Origin: Terrabacter aerolatus
Lineage (GTDB): Bacteria; Actinomycetota; Actinomycetes; Actinomycetales; Dermatophilaceae
Assembly: GCF_007991735.1 (NCBI RefSeq)
Contig: NZ_BJYX01000018.1
Coordinates: 1-64,000, forward strand
Reading direction: 5' to 3'
Length of the DNA: 64,000 nt
Numbering within the stretch: position 1 is the stretch's first letter; each line of letters starts with the position of its first letter. Under the pieces are notes generated by a model. The model saw nothing but the letters and a program-made list of their open reading frames with translations, did not search any database and was not told the origin of the DNA. Below are positions 1 through 64,000 of this stretch, piece by piece. A program made the position numbers and the translations under genes.

Positions 1-909
1 GGCGGTCTCGGGGTCCTCAAGGGCAAGCTCAGCGACGCCGCCTACGGGCTCGTCGAGGTCGAGTGCGGCCTGAGCAACACCACCCTGACGGGGATCTGCA
101 ACCCGAAGGTTCCCGGCCTGCTCGAAGGTCTCGACCTCGTGGACACCGGCGTGACGACCCTCGTCGACGGCGTCGTCGCCAAGGTCCAGGGTGGCATCGG
201 CGGCCCCAAGGACACGGCGAAGAACCAGACCCTGCGAGGCGGCGTCAACGACCTCCAGAGCGGCGTCGACCTGCTGAGCCTCGGCGGGCTCGACCTCGTC
301 GACGCGGTCGACCAGCTCACGGCCGGAGCGGACCGCGTGCACGGCGGGACCTCCCAGGTGGCGACGGGTGCCAAGGACCTCGGCGCGGGAGCCGCGAAGC
401 TCGCGAAGGGGTCCGGTGACCTCGCCTCCGGTGCCGGTCAGCTCGACGCCGGCGTCGGCAGGCTGGCGAGTGGTGCGGGTCAGCTCGACGACGGCGCCGG
501 CAAGCTCGAGACCGGTGCGGGTCAGCTCGCCAGTGGACTGGCGGACGCAGCCGGAGGGACGAGCAAGCTCGCCGCCGGGCTGACCGACGCCGCGGCCGGG
601 GCGCCCGCTCTCGAGGACGGGGCGCGACGCCTCTCCGACGAAGGGACGAAGAAGCTCGTCGCGGCCGGCAAGGCCACGGCGGCCGACTACGGCGAGAAGT
701 ACGCCCTCATCGAGGTCGGGGCGCGGCGCGCCAAGGCCGAGGGGATGGCGTACGGCGCTCCGGTCGGTGCGATGGGTGCGACCGCCTACTCCTACGAGCT
801 GGCGGGCGTCGACGGCGCGGGATCGGCGAACGCCGGTCGCGCAGCGGCTGCCCTCGGCGTCTTCGGACTGGCCGGCGGGAGCGTGCTGCTCAGGCGACGC
901 TTCCTCTGA
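1..909 (+). CDS. Heptad-repeat surface protein with C-terminal membrane anchor (5' end outside window)
   Basis: The reading frame is open from base 1, so the start lies upstream; about 302 residues are visible. The middle holds repeats of the xxLxxGxx(Q/K)L type (for example SGAGQLDDGAGKLETGAG), the Ala/Gly-rich heptads of YhgE/Pip-like and other actinobacterial surface proteins. The C-terminus has one hydrophobic helix (AALGVFGLAGGSVLL) followed by RRR and the last residues, which looks like a membrane anchor with its tail inside. Two Cys lie in the visible N-terminal part (VECGL, GICNP) and could form a disulfide outside the cell. I see no catalytic motif. Most likely an extracytoplasmic, coiled-coil-like structural or secretion-associated protein; its exact role is unknown. 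Confidence 0.75.
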   Translation, partial: GGLGVLKGKLSDAAYGLVEVECGLSNTTLTGICNPKVPGLLEGLDLVDTGVTTLVDGVVAKVQGGIGGPKDTAKNQTLRGGVNDLQSGVDLLSLGGLDLVDAVDQLTAGADRVHGGTSQVATGAKDLGAGAAKLAKGSGDLASGAGQLDAGVGRLASGAGQLDDGAGKLETGAGQLASGLADAAGGTSKLAAGLTDAAAGAPALEDGARRLSDEGTKKLVAAGKATAADYGEKYALIEVGARRAKAEGMAYGAPVGAMGATAYSYELAGVDGAGSANAGRAAAALGVFGLAGGSVLLRRRFL

Positions 910-919
910 GCCGGCTCGA

Positions 920-957
920 CGAGAGGCCACGGACCGGGACCGGTTCGTGGCCTCTCG
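920..957. terminator. Bidirectional hairpin terminator
   Basis: A perfect 12-bp inverted repeat, CGAGAGGCCACG (920-931) and CGTGGCCTCTCG (946-957), with a 14-base loop. It lies between two convergent genes. No T-run follows, as is usual in high-GC actinobacteria. Confidence 0.75.
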
Positions 958-979
958 ACGTCTCGGCGGCTCCCGGGAG

Positions 980-1807
980 TCAGCTCGGCCTGTCGCAGAC
1001 GAAGATCGCCGTGCCGGGGATGATGCGGCCGCGCAACGGCGACCAGCCGCCCCACGGCTGGTCGTGGCCCTCGGGCCACTCGGGCTCGACGAGGTCGACG
1101 AGCACGAGGCCGGCCGCGGCGATCTCCCGCACCCGGTCACCCAGGGTGCGGTGGTGCTCGACGTAGGTGGCGCGACCCGCCTCGTCCTGCTCGACGTACG
1201 GCGTGCGGTCGAAGTAGGAGTGGCGAGCCGTCAGCCCCCCGGCACCCGGGTCGTCGGGGAACGCCCACCGCACGGGGTGGGTCGTCGAGAAGACGAAGCG
1301 TCCCCCGGGCCGCAGCACCCGGGCCGCCTCCCGCATGACGACGTCGGAGTCCCCGACGAAGGGCACGACACCGTATGCCGTGAAGACCGTGTCGAACGAC
1401 GCGTCGGCGAAGGGCAGGGCCCGGCCGTCGCACTGGACGAAGGGGACGCGGGCCGGAGCCAGCGCCGGGTCGAGGGTGTCGTTGACGGCCACCCCGGTCG
1501 CCACCATGCCGGCGGAGATGTCGGTGGCCACCACCGTCGCGCCGTGCGCGGCGAGCCAGCGCGAGCACTGCCCCGAGCCGGCCCCGATCTCGAGGACCTG
1601 CCGCCCGGCCGGGTCGCCGAGCAGGCGGGCGTCCTCCTCGCGGAGGCGCTCGGGGCCCCAGACGAAGTCGGTGTCGCCGAGGAACGAGCCGTGCTCGACG
1701 TAGTACGAGCCGGCCTCGTGGTCCCACCACGTGCGGTTGGCCGTGGCCGTCTCGGCCGGGGGAGCGGGACGGCGGGTGGCCTCGGTGGGCGTGCTCACGG
1801 CATACAT
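980..1807 (-). CDS. Class I SAM-dependent methyltransferase
   Basis: About 275 residues. The SAM-binding motif I is clear (VLEIGAGSGQCSRWLAAHG), followed by an acidic strand end (VVATDIS), a motif II/III region (CDGRALPFADASFDTVFTAYG) and the post-motif VLRPGGRF typical of Methyltransf_11/25 enzymes. The C-terminal part has WPEGHDQPWGGWSPLRG. The substrate cannot be told from sequence. The start is uncertain: ATG at 1807 gives MYAVSTP, while a GTG at 1800-1798 gives VSTPTE and sits about 11 bases after an AAAAGAGA purine stretch. The frame stays open further upstream but that part overlaps the rpsA promoter and is unlikely to be coding. Convergent with the preceding gene, divergent from rpsA. 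Confidence 0.85.
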   Translation of the reverse strand: MYAVSTPTEATRRPAPPAETATANRTWWDHEAGSYYVEHGSFLGDTDFVWGPERLREEDARLLGDPAGRQVLEIGAGSGQCSRWLAAHGATVVATDISAGMVATGVAVNDTLDPALAPARVPFVQCDGRALPFADASFDTVFTAYGVVPFVGDSDVVMREAARVLRPGGRFVFSTTHPVRWAFPDDPGAGGLTARHSYFDRTPYVEQDEAGRATYVEHHRTLGDRVREIAAAGLVLVDLVEPEWPEGHDQPWGGWSPLRGRIIPGTAIFVCDRPS

Positions 1808-1815
1808 CGTCTCTT

Positions 1816-1845
1816 TTGACCGGGTGCTGACAGCGCGGATAGGAT
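1816..1845 (+). promoter_or_regulatory. Housekeeping promoter of rpsA
   Basis: TTGACC (1816-1821), an 18-base spacer and TAGGAT (1840-1845) form a good sigma-70/HrdB-type promoter. It predicts transcription start near 1852 and a leader of roughly 120 bases before the rpsA ATG, long enough for autogenous control, which is known for S1 in other bacteria but not shown here. Confidence 0.7.
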
Positions 1846-1970
1846 TGCCGAGCGCATTCGTGTGCGCACGCTCAATGTTGAACCTGTCCACAAGGCATCG
1901 GGGCACAGGCCGTGACGGCCGCCGCCGCGAGGGCCCCAATCTAACCGTCCACAATCGGAGTTCCTACTAC

Positions 1971-3482
1971 ATGACTGCCAACACGGTCGAGAAGACCGCG
2001 CCTGAGATCGCCATCAACGACATCGGCTCTCAGGAAGACATCCTTGCGGCGATCGACGCCACCATCAAGGACTTCAACGACGGCGACATCGTCGAGGGTC
2101 GCATCGTCAAGGTCGACCGGGACGAGGTCCTGCTCGACATCGGCTACAAGACCGAGGGCGTCATCCCCTCGCGCGAGCTGTCCATCAAGCACGACGTCGA
2201 CCCCGGCGAGATCGTCAAGGTCGGTGACGAGGTCGAGGCCCTCGTCCTCCAGAAGGAGGACAAGGAAGGCCGTCTGATCCTGTCCAAGAAGCGTGCGCAG
2301 TACGAGCGCGCCTGGGGCACGATCGAGAAGGTCAAGGAAGAGGACGGCGTCGTCACCGGCACCGTCATCGAGGTCGTCAAGGGTGGTCTCATCCTCGACA
2401 TCGGCCTTCGCGGCTTCCTGCCCGCCTCGCTCGTCGAGATGCGCCGTGTCCGCGACCTCCAGCCGTACGTCGGCAAGGAGATCGAGGCCAAGATCATCGA
2501 GCTCGACAAGAACCGCAACAACGTGGTCCTGTCGCGCCGTGCCTGGCTCGAGCAGACGCAGTCCGAGGTGCGCACGACGTTCCTCAAGGAGCTCCAGAAG
2601 GGCCAGGTCCGTTCGGGCGTCGTGTCCTCCATCGTCAACTTCGGTGCGTTCGTGGACCTCGGCGGCGTCGACGGTCTCGTCCACGTCTCCGAGCTGTCGT
2701 GGAAGCACATCGACCACCCGTCCGAGGTCGTCGAGGTCGGCACCGAGGTCACCGTCGAGGTGCTCGACGTCGACATGGACCGCGAGCGTGTCTCCTTGTC
2801 GCTGAAGGCGACGCAGGAGGACCCGTGGCAGCACTTCGCCCGGACCCACGCCATCGGCCAGGTCGTCCCCGGCAAGGTCACCAAGCTCGTCCCGTTCGGT
2901 GCGTTCGTTCGCGTCGAGGACGGCATCGAGGGCCTCGTGCACATCTCCGAGCTGGCCGAGCGCCACGTGGAGCTGCCGGAGCAGGTCGTCAACGTCGGCG
3001 ACGAGATCTTCGTCAAGGTCATCGACATCGACCTCGAGCGTCGTCGCATCTCGCTGTCGCTCAAGCAGGCCAACGACCAGGCCGTCTCGGCGTCGGAGTT
3101 CGACCCGACGCTCTACGGCATGGCCGCCGAGTACGACGAGCAGGGCAACTACAAGTACCCCGAGGGCTTCGACTCGGAGACGAACGAGTGGCTCGAGGGC
3201 TTCGACGCCCAGCGCGAGAAGTGGGAGCGTCAGTACGCCGACGCCCACGCTCGCTGGGAGGCCCACAAGGCCCAGGTCGACGCCGCGACGAAGGCCGACG
3301 CCGAGGCTGCGGCCAACGCCGGCTCTGCGACGTCCTACTCGTCCGCGACCGGTGACGTCGCCGAGGCCGGCGACGCCGACCGTGGCGAGCGCGCCCCGCG
3401 CAACGCCCCGGCTCCCGTCGAGGGCACGCTGGCCTCGGACGAGGCGCTCGCCGCGCTTCGCGAGAAGCTGACGGGCAACTGA
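1971..3482 (+). CDS. rpsA: 30S ribosomal protein S1
   Basis: 503 residues. S1 binds mRNA on the small ribosomal subunit and helps initiation on structured messages. Four S1 (OB-fold) repeats can be seen at about 35-108, 124-192, 208-280 and 295-365, the last two with the classic NFGAFVDLGG and PFGAFVRVEDGIEGLVHISEL signatures. The tail (about 380-503) is acidic and low in complexity with FDSETNEWLEGFD, as in actinobacterial RpsA, which are shorter than the six-repeat E. coli protein. ATG 1971 follows CGGAG at 10 bases. The frame is open upstream to 1731, but that part covers the promoter and leader and is not coding. Confidence 0.97.
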   Translation: MTANTVEKTAPEIAINDIGSQEDILAAIDATIKDFNDGDIVEGRIVKVDRDEVLLDIGYKTEGVIPSRELSIKHDVDPGEIVKVGDEVEALVLQKEDKEGRLILSKKRAQYERAWGTIEKVKEEDGVVTGTVIEVVKGGLILDIGLRGFLPASLVEMRRVRDLQPYVGKEIEAKIIELDKNRNNVVLSRRAWLEQTQSEVRTTFLKELQKGQVRSGVVSSIVNFGAFVDLGGVDGLVHVSELSWKHIDHPSEVVEVGTEVTVEVLDVDMDRERVSLSLKATQEDPWQHFARTHAIGQVVPGKVTKLVPFGAFVRVEDGIEGLVHISELAERHVELPEQVVNVGDEIFVKVIDIDLERRRISLSLKQANDQAVSASEFDPTLYGMAAEYDEQGNYKYPEGFDSETNEWLEGFDAQREKWERQYADAHARWEAHKAQVDAATKADAEAAANAGSATSYSSATGDVAEAGDADRGERAPRNAPAPVEGTLASDEALAALREKLTGN

Positions 3483-3503
3483 CGCCAGTCACCCCGCAAC
3501 ACC

Positions 3504-3538
3504 CGAGAGCCCCGGACCGTCACGGTCCGGGGCTCTCG
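3504..3538. terminator. Strong hairpin terminator of rpsA
   Basis: Perfect 15-bp stem, CGAGAGCCCCGGACC (3504-3518) with its complement at 3524-3538, loop GTCAC, 21 bases after the rpsA stop. Confidence 0.85.
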
Positions 3539-3591
3539 TGCGTCTGTCGCGGGGGCAGGCGCGGCCGGCGACGCGCGGCTAGGTTGGTCCG

Positions 3592-4521
3592 GTGCAGCCA
3601 TCGCAGCCCCGCGACACGCCCGCCTCGGCACCTCCGCGGGCGCCGGTGCGCCCGGGTCCGTGGGTGTCGGGCCGGTTCGACGTGGAGGGGCACCGGGGAG
3701 CGCGGGGGCTGGTGGTCGAGCACACCCTGGCGAGCTTCGACGCGGCTCTCGACGCCGGGGTGACCGGCATCGAGCTCGACGTCCGCCTGACGGCCGACGG
3801 CCAGGTCGTCGTCTGGCACGACCCGGTGCTCTCGCCCGAGCAGTGCACGTCGTCGAGCCCGGAGCTCGTCGGGGCACGCGTCCGTGACCTGACGCTCGAG
3901 CAGCTGCGCACGGTCGACATCGGCAGCCGGACCCTCGCGCGCTTCCCCGGCCAGCGCCCGTCCCCGGGTGCGCACGTCTGCACCCTCGACGAGGTCCTCG
4001 CTCACGGTCTGGTCCGGGACCCGTCCGTGTGGTGGACGGTCGAGCTCAAGGTCGACCCGCGCGACGCGGGCGAGGCACGCAGCCGTCGGCAGCTCGTCGA
4101 GGGGGTGCTGCAGAGCGTGCACGACGCGTCGGTCGAGCACCGGTGCTTCGTCCACTCCTTCGACTGGGCCGTGCTCGAGCTCTCGGCCGGACTCGCACCG
4201 GACGTGCTGCGCTCGGCGCTCGTGGAGACCGGGGTGACCTGGGTCGTGGGGAGCCCGTGGACAGGAAGCGTCCGGGTGGGGGAGTCGCACGACGACGTCT
4301 GTGCGGGTGCCGTCGCCGTCGGAGCACACGTCATCTCGCCCGAGCACGACCTCGTCGACGAGGCCTTCGTGGAGCACGCCCACGCCGCCGGTCTCGCCGT
4401 CCTGCCGTGGACCGTCAACGACGCCGATCGCATGCGCGACCTCGTCGCCGCCGGGGTGGACGGTCTCGTCACGGACCACCCGGACCGGGCGTCGGCCGTG
4501 CTGGCGCGCACCGCCGACTGA
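3592..4521 (+). CDS. Glycerophosphodiester phosphodiesterase family protein
   Basis: 309 residues. The GDPD TIM-barrel signature is present: GHRGARG, then ASFDAALDAGVTGIELDVR and the metal-binding TADGQVVVWHDP. Known enzymes hydrolyse glycerophosphodiesters to glycerol-3-phosphate and an alcohol. The usual PENT motif is replaced by VEHT, keeping a Glu in place, so activity is plausible. The C-terminal WTVNDADRMRDLVAAGVDGLVTDHP is typical of the family. No signal peptide, so probably cytoplasmic. GTG 3592 is chosen because a TAGGTT -10 box (3580-3585) ends 6 bases before it, which suggests a leaderless mRNA; there is no Shine-Dalgarno sequence. Confidence 0.9.
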   Translation: MQPSQPRDTPASAPPRAPVRPGPWVSGRFDVEGHRGARGLVVEHTLASFDAALDAGVTGIELDVRLTADGQVVVWHDPVLSPEQCTSSSPELVGARVRDLTLEQLRTVDIGSRTLARFPGQRPSPGAHVCTLDEVLAHGLVRDPSVWWTVELKVDPRDAGEARSRRQLVEGVLQSVHDASVEHRCFVHSFDWAVLELSAGLAPDVLRSALVETGVTWVVGSPWTGSVRVGESHDDVCAGAVAVGAHVISPEHDLVDEAFVEHAHAAGLAVLPWTVNDADRMRDLVAAGVDGLVTDHPDRASAVLARTAD

Positions 4522-4567
4522 ACGCGGGACTCCGGTGCCCGGGCGAGGTGGGCGAGCCTGTCCGTAG

Positions 4568-4601
4568 CGAGGGGCCGGACCCCCGTGGGTCCGGCCCCTC
4601 G
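4568..4601. terminator. Hairpin terminator
   Basis: Perfect 15-bp stem CGAGGGGCCGGACCC (4568-4582) with complement 4587-4601 and loop CCGT, about 46 bases after the GDPD gene. Confidence 0.85.
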
Positions 4602-4739
4602 CTCCCCCTCCCGGTTGCCCCGCCGGGGCAGGAGCTGTGGCGCTCGTGGCACACTCGTTCGGTCGACAGGCACCGATGTCGGCGCCGCCACCGCGACCGG
4701 CAGCAGCTGGGTGGGGACCCCTGGACCCCACCCATTCGC

Positions 4740-4754
4740 TAGAACGCCGTTCCA
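4740..4754. promoter_or_regulatory. Candidate TetR operator
   Basis: TAGAACGCCGTTCCA contains the perfect inverted repeat GAACG-C-CGTTC, 31 bases before the start of the TetR gene. Position and symmetry fit autoregulation; binding itself is inferred. Confidence 0.5.
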
Positions 4755-4784
4755 GCGGACTCATGATGCTTTCGAAGGGCTCCG

Positions 4785-5447
4785 ATGTCAACAGACCGGG
4801 CGTACGACAACAGCTCCCGGGCCGAGGCGGCGCAGGCGACCCGCCGACGGATCATCCAGACCGCGGGCGAGATGCTGCTCCGGGACGGCTACCACGCGAT
4901 GTCGGTCAGCGCCCTCGCCGGCGCGGCCGGGGTCAGCGCACAGACCGTCTACAACGCGGTCGGCGGCAAGGCCGCCGTCGTCAAGGCGGTCTACGACGTC
5001 ATGCTCGTCGGCGACGACGCCCCGGTGGCCATGCAGGACCGGCCCGAGTTCCGCGCCATGTCGGAGGCTCCCGACCACGAGGCCTTCATGCGCGCGTATG
5101 CCGCGTTGTGCGCCACGATCTACGAGCGCGTCGGCCCGCTCCTCGGCGTCCTGCTCGCTCAGGGCCCGGGAAACGACAGCAGCCTGCAGGAGTTCGTCGC
5201 GACCATCGACCGTGAGCGACGGGTCGGCAACACCAATGCCCTCAACGCGCTCGAGCGTGCCCACGGCCTGCCGTCCGGGCTCGACCGCGAGCGCTTCATC
5301 GACATCGTCTGGACCGTGTCGGCTCCCGAGACCTACGACCGGTTCGTGCGACGCTGCGGGTGGACCCACGCGATGTACGCCGACTGGCTGGCCGAGGCAC
5401 TCGTCGCGATCTACGACCGTGCCAGCAACCGAACGCAGGAGGACTGA
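4785..5447 (+). CDS. TetR/AcrR family transcriptional regulator
   Basis: 220 residues. The N-terminal helix-turn-helix spans about 15-62: TRRRIIQTAGEMLLRDGY, then SVSALAGAAGVSAQTVYNAVGGKAA. The rest is a variable ligand-binding domain with no match I recognise. ATG 4785 has GAAGGG 6 bases upstream. One base separates its stop from the next ATG, so regulator and PPOX-fold enzyme form an operon and the regulator probably controls both through the palindrome at 4740-4754. The ligand is unknown. Confidence 0.9.
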   Translation: MSTDRAYDNSSRAEAAQATRRRIIQTAGEMLLRDGYHAMSVSALAGAAGVSAQTVYNAVGGKAAVVKAVYDVMLVGDDAPVAMQDRPEFRAMSEAPDHEAFMRAYAALCATIYERVGPLLGVLLAQGPGNDSSLQEFVATIDRERRVGNTNALNALERAHGLPSGLDRERFIDIVWTVSAPETYDRFVRRCGWTHAMYADWLAEALVAIYDRASNRTQED

Positions 5448-5448
5448 G

Positions 5449-5910
5449 ATGCCCCGCCAGATCGCGACCACCACCGACGTCGACCGTGACGCCATGCTCG
5501 ACTTCGTCCGGCCGCGCCACTCGATGGTGCTCATGACGCAGCGTGCCGACGGACGTCCTCAGGCCTCCCCGGTGACCGGGGGCGTCGACGAGCAGGGCCG
5601 GATCGTCGTCTCGACCTACCCCGAGCGCGCCAAGACGACGAACGCCCGACGCCGTCCGCAGGTCAGCGTCCTCGTGCTGTCCGACGACTTCGGCGGGGCG
5701 TGGGTCCAGGTCGACGGCGACTGCGAGGTCATCGACCTCCCGGAGTCGGTCGAGCCGCTCGTCGACTACTTCCGGGCCATCTCCGGCGAGCACCCCGACT
5801 GGGACGAGTACCGCCAGGCGATGCGCGACCAGGGCAAGTCCCTGCTGCGCATCACCCCGACCCGCTGGGGTCCGGTCGCGACCGGCGGGTTCCCCGCGCG
5901 CCTCGCCTGA
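5449..5910 (+). CDS. PPOX-class (FMN/F420-binding split-barrel) oxidoreductase
   Basis: 153 residues. The fold family is indicated by LDFVRPRHSMVLMTQRADGRPQ, VTGGVDEQGRIVVST, ERAKTTNARRRPQVSVLVL and the closing RITPTRWGPVATGG. Members of this Pnp-oxidase-like group bind FMN, or in actinobacteria often coenzyme F420, and reduce a range of substrates. The sequence does not decide which cofactor. The start lies 1 base after the TetR stop (TGAGATG), with AGGAGG just upstream inside the TetR end. It ends 8 bases before coaE, so read-through into coaE is possible. Confidence 0.85.
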   Translation: MPRQIATTTDVDRDAMLDFVRPRHSMVLMTQRADGRPQASPVTGGVDEQGRIVVSTYPERAKTTNARRRPQVSVLVLSDDFGGAWVQVDGDCEVIDLPESVEPLVDYFRAISGEHPDWDEYRQAMRDQGKSLLRITPTRWGPVATGGFPARLA

Positions 5911-5918
5911 GGTCGTCC

Positions 5919-7127
5919 GTGCTGCGCGTCGGGGTCACCGGAGGAATCGGTTCGGGCAAGTCCACCGTCTCGCGTCGACTGGGTGAGCTCGGCGCGCACG
6001 TCGTCGACGCCGACGCGGTGGCGCGCGAGGTCGTCGAGCCGGGCGAACCCGCCCTGCAACGGATCCGGGAGCGGTTCGGGCAGGGCGTGGTCCGCCCGGA
6101 CGGCTCGCTCGACCGGGCAGGCCTGGCCGCCCTCGTCTTCCCGGACCGCGTCGCCCTCGACGCGCTCGATGCGATCACGGGACCCGCGATCAGCGCCCGG
6201 GTCGCCGAACTGCGAGCCGCAGCCCCTCGAAGCGGCATCTCGGTCTACGACATGCCGCTCCTCGTCGAGCGCGGCCTCTGGGTGCACGAGCACCTGTCCG
6301 TCGTCGTCGAGACCGACGTGGAGACCCGGGTCCGCCGGCTCGTCGATCAGCGCGGCCTCGCCGAGCAGGACGTCCGCCACCGCATCGCGGCGCAGGCCAC
6401 GGACGAGCAGCGGCGCGCCGTCGCCGACGTCGTCCTCGACAACTCCGGCGCCCCGGAGGAGCTCGTGCGTGCCGTCGACGACCTCTGGGCGACCCGGCTC
6501 GAGCCGTATGCCGCGAACCTGGTGCACGGCACGCGGTCGCGCCGACCCGAGCGTGCGGCCGACGTCGTCGTCGGGCCGCGCGCCGACTGGGAGCCGCGCG
6601 CCGAGCGCGTCGTCGCACGCCTCGCCGCCGCACTCGCCCCCACCGGGGTCGTCACCGAGGTGTCGCACATCGGGTCGACGTCCGTGCCCGGGCTGCTCGC
6701 CAAGGACGTCATCGACGTCCAGGTCGGGGTGCACCGCCTCGTCGACGCGGACCGTGACGACGTGCGACGCGCCCTGGCGGATGCCGGCTTCGTCTTCGCG
6801 CACGGCGTGCACAGCGACACGCCCCACCCCCTCGGCTCCGACCCCGAGGACTGGGTCAAGCGCTTCCTCGGTGGTTGCGACCCGGAGAACAACGTGAACG
6901 TCCACGTCCGCGAGAAGGGCTCTGCCGGCTGGCGTTTCGCGTTGCTGTTCCGCGACTGGCTGCGTCACGAGGCCCCCGAGAAGGAGGCATACGCCGCCGA
7001 GAAGCGTCGGCTCCTCGCGCTCCACGACACGACGTCCGACTACGTCGAGGCCAAGGAGCCGTGGTTCGAGGGCGCCTGGCAGCGCGCGTCGGACTGGGCC
7101 GCGCGCACGGGGTGGCAGCCACGCTAG
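5919..7127 (+). CDS. coaE: Dephospho-CoA kinase fused to a GrpB/UPF0157 domain
   Basis: 402 residues in two domains. Residues 1-200 are CoaE, the last step of coenzyme A synthesis (ATP-dependent phosphorylation of dephospho-CoA): P-loop GGIGSGKST at 8-16, VVDADAVAREVV, and DMPLLVE. From about 205 to the end is a GrpB-like nucleotidyltransferase-fold domain: VSHIGSTSVPGLLAKDVIDVQV, then NVNVHVREKGSAGWRFALLFRDWLR. The same fusion is known in mycobacteria, where the C-terminal part is thought to aid folding. GTG 5919 follows GAGG at about 6 bases and sits 8 bases after the PPOX gene. The frame is open further upstream, but that is antisense-free overlap with the PPOX gene. Confidence 0.95.
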   Translation: MLRVGVTGGIGSGKSTVSRRLGELGAHVVDADAVAREVVEPGEPALQRIRERFGQGVVRPDGSLDRAGLAALVFPDRVALDALDAITGPAISARVAELRAAAPRSGISVYDMPLLVERGLWVHEHLSVVVETDVETRVRRLVDQRGLAEQDVRHRIAAQATDEQRRAVADVVLDNSGAPEELVRAVDDLWATRLEPYAANLVHGTRSRRPERAADVVVGPRADWEPRAERVVARLAAALAPTGVVTEVSHIGSTSVPGLLAKDVIDVQVGVHRLVDADRDDVRRALADAGFVFAHGVHSDTPHPLGSDPEDWVKRFLGGCDPENNVNVHVREKGSAGWRFALLFRDWLRHEAPEKEAYAAEKRRLLALHDTTSDYVEAKEPWFEGAWQRASDWAARTGWQPR

Positions 7128-7172
7128 GGAGGCACCCGGCATACGCAGTCAGTTCGTGGTGTTGTGGGTGGC

Positions 7173-8222
7173 ATGCGTGGTGAGTACAAGGTTCCCGGTG
7201 GCAAGCTCGTGGCGGTCGACCTCGAGGAGGTGGACGGCCGGCTGGCCGAGGTGAGCGTGTCGGGCGACTTCTTCCTCGAGCCCGACGAGGCGCTCGGCGA
7301 CATCAACGCCGCCCTGACCGGCATGCCCGTCGAGGCCGGCGTGGAGCAGCTCGCCGGCGCCGTCACCGGCGCCCTCGCGGACGACGTGTCGCTCATCGGC
7401 TTCACCGCCGAGTCGATCGGCATCGCGATCCGCCGGGCGCTCGGCAAGGCGACGGGGTGGGACGACCACGACTTCGACGTCATCCCGGCCCGCGTGCTCG
7501 CACCGGCCCTGCACGTCGCCCTCGACGAGGTCATCGCCCGGGAGGTGGCCGCCGGGACGCGGCCCCCGACGGCGCGCTTCTGGGACTGGGACAGCCCGCT
7601 CGTCGTCATCGGCTCGTTCCAGTCCGTGCGCAACGAGGTCGACCCCGACGGGGCGCGGCAGCACGGGATCGACGTCGTGCGGCGCGTCTCCGGAGGCGGG
7701 GCGATGTTCATGGAACCCGGCAACACCATCACGTACTCGCTCGTCGTGCCGACCTCGCTCGTCGAGGGCCTCAGCTTCGAGCGGTCGTACTCCTTCCTCG
7801 ACGAGTGGGTCATCGGCGCTCTCGCCGACGTCGGCGTCGACGCGCACTTCGTGCCCCTCAACGACATCGCGAGCGACCGCGGCAAGATCGGCGGCGCTGC
7901 CCAGAAGCGGTTCGCCTCGGGCGCCGTGCTCCACCACGTGACGATGGCCTACGACATCGACGCCGACAAGATGCTCGAGGTCCTGCGCATCGGGCGCGAG
8001 AAGATGAGCGACAAGGGCACGAAGTCGGCCAACAAGCGCGTCGACCCCATGCGCTCGCAGACCGGCATGACCCGGGAGGCGATCCTCGAGTCGTTCGCGG
8101 CCTCCTTCTCCCGACGCTACCGCTCGTCCGAGTCCGACTACACGCCCGCCGAGCTCGCGAGCGCCCAGCGGCTCGTCGACGAGAAGTTCGCGACGCCCGA
8201 GTGGACCCACCGCGTGCCGTGA
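7173..8222 (+). CDS. Lipoate-protein ligase A family protein with N-terminal accessory domain
   Basis: 349 residues from ATG 7173 (a GTG at 7164 is an alternative). Residues 1-95 resemble the LplA C-terminal/LplB accessory domain (GEYKVPGGKLVAVDLEE), which here precedes the catalytic part. The BPL/LplA domain begins near 105 and has the lipoyl-adenylate-binding RRVSGGGAMFMEPGNTITY and the lysine motif GKIGGAAQKR. It would attach lipoate (or octanoate) to E2 and GcvH proteins. The domain order is reversed relative to E. coli LplA and resembles the two-subunit archaeal LplA/LplB system joined B-then-A. It stands alone between coaE and the YCII gene. Confidence 0.87.
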   Translation: MRGEYKVPGGKLVAVDLEEVDGRLAEVSVSGDFFLEPDEALGDINAALTGMPVEAGVEQLAGAVTGALADDVSLIGFTAESIGIAIRRALGKATGWDDHDFDVIPARVLAPALHVALDEVIAREVAAGTRPPTARFWDWDSPLVVIGSFQSVRNEVDPDGARQHGIDVVRRVSGGGAMFMEPGNTITYSLVVPTSLVEGLSFERSYSFLDEWVIGALADVGVDAHFVPLNDIASDRGKIGGAAQKRFASGAVLHHVTMAYDIDADKMLEVLRIGREKMSDKGTKSANKRVDPMRSQTGMTREAILESFAASFSRRYRSSESDYTPAELASAQRLVDEKFATPEWTHRVP

Positions 8223-8296
8223 CGTCGAGAAGGGACTGACGGCTCCGACGTCTCGTCCGAGGCGGCAGACTGGCCGCCACGACCGAAGGGGCACTC

Positions 8297-8794
8297 ATGA
8301 AGTACGTCATCCTCATCCACTCCAACCCGCAGCCGTGGGGCCACCCGACGGGCGACTTCGTCGCCGAGGCCCTGGCCCGGCCGACGGAGGAGCGTGAACG
8401 CGGGGGAGCCGCGTTCGACGCGATGCTCGAGGAGCTCTCCCGCAGCGGCGAGCTCAAGGGCGGAGAGGCGCTCGGCGATCCCGCCGCCGCCCGGCTCTAC
8501 CGCTGGGACGTGGCCGGGACCGTCGCGACCGACGGGCCCTACGCCGAGAGCAAGGAGCACCTCGCCGGCTTCTTCCTGCTCGACGTCGCCACCCGGGAGC
8601 GCGCCGAGGAGCTCGCGGTCCGGTTCGCCGGCCCCGGAGACACCGTCGAGCTGCGCCCCGCCCACGTCTGGGAGGACGAGGGAAATGGGCACTGTCGGTC
8701 GTGCGACGTACGGTTGAGCCATGCGTCCCACGACCGACCTCCAGCGCACGGTGGCACCCTTCGAGGTGATCTCCGAGTACACCCCGAGCGGTGA
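8297..8794 (+). CDS. YCII/DGPF-domain protein with unusual C-terminal overrun into uvrB
   Basis: 165 residues. Residues 1-130 match the YCII-related/DGPF family (KYVILIHSN at the start, then [29 protein letters not shown], ending [11 protein letters not shown]). Members are small ferredoxin-like-fold proteins of uncertain function, often near ECF sigma factors; none is here. ATG 8297 has GAAGGGG 6 bases upstream. After about residue 130 the frame runs on for some 35 residues that look nothing like the family ([17 protein letters not shown]), crosses the uvrB promoter and overlaps the first 74 bases of uvrB. The native stop may have been lost, so the end could differ from that of relatives. 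Confidence 0.75.
8693..8714 (+). promoter_or_regulatory. PafBC-type DNA-damage promoter of uvrB
   Basis: TGTCGGTC (8693-8700), exactly 8 bases, then TACGGT (8709-8714), which ends 6 bases before the uvrB ATG. This fits the RecA-independent (PafBC) consensus TTGTCRGTG-N8-TANNNT known from mycobacteria, with one mismatch at the final G and one at the first T. A leaderless uvrB message is predicted. Confidence 0.6.
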
Positions 8795-10835
8795 CCAGCC
8801 CACGGCGATCGCCGAGCTCGCGCGGCGGGTCAAGGCGGGGGAGACCGACACCGTCCTGCTTGGCGCGACCGGCACCGGCAAGTCCGCCACGACCGCCTGG
8901 CTCATCGAGCAGGTCCAGCGGCCGACCCTCGTCATGGCGCCGAACAAGACGCTCGCTGCCCAGCTCGCCAACGAGTTCCGTGAGCTGCTGCCCAACAACG
9001 CCGTCGAGTACTTCGTCAGCTACTACGACTACTACCAGCCCGAGGCGTACATCCCGCAGACCGACACCTACATCGAGAAGGACAGCTCGGTCAACGACGA
9101 GGTCGAGCGCCTGCGCCACTCGGCGACCAACTCCCTGCTCACCCGGCGCGACGTCATCGTCGTCGCGTCGGTGTCCTGCATCTACGGCCTCGGCACGCCG
9201 CAGGAGTACGTCGACCGGATGGCCCGGCTCAAGGTCGGCCAGGAGGTCGTGCGCGACGACCTGCTGCGTCGCTTCGTCGAGATGCAGTACACCCGCAACG
9301 ACCTCGCCTTCACCCGTGGCACCTTCCGCGTGCGCGGCGACACCGTCGAGATCATCCCGGTCTACGAGGAGCTCGCGATCCGCATCGAGTTCTTCGGCGA
9401 CGAGATCGAGCGCATCTACACGCTGCACCCCGTGACCGGTGAGGTCGTCAACGAGGAGCAGGAGATGTACGTCTTCCCGGCCTCCCACTACGTCGCCGGC
9501 CCCGAGCGCATGGAGCGCGCGATCCGCGGCATCGAGCTCGAGCTCGAGGACCAGCTGGCCCTCTTCGAGAAGCAGGGCAAGCTGCTCGAGGCCCAGCGCC
9601 TGCGCATGCGCACGACCTACGACCTCGAGATGATGCGCCAGGTCGGCTTCTGCAACGGCATCGAGAACTACAGCCGCCACATCGACGGGCGCACGTCCGG
9701 CTCGGCGCCGAACTGCCTCATCGACTACTTCCCCGAGGACTTCCTCCTCGTCCTCGACGAGTCGCACCAGACGGTGCCGCAGATCGGCGCGATGTACGAG
9801 GGCGACATGTCCCGCAAGCGGATGCTCGTCGAGCACGGCTTCCGCCTGCCCAGCGCCATGGACAACCGGCCGCTGAAGTGGGAGGAGTTCCTCGAGCGCA
9901 TCGGGCAGACGGTCTACCTCTCCGCGACGCCGGGGGAGTACGAGCTGGCCAAGTCGGGTCCGCCCGTCGAGCAGATCATCCGGCCGACCGGACTCATCGA
10001 CCCCGAGGTCGTGCTCAAGCCCACCAAGGGCCAGATCGACGACCTCATGCACGAGATCCAGGAGCGCACCAAGCGCAACGAGCGCGTCCTCGTCACGACG
10101 CTGACCAAGAAGATGGCCGAGGACCTCACCGACTACCTCCTCGACAAGGGCATCAGGGTCCGCTACCTCCACAGCGACATCGACACGCTGCGCCGCGTCG
10201 AGCTGCTGCGCGAGCTGCGGACCGGCGTCTACGACGTCCTCGTCGGCATCAACCTCCTGCGCGAGGGCCTCGACCTTCCCGAGGTGTCGCTCGTGTCGAT
10301 CCTCGACGCCGACAAGGAGGGCTTCCTCAGGTCGGCCCGCTCCCTCATCCAGACGATCGGTCGTGCGGCCCGAAACGTGTCGGGCCAGGTCCACATGTAC
10401 GCCGACAAGATGACCCCGTCGATGGAGCAGGCGCTCGACGAGACCAACCGCCGCCGGGAGAAGCAGATCGCCTACAACACCGAGCACGGCATCGACCCGA
10501 CCCCGCTGCGCAAGAAGATCGCCGACATCACCGACCTGCTCGAGCGCGAGGACGCCGACACCCAGGAGCTCCTCGGCTCCGGCCGCATCCAGTCCCGTGG
10601 CAAGACGGGATCGGGCCGCGGCGCGATGGCGGCCGACGTCGGCGTCTCCGCGGGCGGCTCGACCAACCGCCCGGCCGACATGGCGGCAGCGGACCTCGCC
10701 GGCCTCATCCAGGAGCTCACGACCCAGATGCACCAGGCTGCGGCGGAGCTGCACTTCGAGCTCGCCGCACGCCTGCGCGACGAGATCGGCGACCTCAAGA
10801 AGGAGCTGCGGCAGATGAGTGCCGCGACGCGATGA
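8721..10835 (+). CDS. uvrB: Excinuclease ABC subunit B
   Basis: 704 residues, slightly longer than the usual 670. UvrB is the damage-verifying helicase-like subunit of nucleotide excision repair. Visible are Walker [12 protein letters not shown], the damage-probing beta-hairpin [12 protein letters not shown], the DEAD-type LVLDESHQT, helicase motif VI (QTIGRAARN) and a C-terminal UVR motif ([20 protein letters not shown]) that binds UvrC. An insertion (about 610-650, Gly/Ser-rich) precedes the UVR motif. There is no Shine-Dalgarno sequence before ATG 8721. The start is supported by the -10 box 6 bases upstream, so translation is probably leaderless. uvrA and uvrC are in the same window with the same promoter type. 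Confidence 0.97.
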
Positions 10836-10849
10836 GGGCTCTGTACCGA

Positions 10850-10873
10850 CGACGTGACGACGTGACGACGTGA
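10850..10873. repeat. Three tandem copies of CGACGTGA
   Basis: Perfect 8-base repeat, three copies (10850-10857, 10858-10865, 10866-10873), in the short gap between uvrB and the YjbR gene. The last copy leads into the AGGT that serves as ribosome binding site of the next gene. Probably replication slippage. Confidence 0.8.
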
Positions 10874-10883
10874 GGTCAGCGTG

Positions 10884-11279
10884 ATGGTCGACGGACGCAC
10901 GGGTCGCGAGGTGGCCGACCGGCTGCGCGCCGCGGCTCTCGGTCTGCCCGGGGCGTGGGAGGACTCGCCGTGGGACGGCGACACGGTCGCCAAGGTGGGC
11001 GACAAGATCTTCGTCTTCCTCGGTGGCGCCTCGATCGGCGTGAAGTGCGCCCGCAGCCGGGCCGAGGCCGACGAGTGGCTGCACCGCTATCCCGACGACG
11101 CCACCGTCATGGCCTACATCGGTCGGCACGGATGGAACACCCTGCGCACGACGGGGGCCATCGGCGCGGACGAGCTCCCCGAGGCGATCGAGACCTCCTA
11201 CGAGCTCGTCGTCTCCGGCTTGCCGCGCAGCAGGCGGCCGGCGCCCGTGGACCCGTCGCGCGCCGTCCCCGCCGACTGA
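10884..11279 (+). CDS. MmcQ/YjbR family protein
   Basis: 131 residues. It matches the MmcQ/YjbR (CyaY-like fold) family: GREVADRLRAAALGLPGAWEDSPWDGDTVAKVGDKIFVFLGG, then VKCARSRAEADEWLHRYPD and HGWNTLRTTGAI, with the W-x-T-L pattern that is diagnostic. Structural members bind DNA weakly, but no clear cellular role is known. The start is ATG 10884; GTG 10881 is equally in frame. AGGT about 8 bases upstream favours the ATG. Forty-odd bases follow uvrB, so co-transcription is likely. The C-terminus is Pro/Arg-rich and variable. Confidence 0.8.
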   Translation: MVDGRTGREVADRLRAAALGLPGAWEDSPWDGDTVAKVGDKIFVFLGGASIGVKCARSRAEADEWLHRYPDDATVMAYIGRHGWNTLRTTGAIGADELPEAIETSYELVVSGLPRSRRPAPVDPSRAVPAD

Positions 11280-11400
11280 GGCCTTCGACCGAGGTCTTCG
11301 ACGTGAGGCCCGGTCGGCAGGGACGGCGGGCGACACGCCACGCCCACGTGGCGGGATCGATTTGAGGCGCGGCACCGAGAGTGAAAGACTCAGGCGTTCA

Positions 11401-11506
11401 CGGAGGGGAGTATCCCCGACACGACGGGCTCGTCATCACGGAGTGGGTCTCACCACCTCTCCCGGTCCCGTCGGTCCGACACGACGTCGGGCGGGAGAGA
11501 CCTCCG
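11401..11506 (+). ncRNA. yybP-ykoY manganese riboswitch aptamer
   Basis: Closing stem P1: CGGAGG (11401-11406) pairs with CCTCCG (11501-11506). The conserved 5' element GGGGAGTA (11405-11412) and 3' element GAGAGACC (11495-11502) of the yybP-ykoY family (Rfam RF00080) are both present, with GTCATCAC in between as in the L3-side element. The family senses Mn2+ and often precedes terC/mntP genes, as it does here. The fold is read by eye, not computed. Confidence 0.9.
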
Positions 11507-11530
11507 GTTACTGATCTGGTGACCGGAAGG
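11504..11530 (+). promoter_or_regulatory. terC: Expression platform of the riboswitch (ribosome-binding-site sequestration)
   Basis: The P1 3' strand CCTCCGG can pair with CCGGAAGG (11523-11530), which contains the terC Shine-Dalgarno sequence, using one bulged base. Alternatively CCGGTTAC (11504-11511) pairs with GTGACCGG (11519-11526). When Mn2+ stabilises P1 the CCTCC strand is used up and the ribosome site is freed. A translational ON switch is therefore inferred; no terminator with a T-run is seen. Confidence 0.55.
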
Positions 11531-11538
11531 TTGTGCCC

Positions 11539-12633
11539 ATGAACGTTCCCATGTGGGGCTGGTTCCTCATGATCGGCCTGATGGCCGTGTTCCTGCTCGT
11601 CGACGTCTTCGTCATCGCACGACGACCGCACGTGCCGTCGATGGCCGAGGCCGGCCGGCACCTGGCGTTCTACGTCACGGCTGCGGTGCTCTTCGGCCTC
11701 TTCGTGTGGTTCGAGTGGGGTGGCCAGTACGCCGGTGAGTTCTACGCCGGCTGGCTCACCGAGTACTCCCTGTCGGTCGACAACCTCTTCGTCTTCCTGC
11801 TCATCATGGCCAGCTTCAAGGTCCCGCAGAAGCTGCAGCAGTCCGCGCTCATGATCGGCATCATCATCGCGATCATCCTGCGCGGCGTCTTCATCGCCCT
11901 CGGTGCGGTCGTCATCAACGCCTACTCTTGGGTGTTCTACCTCTTCGGCGCCTTCCTCGTGTACACGGCCGTCAAGCTCGCCACCGGCGGCGAGTCCGAC
12001 GACGACGAGTACCACGAGAACCGCCTCCTCGTCTGGATCGAGAAGCGCTTCCCGGCCACGAAGGAGTGGAACGGCACCCGCCTGACGGTGCTCGAGAACG
12101 GCAAGCGCCTCATCACCCCGATGCTCATCATCATCCTGGCGCTCGGCACGACCGACCTGCTCTTCGCTCTCGACTCCATCCCGGCGATCTACGGCCTGAC
12201 CAAGGAACCGTTCCTCGTCCTGACGGCCAACATCTTCGCGCTCATGGGTCTGCGGCAGCTGTACTTCCTCATCGGCGGCCTGCTCAAGAAGCTCGTCTAC
12301 CTCAGCATCGGCCTCGCCGTGCTGCTCGCGTTCATCGGCGTCAAGCTCGTCCTGCACGCCCTGCACGAGAACAACCTGCCGTTCATCAACGGCGGTCAGC
12401 CGCTCGAGGGCGTTCCCGACATCCCGATCCTCGTCTCGCTCGGCGCGATCGTCGTCATCCTCGGCGTGACCACCCTGGCCAGCCTCTGGAAGTCCAACCG
12501 CGACGCGAAGCTCGAGGCGTCCGAGACCGACGTCGCGCCGGCACGGCGTGACGGCGACGAGTCGGCCCCCGTCGTGGACGACGACCCCGCCCGTCACGTG
12601 GACCGGCGGGCGGCGACGCACGACGCACCCTGA
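11539..12633 (+). CDS. terC: TerC family membrane protein, probable Mn2+ exporter
   Basis: 364 residues with about nine hydrophobic segments. TerC signatures are clear: FVWFEWGG, LTEYSLSVDNLFVFLLIM with its acidic residues in the membrane, the RGVFIALGA segment, and ALGTTDLLFALDSIPAIYGL. TerC/Alx/MeeF-type proteins export or handle Mn2+, and the upstream manganese riboswitch supports that role here rather than tellurite resistance. The last 45 residues are hydrophilic and acidic with His, probably cytoplasmic. ATG 11539 has GGAAGG 8 bases upstream; a GTG at 11533 would sit too close to it. A GC-rich hairpin follows at 12653-12677. Confidence 0.93.
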   Translation: MNVPMWGWFLMIGLMAVFLLVDVFVIARRPHVPSMAEAGRHLAFYVTAAVLFGLFVWFEWGGQYAGEFYAGWLTEYSLSVDNLFVFLLIMASFKVPQKLQQSALMIGIIIAIILRGVFIALGAVVINAYSWVFYLFGAFLVYTAVKLATGGESDDDEYHENRLLVWIEKRFPATKEWNGTRLTVLENGKRLITPMLIIILALGTTDLLFALDSIPAIYGLTKEPFLVLTANIFALMGLRQLYFLIGGLLKKLVYLSIGLAVLLAFIGVKLVLHALHENNLPFINGGQPLEGVPDIPILVSLGAIVVILGVTTLASLWKSNRDAKLEASETDVAPARRDGDESAPVVDDDPARHVDRRAATHDAP

Positions 12634-12637
12634 CCCC

Positions 12638-12660
12638 GGCACGGCACGGCACGGCACGGC
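12638..12660. repeat. GGCAC pentanucleotide tandem repeat
   Basis: Four tandem GGCAC units (12638-12657) plus a partial fifth, just after the terC stop. The last unit forms one arm of the following hairpin. Confidence 0.85.
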
Positions 12661-12677
12661 CCGACTCGGGCCGTGCC
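12653..12677. terminator. Hairpin terminator of terC
   Basis: Perfect 11-bp stem GGCACGGCCCG (12653-12663) and CGGGCCGTGCC (12667-12677) with a 3-base loop. It lies between terC and the convergent small gene at 12750. Confidence 0.75.
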
Positions 12678-12749
12678 GGGCCGGGCCGATCCGATCCGGA
12701 TCGTGCCTTCGGGCCGCCCACGAGGGTGCCCCCGGGCATTCTCGCCGCG

Positions 12750-13004
12750 TCAGCGGCTCGGCAGCGTCCGCCGCAGCGCGACGCGGCGCCTGCGCAGCCC
12801 GGCGATGACCATCCGTTGCCGGCGCAGGAGCAGCCGGCGCTCGGGGTTGGTCACGAGCTGCCCGCCCAGCGGGACGAACGTCGGCAGATGGCGCAGGCGG
12901 TCCTCGATGGCGGTCAGGGCGCCGATGAGCTCGCGGATCGTCATGGACGACACGCGGGTGACCGACACGTCGGCGAGGGCGGGCAGGTTCAGCGGCTGGG
13001 ACAT
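12750..13004 (-). CDS. Small basic hypothetical protein
   Basis: 84 residues from ATG 13004, which has GGAG 5-6 bases upstream, supporting translation. The protein starts MSQPLNLPALADVSVTRVS and ends in an Arg-rich stretch (LLLRRQRMVIAGLRRRRVALRRT) that could bind nucleic acid or membrane surface. I recognise no family. It could be co-transcribed with the MFS gene 175 bases upstream. The frame extends 7 codons further upstream, but without a ribosome site there. Confidence 0.5.
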   Translation of the reverse strand: MSQPLNLPALADVSVTRVSSMTIRELIGALTAIEDRLRHLPTFVPLGGQLVTNPERRLLLRRQRMVIAGLRRRRVALRRTLPSR

Positions 13005-13178
13005 GCGGGCTCCAAGGCGGTGCACGGGTGCAGCCGGGCGTCATCGAGGTGGGACGGCCGGCCGCCACGTCGGCTCCCGATCAGGGCGGCGCTCGAGGGG
13101 TGGGCGTGACAGGGAAGATACGGCCGGACGTCGGGCCCCGGCAGGGACCAAGGTCCCGATCCGGGCACGCGTTTCCGG

Positions 13179-14552
13179 CTAGCGCACCCGGTGGGCCACG
13201 GACCAACCCAGCAGGGCGGGCACGGCCATGAGGGCGAAGACGACGGCATACGCCCCCGGGACGGTCCCGCCTGCAGCGGCGAAGGCGATGGCAGACAGCG
13301 CGATCGCGGTGGCGGCCCCCGAGGAGTCGCCGATCTGCAGGGCCGAGCTGACGAGCCCCTGCTCGGTGCTCCCGGCCCGCGCGAGCGCCTGCGCGGTGAC
13401 GCGGGGGTAGAGCGTGCCGATGCCGAGCCCCACGACGGGGAAGAGAGCGATGACGACCCAGGTCGGGCAGTCGAGGGCCACCGCACCTGCCAACGCCGCC
13501 AGTGACACGGTGATCGCGGCCAGGGACCCCGTCGCGGTGCGACCGATCTCGAACCGACGGTCCCAGCGCCCCTGCACCCATGAGCCGACGAACCACGTCA
13601 CCCCGGTCACGGTGAGGGCCACCCCGGCGAGGCTCGGGCTGAGGCCGTCCCGCTCGGTGAGCAACCGCGGCAGGTAGACCTCGGCCCCGCTGAAGGCGGC
13701 GAACGCCAGGGCGCGCAGGGCGATGTCGGTCGGCAGCCCCTGGGCGGCCCGAAGCGTCCCGCGCGGCGTGAGCGGCAGCAGGGTCAGGGCGACGACGACG
13801 AGGGCCACGACCGCCACGGCGATCCCGAGCGCGTCGAGGCGGTCGGCGGCGGCGTTGAGGCCGAGCACGGCGACCGCGAGCACTCCCGAGGCCGCGATGG
13901 AGCGGGTCCGCCACGGCACGTCCACGACCTCCTGGCGCAGCCCGGTCAGGATGCGCCCGAGGAGCACGGCCGCCACGACGAGCACGACGAGCGCGAGGCC
14001 GAAGACCCAGCGCCACCCGATGGTCTGGGTGATGACGCCGGCCACGAACGGGCCGGCGATCGAGGGCACGACCCAGGCGGCCGAGAAGCCGGCGAGGATC
14101 GCCGTGTGCAGTCGCTGGGGGTAGACGCGCGTCACGAGGACGTAGAGCGCGGTGCTCGTCATGCCCGCCCCCAGGCCCTGCACGACGCGCGCCGCCACGA
14201 GCAACCCCATCGACGGGGCGAGGCCGGCGACGACGAGCCCGGTCGCGAAGAGCGCGAGCCCCAGCAGCAGGGGAGGGCGAGGACCGCGACGGTCGGCGAG
14301 GTTGCCCGACCAGACGATGCTGACGATCCCCGACGCCAGGGTCGCGGTGAAGGCCATCGCGTAGAGCGCTGCTCCGTCGAGGTCACGGGCGATCGTCGGC
14401 ATCACCGTGGTCAGGGCGAGTGCCTCGAAGGCGTGGAGCGACACGAGCGCCAGCACCCCGACGGTGGTGGCCCTCAGGGCAGGCGACATGATGCCGCCCC
14501 CGTCGTCGGGGACGGCCGGCGGTGGGTCAGTGCGCATGGTGCCCGAGGTCAT
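13179..14552 (-). CDS. MFS transporter (drug-efflux type)
   Basis: 457 residues with 12-14 hydrophobic segments. Major facilitator signatures: motif A-like GNLADRRGPRPPLL in the first cytoplasmic loop, VVQGLGAGMTSTALYVLV in the segment-4 position, and VVPSIAGPFVAGVITQTIGWRWVFGL, the motif C pattern of H+-antiport efflux pumps. Substrate unknown. ATG 14552 is preceded by TACCGT ending 6 bases upstream (minus strand), so the mRNA is likely leaderless. It is 45 bases from the stop of nothing else on this strand; the EamA gene upstream ends at 14598 and may read through. Confidence 0.9.
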   Translation of the reverse strand: MTSGTMRTDPPPAVPDDGGGIMSPALRATTVGVLALVSLHAFEALALTTVMPTIARDLDGAALYAMAFTATLASGIVSIVWSGNLADRRGPRPPLLLGLALFATGLVVAGLAPSMGLLVAARVVQGLGAGMTSTALYVLVTRVYPQRLHTAILAGFSAAWVVPSIAGPFVAGVITQTIGWRWVFGLALVVLVVAAVLLGRILTGLRQEVVDVPWRTRSIAASGVLAVAVLGLNAAADRLDALGIAVAVVALVVVALTLLPLTPRGTLRAAQGLPTDIALRALAFAAFSGAEVYLPRLLTERDGLSPSLAGVALTVTGVTWFVGSWVQGRWDRRFEIGRTATGSLAAITVSLAALAGAVALDCPTWVVIALFPVVGLGIGTLYPRVTAQALARAGSTEQGLVSSALQIGDSSGAATAIALSAIAFAAAGGTVPGAYAVVFALMAVPALLGWSVAHRVR

Positions 14553-14597
14553 GCGGCGACGGTAGGACCTCGAGTCGACCTGAGGTCAAGGCGGTCG

Positions 14598-15473
14598 TCA
14601 TCCCGGTCCCATGCCGGCGTCCGGCGACTCGGGGCGAGCCTGCGAGCCGAGCACGACGGCGCTGGCGAGCACGACGAGGACCATACCCGCCACCTGGCTC
14701 CGGTCGAGCACCTGGTGGAGCACCACGAGCCCGGCGAGCGCGGCCACGACCGGCTCCAGGCTGAGCAGGATCCCGAAGACGTGCTGGGCCAGGTGACGGA
14801 GCGCGACGAGCTCGAGGGAGTACGGCAGCACGGAGGACAGGACGGCGATCCCGAGGCCCAGCGCGACGTCGCCGGGGGTCCAGCGGTCCACCGACGTCAG
14901 GCCCAGGGGAGCGACGGCGACGGTCGAGACGATGAGCGCCAGGGCCAGCCCGTCGAGGCCCCCGAACGCCCGGCCGGTGCGTTGGCTCAGCACGATGTAG
15001 GCCGCCCACATGACCCCCGCGAACGCGGCGAAGCCGACCCCGACGAGGTCGAGCCGCGCCCACGACGTGTGCAACACCCCCGACACGAGCAGGACCCCCA
15101 CCGCAGCCGCGGCCACGGCGACGACGTCCCTCGGGCGGCGGCTCAGCGCGGCAGCCAGGCCGAGCGGCCCGAGGAACTCGATGGTGACGGCGACGCCGAT
15201 CGGCAGGTGTGCCAGGGAGGCGTAGAACGAGGTGTTCATGGCGGCGAGGGCCAGCCCGAAGAGCACCACGGTGCCCCAGTCGGAGCGGCTGCGGCCCCGC
15301 CACGACGGTCGCGCCACGGCACAGAGGATCACCATGGCGAAGAGCAGGCGCAGCAGCACCGAGCCGGGTGCCCCGATGCGGGGGACGAGCGTCGCGGCGA
15401 AGGCCCCGCCGAACTGGACGGAGACGACCCCGGCGAGGACGAGAAGGGGAGCGGTGCGGCGGTCGACGCTCAC
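14598..15473 (-). CDS. EamA family (DMT superfamily) transporter
   Basis: 291 residues with ten hydrophobic segments arranged as two EamA repeats (about 5-135 and 150-280). MNTSFYASLAHLPIGVAVTIEFLGPL and the C-terminal LEPVVAALAGLVVLHQVL are typical of RhtA/YdcZ-like drug/metabolite exporters, including threonine/homoserine exporters. GTG 15473 overlaps the stop of the upstream NlpC/P60 gene by 4 bases (GTGA), so the two are translationally coupled. Long open frame further upstream is antisense shadow of the peptidase gene region. The substrate is not evident; linkage to a peptidase that releases amino acids suggests amino-acid or peptide export. Confidence 0.88.
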   Translation of the reverse strand: MSVDRRTAPLLVLAGVVSVQFGGAFAATLVPRIGAPGSVLLRLLFAMVILCAVARPSWRGRSRSDWGTVVLFGLALAAMNTSFYASLAHLPIGVAVTIEFLGPLGLAAALSRRPRDVVAVAAAAVGVLLVSGVLHTSWARLDLVGVGFAAFAGVMWAAYIVLSQRTGRAFGGLDGLALALIVSTVAVAPLGLTSVDRWTPGDVALGLGIAVLSSVLPYSLELVALRHLAQHVFGILLSLEPVVAALAGLVVLHQVLDRSQVAGMVLVVLASAVVLGSQARPESPDAGMGPG

Positions 15474-16300
15474 GGCATCGGGAGGCGCCCGGCCGCGACG
15501 AGCGTGGCCATGCGGTCGTCGGGCAGGTCCTCCTCGACGAGCACGCCACCGGTCTCGGAGGCGTGGACCATGCGGCCGGGACGCACAACGATGCCGACGT
15601 GGTGGATGCGGCGGCCGGACCTCGCGAAGAAGTAGAGGTCGCCGGAGCGCACCTCGTCGAGCTCGACCGGCGCCGCGAAGCCGGCCTGGGCGTAGGCGTC
15701 GCGAGCCACGACCACACCCATCCGCCGCCAGGCGTGCAGCACGAGGCCGGAGCAGTCGAAGCCGTGGGGGGAGACGCCCGACCAGAGGTAGGGCAGGCCG
15801 ATGTGCCGGCGTGCCTCGGTCACGGCGGGGTGGTCCAACGGCTCGTGCGTCCCGTGGTCCGACGGCACGGTCGGGACCAGGTCGGCGGTCGGCTGGGGCG
15901 TGGGCCCCGTGTCGGCGACGGGCGACAGGTGGGCCGAGGGCACCCAGCCCGGATAGCCCCGGGGCTCCTCGGGGGACAGCTGCCACGGGGCGAGGACCTG
16001 GGACCACGACCCGGCTCCCTCGACCCGGCGCGTCTGCGTGACGATGACCGGCTCGCCCACGAGCAGCTGGGTCTCGACGCGGCCGTGCAGGCCCAGGCGG
16101 CCGTCTCCCGACTCGTCGTCTGAGGCGTGCGCGTCGAGCGCCGCCAGCCACTCCGTGACGTCGGGGTCGTCCGCCACCATGGGCCGGTCGACGGCCCGCG
16201 GACTCTCGGGGCCGGACCACACGGTCGTCACCGGGACACGGACGACCTGGGTGGCAGGGAGGCGGGGGGCGGCGGCGACGGTCGAGCTCACGACCGTCAT
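15470..16300 (-). CDS. NlpC/P60 family peptidase with SH3-like N-terminal region
   Basis: 276 residues. The C-terminal third is an NlpC/P60 domain: LPYLWSGVSPHGFDCSGL with catalytic Cys, then RRIHHVGIVV with catalytic His. The N-terminal 130 residues resemble paired SH3b segments (TRRVEGAGSWSQVLAPWQ, then GYPGWVPSAHL), as in YkfC-type gamma-D-glutamyl-L-diamino-acid endopeptidases that trim cell-wall muropeptides. No signal peptide or membrane segment is visible, which favours a cytoplasmic recycling enzyme over a secreted hydrolase. Coupled by a 4-base overlap to the EamA transporter downstream. ATG 16300 follows GAGG closely, so the exact start is less sure. Confidence 0.87.
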   Translation of the reverse strand: MTVVSSTVAAAPRLPATQVVRVPVTTVWSGPESPRAVDRPMVADDPDVTEWLAALDAHASDDESGDGRLGLHGRVETQLLVGEPVIVTQTRRVEGAGSWSQVLAPWQLSPEEPRGYPGWVPSAHLSPVADTGPTPQPTADLVPTVPSDHGTHEPLDHPAVTEARRHIGLPYLWSGVSPHGFDCSGLVLHAWRRMGVVVARDAYAQAGFAAPVELDEVRSGDLYFFARSGRRIHHVGIVVRPGRMVHASETGGVLVEEDLPDDRMATLVAAGRLPMP

Positions 16301-16455
16301 CCTCGCACCACGCGACGACGGCGCTCGGGCTGCCCGGGTGCCGGGACGTGCGCGCGCAGCGGCCCACCGCCTGAGCCTGTCTCTTCCCTCACGAATCGCC
16401 GTGGACCTGGCCCGGGTACTGGTCGGCGCGCGTCCGGAGCCGTACCGTCAGAGGT

Positions 16456-16785
16456 ATGGAAGCGCGAATCACCTTCGAGGGATTCGAATCCCCCAAGAAC
16501 CGACGTCACGGCCCGGACGGGGACCTCGTCGACGTGAAGGGGTGGCTCCGTGCCCCGGTGGACTGGACCGGCGGTCCGCACCTCGAGCACATCTGGCGCG
16601 AGAAGCACGGCCGGTCCCGGCTCGGTGTCGGGCTCGCCGTCGCGAACAACCCGCGTCGGCACATCCTCATGACCAACGTCCCGCCGGATCTCGACTTCCT
16701 CCGGTCCGAGCTCGAGTCGCTCATCGCCGAGCTCGACCCCGACACCGATCCCGACCCGCGGCCCGACCTCGAGGGCGCCCAGTAG
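16456..16785 (+). CDS. Conserved-looking hypothetical protein
   Basis: 109 residues beginning MEARITFEGFESPKNRRHG. Mostly polar with a central hydrophobic stretch (RLGVGLAVANNPRRHILMTN) and an acidic C-terminus (DPDTDPDPRPDLEGAQ). No motif I can assign. ATG 16456 lies 7 bases after a TACCGT -10 box (16443-16448), indicating a leaderless transcript. Codon use matches the neighbours. It stands alone between the divergent NlpC operon and the two-component flavoenzyme locus. Confidence 0.65.
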   Translation: MEARITFEGFESPKNRRHGPDGDLVDVKGWLRAPVDWTGGPHLEHIWREKHGRSRLGVGLAVANNPRRHILMTNVPPDLDFLRSELESLIAELDPDTDPDPRPDLEGAQ

Positions 16786-16947
16786 GCAGGTGCGCCCCAC
16801 GGCCGGTCGGGCCCACCGGCTCTCGTCCCCCCTGTCGTCCCCTTTTGTCCGGCGTGTCCCGGTGCGCGCCGCGGGGACCGTCACCTCCACCGGGTGATCT
16901 GCCCGACTCGCCCACGCGGCAAGCGATCCCGCTCGTACGCTGAGGCC

Positions 16948-18606
16948 GTGGCGAGGCCCGCGATCATCACCGTGGACGACGACGCGCCCGTCTCGGCGGC
17001 GATCGCGCGGGACCTGCGCGCCCGCTACGGGGCCGAGCACCGCATCCTGCGTGCACCCTCCGGCGCCGAGGCCCTCGACCTCGTCGTGCGCCTCCTGCTG
17101 CGCGGACAGCCGCTGGCGCTCGTGGCCTCCGACCAGCGCATGCCGTCCATGTCCGGCATCGAGCTGCTGGCACGCGTGCGGGCCGACGTGCCGGACGCGA
17201 AGCTGCTCCTGCTCACGGCGTACGCCGACACGGACGTCGCGATCTCGGCCATCAACGACATCGGCCTGGACCACTACCTCCTCAAGCCCTGGGACCCGCC
17301 CGAGGACCGGCTCTACCCGGTCGTCGACGACCTGCTCTCCGACTGGCACAACGCCCACCCGGAGCAGGGCCACGACGTCCGGGTCGTCGGGCACCGGTGG
17401 TCCGAGGGCAGCCAGGTCGTCAAGACCTTCCTCGCCAACAACCACGTCCCCTACGTCTGGCTCGACGTCGAGCTCGACGCGGAGGGCGCTCGGCTGCGTG
17501 ACCTCGCGGGAGCCGGGCCGGAGGACCTGCCCCTCGTGCTCGTGCCGGACGGCGAGACGCTGCGCGCCCCCACTGCGTTGACGGTCGCCACGGCCCTGGG
17601 CCTGCGCACCAGGGCGGAGCGGGACCTCTACGACCTCTGCATCGTCGGCGGAGGCCCGGCCGGGCTCGCGGCCGCCGTCTACGCGGCGTCCGAGGGACTG
17701 AGCACCGTCGTCGTCGAGCACGACGCGCCCGGCGGCCAGTCGGGTCAGAGCGCGGCCATCGAGAACTACCTCGGGTTCCCGCGCGGCCTGTCCGGCGCCG
17801 ACCTCGCGCAGCGCGCCATAGCCCAGGCCCGGCGGTTCGGTGCCGAGATGGTGCTCGCCCGCGACGTCGTCGCCCTCGAGGCACGCGGCCCCGCCAGGGC
17901 GGTCCGCCTCGACGGCGCGGACGACATCGAGGCACGGAGCGTCGTGCTCGCCACGGGTGTCTCGTACCGGCGGCTCGACGCTCCCGGCATCGACGCGCTC
18001 GTCGGCCGAGGCGTGCAGTACGGCTCCAACGCCGGCCAGGCCGCTGCCTGCGCCGGTGACGAGGTCTACGTCGTCGGGGCGGCCAACTCCGCAGGGCAGG
18101 CCGTGCTCAACCTGGCCCGGTACGCCGAGCGCGTCACCCTGCTCGTCCGCGGCGACTCGCTCGAGGCGAGCATGTCGCAGTACCTCGTGGAGCGGATCCG
18201 GGCCCACGAGGGGATCCGCGTGCTGTGTCGTACCGAGGTGGCCGGCGCGGACGGTGACGGCCACCTCGAGCGCCTGACGCTCACGGACCGGCACACGGGC
18301 GGGACGGCGGACGTGCCGGCCGGTTGGCTCTTCGTCTACATCGGCGCGACGCCCCGGACCGACTGGTTGGGCGCCGACGTCGTGCGCGACGACCACGGCT
18401 TCGTCGTGACGGGGCACGACCTCGTGACCGGTCCGCTTGCCCGTGGGTGGTCGCTCGCGCGGCCGCCGTTCGCGCTCGAGACGAGCCTGCCGGGGGTCTT
18501 CGCGGCCGGTGACGTGCGCTCGGACTCGATGAAGCGCGTGGCCTCGGCCGTCGGCGAGGGCTCGATGTCGGTCTACTTCGTCCACCGCTACCTCGCCACG
18601 ACCTGA
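16948..18606 (+). CDS. Response regulator fused to thioredoxin-reductase-like FAD/NAD(P)H oxidoreductase
   Basis: 552 residues in three parts. Residues 1-135: receiver domain with acidic pocket D10-D12, phospho-acceptor D62 (SDQRMP), T90 and K113 (LLKPW). Residues 143-215: a segment with the pattern of a thioredoxin/glutaredoxin fold (VRVVGHRWS to LPLVLVPDGETL) but no Cys pair. Residues 225-550: two dinucleotide-binding folds, FAD site GGGPAG (234-239) and NAD(P) site VVGAANSAG, closing with PGVFAAGDVR. The TrxR redox CxxC is missing: its place reads VQYGSNAGQAAACAG. Databases name such proteins fused response regulator/thioredoxin-disulfide reductase, but without the disulfide it cannot work as TrxR does. 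GTG 16948 is 6 bases after TACGCT. Followed after 19 bases by its likely kinase. Confidence 0.88.
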   Translation: MARPAIITVDDDAPVSAAIARDLRARYGAEHRILRAPSGAEALDLVVRLLLRGQPLALVASDQRMPSMSGIELLARVRADVPDAKLLLLTAYADTDVAISAINDIGLDHYLLKPWDPPEDRLYPVVDDLLSDWHNAHPEQGHDVRVVGHRWSEGSQVVKTFLANNHVPYVWLDVELDAEGARLRDLAGAGPEDLPLVLVPDGETLRAPTALTVATALGLRTRAERDLYDLCIVGGGPAGLAAAVYAASEGLSTVVVEHDAPGGQSGQSAAIENYLGFPRGLSGADLAQRAIAQARRFGAEMVLARDVVALEARGPARAVRLDGADDIEARSVVLATGVSYRRLDAPGIDALVGRGVQYGSNAGQAAACAGDEVYVVGAANSAGQAVLNLARYAERVTLLVRGDSLEASMSQYLVERIRAHEGIRVLCRTEVAGADGDGHLERLTLTDRHTGGTADVPAGWLFVYIGATPRTDWLGADVVRDDHGFVVTGHDLVTGPLARGWSLARPPFALETSLPGVFAAGDVRSDSMKRVASAVGEGSMSVYFVHRYLATT

Positions 18607-18625
18607 CGGCCGGACGGGACACGCG

Positions 18626-20029
18626 ATGCTCGAGCTCCCAGACCTTCGGGGTGTGCCGCTCTTCGACGGGTTGCGCGACGACCAGCTCGCGCAGCTGCTC
18701 GGCGCGGGGTCCGAGGTCCCCATCGTGCCCGGCGAGGTGATGTGGCTCGAGGGCGACCGCGCCGACCACTGGTGGGTCGTCGTCCACGGGACGCTCGACC
18801 TCTCACGCCACGTGGGTCGCGAGGACGTCGTCGTCGGCCGGATGGACGTGCCCGGACGCTGGGCCGGCAGGTTCCGCGCCTGGGACGAGCACGGCGTCTA
18901 CCTCGCGACGGCCCGCGGCGTCACGCCCGGCCGGCTGCTGTGCGTGCCCGCCGAGCGTCTCCACCAGCTGGCCGACGAGTGGTTCCCCTTCGCCGCGCAC
19001 CTCGTCGCCGGGCTCTACGGCACCGCCAGGTCGATCGAGGCGACGGCCCCCCAGCGCAGCGGGCTCGTGACGCTGGGGACCCTGGCCGCCGGACTCGCGC
19101 ACGAGATCAACAACCCTGCCGCGGCGGCGGTGCGCTCGGCCGCCGAGCTCGAACGGGCCTGCGACGGCCTGCTCGACGCGCTGCGCCAGATGGCCTCGAG
19201 CGGGCTGACGGCGACCCAGTTCGGCCAGCTCGACGCACTGCGGCGCGAGCTCGTGGCGCCGACCACGCTGCCCGACCCCCTCGAGACGGCCGATCGCGAG
19301 GAGGAGCTGGGGGAGTGGCTGGACCGATCCGGGGTGCCGCACCCGTGGGAGCTCGCCGCCTCGCTCGTGTCGGCCGGCGCGGACCTCTCCTGGGTCTCCC
19401 GCGCCGCCGGGGCCAGCCCCGAGGACGGGCTCGCGGCCTCGCTCGGCTGGGTCGCGCGCACCATCGACGTGGCCTCGCTGCTCGCCGAGGTGCGTGAGTC
19501 CACCCGCCGTGTCTCCGAGCTCGTCGCCGGCGTCAAGTCCTACTCCCAGATGGACCGGGCCTCCCACCAGCCGGTCGACGTGCGCGAGGGCCTCGAGAGC
19601 ACCCTGCTCGTCATGGGCCCGCGCCTGCGCCCGGGGGTGACCGTCGTGCGCGACTGGGGTAGCGACGTCCCCCTGGTCGACGGCATGCCGGGCGAGCTCA
19701 ACCAGGTCTGGACCAACCTCGTCGACAACGCGGTCGAGGCCATGGAGGGGGTCGGGACCCTGACGGTGACGACCCGTCGTGACGGGGACACCGTGCTCGT
19801 CGAGGTCGCCGACACGGGCAACGGCATGAGCCCCGAGGTGCAGCAACGCGCGTTCGAGGCGTTCTACACGACGAAGGACGTCGGCCGCGGCACGGGCCTC
19901 GGCCTCGACATCGCGCACCGCATCGTCGTCGAGCGGCACGGCGGCTCGCTCGAGATCCAGTCACAGCCGGGCGACACGCGCCTGCGGGTTCGCCTGCCTG
20001 TCAAGGCTCCCCGCTCGACCTCGGCTTGA
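18626..20029 (+). CDS. Histidine kinase with N-terminal cyclic-nucleotide-binding-type domain
   Basis: 467 residues. Residues 1-125 look like a Crp/cNMP-binding beta-roll (LFDGLRDDQLAQLLGAG, then GEVMWLEGDRADHWWVVVHGTLDL); the canonical phosphate-binding Arg motif is not obvious, so the ligand may differ. H-box LAAGLAHEINNP with phospho-acceptor H159. ATPase domain about 320-460: N-box N364 (WTNLVDNAVEAM), G1 DTGNGM, F-box FEAFYTTK and G2 GTGLGL. No membrane segment, so it senses something inside the cell. It starts 19 bases after the receiver-flavoenzyme gene, its probable phosphotransfer partner. A bidirectional hairpin follows at 20045-20085. Confidence 0.9.
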   Translation: MLELPDLRGVPLFDGLRDDQLAQLLGAGSEVPIVPGEVMWLEGDRADHWWVVVHGTLDLSRHVGREDVVVGRMDVPGRWAGRFRAWDEHGVYLATARGVTPGRLLCVPAERLHQLADEWFPFAAHLVAGLYGTARSIEATAPQRSGLVTLGTLAAGLAHEINNPAAAAVRSAAELERACDGLLDALRQMASSGLTATQFGQLDALRRELVAPTTLPDPLETADREEELGEWLDRSGVPHPWELAASLVSAGADLSWVSRAAGASPEDGLAASLGWVARTIDVASLLAEVRESTRRVSELVAGVKSYSQMDRASHQPVDVREGLESTLLVMGPRLRPGVTVVRDWGSDVPLVDGMPGELNQVWTNLVDNAVEAMEGVGTLTVTTRRDGDTVLVEVADTGNGMSPEVQQRAFEAFYTTKDVGRGTGLGLDIAHRIVVERHGGSLEIQSQPGDTRLRVRLPVKAPRSTSA

Positions 20030-20044
20030 GCGGGGACGACGCAA

Positions 20045-20085
20045 ACGGCATACGCCATCGGGTCGTCACCGACGACGTATGCCGT
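20045..20085. terminator. Bidirectional terminator built from GCATAC motifs
   Basis: ACGGCATACG (20045-20054) pairs with CGTATGCCGT (20076-20085); inside it TCGTC (20063-20067) pairs with GACGA (20071-20075) around an ACC loop, leaving an 8-base bulge on the left arm. It lies between the convergent kinase and MBL genes. Confidence 0.75.
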
Positions 20086-20102
20086 GCCCTCGGGTCGGGC
20101 GG

Positions 20103-20777
20103 TCACCAGCCTCGGGCGCGCCACTCGTCGAGGTGAGGACGCTCGGCGCCCAGAGTCGAGTCGTCGCCGTGCCCCGGGTATAACCACGTGTCGTCGTCGT
20201 AGACGTCGAAGACGCGGGTCGTGACGTCCTCGATGAGCGCGTCGAAGCTCTGGCCGGGGTTCTTCGTGTTGCCGACGCCGCCGGGGAACAGGCTGTCGCC
20301 GGTGAAGAGGTGGGTGTGCCCGTCGGGGTCCGCGTAGGCGAGCGCGACCGAGCCCGGCGTGTGGCCGCGCAGGTGGACGACGTCGAGGGTGATGTCGCCG
20401 AAGGTGACGGTGTCGCCGTGCTCGACCCGCACGTCGACGGGCACGGGCAGGGCGTCGGCGTCGTCGGTGCCGGCGACGGTGCGAGCGCCGGTCGCGGCGA
20501 CGACCGCGGCGAGCGCGCCGACGTGGTCGTGGTGCTGGTGGGTGGTCACGACGGTGTCGAGTCCCTGCCCTCCGTCGCCGACGAGCTCGAGGATCCGGTC
20601 GGGCTCGGCGGCGGCGTCGACGAGCAGCTGGGCACCGGTGGCCCGGCTCGTCAGCAGGTAGGCGTTGTTGCCGAAGCCGCCGACCTCGAGCTTGCGGATG
20701 GTGAGGGCGGGCAGCTCCCTGACGCCGGCCGGACCGTCCGGCGACACGTGGCCGGTGTAGGAGTCGTGCTGCGACAT
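20103..20777 (-). CDS. MBL-fold metallo-hydrolase (glyoxalase II-like)
   Basis: 224 residues. The metallo-beta-lactamase signature THQHHDHVGAL supplies HxHxDH; further ligands are in LRGHTPGSVAL and FTGDSLFPGGVGNT, with the closing PGHGDDSTLG. The GDSLFPGGVG loop and NNAYLLT start resemble hydroxyacylglutathione-hydrolase-like enzymes, which in actinobacteria act on mycothiol thioesters or related compounds. Its gene starts 2 bases after the stop of a mycothiol-dependent-isomerase-like gene, which supports a thiol-linked detoxification role; the substrate is unproven. Confidence 0.87.
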   Translation of the reverse strand: MSQHDSYTGHVSPDGPAGVRELPALTIRKLEVGGFGNNAYLLTSRATGAQLLVDAAAEPDRILELVGDGGQGLDTVVTTHQHHDHVGALAAVVAATGARTVAGTDDADALPVPVDVRVEHGDTVTFGDITLDVVHLRGHTPGSVALAYADPDGHTHLFTGDSLFPGGVGNTKNPGQSFDALIEDVTTRVFDVYDDDTWLYPGHGDDSTLGAERPHLDEWRARGW

Positions 20778-20779
20778 GG

Positions 20780-21481
20780 TCAGCCTCCGTAGGGAAGGGT
20801 CGGGACGGGGCCGTTGAAACGGACGCCGTCGGAGCGGCCGCGGGCCAGCCAGAGCAGCACGTCCGCCGCCGAACCCGTGGCGCGGGTCGCGCCCTCACCG
20901 ACGACGTGCTCGTCGCCCTCCGTCGTGACGACGTGGAGCGACGGAGGCGCGTCGGCGTGCGCGAGGCGGTTCGCGGCGTCGCGCAGGAACAGGGCCACGA
21001 CCTCCCGGGGTGCGGAGGCGAACGTGTAGCCGGCGTCGAGGTCGACGTGGTGGAAGACGACCTCGCGCAGGCGCATGAACGTCACCATCCCCACGGCGAT
21101 GGGGAAGCCCCCCGGGGTCCGCTCGACGCGCACCTCGGCGTGCTCGGGACGCAGGGCCTCGAGGCGTCCTGCGAGTCGGGCCGCGCTGTCGCGGATGTCG
21201 GTGGCGTGGTCGTGGGCGGCGCGGCGGGCCCCGCGGTCGATGTCGGCATCGCGCGAGTCGGCGTCGTCGTACATCGTGTCGGGGCGGCCGGTCAGGGCCA
21301 CGTCGCACACCCGGACGAGGGCGTCGGCGTTGCGGGCGACGTGGGCCAGCACGTGCCCGCGGGACCACCCCTCGCACAGCGACGGTGCGAGCACGGCGTC
21401 GTTGCGGAACGACGCCGCGGTGGCGACGAGACGCTCGGTCTCGGCCGCCACGAGGGCCGGTGTCACGTCAGCGTGTCTCAT
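20780..21481 (-). CDS. Maleylpyruvate isomerase family (mycothiol-dependent, DinB-like) protein
   Basis: 233 residues. N-terminal four-helix DinB/MDMPI domain with [20 protein letters not shown] and a second metal-ligand region [17 protein letters not shown]-terminal small domain ends in [21 protein letters not shown]. This matches the TIGR03083-type maleylpyruvate isomerase family, whose characterised member uses mycothiol as cofactor. The frequent paralogues in actinobacteria suggest varied mycothiol S-transfer roles. The start overlaps the end of the GH15 gene by 14 bases and its stop is 2 bases from the MBL gene, so the three form one operon. Confidence 0.88.
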
Positions 21482-23291
21482 GCGTCGCCTCTCCGGTGGC
21501 CTTCGCCAGGGCCAGGGCGGCGCCGACGAGCGTCAGGTGCGAGAAGGCCTGGGGGAAGTTGCCCACCATGCGCTTCCCGACGGGGTCGTACTCCTCGGAC
21601 AGCAGTCCGACGTCGTTGGTCAGGCCCACGAGTCGGTCCATCAGCTCGGTGGCCTCCGTCGTCATACCCGCCTTCGCGTAGGCCGTCACGAGCCAGAACG
21701 AGCACGCGAGGAAGGGGTGCTCGTCGCCGGACAGGCCGTCGACGCCGGTGTCGGTGCGGTAGCGCATGACGAGCCCGTCGCGCAGGAGGTCGGCCTCGAC
21801 GGCGGCGATGGTGCCGAGCATCCGCGGGTCGTCGCCGTCGACGAAGCCGATCGACGAGAGCATGAGCAGCGACGCGTCGACCTCGGTCGTGTCGTAGTGC
21901 TGGACGAAGCTGTTGCGTCCCGCGTCGAAGCCCTTTGCCAGGACCTCCTCGCGCACCTGGTCGCGCAGCTCGCGCCACCGCTCGACCGGACCGTCGAGGC
22001 CGTGCTGCTCGACGGCGCGGATGGCGCGGTCGAAGGCGGCCCAGACCATGGCGCGCGAGTGGGTGAAGTGGCGCAGCGGGCCGCGGATCTCCCAGAGCCC
22101 GTTGTCGGCCTCCTCCCAGTGCTCGGCGAGGTGGTTGACGAGCGAGCGCTGCAGGTGCCAGGAGTCGTCCGTCTCCTCGAGGCCGCGGGCCCGGGCGTGG
22201 TCGAGCGAGATGAGGACCTCGCCGAGCACGTCGGTCTGCCGCTGGTCGACGGCCGCGTTGCCGACGCGCACGGGGCGCGACCCGGCATACCCGGGCAGGT
22301 GCTCGAGCACCCGCTCGGGCAGGTCACGCCCCCCGTCGACGCGGTACATGATCTGCATGTCCTCCGGGTCGCCCGCGACGGCGCGCAGCAGCCAGTCGCG
22401 CCACAGCGCGGTCTCCTCGACGTAGCCGCAGCCGAGCAGGGCCTCGAGCGTCAGGGCGGCGTCGCGCAGCCAGCAGAACCGGTAGTCCCAGTTGCGCTCG
22501 CCGCCGAACTCCTCGGGCAGGGAGGTGGTCGCCGCGGCGACGATGCCGCCGGTCTCCTGGTGCGTCAGCCCGCGCAGGACGAGGAGCGAGCGCGTCACCG
22601 CGTCGGCGTAGGGACCGACGTAGTCGCTCCGGGCGGCGTACTCCTCGCTGCGCGCGATCGTCTCCCTGATGCGTGCGCGGACGCTCAGTGGTGGCGGGAT
22701 TGCGTCGTGGCTGCGGAACCACGTCGTCGAGAAGGTGAGCACCTGCCCGGCCACCACGTCGAACTCGTCGACGTGGTGGCCGTCGCGGGCGTGGGGGAGC
22801 CGGGCCCCGCGCAGCACGAGCATGTCGGGGCCGGCGATGGCCGTGATGATCTCGTCGGTGTGGTCCTCACGGTCGTCGGTGTGGCGTGCCACCCAGGGAC
22901 GCGTCCGGCCGTAGTTGAAGCGCACGGTCCACTCGTGCACCATCCGCACGGTGCCCTCGACGCCCTCGATCCGGCGCAGCAGGTCCGAGCGCCCGTCGCC
23001 GAGCGGCATGACGTCGGTGACCTGCACCCGGCCCGTCGGGGTCTCGTGGGTCGTCTCGAGCACGAACGAGTTGCCGACGTAGCGCCGGGTCGTCACCGCG
23101 TCGGGGTCGGCGGGGGCGATGAGCCAGCGACCGTGCTCGGGCGTGCCGAGCAGCGCCGAGAAGCAGGCCCGCGAGTCGAAGCGCGGCAGGCACAGCCAGT
23201 CGACGGAGCCGCGGAGGCTGACGAGGGCGGCGGTGCCGAGGTCGCCGAGCACGGCGTAGTCCTCGATCGGCGTGGGCACGTGCGCACTCAT
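21468..23291 (-). CDS. Glycoside hydrolase family 15 protein (trehalase/glucoamylase-like)
   Basis: 607 residues. The N-terminal beta-sandwich starts [32 protein letters not shown], characteristic of the actinobacterial/archaeal GH15 group. The (alpha/alpha)6 barrel has [24 protein letters not shown] and, near the end, [27 protein letters not shown] with the catalytic-base Glu region. Mycobacterial relatives hydrolyse trehalose; a glucoamylase-like activity is also possible. No signal peptide, so it acts in the cytoplasm. ATG 23291 is 6 bases after a CATACT -10-like box, so the mRNA may be leaderless. First gene of a three-gene operon. Confidence 0.92.
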
Positions 23292-23421
23292 GGGGTGAGT
23301 ATGCCGTCCCGCCGGGCCGGGCGCCGGGGGCGGGCGTGGGTGCGCGGCGCGTCGCGAGGACGGCGGGGACGGCCGCCGTGGGGGCGGAGGATGTCCAAGG
23401 TCGTGCCGCCGATGAGGGGAC

Positions 23422-23443
23422 TGTCGGTGACCCGACCTAGCAT
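23422..23443 (+). promoter_or_regulatory. PafBC-type DNA-damage promoter of uvrA
   Basis: TGTCGGTG (23422-23429), exactly 8 bases, then TAGCAT (23438-23443), ending 7 bases before GTG 23451. It matches 8 of 9 bases of the mycobacterial TTGTCRGTG element plus the -10 box. It is the best of the three uvr copies in this window. Confidence 0.7.
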
Positions 23444-23450
23444 GAGGCGC

Positions 23451-26572
<3,122 letters not shown>

Positions 26573-26576
<4 letters not shown>

Positions 26577-27145
26577 CCCAGGGCACCCACCCCGACACGT
26601 CCCAGCCGAACGGCGGCACGGGCTCCTCCACGAGCCCCGCCTCGAGCACACCGGCCCTCGACGAACGGGTCGCCCGGTTGACCGACCGGCGTGGGGTGCT
26701 CAAGGCCGCCGGCGTCGTCGGCGTGGCCGTCGGTGCTGGCGCCCTGGCCGCGTGCAGCAGCCCGCCCGTGCCGAGCGGCACCACCGACGCCGGCGCAGGC
26801 AGCGCCGGGTCCTCCGCGTCCTCGGCGCCGTCCGGGACGTCCGGGGCGACCGCTGCGTCCGGCGGTGGCACCCCGACGTCGGACATCCCCGTCGGCGGCG
26901 GCAAGGTCTTCGCCGACGGCCAAACCGTCGTCACCCAGCCCACGGCAGGCAGCTTCAAGGCGTTCGACGCGATCTGCCCCCACCAGGGCTGCACCGTCGA
27001 CTCCGTCGAGGGGGGACAGATCATCTGTCCCTGCCACCAGAGCCACTTCGACGCCGCCACCGGCCAGCGTGTGTCAGGGCCTGCGCCGACCGGGCTGACG
27101 CCCAAGAAGATCACCGTCACGGGCAGCACCTTCACCGTCAGCTGA
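26573..27145 (+). CDS. Rieske [2Fe-2S] lipoprotein exported by Tat
   Basis: 190 residues. A Tat-like signal is visible: [10 protein letters not shown] with twin Arg at 39-40, hydrophobic core to about 60, and lipobox LAAC with lipidated C61. A Gly/Ser/Thr/Ala-rich linker (62-108) leads to a Rieske domain: CPHQGC (C135, H137) and CPCHQSHF (C152, H155) as cluster ligands, with C140 and C154 able to form the stabilising disulfide. Such small Rieske proteins replace or supplement QcrA-like electron carriers; the partner is unknown. It starts by ATGA overlap with the uvrA stop, an odd pairing of DNA repair and envelope redox. Signal preceded by 35 hydrophilic residues. Confidence 0.9.
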
Positions 27146-27169
27146 CCTCACCGCAGGCGCGTTCGGCGG

Positions 27170-27191
27170 TGTCGGCGGGCCGACATAGGGT
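27170..27191 (+). promoter_or_regulatory. PafBC-type DNA-damage promoter of uvrC
   Basis: TGTCGGCG (27170-27177), exactly 8 bases, then TAGGGT (27186-27191), ending 6 bases before GTG 27198. One T-to-C change from the TGTCGGTG element. Leaderless start predicted. Confidence 0.55.
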
Positions 27192-27197
27192 GGGTTC

Positions 27198-29249
27198 GTG
27201 GCGGACCCGACGACCTACCGACCGAAGCCGGGGGAGATCCCGACCGACCCGGGGGTCTACCGGTTCCGCGACGCGCACGGCCGCGTCATCTACGTCGGCA
27301 AGGCCAAGTCGCTGCGTCCCCGGCTGTCGTCGTACTTCCAGGACATCACCGCGCTCCACCCGCGCACCGCGACCATGGTCACGACCGCGACCTCGGTCGA
27401 GTGGACGGTCGTGCGCACCGAGGTCGAGGCCCTCCAGCTCGAGTACTCCTGGATCAAGGAGTTCGACCCGCGCTTCAACGTCAAGTACCGCGACGACAAG
27501 TCCTACCCGTTCCTCGCGGTCACCCTGGGCGAGGAGTTCCCGCGGGCGCAGGTCATGCGCGGGGCCAAGCGCAAGGGCACCCGCTACTTCGGGCCCTACG
27601 GCCACGCCTGGGCCATCCGCGAGACGCTCGACCTCTTGCTACGGGTCTTCCCCATGCGCACCTGCTCGGCAGGGGTCTTCAAGCGCGCCACCGCGAGCGG
27701 TCGCCCCTGCCTGCTCGCCTACATCGACAAGTGCTCGGCGCCCTGCGTCGGCCGGGTCACCCCCGACGAGCACCGGGCCATCGCCGAGGACTTCTGCGAC
27801 TTCATGGCCGGCAACACGACGCGCTTCGCGAAGCGCCTCGAGACCCGGATGAAGGAGGCCGCGGCGGAGCTCGACTTCGAGCAGGCCGCCCGCCTGCGTG
27901 ACGACATCGGTGCGCTGACCAAGGCGTTGGAGAAGCAGGCCGTCGTGCTCGGGGACGCCACGGACGCCGACGTCTTCGCCCTCGCGGACGACGACCTCGA
28001 GGCGGCGGTCCAGGTCTTCCACGTCCGGGGCGGCCGCATCCGGGGCCAGCGCGGATGGGTCGTCGAGAAGGAGAGCGAGGACCTCCCGACGCTCGTCGAG
28101 CACCTGCTGCTCCAGGTCTACGGCGACGCCGAGCGCGACGCGATCCCGCGTGAGGTGCTCGTGCCGACCGAGCCGGCCGACGTGGATGCCGTCACCGAGT
28201 GGCTCTCGTCGGTGCGGGGCTCGGCCGTCAGCGTCCGCGTGCCGCAGCGCGGTGACAAGCGCACCCTCATGGAGACGGTCCGGCGCAACGCCGAGCAGTC
28301 CCTGGCCCGCCACAAGGTGGCACGCGCGGGCGACCTGACGCTGCGCAGCAAGGCCTTGCAGGAGCTTCAGGACTACCTCGGTCTCGAGGACGCGCCGCTG
28401 CGCATCGAGTGCTACGACGTCAGCCACGTCCAGGGCACCAACGTCGTCGCGTCCATGGTGGTCTTCGAGGACGGTCTCGCGCGCAAGAGCGAGTACCGAC
28501 GCTTCATCGTCCGCGGTGCGACCGCGGGCTCGGAGGGCGACGAGCCCGTCACCGTCGACGACACCGCCGCCATGCGCGAGGTGCTGACGCGACGCTTCCG
28601 GCGCTACCTCGAGGACGCCGAGGGCACGGGCGACCTCGACCTCTCGACCGGGGTCGTCGGCGGCGACGCGCAGGCCCGGGACGGCGCGCCGGCCGCGGGC
28701 GACGACGACGACGCACCGTCCTCGGGTCCCATCGACCCGGAGACCGGACGCCCCAGGCGCTTCGCCTACCCGCCGAGCCTCGTCGTCGTCGACGGCGGCC
28801 TGCCACAGGTCAACGCGGCCCAGGCGGTGCTCGACGAGCTCGGTATCGAGGAGGTCGCCCTCGTCGGCCTCGCCAAGCGACTCGAGGAGGTGTGGGTCCC
28901 GCGCGACGACCACCCCGTCATCCTCCCGCGCACGAGCGAGGGCCTCTACCTGCTCCAGCGGCTGCGCGACGAGGCCCACCGGTTCGCGATCACCTTCCAC
29001 CGACAGCGCCGGTCCAAGGCCATGACGACCTCCCAGCTCGACGGCATACCCGGGCTCGGTGCCAGCCGGCAGAAGGCCCTGCTGCGGCACTTCGGTTCGG
29101 TCAAACGCCTTCGGCAGGCGGACATCGCGGACATCATGGCCCTACCCGGCTTCGGCCGGTCGCTTGCGTCCGCCGTCGTCAGCCACTTGGCTGAGGGCAC
29201 ACCGCAGCAGCCAGCCGTGAACCTCACGACGGGAGAAGTGCTCGAATGA
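27198..29249 (+). CDS. uvrC: Excinuclease ABC subunit C
   Basis: 683 residues. UvrC makes both incisions in nucleotide excision repair. N-terminal GIY-YIG nuclease: [20 protein letters not shown]; Cys-rich [12 protein letters not shown] motif ([20 protein letters not shown]) for UvrB contact; RNase H-like nuclease with [21 protein letters not shown] and [15 protein letters not shown]-terminal tandem helix-hairpin-helix ([29 protein letters not shown]). An acidic insertion (about 480-515) with Asp runs lies within the second nuclease domain. GTG 27198 is 6 bases after TAGGGT. Last bases overlap rapZ (ATGA), heading the uvrC-rapZ-yvcK set. Confidence 0.97.
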
Positions 29250-30163
29250 CCGCCGACAGCAGGCGAACACCCCAGACGCCCCTGGCCGACGCGCCGATCG
29301 TCATCGTCACCGGCATGAGCGGGGCCGGACGCAGCACCACCGCCAACGTGCTCGAGGACCTCGGCTGGCTCGTCGTCGACAACCTGCCGCCGCAGCTGCT
29401 CACCCACCTCGCCGAGCTGCGCGACGAGGCGCGCGCCCAGCACCCGGAGGAGCACCTCCAGCAGGTGGCCGTCGTCGTCGACGTGCGCTCTCGCGGCTGG
29501 TTCGCCCAGCTCGAGGGCGCCATCGGGGCGGCCCGGGAGCGCGGCGAACGGCCCAGCCTCGTCTTCCTCGACGCGACGGACGAGGCCCTCGTGCGCCGCT
29601 TCGAGAGCGTGCGCCGCCCCCACCCGCTCCAGGGCGACGGACGGCTCCTCGACGGCATCCAGCGCGAGCGCGAGCTACTCCTCGACCTGCGTTCGTCCGC
29701 CGACGTCGTCATCGACAGCTCCGGCCTCAACGTCCACCAGCTGAGCGCCAAGCTCAGCTCCCTCTTCGCCGGCGACCGCAAGGTGCAGCTGCGCATCGCG
29801 GTCATGTCGTTCGGCTTCAAGTACGGCCTGCCGCTCGATGCCGACGTCGTCTTTGACATGCGCTTCCTGCCCAACCCGTACTGGGTCCCCGAGCTGCGGT
29901 CCCTGACCGGGCGCGACACTCCGGTCAGCGAGTTCGTCATGCGCCAGGAGGGCGCCGACGAGTTCCTCGAGCGTGCCGGCGACCTGCTCGACACGATGAT
30001 CGGCGGCTACGTCCGCGAGGGCCGCCGCTACGTCACGGTCGCCGTCGGGTGCACCGGCGGCAAGCACCGGTCGGTCGCCGTCGCCGAGGCGCTGAGCAAG
30101 CGGCTGGGGGGCCGTGAGCGCGTCGACACCTTCGTCGTCCACCGAGACCTGGGTCGCGAGTGA
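29246..30163 (+). CDS. rapZ: RapZ/YvcJ-family nucleotide-binding protein
   Basis: 305 residues. P-loop [19 protein letters not shown], with Arg in place of the usual Walker Lys as in other actinobacterial members, followed by [11 protein letters not shown]-terminal domain has [33 protein letters not shown] and the [17 protein letters not shown] block that in E. coli RapZ binds small RNA or glucosamine-6-phosphate. In E. coli it guides RNase E decay of the glmZ RNA; in actinobacteria the role is not settled. Coupled by ATGA to uvrC and by GTGA to yvcK. Confidence 0.94.
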
Positions 30164-31146
30164 CCGCGATCCCGGGCGCGACGCCGTCCCGCCTGGCCCT
30201 CGGCTCGGCGCACCAGCGTCGGATCGTGGCTCTCGGAGGCGGGCACGGGCTCGCCGCCGCCCTGACGGCCCTGCGCCTGCTCACCGACCACGTCACCGCG
30301 GTGGTGACCGTCGCCGACGACGGCGGTTCGAGCGGACGGCTGCGCGACGAGTTCGACGTGCTTCCGCCGGGCGACCTGCGCATGGCGCTCTCGGCGCTGT
30401 GCGACGACAGCGACTGGGGCCACACGTGGCGCGACGTGCTGCAGCACCGTTTCGACGGGTCGGGCGACCTCAAGGGCCACGCCTTGGGCAACCTCATGAT
30501 CGTCTCCATCTGGGAGCTCCTCGGCGACACGGTCCAGGGGCTCGACCTCGTCGGCCGTCTCCTCGGGGCACGCGGCCGCGTGCTGCCGATGGCCGCCGAG
30601 CCGCTCGAGATCGTCGCCGAGATCCGTGGACACGACCCCCAGCGGCCCGGTGAGACCGTCGAGGTCCGTGGTCAGCACCGGGTCGCCTCGTCGCCGGGCA
30701 TCGTGTCCTCGATCGGGATCGTCCCGACGTGTCCGGCGCCCTGCGAGGAGGCCCTCGCGGCGGTGCGCGAGGCCGACTGGGTCATGCTCGGTCCCGGATC
30801 CTGGTTCACCTCGGTCATGCCGCACCTGCTCGTCCCGGCCCTCGCCGACGCGCTCGTCACGACGCCCGCCAAGCGCCTGCTCAACCTCAACCTCGAGGTG
30901 CACATGGGTGAGACGCGCGACTTCCGGGCCGAGGACCACCTCGCGTCCTTCGCCGCCAACGCGCCCGACACCAGGCTCGACGTCGTGCTCGCAGACCCGA
31001 GCGTCGTGCCCGACGACGCGTCCCTGCGCGCCGCGGCCGCCGAGCTCGGGGCCGAGCTCGTCGTCGCGCCCGTGGCCGCGCGGGGCGAGCCGGGCGTCCA
31101 CGACCCCCTCCGGCTCGCGGCCGCGCTCCGCGACGTCATCTCCTGA
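30160..31146 (+). CDS. yvcK: Gluconeogenesis factor YvcK/CofD-like protein
   Basis: 328 residues. N-terminal [37 protein letters not shown] is the YvcK/CofD nucleotide-binding signature; later [22 protein letters not shown] and [19 protein letters not shown] complete the family pattern. YvcK proteins bind UDP-sugars and support cell-wall synthesis during growth on gluconeogenic carbon sources; mycobacterial CuvA is the counterpart. GTG 30160 overlaps the rapZ stop (GTGA). whiA follows after 73 bases. Confidence 0.94.
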
Positions 31147-31219
31147 CCGCAGCAGGTCGGACGAACCGGGCGCCCCCTGCCGCACGAGGGTGCTTGATCG
31201 GGGTGGCAGGATGTCGCCC

Positions 31220-32200
31220 ATGGCCATGACAGCAAAGGTGAAGGACGAGCTCTCGCGCCTCGAGGTGACCAAGCCCTGCTGCCGCAAGGCCGAGGTCTCG
31301 ACGATGCTCCGCTTCGCCGGTGGCCTGCACATCATCGGGGGGCAGATCGTCGTCGAGGCCGAGCTCGACACAGCCAACGCCGCACGGCGCCTGCGCCGCA
31401 ACATCGCCGAGGTCTACGGCCACAAGAGCGACATGCTCGTCCTGGCCGCCGGCGGCCTGCGCCGCGGCTCGCGCTACGTCGTGCGCGTCGTCGAGGACGG
31501 GGCGACGCTCGCGCGTCAGACCGGCCTCATCGACACCCGCGGCCGGCCCGTCCGCGGCCTGCCGCCCAAGGTCGTCAGCGCCGCGACGTGCGACTCCGAG
31601 GCGGCCTGGCGGGGTGCGTTCCTCGCGCACGGCTCGCTCACCGAGCCCGGCCGGTCGTCGGCGCTCGAGGTGACCTGCCCGGGACCCGAGGCAGCGCTCG
31701 CCCTCGTCGGAGCGGCCCGGCGGCTCGGCATCCAGTCCAAGGCCCGCGAGGTCCGCGGGGTCGACCGGGTCGTCATCCGCGACGGGGACGCCATCGGCGC
31801 CATGCTGACCCGCCTCGGGGCGCACGACGCCGTCATGGCGTGGGAGGAGCGCCGCATGCGGCGCGAGGTCCGGGCCACGGCCAACCGGCTGGCCAACTTC
31901 GACGACGCCAACCTGCGCCGCTCGGCGCGCGCCGCCGTCGCCGCCGGGGCGCGGGTCGAGCGGGCCATGGAGCTGCTCGGCGAGGACATCCCGGACCACC
32001 TGCGCGAGGCGGGGGTGCTGCGGCTCGAGCACAAGCAGGCCAGTCTCGAGGAGCTCGGCCAGCTGGCCAAGCCCCCGATGACCAAGGACGCCGTGGCCGG
32101 CCGCATCCGGCGGTTGCTCGCGATGGCCGACAAGCGCGCCGAGGAGCTCGGGGTCGCCGGCACCGACGCCAACCTCACGGCCGACATGCTCGAGAGCTGA
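31220..32200 (+). CDS. whiA: DNA-binding protein WhiA
   Basis: 326 residues, the usual size. The start [25 protein letters not shown] and the two LAGLIDADG-like domains (about 10-210), followed by a helix-turn-helix ([30 protein letters not shown]), identify WhiA. It controls sporulation-septation genes with WhiB in Streptomyces and cell division and metabolism elsewhere. ATG 31220 has AGGA 8 bases upstream; ATG 31226 is also possible and an ATG at 31211 lies inside the ribosome site. Completes the conserved uvrC-rapZ-yvcK-whiA cluster. Confidence 0.96.
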
Positions 32201-32257
32201 CGCGACCGCACACCCGTTCGTCCGACGGTCGCGTCGACCGGGCCCGACCCGGTCCGT

Positions 32258-32277
32258 CGGGTGCTCGCGAGCACCCG
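32258..32277. terminator. Palindromic hairpin after whiA
   Basis: A 20-base perfect palindrome, arms CGGGTGCTCG and CGAGCACCCG, 57 bases after the whiA stop. It separates the whiA and gap transcription units. Confidence 0.7.
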
Positions 32278-32341
32278 GGGCGTGCTGAGCGCGTGCTCAC
32301 CAAGGCCTGAGACTCCCGACTCGCCGCTGAGGTCGACGCAC

Positions 32342-33433
<1,092 letters not shown>

Positions 33434-33440
33434 CCCACCC

Positions 33441-33484
33441 GGCCACCGCCCCCGCTGCCCTTCGGAGCACCCGGGGCGGTGGCC
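33441..33484 (+). terminator. Intercistronic hairpin between gap and pgk
   Basis: Perfect 12-bp stem GGCCACCGCCCC (33441-33452) and GGGGCGGTGGCC (33473-33484) with a 20-base loop. No T-run. Could be a partial terminator or an mRNA-stability element protecting the gap message. Confidence 0.6.
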
Positions 33485-33548
33485 GCCTCCGTGCCCGGCC
33501 GCACCCTGAGCCCGGCCGCAAACCCCAACTGACGAAGAGGCATCCCGC

Positions 33549-34757
33549 GTGAAGACCACCAGCGACCTCGGGGACCTGCGCGGCAAGCGCGTCCTCGTCC
33601 GGTCCGACCTCAACGTGCCGCTCGACGGCACGACCATCACCGACGACGGCCGCATCCGCGCCTCGGCGCCGACGATCAAGGGGCTGGCCGACGCCGGCGC
33701 CCGGGTCATCGTCTGCGCGCACCTCGGTCGCCCCAAGGGCGCCCCCGAGGCCAAGTACTCCCTCGCACCCGTCGCGAAGCGTCTGGGAGAGGTCCTCGGC
33801 GCCGACGTCGTCTTCGCCGACGACACGGTCGGCGACGACGCCAAGGCCAAGGCCGCCGCTCTGCAGGACGGGCAGGTGCTGCTCCTCGAGAACCTGCGCT
33901 TCAACGCCGGCGAGACGGCCAAGGCCGATGACGAGCGATCCGCTTTCGCCGGCGAGCTCGCCTCTCTCGCAGACGTCTTCGTCTCCGACGGCTTCGGCGT
34001 CGTGCACCGCAAACAGGCGTCCGTCTACGACGTGGCGCGGCTGCTGCCGCACGCGACCGGCGACCTCGTGTCGACCGAGGTCGACGTGCTCCGTCGCCTC
34101 ACCAAGGACCCGGAGCGCCCGTACGCCGTCGTGCTCGGTGGCGCCAAGGTCTCCGACAAGCTCGGCGTCATCGGCAACCTCCTCGGCACGGCCGACCGTC
34201 TCCTCATCGGGGGAGGCATGGTCTTCACCTTCCTCGCCGCCCAGGGCCACGAGGTCGGCAAGAGCCTGCTCGAGACCGACCAGATCGACACCGTGAAGGG
34301 CTACCTCGAGCGCGCCGAGAAGGAGGGCGTCGAGATCGTCCTGCCCGTCGACGTCGTCGCCGCCGATGCGTTCAGCGCCGACGCGGCGCACGAGGTCGTC
34401 GCCGCAGACGCGATCCCGGCCGACCGGATGGGCCTCGACATCGGGCCCGCGTCGAGCGCGCTCTTCGCCGAGAAGCTCGCGGACTGCCGCACGGTCTTCT
34501 GGAACGGCCCCATGGGCGCGTTCGAGATGGAGCCGTACGCCGCCGGCACCAAGGCGCTGGCGCAGGCTCTCGTCGACATCACGTCCCGGGGCGCCCTGAC
34601 CGTCGTCGGTGGCGGCGACTCCGCTGCCGCGGTGCGCCAGCTCGGCTTCGCCGACGACGGCTTCGGCCACATCTCCACCGGTGGTGGCGCCAGCCTCGAG
34701 TACCTCGAGGGCAAGGAGCTGCCCGGCCTGACCGTGCTCGAGGAGGGTGACGCCTGA
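33549..34757 (+). CDS. pgk: Phosphoglycerate kinase
   Basis: 402 residues, usual length. Substrate-level ATP formation from 1,3-bisphosphoglycerate. N-terminal [14 protein letters not shown], then [15 protein letters not shown] and [12 protein letters not shown]-terminal nucleotide-binding [13 protein letters not shown] and [15 protein letters not shown] and [18 protein letters not shown] 33549 follows AAGAGG at 8 bases. Its TGA stop shares a base with the ATG of tpiA (TGATG), so the two are coupled. Confidence 0.98.
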
Positions 34758-35569
34758 TGGCGAAGCAGACCAAGCCCGTGGGTCGCGTGCCCCTCATGGC
34801 CGGCAACTGGAAGATGAACCTCGACCACCTGCAGGCCACGCACCTCGTGCAGAAGCTCGACTGGACCCTCCGCGACGCGAAGCACGACCACGCGGCCGTC
34901 GAGGTCGCGGTGCTGCCCCCCTTCACCGACCTGCGCTCCGTCCAGACGCTCGTCGAGGGCGACAAGCTCGACCTCAGGTACGGCGGGCAGGACCTGTCGC
35001 CGCACAGCTCGGGCGCCTACACCGGTGACATCTCCGGCGCGTTCCTCGCCAAGCTCGGCTGCACCTACGTCGCCGTCGGACACAGCGAGCGTCGTGAGGG
35101 CCACGGCGAGACCGACGCCGTGGTCAACGCCAAGGTCAAGGCGGCATACGCCCACGGCCTGACGCCGATCCTGTGCTGCGGCGAGGGCCTCGACGTGCGC
35201 AAGGAGGGACGCCAGGTCGAGCACGTCGTCGCGCAGCTGCGCGCGAACCTCGAGGGCGTCACCAAGGAGCAGGCCGCGTCCGTCGTCATCGCCTACGAGC
35301 CCATCTGGGCCATCGGCACCGGAGAGGTCGCGACGCCCGACGACGCGCAGGAGGTCTGCGCGGCGATCCGCACGCTGCTCGCCGAGCTCTACAGCGGCGA
35401 CGTCGCCGACGGTGTGCGCGTGCTCTACGGCGGCAGCGTCAAGGCGAACAACGTCGCGGCGATCATGGCGCAGGAGGACGTCGACGGCGCCCTCGTCGGC
35501 GGTGCCTCCATCGACCCGGCCGAGTTCGCGTCGATCTGCCGCTACCGCGACCACCTCGCCACCTCCTGA
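34757..35569 (+). CDS. tpiA: Triosephosphate isomerase
   Basis: 270 residues. Interconverts dihydroxyacetone phosphate and glyceraldehyde-3-phosphate. [11 protein letters not shown] with catalytic Lys, [12 protein letters not shown] with catalytic His, [20 protein letters not shown] with catalytic Glu and the flexible loop, and phosphate-binding [10 protein letters not shown]. The N-terminus has about 12 extra residues ([13 protein letters not shown]) before the first strand. Coupled to pgk by a one-base overlap. Confidence 0.98.
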
Positions 35570-35620
35570 GCCACCCCGGCGGCCGGACGCCCCGCACGAG
35601 GTGCGTTCGGCCGTTGGGCC

Positions 35621-35644
35621 CTCGGGCAGGTATCCTTGCCCGAG
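35621..35644 (+). other. Hairpin overlapping a possible secG -10 box
   Basis: CTCGGGCA (35621-35628) pairs with TGCCCGAG (35637-35644). The loop contains TATCCT (35631-35636), which looks like a -10 box 82 bases before secG. It may be a weak tpiA terminator, a secG promoter or both; no clear -35 is seen. Confidence 0.4.
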
Positions 35645-35717
35645 CCCCGGAAAGATGTGGGGGAGGGGCCGACCGGCCCTCTCGACCCCCGGGACCCCGA
35701 CGATTTGGAGTGACCAC

Positions 35718-35963
35718 GTGGATGCGGTTCGCATCGTGCTGCAGGTCCTGCTGGTGCTGTCCAGCATGGTCCTGACGCTGTTCATCCTGCTGCACAAGGG
35801 CAAGGGTGGCGGCCTGTCCGACATGTTCGGCGGCGGCATGTCGACCTCGCTCGGAGGCTCGTCGGTCGCCGAGCGCAACCTCGACCGTTTCACGGTCGCC
35901 GTGGCCTCGGTCTGGGCGGCATCCATCATCGGTCTGGGCCTGCTGGCCCGTTTCGTGAGCTGA
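35718..35963 (+). CDS. secG: Preprotein translocase subunit SecG
   Basis: 81 residues. Two membrane helices (about 4-25 and 55-78) joined by a Gly-rich cytoplasmic loop, LLHKGKGGGLSDMFGGGMS, diagnostic for SecG, the small subunit of the SecYEG channel. GTG 35718 has GGAG about 8 bases upstream. The C-terminal ERNLDRFTVAVASVWAASIIGLGLL matches the family. Its position between tpiA and rbpA is common in actinobacteria. Confidence 0.95.
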   Translation: MDAVRIVLQVLLVLSSMVLTLFILLHKGKGGGLSDMFGGGMSTSLGGSSVAERNLDRFTVAVASVWAASIIGLGLLARFVS

Positions 35964-35975
35964 GAGGACGAGTAG

Positions 35976-36326
35976 ATGGCAGGCGGTAACGCCATTCGTG
36001 GGAGCCGGGTCGGCGCCGGCCCGATGGGCGAGGCCGAGCGCGGCGACTCCGCCCCTCGCGTCCACATCTCCTACTGGTGCTCCAACGGGCACGAGACCCG
36101 GCCCAGCTTCGCGGAGGAGCCCGGCATGGTGCTGCCCGAGACCTGGGACTGCCCGCGCTGCGGCTTCCCGGCGGGCCAGGACAAGGAGAACCCTCCGGCC
36201 CCGCCGAAGGTCGAGCCCTACAAGACCCACCTCGCCTACGTGAAGGAGCGCCGCAGCGATGCCGACGGCGCCGCGATCCTCGACGAGGCCCTGAGCACCC
36301 TGCGCGAGCGTGGTCTCATCCAGTGA
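35976..36326 (+). CDS. rbpA: RNA polymerase-binding protein RbpA
   Basis: 116 residues. RbpA binds the housekeeping sigma factor and core polymerase and stabilises open complexes in actinobacteria. Zinc-ribbon-like core: YWCSNGHETRPSFAEE and PETWDCPRCGFPAG. The basic linker and the C-terminal sigma-interaction domain (YKTHLAYVKERRSDADGAAILDEAL) are intact. ATG 35976 with GAGGACGAG just upstream, 12 bases after secG. A strong terminator at 36358-36398 closes the plus-strand cluster. Confidence 0.97.
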   Translation: MAGGNAIRGSRVGAGPMGEAERGDSAPRVHISYWCSNGHETRPSFAEEPGMVLPETWDCPRCGFPAGQDKENPPAPPKVEPYKTHLAYVKERRSDADGAAILDEALSTLRERGLIQ

Positions 36327-36357
36327 CCTGACGGTCGTTCGCCACGGCGGCGACCCC

Positions 36358-36398
36358 ACGACGAAGGGCCCGGGAGATCTTCCCGGGCCCTTCGTCGT
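36358..36398. terminator. Strong bidirectional terminator between rbpA and pgl
   Basis: Perfect 18-bp stem: arms 36358-36375 (ACGACGAAGGGCCCGGGA) and 36381-36398, loop GATCT. It separates the convergent gap-rbpA and tkt-pgl clusters and could serve both. Confidence 0.92.
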
Positions 36399-36443
36399 GT
36401 CGCGAGGGTCAGATGGCGTATGCCGTCCGGTGACTCCCCGGGG

Positions 36444-37178
36444 TCAGCGCACCTTCGCGGCCGCGTCCGCGTCGACGAGCCACAGCGTCGCGTCGCCGCC
36501 ACGGGGGCCGGCGGCCGGGACGTCCCAGCGGTCGGCGTCGGGGGCGAGCGCGGCGGCCACCGCGTCGGCCTTGTCGCCGCCGGCCACGAGGAACCACACC
36601 TCGTGGCTGCGCTCGAAGCACTCGAACGTCAGGCTGACGCGGTCGGGCGGGGGCTTGGGCGAGTCGTGCACGGCGACGGCGATGGCGTCCGTCACCTGCT
36701 GCGCAGGGTGGTGCGGGAAGAGTGACGCGACGTGGCCGTCGGGTCCGACTCCGAAGAGCACGACGTCCCAGACCCTCTGGCCGTGCTCGCGGACCGACTG
36801 CGCATAGGCCTCGGCGCTGGCCTCGGCGCTCTCGGACGTGTCGGGTCCGGCCACCCGGTGCACCTTGGCCGGGTCCAGCCCCAGCTCGCCGAGGCCGGCG
36901 GCGTCGTTCTGGGTGTCGTTGCGGTCGGGGTCGCCCGCGGGCAGGTAGCGCTCGTCGCCCCACCAGACTCGGACGCGCGACCAGTCGACCGCCGCGCGGC
37001 CCGGGGTGGCGAGCACCGAGGCGATGATGGCCGACCCCATCGACCCGCCCGTCAGGGCGACCTGGGCCTCGGGGCTGCGGGCCTGCGCATCGACGAGGGC
37101 GGTCACGAGCCGGGCGGCCGCCCCGTCGGCGAGGGCCTGCTTGTCCGGGTGGACGACGACGCGGGGCGTCGCCGTCAC
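36444..37178 (-). CDS. pgl: 6-phosphogluconolactonase
   Basis: 244 residues. Hydrolyses 6-phosphogluconolactone in the oxidative pentose phosphate pathway. Family (DevB/NagB-like) blocks: VALTGGSMGSAII, WSRVRVWWGDERYLPAGDPDRNDT and VLFGVGPDGHVASLFPHHPA. GTG 37178 overlaps the opcA stop by 4 bases (GTGA). Last gene of the tkt-tal-pgi-zwf-opcA-pgl cluster. Confidence 0.96.
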   Translation of the reverse strand: MTATPRVVVHPDKQALADGAAARLVTALVDAQARSPEAQVALTGGSMGSAIIASVLATPGRAAVDWSRVRVWWGDERYLPAGDPDRNDTQNDAAGLGELGLDPAKVHRVAGPDTSESAEASAEAYAQSVREHGQRVWDVVLFGVGPDGHVASLFPHHPAQQVTDAIAVAVHDSPKPPPDRVSLTFECFERSHEVWFLVAGGDKADAVAAALAPDADRWDVPAAGPRGGDATLWLVDADAAAKVR

Positions 37179-38650
37179 GACGACGCCGTCCCGCTCGTCG
37201 ACCCCGGCTGCGACGCGGCGGCCGTCGAGGCCTTCTTGGCCGTCGCCTTGCGGGTGCCGGCGGTCGCGCGGGTGGCGCTCTTGCGAGCGACGGTCTGCTT
37301 CGTCGTGGCGGCCTTCTTCGTCGCGGCCTTCTTCGTCGTCGCCGTCGTGGCAGCCTTCCTCGCGTTCGACGCCGATGCCGTGCTCGCCGACGCCTTGCGG
37401 GCAGGAGCGCGGCGGGACGGTGCCGACGAGGACGAGGACGAGGACGAGGATGAGGACGAAGCTGAGGCGGACGCCCCTCCGGCCGAGGCTGCTGCCTGCT
37501 TCTTGCGGTCCTTGGCGGCCTGCTTCTCGCGCGGGGTGCGCTTGCCGGCCAGCTTGCGCACCGTGGCCGCGTGCACGTCCTCGGTCTCGGCGTGCTCGGG
37601 AGCCGGGGGCGCCGAGATCATGGCGCTGGCCTCCTGCGCCGACTCGTCGCGGCCCAGTCGGGCGGCCAGGCGACGGGACTCGGCGGGGTCGGGAGCCTTG
37701 CCGGCCTTGGCCGCGGCGGCCGCCGTGAGGCGCACCGGCTGCAGGGCACCGAGCCCGTGCAGCAGCGCGTCCTCGTAGGCGTCGTCGGGGTCGAGGCGGC
37801 GCAGCTCGTCGGCGAGGCACTCCGGGAGCTCGCGCCGGGGCAGGCTGATGCGTCGGTCCGGCTGGCCCGTCTGCGACAGGGTGGCGACGACGTCACCCGG
37901 GCGCACGAGGTCGATGGGCCCGCTCTTGCGTTCCAGTCGGACCGAGCCGATGCCGGAGCCGCGCGGGGTCGACACCCGGTGCACGGGCACCCGGAGGCGG
38001 CGCGAGAGCCACGCCGCGAGCAGGTCGGACGACGGGGAGTCGGGGGCGCCGCTGACGACGGCCCCGGTGATCGGCTCGTACGGCGGCTGGTCGAGGGCCG
38101 CCGCCAACAGGCCGCGCCAGCGCGTGACGCGGGTCCAGGCGAGGTCGGTGTCGCCCGGAGCGTAGGTCGCCGCCCGCTTCTTCAGCATGAGCCGCGGGTT
38201 GCGGTGCTCGGCCACGTCGGTGATGCGGCGCTGGGCCATCGCCCCGATGGGGTCCTTGCCGACGTCGGCCGGGGCCTCGCCGGGCCACCAGGCGACGATG
38301 GGGGAGTCGGGCAGCAGCAGCGGCACGACGACGCTGGGGCCGTGGTTGGCCAGGGCCCCGTAGAGCCGCAGCACGACGATCTCGCTCGCGCCGGCGTCCC
38401 CGCCGAGACGGATCTGGGCGTCGAGCCGGTTCTTGCCGCGCCGGTCGCCGGAGATGACGACGATGATGCGGCAGGGGTGCTGTCGGCTCGCCTGGTTGGC
38501 GACCTCGATGGCGTTGCCGGCGTCGGTGTCCTCGACGACGACGACGAGCGTCAGCACGCGCCCGAGGGCGAGGGCGCCGACCTCGTTGCGCAGCCTCACG
38601 AGGGTCTTGCTGATCCCCGTGGTCGTGGTGTCGGTCAGGTCGCGGATCAC
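37175..38650 (-). CDS. opcA: Glucose-6-phosphate dehydrogenase assembly protein OpcA with long basic tail
   Basis: 491 residues; the family is normally about 300-370. Residues 1-340 are OpcA: LVRLRNEVGALALGRVLTLVVVVED, PLLLPDSPIVAWWPGEAP, GPIDLVRPGDVVATLSQTGQPDRRISLPRR. OpcA is needed for assembly or redox control of G6PDH in cyanobacteria and actinobacteria. The remaining 150 residues are a low-complexity tail: KRTPREKQAAKDRKKQAAA, a run of 12-13 Ser, then a Lys/Ala/Thr-rich H1-like segment (TTKKAATKKAATTK). The tail may be variable between strains. GTG 38650 overlaps the zwf stop (GTGA); frame further upstream is shadow. Confidence 0.93.
   Translation of the reverse strand: MIRDLTDTTTTGISKTLVRLRNEVGALALGRVLTLVVVVEDTDAGNAIEVANQASRQHPCRIIVVISGDRRGKNRLDAQIRLGGDAGASEIVVLRLYGALANHGPSVVVPLLLPDSPIVAWWPGEAPADVGKDPIGAMAQRRITDVAEHRNPRLMLKKRAATYAPGDTDLAWTRVTRWRGLLAAALDQPPYEPITGAVVSGAPDSPSSDLLAAWLSRRLRVPVHRVSTPRGSGIGSVRLERKSGPIDLVRPGDVVATLSQTGQPDRRISLPRRELPECLADELRRLDPDDAYEDALLHGLGALQPVRLTAAAAAKAGKAPDPAESRRLAARLGRDESAQEASAMISAPPAPEHAETEDVHAATVRKLAGKRTPREKQAAKDRKKQAAASAGGASASASSSSSSSSSSSSAPSRRAPARKASASTASASNARKAATTATTKKAATKKAATTKQTVARKSATRATAGTRKATAKKASTAAASQPGSTSGTASS
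37425..37460. repeat. Hexanucleotide repeat encoding poly-Ser in opcA
   Basis: Six tandem GACGAG units (the fifth GATGAG, the sixth GACGAA), read on the minus strand as part of a run of Ser codons. Prone to slippage in steps of two codons, so the run length may vary without frameshift. Confidence 0.85.
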
Positions 38651-40188
38651 GGCATCCTCCACGTACGTCCGTCGCGTTCGAGCATGCGGTCGGCAGAGGG
38701 GGGACCCCACGTGCCGGCAGGGTAGGGCTCCGGCTTGCCGGACTTGGCCCAGTGCCTCATGAGCGGGTCGAGGATCCGCCAGGAGGACTCGACCTCCTCG
38801 TGACGCGGGAAGAGCGGCGGGTCGCCGAGCAGGACGTCGAGGATGAGGCGTTCGTACGCCTCGGGGGAGGCCTCGGTGAACGACGAGCCGTAGCCGAAGT
38901 CCATCGTGACGTCGCGGACCTCCATCTGCGCGCCGGGCACCTTGGAGCCGAACCGCAGGGTGATGCCCTCGTCCGGCTGGACGCGGATGACGATGGCGTT
39001 CTGGCCGAGCTCCTCCGTCGCGGTGTGCTCGAACGGCAGGTGCGGGGCCTTCTTGAAGACGACGGCGATCTCGGTGACCCGCTTGCCGAGACGCTTGCCC
39101 GTGCGCAGGTAGAAGGGGACGCCCGCCCAGCGGCGGGTGTCGACCTCGAGCGTCACGGCGGCGAAGGTCTCGGTGACCGACTTCGGGTCGACGCCGTCCT
39201 CCTCGAGGTAGCCGACGACCTCCTCGGCACCCTGCCAGCCACCGGCATACTGTCCGCGCGCAGCGCCCTTGTCGAGGTCGGCGGGCAGACGGACGGCCGA
39301 GAGCACCTTCTCCTTCTCGGCGCGAAGGTCCTTGGCGTCGAAGGAGACCGGCTCCTCCATCGCCGTCAGCGCGAGCAGCTGGAGCAGGTGGTTCTGGATG
39401 ACGTCGCGGGCCGCACCGATGCCGTCGTAGTAGCCGGCTCGACCGGCGATGCCGATGTCCTCGGCCATGGTGATCTGCACGTGGTCGACGTAGTTGGCGT
39501 TCCACACCGGCTCGAAGAGCTGGTTGGCGAAGCGGAGCGCCAGCAGGTTCTGGACCGTCTCCTTGCCGAGGTAGTGGTCGATGCGGAAGACCGAGTCGGG
39601 CGGGAAGACGCCCTCGACGATGGCGTTGAGCTCCTGGGCGCTCTTGAGGTCGTGGCCGAAGGGCTTCTCGATGATGACGCGGCGCCAGCTGTCACCCTCG
39701 GCCTTCGTCAGGCCGCAGCGCTCGAGCTGCTCGCACACCGTGGCGAAGAAGCCCGGGGGGATCGAGAGGTAGAAGGCGTGGTTGCCCCCGGTGCCGCGGT
39801 CCTCGTCGAGCTCGGCCACCGTCTTGGCCAGCAGGTCGAAGGCGGCGGGGTCGTCGAAGGTGCCGGGGACGAAGCGGAAGCCCTCGGACAGGTTGCGCCA
39901 CACGTCCTCGCTGAAGGGCGTCCGGGCGTGCTGCTTGACGGCGTCGTGGACGACCTGCCCGAAGTCCTGGGCGGCCCAGTCGCGGCGGGCGAAGCCGACG
40001 AGCGAGAAGCCCGGCGGCAGCAGCCCGCGGTTGGCCAGGTCGTAGATCGCCGGCATGAGCTTCTTGCGGGCGAGGTCACCCGTCACCCCGAACAGCACGA
40101 GACCGCAGGGGCCCGCGATGCGTGGGATGCGCTTGTCCTCGGCCGTGCGGAGCGGGTTGTGCCCGTGCGAGATGCGCGCCGGACTCAT
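38647..40188 (-). CDS. zwf: Glucose-6-phosphate 1-dehydrogenase
   Basis: 513 residues, usual length. First step of the oxidative pentose phosphate pathway. Coenzyme-binding GVTGDLARKKLMPAIYDL, active-site RIDHYLGKETVQNLLALRF with the catalytic His/Asp and substrate-binding Lys, IEKPFGHDL, and C-terminal LRTGKRLGKRVTEIAVVFK. ATG 40188 overlaps the pgi stop (ATGA) and its own stop overlaps opcA, its assembly partner. Confidence 0.98.
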   Translation of the reverse strand: MSPARISHGHNPLRTAEDKRIPRIAGPCGLVLFGVTGDLARKKLMPAIYDLANRGLLPPGFSLVGFARRDWAAQDFGQVVHDAVKQHARTPFSEDVWRNLSEGFRFVPGTFDDPAAFDLLAKTVAELDEDRGTGGNHAFYLSIPPGFFATVCEQLERCGLTKAEGDSWRRVIIEKPFGHDLKSAQELNAIVEGVFPPDSVFRIDHYLGKETVQNLLALRFANQLFEPVWNANYVDHVQITMAEDIGIAGRAGYYDGIGAARDVIQNHLLQLLALTAMEEPVSFDAKDLRAEKEKVLSAVRLPADLDKGAARGQYAGGWQGAEEVVGYLEEDGVDPKSVTETFAAVTLEVDTRRWAGVPFYLRTGKRLGKRVTEIAVVFKKAPHLPFEHTATEELGQNAIVIRVQPDEGITLRFGSKVPGAQMEVRDVTMDFGYGSSFTEASPEAYERLILDVLLGDPPLFPRHEEVESSWRILDPLMRHWAKSGKPEPYPAGTWGPPSADRMLERDGRTWRMP

Positions 40189-41825
40189 GCACGCCCTCCT
40201 GCCTGCAGTGCCTCGCGCAGCTGCGCGAGTCCTGCGTCGTGGTCGGTCAGATGGAGCTGGAGCACGGGGCGCCCGTGGTCGGCGAGGACCGCGGCGTCAC
40301 CACCGGCCTGGGAGGCGATGAAGTCGCCGAAGGTGAACTCGCGACCCGGCACGGCCAGGTCCTCCTTGGGAGCGGTCGTCACCTGGAGGTAGACGCCGAC
40401 CGCCGGCCCGCCCTTGTGGAACTGGCCCGTGGAGTGCAGGAACCGCGGTCCCCAGCCGAACGTCGTCGGACGTCCGGTGCGCCGGGCCAGCGCCACGCGG
40501 CTCTGCGCGAGGTCGGCGTCGGCGAGCCGGTCGAGGTAGGCCATGACGGCGACGTAGCCGTGCTCCGGGTCGAGCTGGGCGAGGAGCGCGTCGAGGGCGG
40601 CGGGGACGGTCGTCGCGTCGCCGAGCCACTCGCCCGAGCTCCCGAGGGCGCGGATCTCTATGGAACCGTCGACGGCGGCCGGGTCGGTGCTCGCACCGGC
40701 TCCCTGGTCGAGCAGGGCCCGAGCGGCCTTCTTGGCGCTCTCGACGTCGGGCTGGTCGAAGGGGTTGATGCCGAGCAGACGGCCGGCGACCGCGGTCGCG
40801 ACCTCCCAGAGGAGCAGCTGGGCCCCGAGGGCCCCGCCGACACGCACCTCGGAGGCGGCGTCGCCCGCGGGCTCGGCCTCGGAGTCGGCGGCCACGAGGC
40901 GGGCCACGGTCACGTCGGCGGCCGGAGCGGCGACCTCGGGGTCGTCGTCACCGCCCGTGACGACCGGCAGCACGCCGGTGCCGTTCTTGCCCGTGGACTC
41001 GGCGATGAGCTGCTCGGCCCAGTCGGCGAACCCGACGATGCCCGAACCGTCGTCGACGAGGACGAGCTTGTCGCGCAGCGGGCTGGTGCCGCCCATCGCG
41101 GCGCCGAGGCGCAGGCCGGGGTTGGCGTCGTCGTCGGCCGCGAGCACGTCGGCCACGGACTCGGCCTCGTCGAGGAGGGCCTCGACGTCGACGCCGGCGA
41201 GCCCGCTCGGCACGAGGCCGAAGGCGGTCAGGGCCGAGTAGCGGCCACCGACCTCGGGGTCGGCGTTGACGACGCGGTAGCCCTTGGCGCGCGACTCCTC
41301 GTCGAGCGGGCTGCCGGGATCGGTGACGACGACGATGCGCGTGGCGGGGTCGATGCCGGCGTCGGAGAACGCCTGCTCGTAGGCACGGCGCTGCGAGTCG
41401 GTCTCGACGGTGGACCCGGACTTGCTCGAGACGACGACGACGGTGTGCGCCAGGTCGTCCTCGATGGCCCGGCGCACGTAGTCGGGCTCCGAGGAGTCGA
41501 GGACGACGAGCGGCTGGCCGGCGGTCGCGCAGATGACCTCGGGGGCGAGCGAGGACCCGCCCATGCCGCACAGCACGACGTGGGTCAGACCCTGCTCGAC
41601 GAAGGAGTCGCGCAGGGCGGCGATCTCACCGACGAGGGGACGCGACGAGTGGGGCAGGCCCACCCAGGACAGGCGGATCCGTGACTCCGACTCGGCGTCC
41701 GGACCCCACAGCGTGGCGTCCTTGGCGAAGAGCCGGCTGGCGACGGAGTCGTCGACGAGGGCAGGGACGTGCCTGCCGATCGCGTCCGCCGCTGCTCCCG
41801 ATGCGCTGACGGACAGCGAGCTCAT
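40185..41825 (-). CDS. pgi: Glucose-6-phosphate isomerase
   Basis: 546 residues. Two SIS-type sugar isomerase domains: [66 protein letters not shown] and [30 protein letters not shown]. This resembles the actinobacterial form placed between tal and zwf rather than the E. coli type. An acidic insertion ([10 protein letters not shown], about 295-335) is variable. It links the glycolytic and pentose phosphate branches. ATG overlaps with tal upstream and zwf downstream. Confidence 0.95.
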
Positions 41826-42934
41826 GCCGTCACCTTCTCCATCTCCGCGGTGACGCCGTCGAGCAGCTCGCCCCAGGCCTTCTCGAACTTCTCGACGCCC
41901 TCGGTCTCGAGCAGGTCGACGACCTCGGTGTAGGAGACTCCCACACGCTCGAGGTCGTCGAGCAGGTTGCCCGCCAGCTCGTAGCCACCGGTCACCGTGT
42001 CTCCGTGGATGTCACCGTGGTCGGCGGTCGCCTCGAGCGTCGCGCCGGGCATCGTGTTGACGACGTCGGCGGCGACGAGCTCGGTGACGTACATCGTGTC
42101 GGGGTAGGCCGGGTCCTTGACGCCCGTCGAGGCCCACAGCGGGCGCTGGAGGTTGGCGCCCGCCTCGGCCAGGGTGCCCCAGCGGGGCGTCGCGAAGACC
42201 TCCTCGAACGCCTGGTAGGCGAGGCGCGCGTTGGCCAGGCCTGCCTTGCCCTTGAGGCCCCGGGCCTCGTCGGTGCCGATCGCGTCGAGCCGCTTGTCGA
42301 TCTCGGTGTCGACGCGGGAGACGAAGAACGAGGCGACCGAGTGGATCTTCGAGAGGTCGTGGCCGTTGGCGTGGGCCTTCTCGAGGCCCTCGAGGTAGGC
42401 GTTCATGACGGCCCGGTAGCGCTCGAGCGAGAAGATCAGGGTCACGTTGACGCTGATGCCCTCGGCGATCGTCGCCGTGATGGCCGGCAGGCCGGCCTTG
42501 GTGGCGGGGATCTTGATGAGGACATTGGGGCGGTCGACGGCGGCATACAGCGCCTTGGCCTGCTCGACGGTCCCGTCGGTGTCGTGCGCGAGGCGCGGGT
42601 CGACCTCGATCGACACGCGACCGTCGACACCCTTGGTCGACTCGTAGAGCGGGAGGAAGAGGTCGCACGCGTTGCGGACGTCCGAGGTCGTCAGGTCGTG
42701 CACGACCTCCTCGACGCCCTTGCCGTCCTTGGTCAGGGCGGCGAGGTCGTCGTTGTAGCGCTCACCCTTGGACAGGGCGGCCTGGAAGATCGACGGGTTC
42801 GACGTCAGGCCGACGACGTTGCGCTCGGTGATGAGGTCGGAGATCTTGCCGGTCTCGATGAGCTCGCGGGACAGGTCGTCGAGCCAGATGGAGACTCCGG
42901 CGTCGGACAGGGCCTGGGTGTTCGGGTTGGTCAT
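41822..42934 (-). CDS. tal: Transaldolase
   Basis: 370 residues, the actinobacterial (longer) class. Moves dihydroxyacetone units between sugar phosphates. [21 protein letters not shown] and [15 protein letters not shown] at the N-terminus; [18 protein letters not shown] holds the Schiff-base Lys; [20 protein letters not shown] follows. ATG 42934 has GGGGAA 9 bases upstream, overlapping the end of tkt's intergenic bases; 5 bases separate tkt and tal. Stop overlaps pgi (ATGA). Confidence 0.98.
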
Positions 42935-42939
42935 GCTGG

Positions 42940-45303
42940 TCACTTCCCCTTGCTCGTAGCGGAGGCGGCGGCTGCGCCGGCGGCGTGGCCGCTGCCGGTC
43001 TGCGCGTCGGCGCCCATGACGTCGGTGGAGGCGCTCTGGGCGGCTCGGGCCGGGTTCGTCTCGGTGACGCCCGGTGCCTTCCGCGTGGAGCCCTTGGCGG
43101 CCTTGATCGAGTCCTTGGCGGCCTTGACGACCGCGTCGGCCGTGATGCCGAACTCGCGGTAGAGGGTGGCCTGGTCGGCGGAGGCGCCGAAGTGCTCGAT
43201 GCTGACGATGCGCCCGGCATCGCCGACGATGTCGTGCCAGCCCATCGAGATCCCCGCCTCGACGCTGACGCGGGCACGGACTGCCGGCGGCAGAACCTTG
43301 TCCTGGTAGGAACGGCTCTGCTTCTCGAACCATTCCCGGCAGGGCATCGACACGACGCGCGTGGCGATGCGCGACTTCTCGAGGCGCTCGGCGGCCTGCA
43401 CCGCGAGCTGCACCTCGGAGCCGGTCGCGACGAGGACGACGTCGGGCTCGCCGGCGCGGGACTCCTCGACGAGGACGTAGGCGCCCTTGGCGACGCCGCT
43501 CGTCCTGCCGTACTTCTTCCGGTCCCACGTGGGCACCGGCTGGCGGGTCAGGCAGAGCGCCGCAGGCCCGTGCGCGTTCGTGAGGATCTGAGCCCAGGCG
43601 GCCGCCGTCTCGTTGGCGTCGGCGGGACGCACGACGTCGAGGCCGGGGATCGCGCGCAGGGCGGCGAGGTGCTCGATCGGCTGGTGGGTCGGGCCGTCCT
43701 CGCCGAGGCCGATGGAGTCGTGCGTCCACACGTACGTCACCGGGGCCTGCTGGATCGCCGCGAGTCGCACGGCCGGTCGCATGTAGTCGGAGAAGACGAG
43801 GAACGTGCCACCGTAGGGGCGGGTCAGTCCCTCGAGGGCGATCCCGTTGAGGATCATGCCCATGCCGTTCTCGCGGATGCCGAAGTGCAGGGTGCGTCCG
43901 AAGGGGCCGCCCTTCCACTCGCGCGTCTGCTTGCCCTGCGGGATGAAGGAGGGCTGCCCCTCCATCGTCGTGTTGTTGGACTCGGCGAGGTCGGCCGAGC
44001 CGCCCCACAGCTCGGGCATGACGTCCGCGAGGGCGGTGAGGACCTTGCCGGACGCGGCGCGGGTGGCGACGCCCTTCTCGTCGGCCGGGAACGTCGGGAG
44101 CGCCTTGGCGAGGCCGGCGGGGGCCAGGCCCTCGAGGATGCGGTCGAGGAGGGTCGCGCGGTCGGGGTTGGCCTTGCGCCAGGCCTTGTATGCCTTGTCC
44201 CACTCGCGGTGGGCCGCCTTGCCCCGCTTGACGACGTCGCGGGCGTGCTTGAGCACGGCGGGCTCGACGGCGAAGGTCTTCTTCGGGTCGAAGCCGAGCA
44301 GCTCCTTGGTGGCGCCGATCTCGGCGTCGCCGAGGGCCGAGCCGTGCGACTTGCCGGTGTTCTGCTTCGTCGGGGCGGGCCAGGCGATGATCGTGTGGAG
44401 CACGACGAGGGTCGGCTTGTTCGTCACCTTGTCGCCGGAACGGATCGCGGCGAGCAGTGCGTCGACGTCCTCGACGTAGGTGGCGCCGTCGGCGTCCTGC
44501 CGCCAGTCCACCTCGACGACGTGCCAGCCGTAGGCCGTGAAGCGCGCGGCCACGTCCTCGCTGAACGCGATGTCGGTGTCGTCCTCGATGGAGATCTGGT
44601 TGGCGTCGTAGACGACGGTGAGGTTGCCGAGCTCCTGGTGACCCGCGAGGGCGCAGGCCTCGTGCGAGACGCCTTCCTGCATGTCGCCGTCGGAGGCGAT
44701 GACGTAGACGTGGTGGTCGAAGGGGCTCGTGCCCGGCTTGGCGTCGGGGTCGAAGAGTCCGCGCTGGCGGCGCTGCGCCATGGCCATGCCGACCGCGGAG
44801 GCGAGGCCCGAACCGAGCGGGCCGGTCGTGATCTCGACGCCGGGGGTGTGGTGGACCTCGGGGTGACCGGGCGTCAGCGAGCCCCAGGTGCGCAGCGACT
44901 TGAGGTCGTCGAGCGAGAGGCCGTAGCCGCTGAGGTAGAGCTGGATGTACTGCGTCAGGCTCGAGTGGCCGCAGGAGAGCACGAACCGGTCGCGGCCGAG
45001 CCAGGCCGGGTCGGACGGGTCGTGCGTCATGACGTTCTGGTAGAGCAGGTAGGCCAGGGGAGCCAGCGACATCGCGGTGCCGGGGTGGCCGTTGCCGACC
45101 TTCTGCACGGCGTCGGCGGCGAGCAGGCGGGTCGTGTCGACCGCACGGATGTCGAGGTCGCTCCAGCCGGCCTTCTTCGCCTGGGGCAGCGGCAGACCCG
45201 GGTCGCGCTGTGCCAGCAGGCCCTTCGTCTTCGCCGTCGGCGTGGTGCCGGATCGGGTGGGCTTCTTCGCCGAGGTGGCGGCGCTGGACGCAGCAGTGGG
45301 CAC
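42940..45303 (-). CDS. tkt: Transketolase with extended low-complexity termini
   Basis: 787 residues; the family is usually near 700. Thiamine-diphosphate enzyme of the pentose phosphate pathway. [44 protein letters not shown] and [12 protein letters not shown] bind substrate and Th[17 protein letters not shown] contains the catalytic Glu region; [18 protein letters not shown] is near the end. About 47 N-terminal residues (Ala/Ser/Thr/Lys-rich) and 50 C-terminal residues (Ala/Ser/Gly-rich, ending ATSKGK) are extra. GTG 45303 is well supported by AAGGAGAA at 8 bases. First gene of the six-gene cluster. Confidence 0.97.
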
Positions 45304-45346
45304 GGAACGGTTCTCCTTCAACAAGGGTTGATCACGTACGGCCACG

Positions 45347-45352
45347 AGCCTA
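45347..45352 (-). promoter_or_regulatory. -10 box of the tkt operon
   Basis: TAGGCT on the minus strand, 43 bases before the tkt start, giving a leader of about 35-40 bases with a strong Shine-Dalgarno sequence. No clear -35. Confidence 0.5.
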
Positions 45353-45409
45353 GTCCCCGCGATGTGAGGGACGACACCTCGCCCGACGGTCGGTACGGCC
45401 GCCGTCCCG

Positions 45410-45453
45410 GGCTCGGTGTGGGCTCGGTGTCCGGCTCGGTGTCGGCTCGGTGT
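45410..45453. repeat. Four direct repeats of GGCTCGGTGT between tkt and ctaB
   Basis: Perfect 10-base copies at 45410-45419, 45421-45430, 45433-45442 and 45444-45453, spaced one or two bases (period 11-12, about one helical turn). In the divergent intergenic region, upstream of both promoters. Confidence 0.85.
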
Positions 45454-45528
45454 CGGCGAGGACCCGTGAGGGACCGGGCGGTGGCCGTGCAGGTCGGGTG
45501 GTGGTGCCGGCCGTCGTCGTCGACGGTC

Positions 45529-45534
45529 TAGACT
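45529..45534 (+). promoter_or_regulatory. -10 box of ctaB
   Basis: TAGACT ending 9 bases before the ctaB ATG, so the mRNA leader would be only a few bases. Confidence 0.5.
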
Positions 45535-45543
45535 TGCGACGCA

Positions 45544-46557
45544 ATGCTCACGTACCCCGAGGGTCTGAGCGACGTACCAGCGGTGAGGATCTTCGTGACA
45601 ACGGTGGACCCCCGCGCCGACCTCTCGGCGCTGCACGGTCCCGACGGCAGCGGGGTGAAGTTCCTCGTCGGACAGTACGTCTCGCTGATGAAGCCGCGGA
45701 TCATCGAGCTGCTCCTCATCACGACGATCCCCGTGATGTTCCTCGCCGACCAGGGCGTCCCGAACCTGTGGCTCGTCGTCGCGACGGTCGTGGGCGGCAC
45801 CCTCTCCGCGGGCGCGGCCAACACCCTCAACTGCTACATCGACCGCGACATCGACGCGGTCATGCACCGCACGAGCCGACGCCCTCTCGTCACCGGCACC
45901 GTGAGCCCGATCGGCGCCCTCGTCTTCGGAGTGGCACTGACCGTCGTGTCGACGGTGTGGCTGGGTCTGCTCGTCAACTGGCTGAGCGCGTGGCTCGCCC
46001 TCGGCGCCCTGCTCTTCTACGTCTTCGGCTACACCCTGCTGCTCAAGCGTCGCACCGCGCAGAACATCGTGTGGGGCGGGGCCGCCGGCTGCATGCCGGT
46101 CCTCATCGGCTGGTCGGCCGTCACCGGCTCGGTCAGCTGGTCGGCGTTCATCCTCTTCCTCGTCATCTTCTTCTGGACGCCGCCGCACTACTGGCCGCTG
46201 TCCCTGCGCTACAAGGACGACTACGCCACGGCCCACGTGCCGATGCTCCCCGTCGTCGAGCGCTTCGTCGTCGTCGCGCGCCAGATCGTCGCGTACTCGT
46301 GGGCCATGGTGCTGACGTCACTGGCGCTGGTCCCGGTGCAGCACGTCGGATGGGTCTACACCGTCGCTGCGGTCGTCGCGGGAGCCCTCTTCCTCACCGA
46401 GGCGCACCGCCTGCTGGCCAAGGCGCGCGCGGGTGTCGCCGAGGACGTCCTGAAGCCGATGCGCCTGTTCCATTTCTCGATCACCTACCTCACGGTGCTC
46501 TTCGTGGGCGTGGCCCTCGACCCGATCTGGCACCTGCCGCTCCCGTTCTTCTCCTGA
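45544..46557 (+). CDS. ctaB: Heme O synthase (protoheme IX farnesyltransferase)
   Basis: 337 residues with about nine membrane helices. UbiA-family prenyltransferase that attaches the farnesyl group to heme [23 protein letters not shown], the first Asp-rich motif [20 protein letters not shown], and [20 protein letters not shown] with the second. The first 30 residues ([19 protein letters not shown]) are atypical; a start further in is possible, but the -10 box supports ATG 45544. Heme A synthase CtaA, the next enzyme, is 4 kb away on the other strand. Confidence 0.96.
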
Positions 46558-46565
46558 GCCGACCG

Positions 46566-46579
46566 ACGGCGTATGCCGT
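46566..46579. terminator. Short hairpin with GTAT loop
   Basis: ACGGC-GTAT-GCCGT, a 5-bp stem 9 bases after ctaB, between convergent genes. Contains the GTATGCC motif seen elsewhere in the window. Weak as a terminator. Confidence 0.45.
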
Positions 46580-46587
46580 GTGGCCGC

Positions 46588-47619
46588 TCACGAGACGGGC
46601 GTGCCGTCCTCGAGGTAGATCGTTCCCGCGTCGCGCCCGTGCCGGGCGTCCAGCACCCTGAGCAGACGCTCGTTGTAGGGGGCGACCCGGCCCGCCCAGT
46701 CCTCCGGTGCGGTCCAGTGGACGGCGCGGATCTCGCGCGGCTGCAGGTGCGCCTGCTCGACGAGGCCGGCGTCGACGGTCCCGAGGTCGAAGACGAAGAC
46801 GGTGGCGTCACCCCACCCGTGCAGCGCCGGGAGCCAGTTGACGGCGACCAGCGGTCCGGCGGTGACGACGAGGTCGAGCTCCTCGCGCACCTCGCGGACC
46901 ACGCAGGCAGCGGGTGACTCGTGGGGGTCGACGACGCCGCCCGGGAGGTCCCACTCGGGCTTGTAGGAGAGCTCGCACAGCAGCACCCGGCTCGCTCCCG
47001 GCGAGCCCGAGCGGAGGACGCCCTGGGCGATCGCGCGCTTGGTCGGCAGGGTCGAGTCGAGCATCGCGGTGAAACCCTCCCTGGTGTCCGGGTGGGCGTC
47101 GTCGCGGCGGCGCCCGAGGACGACGGTGTCCTGCCGGATCCCGGCGAGGGTCGCGTTGCCGCGCAGCCGGCCCTCGCGGCGCAGCCCGGCCCGCAGGGCG
47201 GTGCGCACGGATGCCCGGTTGTCGGGGTTGACGTGCGCCTCGACGCGCTCGAGCCCCAGGGCGTCGAAGGCCCACTCGGCGAGCAGGCCCACGGCGCGTC
47301 CGGCGAGTCCTCGACCGCGGTACGGGGCGTAGACGGCCCAGGACAGCACGCCCACGCCGGGGTCCTGCACGCGGACGTCGACCGTGCCCGCGGCCTGGCC
47401 GCGCCACTGCACGAGGAAGGTCACCTTCGTCCGCTCCGACCACTCGCGGCGGGTGCCCTCGATCCAGGCGCGGTGCTCCGGCGCCGACGGCTCCACGGCG
47501 GGGAAGTCGAACCAGCGGGCGATCTCGCGGTCGTGCAGCGTCCGCGTGGCGTCACTGTCCTCGACCGTCCACGGCCGGAGCACGAGGTCGCCGTCTCGGA
47601 GCGTCGGCTGGTCGGTCAC
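46588..47619 (-). CDS. GNAT acetyltransferase-Nudix hydrolase fusion
   Basis: 343 residues. Residues 1-170: RimJ/RimL-like GNAT domain (LVLRPWTVEDSDAT, WAVYAPYRGRGLAGRAVGLL acetyl-CoA loop, NRASVRTALRAGLRREG). Residues 185-340: Nudix domain with the full box GGVVDPHESPAACVVREVREEL (G-x5-E-x7-REVREE). The two activities would acetylate an amine and hydrolyse a nucleoside diphosphate derivative; a shared substrate is unknown. GTG 47619 is 6 bases after a TAGGCT -10 box whose TAG is the stop codon of the upstream kinase gene, so it has its own leaderless promoter. Confidence 0.88.
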   Translation of the reverse strand: MTDQPTLRDGDLVLRPWTVEDSDATRTLHDREIARWFDFPAVEPSAPEHRAWIEGTRREWSERTKVTFLVQWRGQAAGTVDVRVQDPGVGVLSWAVYAPYRGRGLAGRAVGLLAEWAFDALGLERVEAHVNPDNRASVRTALRAGLRREGRLRGNATLAGIRQDTVVLGRRRDDAHPDTREGFTAMLDSTLPTKRAIAQGVLRSGSPGASRVLLCELSYKPEWDLPGGVVDPHESPAACVVREVREELDLVVTAGPLVAVNWLPALHGWGDATVFVFDLGTVDAGLVEQAHLQPREIRAVHWTAPEDWAGRVAPYNERLLRVLDARHGRDAGTIYLEDGTPVS

Positions 47620-47628
47620 GGCTCCAGC

Positions 47629-48726
47629 CTAGGGATCGACCGCGTGAGACCGCTCGTCGAGGGGCAGGGTCAGCTCGAAACGGCACCCCGGGCCGGTGTT
47701 GGCGACCGTCACGTCGCCGCCGTGGGCGCGAGCGATGCCGCGGGCGACGGCGAGGCCCAGACCCGCCCCGACCCCGGCAGCCGGCGTGCGGGCGCGGGTG
47801 CCGCGCCATCCCGGCTCGAAGAGCCGGTCGAGGTCGTCGTGGGCGATGCCTCCGCAACCGTCGGTGACGGCGAGGTGGGCGAACCCGTGACCCCGGTCGG
47901 TGCGGTCGCCTGCTGCCGCATGGGTGGGGCCGAGCCCGTCGCCCGCAGCCGCGGTCGGGGCTGCAGCGAGCGAGATGTCGACGGTGCCTCCCGCCGGGGT
48001 GTGGGTCAGAGCGTTGGTCACGAGGTTGGACAGGGCGCGGGACAGCTCGCCCACGTCGGCGGACACCGTGACCGCGCGGGGTGGTGCCGAGCCGGTCACG
48101 TGCACGCCGCGGCGTCCGGCGAGCACCCGGGCGGACGCCACGGCGTCGGACACGAGGTCGCCGACGTCGACGGGCGCCCGGTCCAGGCGCAGCGTCCCCG
48201 ACTGCAGCCGCGAGAGGGCGAGAAGCCCCCCGACCATGTCCGACATCCGGTCGGCCTCGGACCTGATGCGGCCCGGGTAGGAGCCGTCCGGGGGAGCGTG
48301 TCCGTCCTCGAGCGCCTCGGCCATGGCGCGGATGCCGGCCAGCGGCGTGCGCAGGTCGTGCGAGACCCAGGCGACGAGCTCCCGGCGGCTCTGCTCGACC
48401 TGGCGGTCCCGGTCGCGCTGGGCCGCCTCCTGAGCCGAGGCCCGCATCAGCTGCTGCACCCGTCGGGCGATGAGCCAGCCGAAGACGGCCGCGATGGGCA
48501 GGGAGGTCGCCGTGACCACGAGGACCACGCTCTGGTCGTGGTCGTTGATGAACATGGCGCGTGCCGTGACCACGACCCCGACGGCGACGCTGAGGATGAC
48601 GACGACCGGAGCGACGACCGCCGCCGCGACGAGCGACCGGGCCGCCAGGGCACGGACGGCGAGGGCGCCCACGACGCCGACGGCGACCGCGGCGATCGCC
48701 GCCAGCAGGGCCGCCTCGGCGATCAC
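47629..48726 (-). CDS. Membrane sensor histidine kinase
   Basis: 365 residues. N-terminal hydrophobic segments at about 2-25, 31-54 and 66-86 with only a short loop outside, so it probably senses the membrane or an intramembrane signal. H-box ELVAWVSHDLRTPLAGIRAMAEAL with H123; N-box SRALSNLVTNALTHT; G1 VTDGCGGI; F-box LFEPGWRG; G2 GAGLGLAVARGIARAHGG. HAMP is not obvious. GTG 48726 overlaps the response-regulator stop (GTGA), marking a coupled two-component pair. Confidence 0.92.
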   Translation of the reverse strand: MIAEAALLAAIAAVAVGVVGALAVRALAARSLVAAAVVAPVVVILSVAVGVVVTARAMFINDHDQSVVLVVTATSLPIAAVFGWLIARRVQQLMRASAQEAAQRDRDRQVEQSRRELVAWVSHDLRTPLAGIRAMAEALEDGHAPPDGSYPGRIRSEADRMSDMVGGLLALSRLQSGTLRLDRAPVDVGDLVSDAVASARVLAGRRGVHVTGSAPPRAVTVSADVGELSRALSNLVTNALTHTPAGGTVDISLAAAPTAAAGDGLGPTHAAAGDRTDRGHGFAHLAVTDGCGGIAHDDLDRLFEPGWRGTRARTPAAGVGAGLGLAVARGIARAHGGDVTVANTGPGCRFELTLPLDERSHAVDP

Positions 48727-49424
48727 GGCGCCCCCGTCGGGGAGGCGCCGTCCCAGCGGTAGCCGACGCCCCAGACCGTCTGCAGCCGGACGGGACGCGC
48801 CGCGTCGGCCTCGACCTTCTCGCGCAGGCGCCTGACGTGCACCGTGACGGTGGACTCGTCGCCGTACTCCCAGCCCCACACCTGCTGCATCAGCTCGCGC
48901 CTCGAGAACGCGGTGCCCGGATGGGTCATGAGGTGGGCGAGCAGGTCGAACTCACGGCTCGTGAGGGCCAGGAGGTCCTCGCCGATCCAGGCCTGGTGGC
49001 GCCTCGTGTCGACCCGGAGGTCATCGTCCACGAGCGTGGCGCTGCCGGCCGGCGTGACGGGCACGGCCCGACGCAGGACCGACTGGATGCGCAGCACGAG
49101 CTCGCGGCTGCTGAACGGCTTGGTGACGTAGTCGTCGGCCCCGAGCTCGAGCCCGAGCACGCGGTCGGACTCCTCGCCCCGGGCGGTCAGCATGACGACC
49201 GGCAGGTCTCCGCGTTCCGAGCGCAGCCGCCGGAAGACCTCCAGGCCGTCGAGTCCCGGCAGCGTGAGGTCGAGCACGACGAGGTCGGGGGAGCGGTCCC
49301 GGGCCAGCGCGAGGGCGGCGAGCCCGTCCTGCGCCTCGACGACGTCGAGACCGGCGCGGGTCAGGTAGCCGCACACGACCTCGCGCAGGGTGAGGTCGTC
49401 GTCGACGACGAGGACGGTGGGCAC
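48723..49424 (-). CDS. OmpR/PhoB-type response regulator
   Basis: 233 residues. Receiver domain 1-115 with D8-D10, phospho-acceptor D52 (VVLDLTLPGLDG), T80-region MLTARGEE and Lys in YVTKPFSSREL. Winged-helix effector 130-230: LTSREFDLLAHLMTHPGTAFSRRELMQQVWG, then VTVHVRRLREKVE and VWGVGYRWD. GTG 49424 is 6 bases after TAGGCT (minus strand), so leaderless. Partner of the kinase that overlaps it; target genes unknown, but the heme A and ABC exporter genes lie nearby. Confidence 0.95.
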   Translation of the reverse strand: MPTVLVVDDDLTLREVVCGYLTRAGLDVVEAQDGLAALALARDRSPDLVVLDLTLPGLDGLEVFRRLRSERGDLPVVMLTARGEESDRVLGLELGADDYVTKPFSSRELVLRIQSVLRRAVPVTPAGSATLVDDDLRVDTRRHQAWIGEDLLALTSREFDLLAHLMTHPGTAFSRRELMQQVWGWEYGDESTVTVHVRRLREKVEADAARPVRLQTVWGVGYRWDGASPTGAP

Positions 49425-49516
49425 GCTGCCAGCCTAGGCAGCGGCGTGGGCACCGACCTGCGAAAGACCTTGCGATCCGGTGACGGTGACCTCTGACCGC
49501 GCGCCGACGGGACCGG

Positions 49517-50482
49517 TCAGACGGGGTGCCTGCGCGTCGAGAGGACGCCGAAGGTGAGGGAGACGACGAGGAGGCTCGCGCCGAGCATGTGCAGCAGGAC
49601 GAGCGCCTCCGGCAGCTTCGTGAAGTACTGCACGTAGCCGATGAGGCCCTGAGCGAGGGTCACGACGAGGACCACGGTCCAGGCGCGACGCGCCTCGCTC
49701 GTCTCCGCGCTGATGCTCACGGCCACGAGCGTGGCGATGACGAGCCCGCAGAAGAGCATGACGGCGTCCGCGTGCATCCACGACACGAAACGCGGGTCGA
49801 ACCCGGTCCGTGCGGGATGGTCCGCGTCGCCGGAGTGGGGCCCGGACCCCGTGACGACCACGCCGAGGAGCAGCACCGCCGCGCCGACCGCGCTCGTGCC
49901 GAGGGCGAGCCTGCGGGCGAGCGGGTGCACGACGAGCTCTCCCGGGCCTGACACCTCGTCGCGGGCCCCGCGCACCACGGCCGTCGAGAGGGCGACGAGC
50001 ACCATCGACAGCAGGAAGTGCGACATGACGGGCCACGGGTTGAGCCCGGTCAGCACGGTGATGCCGCCGAGCACCGCCTGGGCCGGGATGCCGGCGAGCA
50101 CGCCCACGGCCGCGAGGTGCAGGCGACGGCGCTGCGGCCAGCGGGTCAGCACGACCCACAGCGAGACGAGGGCGAGGACGCCCACGACCCCGGTCAGGGT
50201 GCGGTTCCCGAACTCGACGAGGTCGTGGAAGGAGCTGGCCGGCGTGCGCACGGGGGTGAAGGACCCGGGCTGGCACTCCGGCCACGTGCTGCACCCCAGG
50301 CCGCTGCCGGTGAGTCGGACGACGCCGCCGGTCACCACGATGCCGACCTCGGCGACGAGGTTGGCCACGAGGAGCGGCCGCACCCAGGACGACGGGACGG
50401 TGGGGAGCCGACCGGCCGCCCGGGCGAGCCGGCTCGTGCCGGTCGCGCGGTCGACGTCGGTCACGGTTGACGTGGAGGACAC
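49517..50482 (-). CDS. ctaA: Heme A synthase (COX15/CtaA family)
   Basis: 321 residues with eight hydrophobic helices. Hydroxylates heme O to heme A for the aa3-type cytochrome oxidase. GIVVTGGVVRLTGSGLGCSTWPECQPGSF, with the Cys pair region typical of the CtaA family, FHDLVEFGNRTLTGVVG with heme-ligand His, VMSHFLLSMVLVAL, and WMHADAVMLFCGL and LVLLHMLGASLLV. GTG 50482 is 6 bases after TACCCT (minus strand), whose TAC comes from a GGCATAC motif. No Shine-Dalgarno sequence. Confidence 0.94.
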   Translation of the reverse strand: MSSTSTVTDVDRATGTSRLARAAGRLPTVPSSWVRPLLVANLVAEVGIVVTGGVVRLTGSGLGCSTWPECQPGSFTPVRTPASSFHDLVEFGNRTLTGVVGVLALVSLWVVLTRWPQRRRLHLAAVGVLAGIPAQAVLGGITVLTGLNPWPVMSHFLLSMVLVALSTAVVRGARDEVSGPGELVVHPLARRLALGTSAVGAAVLLLGVVVTGSGPHSGDADHPARTGFDPRFVSWMHADAVMLFCGLVIATLVAVSISAETSEARRAWTVVLVVTLAQGLIGYVQYFTKLPEALVLLHMLGASLLVVSLTFGVLSTRRHPV

Positions 50483-50565
50483 CCCGCAAGGGTATGCCGC
50501 CGGGCGGGGTCCGCCCGCACCGCCCGGTCAGCCCGCGGTCGCGTGGGGACGGGCCGGCGCAGCCG

Positions 50566-51048
50566 TCAGGCCAGGCCCTTCCAGACGACCGCCGAGCCGG
50601 CGTGCCCGGCCAGGACGACGGTCACGAGGGCGGCGAGCGCGGCCAGCACGACGAGGGTGCCGACGAGGACGTCGAAGGCGTGCCCCCGGGGTGACTCCTC
50701 CTCCGGCGGCCGCGCGAACCAGAGCGCCACGAGCGTGAGGACCATGAAGAGGAGGCACAGCAGCCGGGCCCGGTCACCCCACTGGACGTGGTCGTTGAGC
50801 ATCGCCAGGTCGGTCGTCCCGGCGCGGACCCGCGTCACCCGGCGCTGCAGGGCCTCCCCGCTCTCGGCCGCGACGAAGGCCGAGACCCCCGAGACGACGG
50901 CGCCCGCGGCGGTCGGCCAGCGCAGGACGCGACGCCACCCGGGGCGCACGACGTAGGCGATGGCGCACAGGGCGGACAGGGGGACGAGCACGACGACCGC
51001 GTGGATCACGAGCGCGTGCATCGGCAGTCCGAAGATGTAGTCGAACAC
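50566..51048 (-). CDS. DUF2231-type membrane protein
   Basis: 160 residues with four hydrophobic helices. FDYIFGLPMHALVIHAVVVLVPLSALCAIAYVV, with paired His in HALVIHAVV, and a later GVSAFVAAESGEAL and VQWGDRARLL are typical of the DUF2231 family, whose function is unknown; the His residues could bind heme or metal. GTG 51048 has GGAGG 5 bases upstream. It lies between an ABC exporter and ctaA on the same strand with gaps of 50 and 83 bases. Confidence 0.8.
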   Translation of the reverse strand: MFDYIFGLPMHALVIHAVVVLVPLSALCAIAYVVRPGWRRVLRWPTAAGAVVSGVSAFVAAESGEALQRRVTRVRAGTTDLAMLNDHVQWGDRARLLCLLFMVLTLVALWFARPPEEESPRGHAFDVLVGTLVVLAALAALVTVVLAGHAGSAVVWKGLA

Positions 51049-51098
51049 GACGCCTCCAGGCCGATCGGGGATGGTGCGGTCCGGCCAGTGTCGTGCGT

Positions 51099-51878
51099 TC
51101 AGTCGTCGAAGCGGAACAGACGCGCCGCGAGGACCGTGGCCAGCAGTCCCCACGCGAGGACGACGACGAGGGCCACCAGGTTCAGCTGTCCGGCGACGAG
51201 GGCCGACCGGAGGCCGTCGGCGAGGCCGGCCGACGGCAGGTACGCCGCGACGTGGGACACCCCGGCCGGCAGCTCGGTGCGGGGCACGATGACGCCACCG
51301 AGCCCGAGGAGCAGCACCCACACGAGGTTCGCGATCGCGAGGACCGCCTCGGCCCGCAGGGTCCCCGCGAGCAGGAGGGCCAGGGCCACGAACGCCCACG
51401 TGCCGACGACGACGAAGAGGACGGCAAACGCGATCCCCGAGGCCTGCGGTCGCCACCCGAGGGCCGCGCCCAGCACGGCGATGACACCGACCTGGACCAC
51501 CTCGACCGCCAGCGTGGCGAGCACCTTGGCGGCCACGAGGCCGGATCGCCCCAGCGGGGTGACCCCGAGGTAGCGCAGCACGGCGTAACGCCGGTCGAAG
51601 CCGGTCGAGATCGCCTGCGCCGTGAACGCCGACGAGATGACGCACAGGGCGATGACCCCGGCCGTCGCGACGTCGATGCGACGACCCGGCCCCAGGGACG
51701 GAGAGCTCGTGAGGCTCAGTCCGACGAGCGCCATCGCCGGCAGGACGAGGGAGACGAGCAGCTGCTCCCCGTTCCGGAGCAGGCTGCCGACCTCGAACGC
51801 CGCCTGGGCGAGGATGCGGCGACGTGGAGACGCGGCGCCCGAGCGGGTCGAGGTGACGGGCGTGGTGGGGGTGCTCAC
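51099..51878 (-). CDS. ABC-2 type transporter permease
   Basis: 259 residues with six hydrophobic segments after a 35-residue cytoplasmic N-terminus. FEVGSLLRNGEQLLVSLVLPAMALVGLSL and YAVLRYLGVTPLGRSGLVAAK fit ABC-2 exporters of the DrrB/NodJ kind. With the ATPase it would export a drug, lipid or polysaccharide precursor. GTG 51878 overlaps the ATPase stop by 4 bases (GTGA). A heme-related role is possible given adjacent ctaA, but this is only positional. Confidence 0.9.
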   Translation of the reverse strand: MSTPTTPVTSTRSGAASPRRRILAQAAFEVGSLLRNGEQLLVSLVLPAMALVGLSLTSSPSLGPGRRIDVATAGVIALCVISSAFTAQAISTGFDRRYAVLRYLGVTPLGRSGLVAAKVLATLAVEVVQVGVIAVLGAALGWRPQASGIAFAVLFVVVGTWAFVALALLLAGTLRAEAVLAIANLVWVLLLGLGGVIVPRTELPAGVSHVAAYLPSAGLADGLRSALVAGQLNLVALVVVLAWGLLATVLAARLFRFDD

Positions 51879-52585
51879 GCGGCTCCCTTGCGGGTCAGGC
51901 TGAAGTAGACGTCCTCGAGGGAACGTCCGCCCGTGACCGAGTCGGGCGTCCCCTCGGCGACGGTGCGTCCGGCGTTCATGATGACGAGGTGGTCGGCGAG
52001 CCGCTCGGCCTCCTCGAAGGAGTGGGTGGTGACCACGACGGTGGTGCCGGCGTCCCGCTGCTCGGCGACGAGGTCCCACACGTCGAGGCGCCCGTGGGGG
52101 TCGAGCCCGGCGGCCGGCTCGTCGAGGAAGAGGACCTCGGGCCGACCCAGGAGCGAGGCCGCGAGGGCCAGGCGCTGCTTCTGCCCGCCGGAGAGTCGTC
52201 GGACGGTCGTCGAGGCGAAGTCCGTGACGCCGAGCCGGCGCGCCACCGCGTCGACGTCGACGGGGTCGGCGTAGAGCCGGGACAGGTGCCGCAGCAGTCG
52301 CAGCGGCCTCGTGCCGTTGGGCAGGCCGCCGGCCTGCAGCATGACGCCGACCCGGGCGCGGTGCTCGGCGCCCGCCTGCCAGGGGTCGGTGTCCAGCACC
52401 CGCACCGTCCCGCGGTCGGGTCGGCCCAGACCGACGGCGCACTCGATGGCCGTCGTCTTGCCCGCACCGTTGGGCCCGAGGACCGCGGTGATGCGTCCCA
52501 CCGGGGCGCTCCACGTCAGCCCGTCCAGGGCGGCCACCTGACCGAAAGTGCGGTGGAGGTCGGACAGTGTCACCGCGGAGGTCAT
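51875..52585 (-). CDS. ABC transporter ATP-binding protein
   Basis: 236 residues. Walker A GPNGAGKTTAIECAVGL, Q-loop VGVMLQAGGLPNGT, signature RRLSGGQKQRLALAAS, Walker B VLFLDEPAAGLDP and H-loop VVTTHSFEEAERLADH. DrrA/CcmA-type exporter subunit. Its promoter (TAGACT, 8 bases before ATG) overlaps that of psd on the other strand at 52594-52603. Confidence 0.93.
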   Translation of the reverse strand: MTSAVTLSDLHRTFGQVAALDGLTWSAPVGRITAVLGPNGAGKTTAIECAVGLGRPDRGTVRVLDTDPWQAGAEHRARVGVMLQAGGLPNGTRPLRLLRHLSRLYADPVDVDAVARRLGVTDFASTTVRRLSGGQKQRLALAASLLGRPEVLFLDEPAAGLDPHGRLDVWDLVAEQRDAGTTVVVTTHSFEEAERLADHLVIMNAGRTVAEGTPDSVTGGRSLEDVYFSLTRKGAA

Positions 52586-52593
52586 GACTCATG

Positions 52594-52603
52594 AGTCTAG
52601 GCT
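52594..52603. promoter_or_regulatory. Overlapping divergent -10 boxes (ABC exporter / psd)
   Basis: AGTCTAGGCT reads TAGGCT forward (52598-52603, towards psd) and TAGACT in reverse (52599-52594, towards the ATPase gene); both share the central TA. A 10-base palindrome, ACTCATGAGT (52587-52596), overlaps its left edge and could be a regulator site. Confidence 0.5.
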
Positions 52604-52655
52604 CGGGGGTCAACGACCCACGCATCCGCCTCGACCCCGACGGAGAGCCCCACCC

Positions 52656-53321
52656 GTGAAGATCGACCCAGCAGCCAAGCCCTTCACCGCCTTGGCCGCA
52701 GTGCCGACGGTGATCGCCGCGCTGGCCCGCCGACCCCGCACGACCGCCGCCCTCGGACTGCTGACGGCCGGGGTGACCCTCTTCTTCCGAGACCCCGACC
52801 GCACCCCGGACCACACGCCGGTGACGGACCCCGACGTCGTGATCGCGCCCGCCGACGGCATCGTCATGCACGTGGGGACGCCGCAGCCGGGCATCGCGCC
52901 ACCGGGGGAGTGGCAGCAGGTCAGCATCTTCCTGTCGCTGCTCGACGTGCACATGAACCGCTCGCCCTACGGCGGTCGCGTCATCGACGTCACCCACACT
53001 CCGGGTCGCTTCCTCGCGGCCTACCGCGCCGAGAGCGCGACGAAGAACGAGCGCAGCGAGATCATCGTCGAGCGGGTCGTCGGCGGACGCCCGCGACGGG
53101 TCGTCTACCGCCAGCTCGTCGGCCAGCTCGCCCGTCGCATCGTCACCCGCATCGAGCCGGGCGACGAGGTCCCCACGGGCGCCCGGATGGGGCTGATGAA
53201 GTTCGGGTCGCGCATGGACGTCTTCGTGCCGCCGGAGGTGCAGCTCGAGGTGACCAAGGGCAAGCGCGCCATCGGGGGAGAGACGGTGCTCGGTCGCTTC
53301 CCGGCGGCGGACCCGTCGTGA
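52656..53321 (+). CDS. psd: Phosphatidylserine decarboxylase (short, archaetidylserine-type)
   Basis: 221 residues. Converts phosphatidylserine to phosphatidylethanolamine with a pyruvoyl group made by self-cleavage. FFRDPDRTP, VIAPADGIVMHVG, FLSLLDVHMNRSPYGG with the conserved His, and the processing site MKFGSRMDVF, where cleavage would fall between Gly and Ser. One or two N-terminal hydrophobic segments. Shorter than the E. coli enzyme, as usual for the Psd-A group. GTG 52656 has GGAG about 11 bases upstream; the leader is about 50 bases. Overlaps pssA (GTGA). Confidence 0.94.
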   Translation: MKIDPAAKPFTALAAVPTVIAALARRPRTTAALGLLTAGVTLFFRDPDRTPDHTPVTDPDVVIAPADGIVMHVGTPQPGIAPPGEWQQVSIFLSLLDVHMNRSPYGGRVIDVTHTPGRFLAAYRAESATKNERSEIIVERVVGGRPRRVVYRQLVGQLARRIVTRIEPGDEVPTGARMGLMKFGSRMDVFVPPEVQLEVTKGKRAIGGETVLGRFPAADPS

Positions 53322-54250
53322 ACGGTGTGAACGGTGAGACGGGCTCCGACGAGCGACCCCGCCGCCGCGACCGGGTGAGTCGGCGCATGCGCCTCGTCTC
53401 GGCCACCGGGGCCCGCGTCATCCCGCTCGACCGGCTCAACCCGCGCGTGCGGGCGCGGGCCACGCTGCCCAGCCTCTTCACGCTCGGCAACATGCTCTGC
53501 GGGTTCTCCTCGGTGCTGCTCTCCTTCCAGGGTCACTTCCGCACCGCGGCGGTCCTCGTCGGCATCTCGATCGTCCTCGACATCTGCGACGGTGCCGTCG
53601 CGCGTGCCGTCGGGGCCATCACGCCCTTCGGCCTGCAGTTCGACTCGCTCGCCGACCTCATCTCGTTCGGCATCGCCCCCGCGGTGCTCGTCTACACGTG
53701 GGCGCTGCCGGCCTACCCGGTCTGGGCCTGGGCCGGGGCGATGTTCTGGCTCGCCTGCGCCGCCTACCGCCTGGCGCGCTTCAACGTCACCATCGACCCC
53801 CTCGCCGACAAGCGCTACTTCGTCGGCCTCGCGAGTCCCGGCGCCGCCGGAGTCGTCATCTCCACCGTGCTCGCCATCGGCGACCCGCTCTACGACTGGG
53901 CGCCCCTCGTGCCGGTCGCGGCCGGCGTCGTCCCGGCGGCCCTCATGGCCTCGTCGTTCCGGTTCAGGTCCTTCCGTGACCTGCTCTCGCCCCGGCACCT
54001 GCGCATCACCGTCCCGCTCGGCATCGTCATCGTCGTCGGCCTCGTGCTCTTCCCCGGGGCGACGGGCATGGCGCTCGCCTACGGCTACGTGCTGACGTGC
54101 CCGCTCGGCTGGGTCTCGGCGCCGCTGCGCCGGCGCTGGTTCGGCGACGACGCCGTGGCGCCACCTCGCACCCGGATGCCGTCCGTCATCATGCCGCCCG
54201 ACCTCGACGACGACGAGGACGACGACCTCGACGACGGTCCGTGCCGCTAA
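53318..54250 (+). CDS. pssA: CDP-diacylglycerol-serine O-phosphatidyltransferase
   Basis: 310 residues with about eight helices. Makes phosphatidylserine, the substrate of Psd. The CDP-alcohol phosphatidyltransferase motif is complete: DICDGAVARAVGAITPFG followed by LQFDSLADLISFG (DG-x2-AR-x8-G-x3-D-x3-D). N-terminal 45 residues are Arg-rich and cytoplasmic; the C-terminal 25 are strongly acidic (DLDDDEDDDLDDG). GTG 53318 overlaps the psd stop, so the two enzymes of the pathway are coupled. Confidence 0.95.
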   Translation: MNGVNGETGSDERPRRRDRVSRRMRLVSATGARVIPLDRLNPRVRARATLPSLFTLGNMLCGFSSVLLSFQGHFRTAAVLVGISIVLDICDGAVARAVGAITPFGLQFDSLADLISFGIAPAVLVYTWALPAYPVWAWAGAMFWLACAAYRLARFNVTIDPLADKRYFVGLASPGAAGVVISTVLAIGDPLYDWAPLVPVAAGVVPAALMASSFRFRSFRDLLSPRHLRITVPLGIVIVVGLVLFPGATGMALAYGYVLTCPLGWVSAPLRRRWFGDDAVAPPRTRMPSVIMPPDLDDDEDDDLDDGPCR

Positions 54251-54297
54251 GGCTCTCCTAACTGGAGTGGAGCGCCCATTTACGTCACAATGGTGTG

Positions 54298-55119
54298 GTG
54301 TTTATCGGAGAGCACGCCCCGCGTGAGACGAAGGACGGCGAGGACGTCCTGCACGTCTCCCCGCTCGAGTCGCGCACGCGCTCGCGGGTGCTCCACATGG
54401 TCTCGGCCGACGGCCCGATCACGGCCGCCGAGCTGGGTCGCCACCTCGACCTGACCCCGGCCGCCGTCCGACGCCACCTCGACGCCCTGGTCGAGGAGGG
54501 CACGGTCGTGCCGCACGAGCCCACCACCGCCCGCCGCGGTCGCGGACGCCCCGCCCGGGCCTACGTCGTGTCCGACGCCGGGCACGGTGCGCTCGAGGCC
54601 GACTACGACTCGCTCGCCGTCGAGGTGCTCCGCTACCTGGAGGCGCACGCGGGGCCGGCTGCCGTCGGGGACTTCGCCCGCAACCGCGTCGCGGCCCTCG
54701 AGGAGCGGTATGCCGCCCGCCTCGCCGCCGCTGGTGACGCCCCCGCCGACCGCACCGCGGCCCTCGTCGAGGCGCTGAGCGAGGACGGCTTCGCCGCGTC
54801 CGCCCGCCCCGTCGGTGCCGGGGGGCTCACCGGGGTGCAGCTCTGCCAGGGGCACTGCCCCGTCCAGCACGTCGCCGCGGAGTTCCCGGCGTTCTGCGAG
54901 GCCGAGACCGACGCGTTCTCGCGTCTGCTCGGCGTCCATGTCCAGCGCCTCGCGACCCTCGCGGGCGGCCACCACGTGTGCACCACCTTCGTCCCGACCG
55001 GTGGGATCGCCACCCGCCCCCGGAAGACCACGCAGCCCCCGGGTGTTGACCCGGAGGCTGCCCCGCTTCGCCCGAGCACCACCGACACGCTCACGCACGT
55101 CAAGGAAGGTTCCTCATGA
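54298..55119 (+). CDS. sufR: Fe-S cluster regulator SufR
   Basis: 273 residues. N-terminal winged helix ([30 protein letters not shown]) followed by the basic wing [11 protein letters not shown]. The C-terminal part carries four Cys, in LCQGHC, FCEAET and HHVCTT, spaced as the iron-sulfur ligands of SufR. It would repress the suf operon when clusters are plentiful. GTG 54298 is preferred over GTG 54295 because a CACAAT box (54286-54291) ends 6 bases before it, suggesting leaderless translation. Stop overlaps sufB by 4 bases (ATGA) behind a strong AAGGAAGG. Confidence 0.94.
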
Positions 55120-56536
55120 CCACCCACATCGAAGAGCTGAACCCCGGCCTCAAGGGCATCGGCACCTATGAGTACGGCTGGGCCGACAGCGACGTGGCCG
55201 GAGCCACGGCGCGTCGTGGGCTCAACGAGGACGTCGTGCGCGACATCTCGGCCCGCAAGAACGAGCCCGAGTGGATGACGAAGCTGCGCCTGAAGAGCCT
55301 CAGCCTCTTCGGCAAGAAGCCGATGCCGGCCTGGGGCTCCGACCTCACGGGCATCGACTTCCAGAACATCAAGTACTTCGTGAAGTCCACGGAGAAGCAG
55401 GCGGCCACGTGGGACGACCTGCCCGAGGACATCAAGAACACCTACGACCGCCTGGGCATCCCCGAGGCCGAGAAGCAGCGCCTCGTCTCGGGTGTCGCGG
55501 CCCAGTACGAGTCGGAGGTCGTCTACCACCAGATCCGTGAGGACCTCGAGGCCCAGGGCGTCATCTTCCTCGACACCGACACGGCGCTGAAGGAGCACGA
55601 GGACCTCTTCCGCGAGCACTTCGCCACGGTGATCCCCGCCGGCGACAACAAGTTCGCCGCGCTCAACACCGCCGTGTGGTCGGGTGGCTCGTTCATCTAC
55701 GTGCCCAAGGGCGTCCACGTCGACATCCCGCTCCAGGCCTACTTCCGCATCAACACCGAGAACATGGGCCAGTTCGAGCGGACGCTGATCATCGCCGACG
55801 AGGGCTCCTACGTGCACTACGTCGAGGGCTGCACCGCCCCGATCTACAAGTCGGACTCGCTGCACTCCGCCGTCGTCGAGATCATCGTCAAGAAGAACGC
55901 CCGCGTGCGCTACACGACGATCCAGAACTGGTCCAACAACGTCTACAACCTCGTCACCAAGCGCGCGACGTGCGAGGCCGGGGCGACGATGGAGTGGGTC
56001 GACGGCAACATCGGCTCCAAGGTGACGATGAAGTACCCCGCCGTCTTCCTCATGGGCGAGCACGCCAAGGGCGAGACGCTCTCGATCGCCTTCGCCGGCG
56101 AGGGCCAGCACCAGGACACCGGCTCCAAGATGGTCCACGCGGCGCCCAACACGAAGAGCTCGATCATCAGCAAGTCCGTTGCCCGTGGTGGCGGCCGGGC
56201 CAGCTACCGCGGTCTCGTGCAGGTCCTCGAGGGCGCCTCGCACTCGGCCTCGACGGTGCGCTGCGACGCCCTCCTCGTCGACACGATCAGCCGCTCCGAC
56301 ACCTACCCGTACGTCGACATCCGCGAGGACGACGTCTCGATGGGTCACGAGGCCACGGTCTCGAAGGTGTCCGAGGACCAGCTCTTCTACCTCATGTCCC
56401 GCGGCATGGCCGAGGACGAGGCCATGGCGATGATCGTGCGCGGCTTCATCGAGCCGATCGCGCGCGAGCTGCCGATGGAGTACGCCCTCGAGCTCAACCG
56501 CCTCATCGAGCTGCAGATGGAAGGAGCCGTCGGCTG

Positions 56537-56537
<1 letters not shown>
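55116..56537 (+). CDS. sufB: Fe-S cluster assembly protein SufB
   Basis: 473 residues. Scaffold subunit of the SufBC2D complex on which clusters form. [15 protein letters not shown], then [30 protein letters not shown] and the C-terminal [23 protein letters not shown] are characteristic. No intein, unlike some mycobacterial SufB. One-base overlap with sufD (TGATG). Confidence 0.98.
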
Positions 56538-59924
<3,387 letters not shown>

Positions 59925-59925
<1 letters not shown>

Positions 59926-60407
59926 TGGACCTCTACCAGGAGCTCATCCTCGAGCACTCGAAGCGCCCGCAGCACTCCGGGCTGCGTGAGCCGTTCGACG
60001 CCGAGGTGCACCACATCAACCCGACGTGCGGCGACGAGGTCACCCTCCGCGTCGACGTCACGGGCACCGGCCCCGACGCGGTCGTCACCGACATCTCGTA
60101 TGCCGCACAGGGCTGCTCGATCTCCGTGGCGAGCACGTCGGTGCTCGCCGAGGAGGTCATCGGGCACCCGGTGGCCGAGGCGCTCGAGACCTTCGAGGCG
60201 ATGCGCGCGATGCTCACCTCCAAGGGCCAGGTCGCCGGTGACGAGGCCCTCATCGGTGACGGAGTCGCCTTCGCCGGCGTCTCGAAGTACCCCGCGCGCG
60301 TCAAGTGCGCCCTGCTCGGCTGGACCGCTTTCACCGACGCCCTGGCCCGAGCCGGTGTCGACATCTCTTCCACGAGTTCGCCCTCCCCGCAAGGAGTTCC
60401 GTCATGA
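59925..60407 (+). CDS. sufU: Zinc-dependent sulfur-transfer protein SufU
   Basis: 160 residues. Accepts sulfur from SufS. Three conserved Cys in NPTCGDEV, AQGCSIS and VKCALLGW plus the Asp of GDE bind Zn, and the SufU-specific insertion between the second and third Cys (EALETFEAMRAMLTSKG) separates it from IscU. ATG 59925 overlaps the sufS stop; stop overlaps the next gene (ATGA). Confidence 0.96.
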
Positions 60408-60730
60408 CCGCAACCACCACTCCGCCCAACGTGGCCGACGTCGAGGAGGCCATGCGCGACGTCGTCGACCCCGAGCTCGGCATCAACGTCGTCGACCTGG
60501 GCCTCGTCTACGGCATCACCGTCGACGCGCAGTCGCACGCCGTCCTCGACATGACGCTGACCTCGGCCGCCTGCCCGCTCACCGACGTCATCGAGGACCA
60601 GACGGCGCAGGCCCTCGAGGGGCTCGTGGCGACGCACCGGATCAACTGGGTGTGGATGCCGCCGTGGGGTCCAGACAAGATCACCGAGGACGGGCGCGAG
60701 CAGCTGCGCGCCCTCGGCTTCAACCTCTGA
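60404..60730 (+). CDS. sufT: Metal-sulfur cluster assembly factor (SufT/DUF59)
   Basis: 108 residues. MIP18/DUF59 fold: VEEAMRDVVDPELGINVVDLGLVYGI, then MTLTSAACPLTDVIEDQ with the conserved Cys. Members help mature Fe-S proteins, and in this place, last in the suf operon, the name SufT is commonly used. Overlaps sufU by 4 bases. Confidence 0.92.
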   Translation: MTATTTPPNVADVEEAMRDVVDPELGINVVDLGLVYGITVDAQSHAVLDMTLTSAACPLTDVIEDQTAQALEGLVATHRINWVWMPPWGPDKITEDGREQLRALGFNL

Positions 60731-60749
60731 GCCAGCACCGCCCGCGCCC

Positions 60750-61379
60750 GTGACGACGCGCGTCATCGAGGTCGACCCCGCGCGGTTCGACCGCTGGATG
60801 GCGGGCTTCGCCGAGCGGCACGGCCCCTACGCCGCCGCCGAGGAGTCCACTCCCGGCGGCGTCGTCGTGTCCGCGCACGCCGCCGACGGATCCACCGTCG
60901 TCGCAACGCCGTTCGCGCACGAGCCGCTCGGCGTCGTCCTCGTCCGACGGGGAGGGTATGCCGTCGGCCTCGCTGTCGGGGGATCGTTCACCGCGTCCAA
61001 GGTCGGCACCCGGCGCGTGCAGTCGCGCACCGCCGCGGGCGGGTGGTCGCAGCAGCGGTTCGCCCGCCGCCGGGGCAAGCAGGCCGACGAGCTCGTGGAC
61101 GCCGTCGTGGGCCATGCCCGACGGGTGCTGCTCGGGGACGACGAGAGCCCGCGGGCCGGTGCGGACGGCATACCCCGGGGTCTGGTCGTGGGCGGGGACC
61201 GCACCCTCGTGCGCGAGGTCCTCGAAGCGGGCGCATTGCGGGCCCTGCACGGCCTGCCGATGCGCGAGCTCTACGACCTGCCCGACCCCAGGCGCGACGT
61301 GCTCGAGGCCGCGCTGCGCCGCGGGCGGGCCGTGCGCGTCGAGCTCACCGAGACCTCCGAGACCTCCGAGCCCACCTAG
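60750..61379 (+). CDS. acVLRF1-type peptidyl-tRNA hydrolase (eRF1/Vms1-like release factor)
   Basis: 209 residues. The core reads GVVLVRRGGYAVGLAVGGSF, VGTRRVQSRTAAGGWSQQRF and ARRRGKQADELVD, with the Gly-x-x-Gln loop of VLRF1 proteins that release nascent chains from stalled ribosomes, as Vms1/ANKZF1 does in eukaryotes. The first 55 residues are a variable domain. GTG 60750 is 19 bases after the suf operon, so it may be co-transcribed, which would tie ribosome rescue to Fe-S stress. The C-terminus repeats ETSETSEPT. Family assignment is from memory of the motif. Confidence 0.8.
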   Translation: MTTRVIEVDPARFDRWMAGFAERHGPYAAAEESTPGGVVVSAHAADGSTVVATPFAHEPLGVVLVRRGGYAVGLAVGGSFTASKVGTRRVQSRTAAGGWSQQRFARRRGKQADELVDAVVGHARRVLLGDDESPRAGADGIPRGLVVGGDRTLVREVLEAGALRALHGLPMRELYDLPDPRRDVLEAALRRGRAVRVELTETSETSEPT

Positions 61380-61388
61380 CCCACCTGG

Positions 61389-61401
61389 CTCCCGCCGGGA
61401 G
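61389..61401. terminator. Weak hairpin between convergent genes
   Basis: CTCCC-GCC-GGGAG, a 5-bp stem in the 25-base gap between the acVLRF1 gene and the convergent metallopeptidase gene. Confidence 0.35.
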
Positions 61402-61404
61402 GGG

Positions 61405-62358
61405 TCAGCTGACGGTCGGGACGCCGAAGGTGTTGCACTGGTTGATGTCGCCGGTCTGGTAGCCCTGCGTGAACCAGTTCATGCGCGCCTGGGCCGAGCC
61501 GTGCGTCCAGTTCTCGGGCGTGACGCGTCCCTGCATCTTCTGCTGGATGCGGTCGTCCCCGACGGCGGAGGCCGCCGACAGGGCGGACTTGATGTCGCTC
61601 TCGGTGATGGCCTTGAGCAGCGGGGTGCCGTTGGCGTCGGTGGTCTCCGTCGCGTGCTTGACCCACGTGCCGGCGAGGCAGTCGGCCATGAGCTCGATGC
61701 GCACCGCGCCGGAGTTCGCCCCCTGCGGGTCCTGCTGGGCCCGGCCCAGGATGCCGAGGAGGTCCTGCACGTGGTGGCCGTACTCGTGGGCGATGACGTA
61801 CTCCTTGGCGAGCTGGCCGCCGTCGGCCCCGAACTTGCTCTGCAGCTCCTGGAAGAAGCTCGCGTCGACGTAGACCTTCTTGTCGAGCGGGCAGTAGAAG
61901 GGGCCCACCTGCGAGTTGGCCGTGCCGCAGCCCGAGGGCGTCTGTCCCTGGTAGATCACGGTCTTCACCGGCTCGTAGTTCATCTGGTACTTCGGCAGCG
62001 CCTTGGTCCAGTAGTCCTGCACGCTGTTGACGGTCGCGACGATGAGGCACACGTCGTTCCTGTTGGCGTCGGCCCCGGTCTTGCACTGGGAGAACTGCGC
62101 CTGGTCGACCTGGCCGGCGGCAGCGACCTGGTCGCTCTGGAGCTGCTGGGAGGGCAGGCCGCCGGCAGTGCTGCCGGAGTCGCCGCCGCCGAGGATCTTG
62201 CCCCCGCCGAAGACGAGCATGAGCACGAGCAGGATGAGGCCGCCGATGCCGCCACCGACCTGGATGCCGCCGGGGAAGCCGCCGCCCCCGCCCCCTCCAC
62301 CGCTGCCGCCGCTCTGCACCTGCGAGGTGTCGAGCTGGGCGTTGTCGTTGAAGCTCAT
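61405..62358 (-). CDS. Neutral zinc metallopeptidase (YpfJ/KPN_02809 family)
   Basis: 317 residues. A Gly-rich N-terminus (SGGSGGGGGGGGFPGG) leads into one membrane helix (GGLILLVLMLVFGGGKI, about 39-55), with the catalytic part outside. The zinc site is IAHEYGHHVQD (H191, E192, H195), and Glu further on in RIELMADCLAGTW is the likely third ligand. Several Cys could form disulfides. The physiological substrate is unknown. ATG 62358 directly abuts the TAG stop of the upstream WYL gene, with GAGGAG upstream inside that gene. Confidence 0.92.
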   Translation of the reverse strand: MSFNDNAQLDTSQVQSGGSGGGGGGGGFPGGIQVGGGIGGLILLVLMLVFGGGKILGGGDSGSTAGGLPSQQLQSDQVAAAGQVDQAQFSQCKTGADANRNDVCLIVATVNSVQDYWTKALPKYQMNYEPVKTVIYQGQTPSGCGTANSQVGPFYCPLDKKVYVDASFFQELQSKFGADGGQLAKEYVIAHEYGHHVQDLLGILGRAQQDPQGANSGAVRIELMADCLAGTWVKHATETTDANGTPLLKAITESDIKSALSAASAVGDDRIQQKMQGRVTPENWTHGSAQARMNWFTQGYQTGDINQCNTFGVPTVS

Positions 62359-63456
62359 CTACCGCTCCTCCGGGTCGGGACCGGGACTCCCCGATCCGGT
62401 CGTGATCACCCTAGTGCGCGGGGACCGGTTGTCCGTGTGCTGCTGCTCCGGCGTCGTACCCGCTCGAGCCGGACCAGCCATCCCGCCCGGCGGCGCGGCG
62501 GTGTCGGCAGCACCCGCTGCCTTGACGAGCCGCGCGGCCAGGTCCTCGGTCGCCTGGACGAGCGCTGCTGACCCTCGCACCTCGAAGGTCAGCGGCGTGG
62601 CGGCGAGCTGCCGGGCGTACCAGTCGGGTTCGTCGGTCGTGGCCCGCAGTCGTATGCCGCCATCGACCTCCTCGAGTCGCCCGAGGCTGCGTGGGAGCCA
62701 CCGGCCGGCCTCGTCGAGGTCGGCCCGCAGGAGCACGTCGACCTCGTGGCGCCAGCCCTGGGAGAGGTGCTCCTCGAGGGTGCGGAGGGCGTCGAGGTCC
62801 TGCGGTGGCGTGAAGCCGAGGGACGTCGTGAACACCGACTGCACCCGGTCGACGCGGAGCGCCCGCTGGGCGTCGCTCGTCCGGGACCAGCACAGGAGGT
62901 ACCACCGCCCGTGGCGCAGCACGACGGCCCACGGGTCCACCTCCATGGGCCGCTCGCGCCCGTCCTCGAGCCGGTAGTCGAGGCGCACCCGGCGCGACGA
63001 GGTGCAGGCCTCGACGAGCCTGGCGGTCAGGACGGGGTCGACGCGCAGGCCGGGGTCGGGCGGAGGGCCGTTGACGCGGCGGACGGCCCGGACGGGCTCG
63101 GCGACCTGCTGCGGGAGGGCGCGCAGGATCTTGGAGAGGGCGGCGCCGACGATCTCGGTCGGGTCGGCCGCTCCCCGGTGCCCCTCGAGCACCGCCATGA
63201 CGAGGCCCAGGGCCTCGGCAGCCGTGAACATCAGGGGCGGCAGGCGCAGTCCGCGGCCCACGCGGTAGCCACCGTGCGGCCCGGTGGCCGACTCGATGGG
63301 CAGGTCGGCCTCGCGCAGGATCGCGACGTAGCGCCGGGCCGCTCGCTCCGTGACGCCGAGGTGCTCGCCGAGGCGCTGCGCCGTGATGCCGGGGCAGTCC
63401 TGGATCGCCTCGAGGGCGAGGAGGGCGCGCGCCGTGGGACTCGTGTCGTAGCGCAT
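62359..63456 (-). CDS. WYL-domain transcriptional regulator
   Basis: 365 residues. N-terminal HTH_11 domain (SPTARALLALEAIQDCPGITAQRLGEHLGVTERAARRYVAIL) with a wing, then a WYL domain (about 140-215: RRVRLDYRLEDGRERPMEVDPWAVVLRHGRWYLLCWS) and the WCX C-terminal extension. WYL proteins bind nucleic-acid ligands or small nucleotides; PafB/PafC belong to this superfamily but have a double arrangement, so this is a different member. The last 45 residues are Pro/Gly/Thr-rich and disordered. ATG 63456 follows AGGAGG at 8 bases. No gap to the metallopeptidase gene. Confidence 0.92.
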   Translation of the reverse strand: MRYDTSPTARALLALEAIQDCPGITAQRLGEHLGVTERAARRYVAILREADLPIESATGPHGGYRVGRGLRLPPLMFTAAEALGLVMAVLEGHRGAADPTEIVGAALSKILRALPQQVAEPVRAVRRVNGPPPDPGLRVDPVLTARLVEACTSSRRVRLDYRLEDGRERPMEVDPWAVVLRHGRWYLLCWSRTSDAQRALRVDRVQSVFTTSLGFTPPQDLDALRTLEEHLSQGWRHEVDVLLRADLDEAGRWLPRSLGRLEEVDGGIRLRATTDEPDWYARQLAATPLTFEVRGSAALVQATEDLAARLVKAAGAADTAAPPGGMAGPARAGTTPEQQHTDNRSPRTRVITTGSGSPGPDPEER

Positions 63457-63565
63457 GCCATCCCCTCCTGGACGTGTCGTCAGGCACGACGGTACCGCTC
63501 GGACCCGACGGCCCACGTCGTCCGTGCGCTGGCGGGCCCCGGTCGAGCGTCGGTACCGTCGGCCC

Positions 63566-64000
63566 ATGGACACCCCGAGGGACCTCGAGGTCCTCATGCC
63601 TCGTCTGCGCGACGTCTACCGGGACCTGCACGCGCACCCCGAGCTGTCGTTCGCGGAGGAGCGGACCGCCGGCATCGGTGCTGCGTGGCTACGCGAGCTC
63701 GGCCTCACGGTGACCGAGGGCGTCGGGCGCACCGGTGTGACCGGAGTGCTGCGCCGCGGTGACGGCCCGGTCGTGCTGCTCCGGGCCGACATGGACGCAC
63801 TCCCCGTGGCCGAGGCGACAGGCCTGCCGTATGCGTCGACGGACCGCGGCGTCGACCCCGACGGTCGCGACGTGCCCGTCATGCACGCCTGTGGGCACGA
63901 CGTCCACGTCACGTGCCTGCTCGGGGCGCTGTCGGTCCTCGTGGCCGACGACTCGTGGACCGGCACCGTCGTCGCCCTCCTCCAGCCCGCGGAAGAGGTG
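63566..64000 (+). CDS. M20 family amidohydrolase/peptidase (3' end outside window)
   Basis: 145 residues are visible. RDVYRDLHAHPELSFAEERTAG, VLLRADMDALPVAEATGLPYAS and HACGHDVHVTCLLGA, then LLQPAEEV, are the metal-binding blocks of M20D carboxypeptidases/amidohydrolases such as IAA-amino-acid or N-acyl-amino-acid hydrolases. ATG 63566 is 6 bases after TACCGT (63554-63559), so the mRNA is probably leaderless. The gene continues past the window edge. Divergent from the WYL regulator. Confidence 0.92.
   Translation, partial: MDTPRDLEVLMPRLRDVYRDLHAHPELSFAEERTAGIGAAWLRELGLTVTEGVGRTGVTGVLRRGDGPVVLLRADMDALPVAEATGLPYASTDRGVDPDGRDVPVMHACGHDVHVTCLLGALSVLVADDSWTGTVVALLQPAEEV

Follow-up and report, generated by a model that had tools for sequence, protein, structure and literature searches.

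What does a two-component response regulator do when its output module resembles thioredoxin reductase (TrxR) but has no redox cysteine pair? The question is raised by a locus of Terrabacter aerolatus contig NZ_BJYX01000018.1, of which the first 64,000 nucleotides, here called the window, were analysed. To our knowledge, two-component outputs that work by direct control of an enzyme, and not through transcription, are few. A first-pass annotation had regarded the locus as its best candidate for an undescribed system. REC-TrxR response regulators are named in a census of two-component systems (PMC5847659), so that the fusion type is already in print, while the accessible part of that census gives them no function and mentions neither Cys status, glutaredoxin-like domain nor partners. 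A search of the open-licence literature found no paper combining the features of the system, and zf-UBP did not appear among the matches listed from related open-licence literature. What is new is the setting, namely the choice between receiver and Crp fusions, the pairing of receiver and kinase, the co-occurrence with zf-UBP, and the quinone and antiporter neighbours.

Organization of the locus

All features of the two genes lie on the + strand. The response regulator (16948..18606, GTG start, 552 aa) consists of a receiver, a Cys-less glutaredoxin-like domain and a CxxC-less TrxR-like FAD/NAD(P) module. The receiver (residues 6–118; 16963..17301; PF00072 Response_reg, 51.8 bits against a Pfam cut-off of 30.2) possesses the Asp phospho-acceptor, D62 (17131–17133), as well as the Thr/Ser and Lys expected of such domains, T90 (17215–17217) and K113 (17284–17286); all three are invariant in 17 of 17 rows of the relatives' alignment. 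The glutaredoxin/mycoredoxin-fold domain occupies about residues 144–216 (17377..17595), and the FAD/NAD(P)H module residues 228–550 (17629..18597; PF07992 Pyr_redox_2, 121.7 bits over residues 228–538). The only Cys residues are C231, C368 and C427. Since 19 of 20 aligned relatives match the protein from residue 26 or earlier to residue 549 or later, with 41–91% identity, the three-part architecture is not due to chance; the remaining one (L031) matches residues 158–551 and carries a different front domain.

The kinase gene (18626..20029) begins 19 bases after that of the response regulator and specifies a soluble histidine kinase of 467 aa. Its Crp-like sensor domain of the cNMP-binding type (residues 34–117; 18725..18976) belongs to that fold family on the basis of both Pfam (PF00027, 32.2 bits, cut-off 27.5) and its best PDB relative [2pqq; E 2.6e-7]. 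H159 (19100..19102), in an HEINNP box, is the predicted autophosphorylation site by analogy with other histidine kinases, and the HATPase_c catalytic domain covers residues 357–460 (19694..20005; PF02518, 87.9 bits). Averaged in 19-residue stretches, hydropathy peaks at 1.50 in the response regulator and at 1.34 in the kinase, in line with soluble proteins and with the earlier statement that neither has membrane segments. The first-pass reading frames, the 19-base gap and the positions of D62, T90, K113, H159, GSNA and the three Cys were all reproduced.

The locus comprises these two genes only. A 109-aa ORF upstream (16456–16785) was not accepted as a third partner, as it has no match in Pfam or NCBIfam, nor were the downstream MBL-fold and mycothiol-isomerase-family genes, which are on the opposite strand.

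The glutaredoxin-like domain

The middle segment, first described as Cys-free and thioredoxin-fold-like, is predicted by AlphaFold (pLDDT 86.5) to adopt a glutaredoxin-type fold. Its best Foldseek matches are mycoredoxin, a Grx fusion, BC3987, Grx and NrdH, the best E being only 1.4e-3; a profile built from the middle domains of 15 relatives matched mycoredoxin 2lqo with an E of 2.4e-7. The mycoredoxin WCGYC pairs with WSARS in the profile consensus, and at the active-site CxxC position the window protein reads S152-E-G-S155 (17401–17412). The domain is thus a glutaredoxin/mycoredoxin relative in fold and sequence that has no active-site Cys.

The flavin module and the loss of CxxC

Pfam and structure comparison both identify the FAD/NAD(P) Rossmann core of thioredoxin-disulfide reductases, and the two-domain FAD/NAD(P)H core is common to the window protein and TrxB (TIGR01292). 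They differ in that G359-S-N-A362 (18022..18033) aligns with the redox CxxC of TrxR, in that the family signature GAANSAGQA (residues 377–385; 18076..18102) replaces the GGGDSA motif, and in the additional receiver and Grx-like domains. The module scores 202.6 bits with TIGR01292 (cut-off 343.45) and 151.6 bits with the AhpF model TIGR03140 (curated cut-off 502.9). AhpF is also the likeness seen by Foldseek, in which 4o5q is the top match of the window protein. In AhpF a thioredoxin-fold part lies ahead of the TrxR-like core and electrons pass via CxxC pairs in both parts, whereas the window protein is missing both pairs. Both redox disulfide sites, that of the Grx-like and that of the TrxR-like domain, are lost.

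Among 216 modules tallied (some partial, and two duplicated, as L313 and L353 repeat the genomes of L025 and L031), all with the N[SA]A[GA]Q signature, none contains CxxC anywhere in the module. As the loss is family-wide, homologues with an intact CxxC, which the first-pass annotation had named as one observation that would overturn its reading, did not arise, and a sequencing error or local change is ruled out. Nor is this the housekeeping TrxR: a canonical enzyme with CATC (395 bits) is encoded on a different contig of the same genome. The NADPH motif of TrxR is HRRxxxR; where that enzyme has HRRDALR the window protein has VRGDSLE, a comparison which rests on the own-genome TrxR, a motif tally for the NADPH site that looks partly out of register having been set aside. 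Two of the three Arg are missing, and the electron donor is consequently uncertain.

Receivers, kinases and the Crp-type branch

Across relatives the front domain of the module is either a receiver or a Crp-like domain. The Crp-type proteins share the Grx-like domain and CxxC-less module with the window protein and fall on one side of a branch in one tree (calculated after removal of 18 named rows and of every sequence no longer than 300 residues), but their ligand domain is directly fused and no kinase was found beside those examined. In the plasmid records listed, the database name "thioredoxin-disulfide reductase", quoted earlier for such fusions in general, is given to these Crp-types; the annotated receiver types are called FAD-dependent oxidoreductase.

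We counted as adjacent any kinase with a model score of at least 200 within about 4.8–5 kb on either side of the module. In Actinomycetota, where 120 of 129 module matches outside the own genome were fetched and 118 of these classed, a kinase adjoins 49/56 intact receivers, 0/34 degenerate receivers and 0/21 Crp-types; the other classed loci have an undetermined front domain (3) or a cut receiver (4, one with a kinase). For four of the seven intact receivers lacking a neighbouring kinase the sequence is cut off by the end of the contig (L152, L170, L199, L209). The strong Fisher value for this association is weakened by the tree, on which receiver and kinase state changed about three times; with 3 independent pairs the independent-pairs test is not significant. 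At the Bacteroidota loci (33 of 33 listed places fetched) 28/28 receivers are intact and 27 of the 28 adjoin a kinase, one of these on the opposite strand. From Pseudomonadota 27 of 31 loci were fetched (all but G667, G755, G707 and G751); the phylum names of these second and third draws are taken from L025 and L031. Direct phospho-control of a flavoenzyme that is not a transcriptional output would fit this context.

zf-UBP proteins and antiporters

The survey of gene neighbourhoods for a third partner, suggested at first pass, revealed zf-UBP proteins, cation/proton antiporters and enzymes of the MhqO/MhqD type beside relatives, and these narrow the substrate range to be considered for the flavoenzyme. 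In three phyla genomes with the module tend also to encode zf-UBP, often as its neighbour. The numbers of genomes with both, module only, zf-UBP only and neither are 68/20/27/281 in Actinomycetota (21/3/10/40 when counted by family, a total of 74 that may be low), 21/11/2/164 in Bacteroidota and 9/20/0/270 in Pseudomonadota. Thus 20/88, 11/32 and 20/29 of the module-bearing genomes, respectively, have no zf-UBP. For Actinomycetota a module was a listed match with an E no higher than 1.8e-100; another 13 genomes, whose best matches were short or fragmentary (E 1e-80 to 1e-97) and one of which (G218) has zf-UBP, were left uncounted, and matches weaker than this range were treated as plain TrxR. 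Two sub-cut-off Bacteroidota zf-UBP matches (G422, G530) were likewise uncounted, and the zf-UBP-only loci were examined in 16 of the 27 genomes. Actinomycetota have 27 module–zf-UBP pairs ≤1.6 kb apart, where about 0.2 would be expected at random.

Na_H_Exchanger/Kef-like genes adjoin relatives such as L029, L332, L318 and L324, and in L029 and L332 zf-UBP is fused to the Kef-like antiporter. At the window locus no Kef-type antiporter lies next to the module; the single zf-UBP of this genome is located elsewhere, fused to a Na+/H+ antiporter. A UBP gene is listed in only 1/8 annotated plasmid regions, for which the gene table is incomplete. The partner zf-UBP proteins are of the same family as the bacterial protein 2ida (E 1.4e-28), a "Hypothetical protein" in the PDB; their eukaryotic kin read ubiquitin tails. 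Large neighbour clusters 1 and 3, from high-GC loci, look like antisense noise and were rejected.

Quinone-detoxification genes

One Bacteroidota locus (L324) reads dioxygenase, hydrolase, antiporter, zf-UBP, kinase and response regulator on one strand with gaps of ≤12 bases. An actinomycetotal locus (L373) has dioxygenase, hydrolase, response regulator and three kinases, followed on the same strand by other genes, among which are zf-UBP, an antiporter and one resembling quinone reductase. The dioxygenases beside relatives match MhqO 3oaj with E values of 9.7e-90 and 1.4e-40. MhqD is the best model for the L373 hydrolase (176 bits, below the cut-off of 325), and the Bacteroidota hydrolase did not match it at E 1e-3. 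The set is found at 4/120 Actinomycetota loci, all of one genus, while at the Bacteroidota loci the hydrolase occurs in 10/33 and the dioxygenase in 2/33, both near the end of the stretch; the dioxygenase ORF of L376 is merely 100 aa. Neither gene was found at 27 Pseudomonadota loci, the dioxygenase and esterase are absent from the window gene cluster, and the genome had no MhqD-like protein at E ≤1e-20.

The recurrence of an MhqO/MhqE-type dioxygenase with an MhqD-type esterase near some relatives recalls the MhqR/QsrR quinone-stress regulons, which have MarR-type repressors and azo- and nitroreductases acting as quinone reductases (PMC6798810, available part); the window locus has no MarR-type repressor, azo- or nitroreductase. 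The second likeness is to KefC–KefF, where a flavin oxidoreductase gene also stands beside a cation/proton antiporter in electrophile defence, KefF being a quinone reductase and ancillary subunit of KefC (PMC10224563). This resemblance is functional only: KefF is an FMN protein resembling human QR1/QR2, for which the portion of that paper at hand reports no receiver, kinase or zf-UBP, and the window protein has a TrxR-type FAD core.

Proposed function

The quinone enzymes, antiporters and zf-UBP proteins beside some relatives suggest an unstudied defence against toxic quinones. Our best reading, held tentatively and at a little under an even chance, is of a phospho-switched NAD(P)H flavoenzyme that directly reduces quinones or similar electrophiles and is tied by zf-UBP to an antiporter, a functional parallel to KefF–KefC. 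An internal signal sensed by the kinase through its Crp-like domain would lead to phosphorylation of D62, and the receiver may act through the redox-dead glutaredoxin-like domain, as a coupling element, to alter the state of the flavoenzyme. Having no disulfide relay, the reduced flavin, if bound as predicted, would have to hand its electrons straight to a small acceptor; quinones or similar electrophiles are the most likely ones. In some relatives the defence set would comprise an MhqO-type dioxygenase cleaving hydroquinone rings, a carboxylesterase (putatively MhqD type in one lineage), zf-UBP and the antiporter, and zf-UBP probably docks enzyme and antiporter. A phospho-controlled flavin oxidoreductase that has lost both redox disulfides would stand apart among two-component outputs. 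For proteins that databases list as thioredoxin-disulfide reductase or FAD-dependent oxidoreductase the partner map offers a testable function, and it suggests what bacterial zf-UBP proteins may do. We consider doubtful the broader proposal of a widespread, undescribed electrophile-defence machine, in which a disulfide-less flavoenzyme, switched by phosphorelay or Crp domain, reduces quinones and through zf-UBP controls how active a Na+ or K+/proton antiporter is; were it true, detoxification and cytoplasmic acidification would answer one signal.

Alternatively, the flavin module could be mainly a phosphorylation- and NAD(P)H-dependent conformational switch that binds zf-UBP and gates the antiporter, turnover being incidental. 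The absence of both Cys pairs, the zf-UBP associations, which are broader than those of the quinone set, and the activation of KefC without KefF activity (PMC10224563, part available) are consistent with this, but many flavin-module positions are invariant among 17 relatives and the dioxygenase and esterase lie nearby on the same strand in two phyla, and we think it rather unlikely.

The quinone-reductase reading also competes with electron transfer to another acceptor (oxygen, peroxide, ferredoxin or flavodoxin), as in a TrxR-type ferredoxin-NADP reductase (FNR) or NADH oxidase. TrxR-type FNRs are among the CxxC-less relatives of TrxR, and FNR entries appear among the PDB matches of the module, but the best of them is far weaker (E 3.6e-17, versus 9e-43 for TrxR); we consider this reading improbable.

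Disulfide reduction by a remote Cys, or with the help of a separate thiol protein that docks on the glutaredoxin-like domain, is very improbable: although the C368 position is Cys in 90/156 aligned modules and the Crp-types bear the public name of disulfide reductases, that position is another residue in 66/156, the 216 modules have no CxxC, the TIGR01292 score is too low, and a canonical TrxR is encoded elsewhere in the genome. That the locus is decaying or accidental and has no function is scarcely credible; the genome does hold a second copy of the module with a degenerate receiver, from the group in which no kinase was found, but Actinomycetota and Bacteroidota retain the phospho-site, the signature and the pairing with a kinase, and plasmid records from Deinococcota, Cyanobacteriota and Betaproteobacteria again show response regulator and kinase as neighbours.

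The locus and its two proteins

The response regulator gene (16948-18606, forward strand) specifies a protein with a receiver domain (residues 6-118), a middle segment with no Pfam match and a Pyr_redox_2 domain (residues 228-538; Pfam assignments), and is followed by a kinase gene (18626-20029, forward strand) encoding a Crp-like domain and HATPase_c. All residues named in the first-pass annotation (D62, T90, K113, H159 and cysteines 231, 368 and 427) were checked and are right. The closest relatives of the locus, with 88–91% identity, are found in Terrabacter and Terracoccus. Both genes are on contig C18. Receiver domains are frequent in this 4.42 Mb genome (41 matches), against which the output of this regulator is unusual. 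Two genes are convergent with that of the kinase: one for a metallo-beta-lactamase-fold hydrolase (20103-20777, reverse strand) and one of the mycothiol-dependent isomerase family (20780-21481, reverse strand). The same genome carries a second copy of the module (contig C8, locus L083, positions 1471-3168), whose receiver is degenerate, visual comparison placing Glu close to D62 and Ala close to K113, and which groups with the kinase-less degenerate receivers.

Missing disulfide and the middle domain

Loss of the CxxC had been proposed from the sequence alone, and alignment to solved thioredoxin reductases (TrxR) bears this out, with GSNA at that position and no CxxC at the TrxR site in any of 20 aligned relatives. 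Homologues with an intact motif, which would point to a sequencing or local change, were sought among 216 modules, taken as sets of 156 and 60 (two are repeats and some are partial), and none had a CxxC at the TrxR site, the glutaredoxin site or anywhere else in the module; the NAD(P) site reads N[SA]A[GA]Q in every one. The canonical TrxR of the same genome retains CATC, GGGDSA and HRRDALR, the matching places in the response regulator being GSNA, GAANSA and VRGDSLE.

The middle segment is predicted by AlphaFold to be beta-alpha-beta-alpha-beta-beta-alpha (pLDDT 83 in the full model, 86.5 alone), and its top Foldseek matches are mycoredoxin, a glutaredoxin fusion protein, BC3987, glutaredoxin and NrdH, at modest E values of 1.4e-3 upward. 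A profile of the middle domains of 15 relatives matched mycoredoxin-1 (E 2.4e-7), the WCGYC of the latter being aligned with WSARS. This fold and profile match identify the linker as mycoredoxin-like, Ser replacing Cys. Pro 195 is invariant among the relatives aligned and lies where such folds have their cis-proline.

Front domains and kinase pairing

The front domain was classed in 149 of 154 proteins (from 34 first-scan loci and 120 drawn Actinomycetota loci), giving 124 receiver-like, 22 Crp-like and three undetermined; two kinds of control would act on one module. In the Actinomycetota draw a Crp-domain kinase adjoins 49 of 56 receivers with an intact phospho-site, four of the seven exceptions stopping at a contig edge, and no adjacent kinase was found for degenerate receivers (0/34) or Crp-types (0/21). 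In Bacteroidota every one of the 28 receivers is intact, and the kinase accompanies 27, once on the other strand; the other loci of this phylum comprise two Crp-type and three stand-alone modules. Crp-types make up 26 of 27 Pseudomonadota loci, and the remaining one (L353), with an ambiguous start, equals the Crp-type protein of L031. No kinase was found beside the Crp-type or stand-alone modules of these two phyla. These counts are not independent, since on a tree of 198 rows the receiver state and the kinase state change only three times each and the Crp-types form one side of a single branch.

Six of eight annotated plasmid regions carry the response regulator type, so that receiver types occur in Pseudomonadota too. 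A gene annotated "ATP-binding protein", putatively for the same kinase, directly follows the regulator on plasmids of Caballeronia, Deinococcus aetherius, Gloeothece, Streptomyces and Nostoc sp. C052; on that of Nostoc edaphicum the two are separated by a transposase gene and one more. The remaining two regions hold Crp-type proteins and lack such a neighbour.

The zf-UBP partner and antiporters

A survey of gene neighbourhoods for a third partner, as suggested in the first-pass annotation, turned up a zf-UBP protein. In Rhodococcus, Nocardia and others a small protein, by appearance a zf-UBP zinc finger, is encoded directly 3' of the kinase, and the Bacteroidota protein scores 56.9 bits with PF02148 (cut-off 22.7). 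Module and zf-UBP co-occur genome by genome: both, module only, zf-UBP only and neither number 68, 20, 27 and 281 in 396 Actinomycetota genomes, 21, 11, 2 and 164 in 198 Bacteroidota, 9, 20, 0 and 270 in 299 Pseudomonadota, and 21, 3, 10 and 40 by Actinomycetota family, all being counts by genome or family without a species tree. Actinomycetota have 27 pairs of module and zf-UBP no more than 1.6 kb apart, where chance placement in 4 Mb genomes would give about 0.2. Of the fetched stretches, 17 of 33 from Bacteroidota and 8 of 27 from Pseudomonadota contain a zf-UBP gene. Among the eight plasmid regions the Streptomyces one has the trio of response regulator, ATP-binding protein and UBP-type zinc finger; no UBP gene is listed in the other seven.

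At 5 of 16 Actinomycetota loci with zf-UBP and no module, a Na+/H+ antiporter is fused to it (three) or adjoins it (two), and the sole zf-UBP of the Terrabacter genome forms the tail of a Na_H_Exchanger protein (contig C15). Loci L029 and L332 each encode, between regulator and kinase, a Kef-like antiporter with a zf-UBP tail, the top NCBIfam model for that of L332 being KefC (292.9 bits, under the cut-off of 752). The ancillary subunit of KefC, KefF, is described as a quinone reductase (PMC10224563).

Quinone-type neighbours

Six genes of Bacteroidota locus L324 share a strand, spaced 12 bases apart or less, in the order dioxygenase (truncated by the end of the stretch), hydrolase, antiporter, zf-UBP, kinase and response regulator. 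The hydrolase recurs at 10 of the 33 Bacteroidota loci, an antiporter of this type at 18 and the dioxygenase at two, at stretch edges. In one actinomycetotal genus (L373, L374, L376) hydrolase and dioxygenase genes, the latter an ORF of only 100 aa in L376, lie 5' of the regulator and three kinases 3'. Further along the same strand L373 has, among others, genes for a DAC-domain protein, a transporter that by inspection is of MFS type, zf-UBP, a protein nearest the quinone reductases of PIG3 type (91.8 bits against a cut-off of 296.8) and a Na+/H+ antiporter. A similar kit therefore occurs in two phyla with differing antiporters, that of L318 having a TrkA_N domain and that of L373 none.

The dioxygenase of L373 resembles MhqO (3oaj, E 9.7e-90) and 2,6-dichlorohydroquinone dioxygenase (4huz, E 1.5e-53), and that of L324 a glyoxalase-family protein (1zsw, E 1.7e-45) and MhqO (E 1.4e-40). 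MhqD is the top NCBIfam model for the L373 hydrolase (176 bits, under the cut-off of 325); the Bacteroidota hydrolase matches carboxylesterases in general. A search for MhqD in 20 genomes, the Terrabacter one and 19 of one family, gave a match in 16, single-copy in 15 and adjoining the module in four of one genus; the Terrabacter genome had none. MhqO/MhqD-type enzymes of Bacillus and Staphylococcus are described within quinone-stress regulons that include quinone reductases (PMC6798810).

Proposed function

The REC-TrxR combination is already in print as a domain architecture (PMC5847659); the CxxC-less state, the Crp-type twin and the zf-UBP, antiporter and quinone partners are apparently undescribed, no account of them having been found in open-licence literature. 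We tentatively favour, at a little under even chances for the whole and with greater confidence in its anatomy, a phospho-controlled flavoenzyme that would reduce quinones or like electrophiles directly, within a defence set tied by zf-UBP to the antiporter. Lacking a disulfide, the reduced flavin would serve only acceptors able to reach it and would hand electrons to them directly, so that the Ser-substituted domain would act in coupling or docking and not in thiol exchange. The main rival explanation makes the flavoprotein a switch for the antiporter, its turnover being of little weight.

Other neighbours

Stand-alone modules, which keep the glutaredoxin-like domain and the CxxC-less core but have neither receiver nor Crp domain, occur in Bacteroidota (L341, L342, L345); L345 adjoins zf-UBP and has an Old-Yellow-Enzyme-like gene nearby, and L342 an HxlR-like regulator (both named by inspection). 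A chloroperoxidase-like alpha/beta hydrolase (by inspection) is near Crp-type or stand-alone modules at seven loci (L345, L349, L354, L357, L358, L369, L371). "Low temperature requirement protein A" is near the putative regulator-kinase pair in three plasmid records from two phyla (L394, L395 and L399; Deinococcus and Nostoc), the Deinococcus record also having a DHA2 efflux pump. The three tandem Crp-domain kinases after the one regulator of L373, L374 and L376 possibly feed several signals into one enzyme. As the DAC-domain (diadenylate-cyclase-type) gene of L373 (7582-8259) is in the kinase-regulator run, the signal there may involve c-di-AMP.
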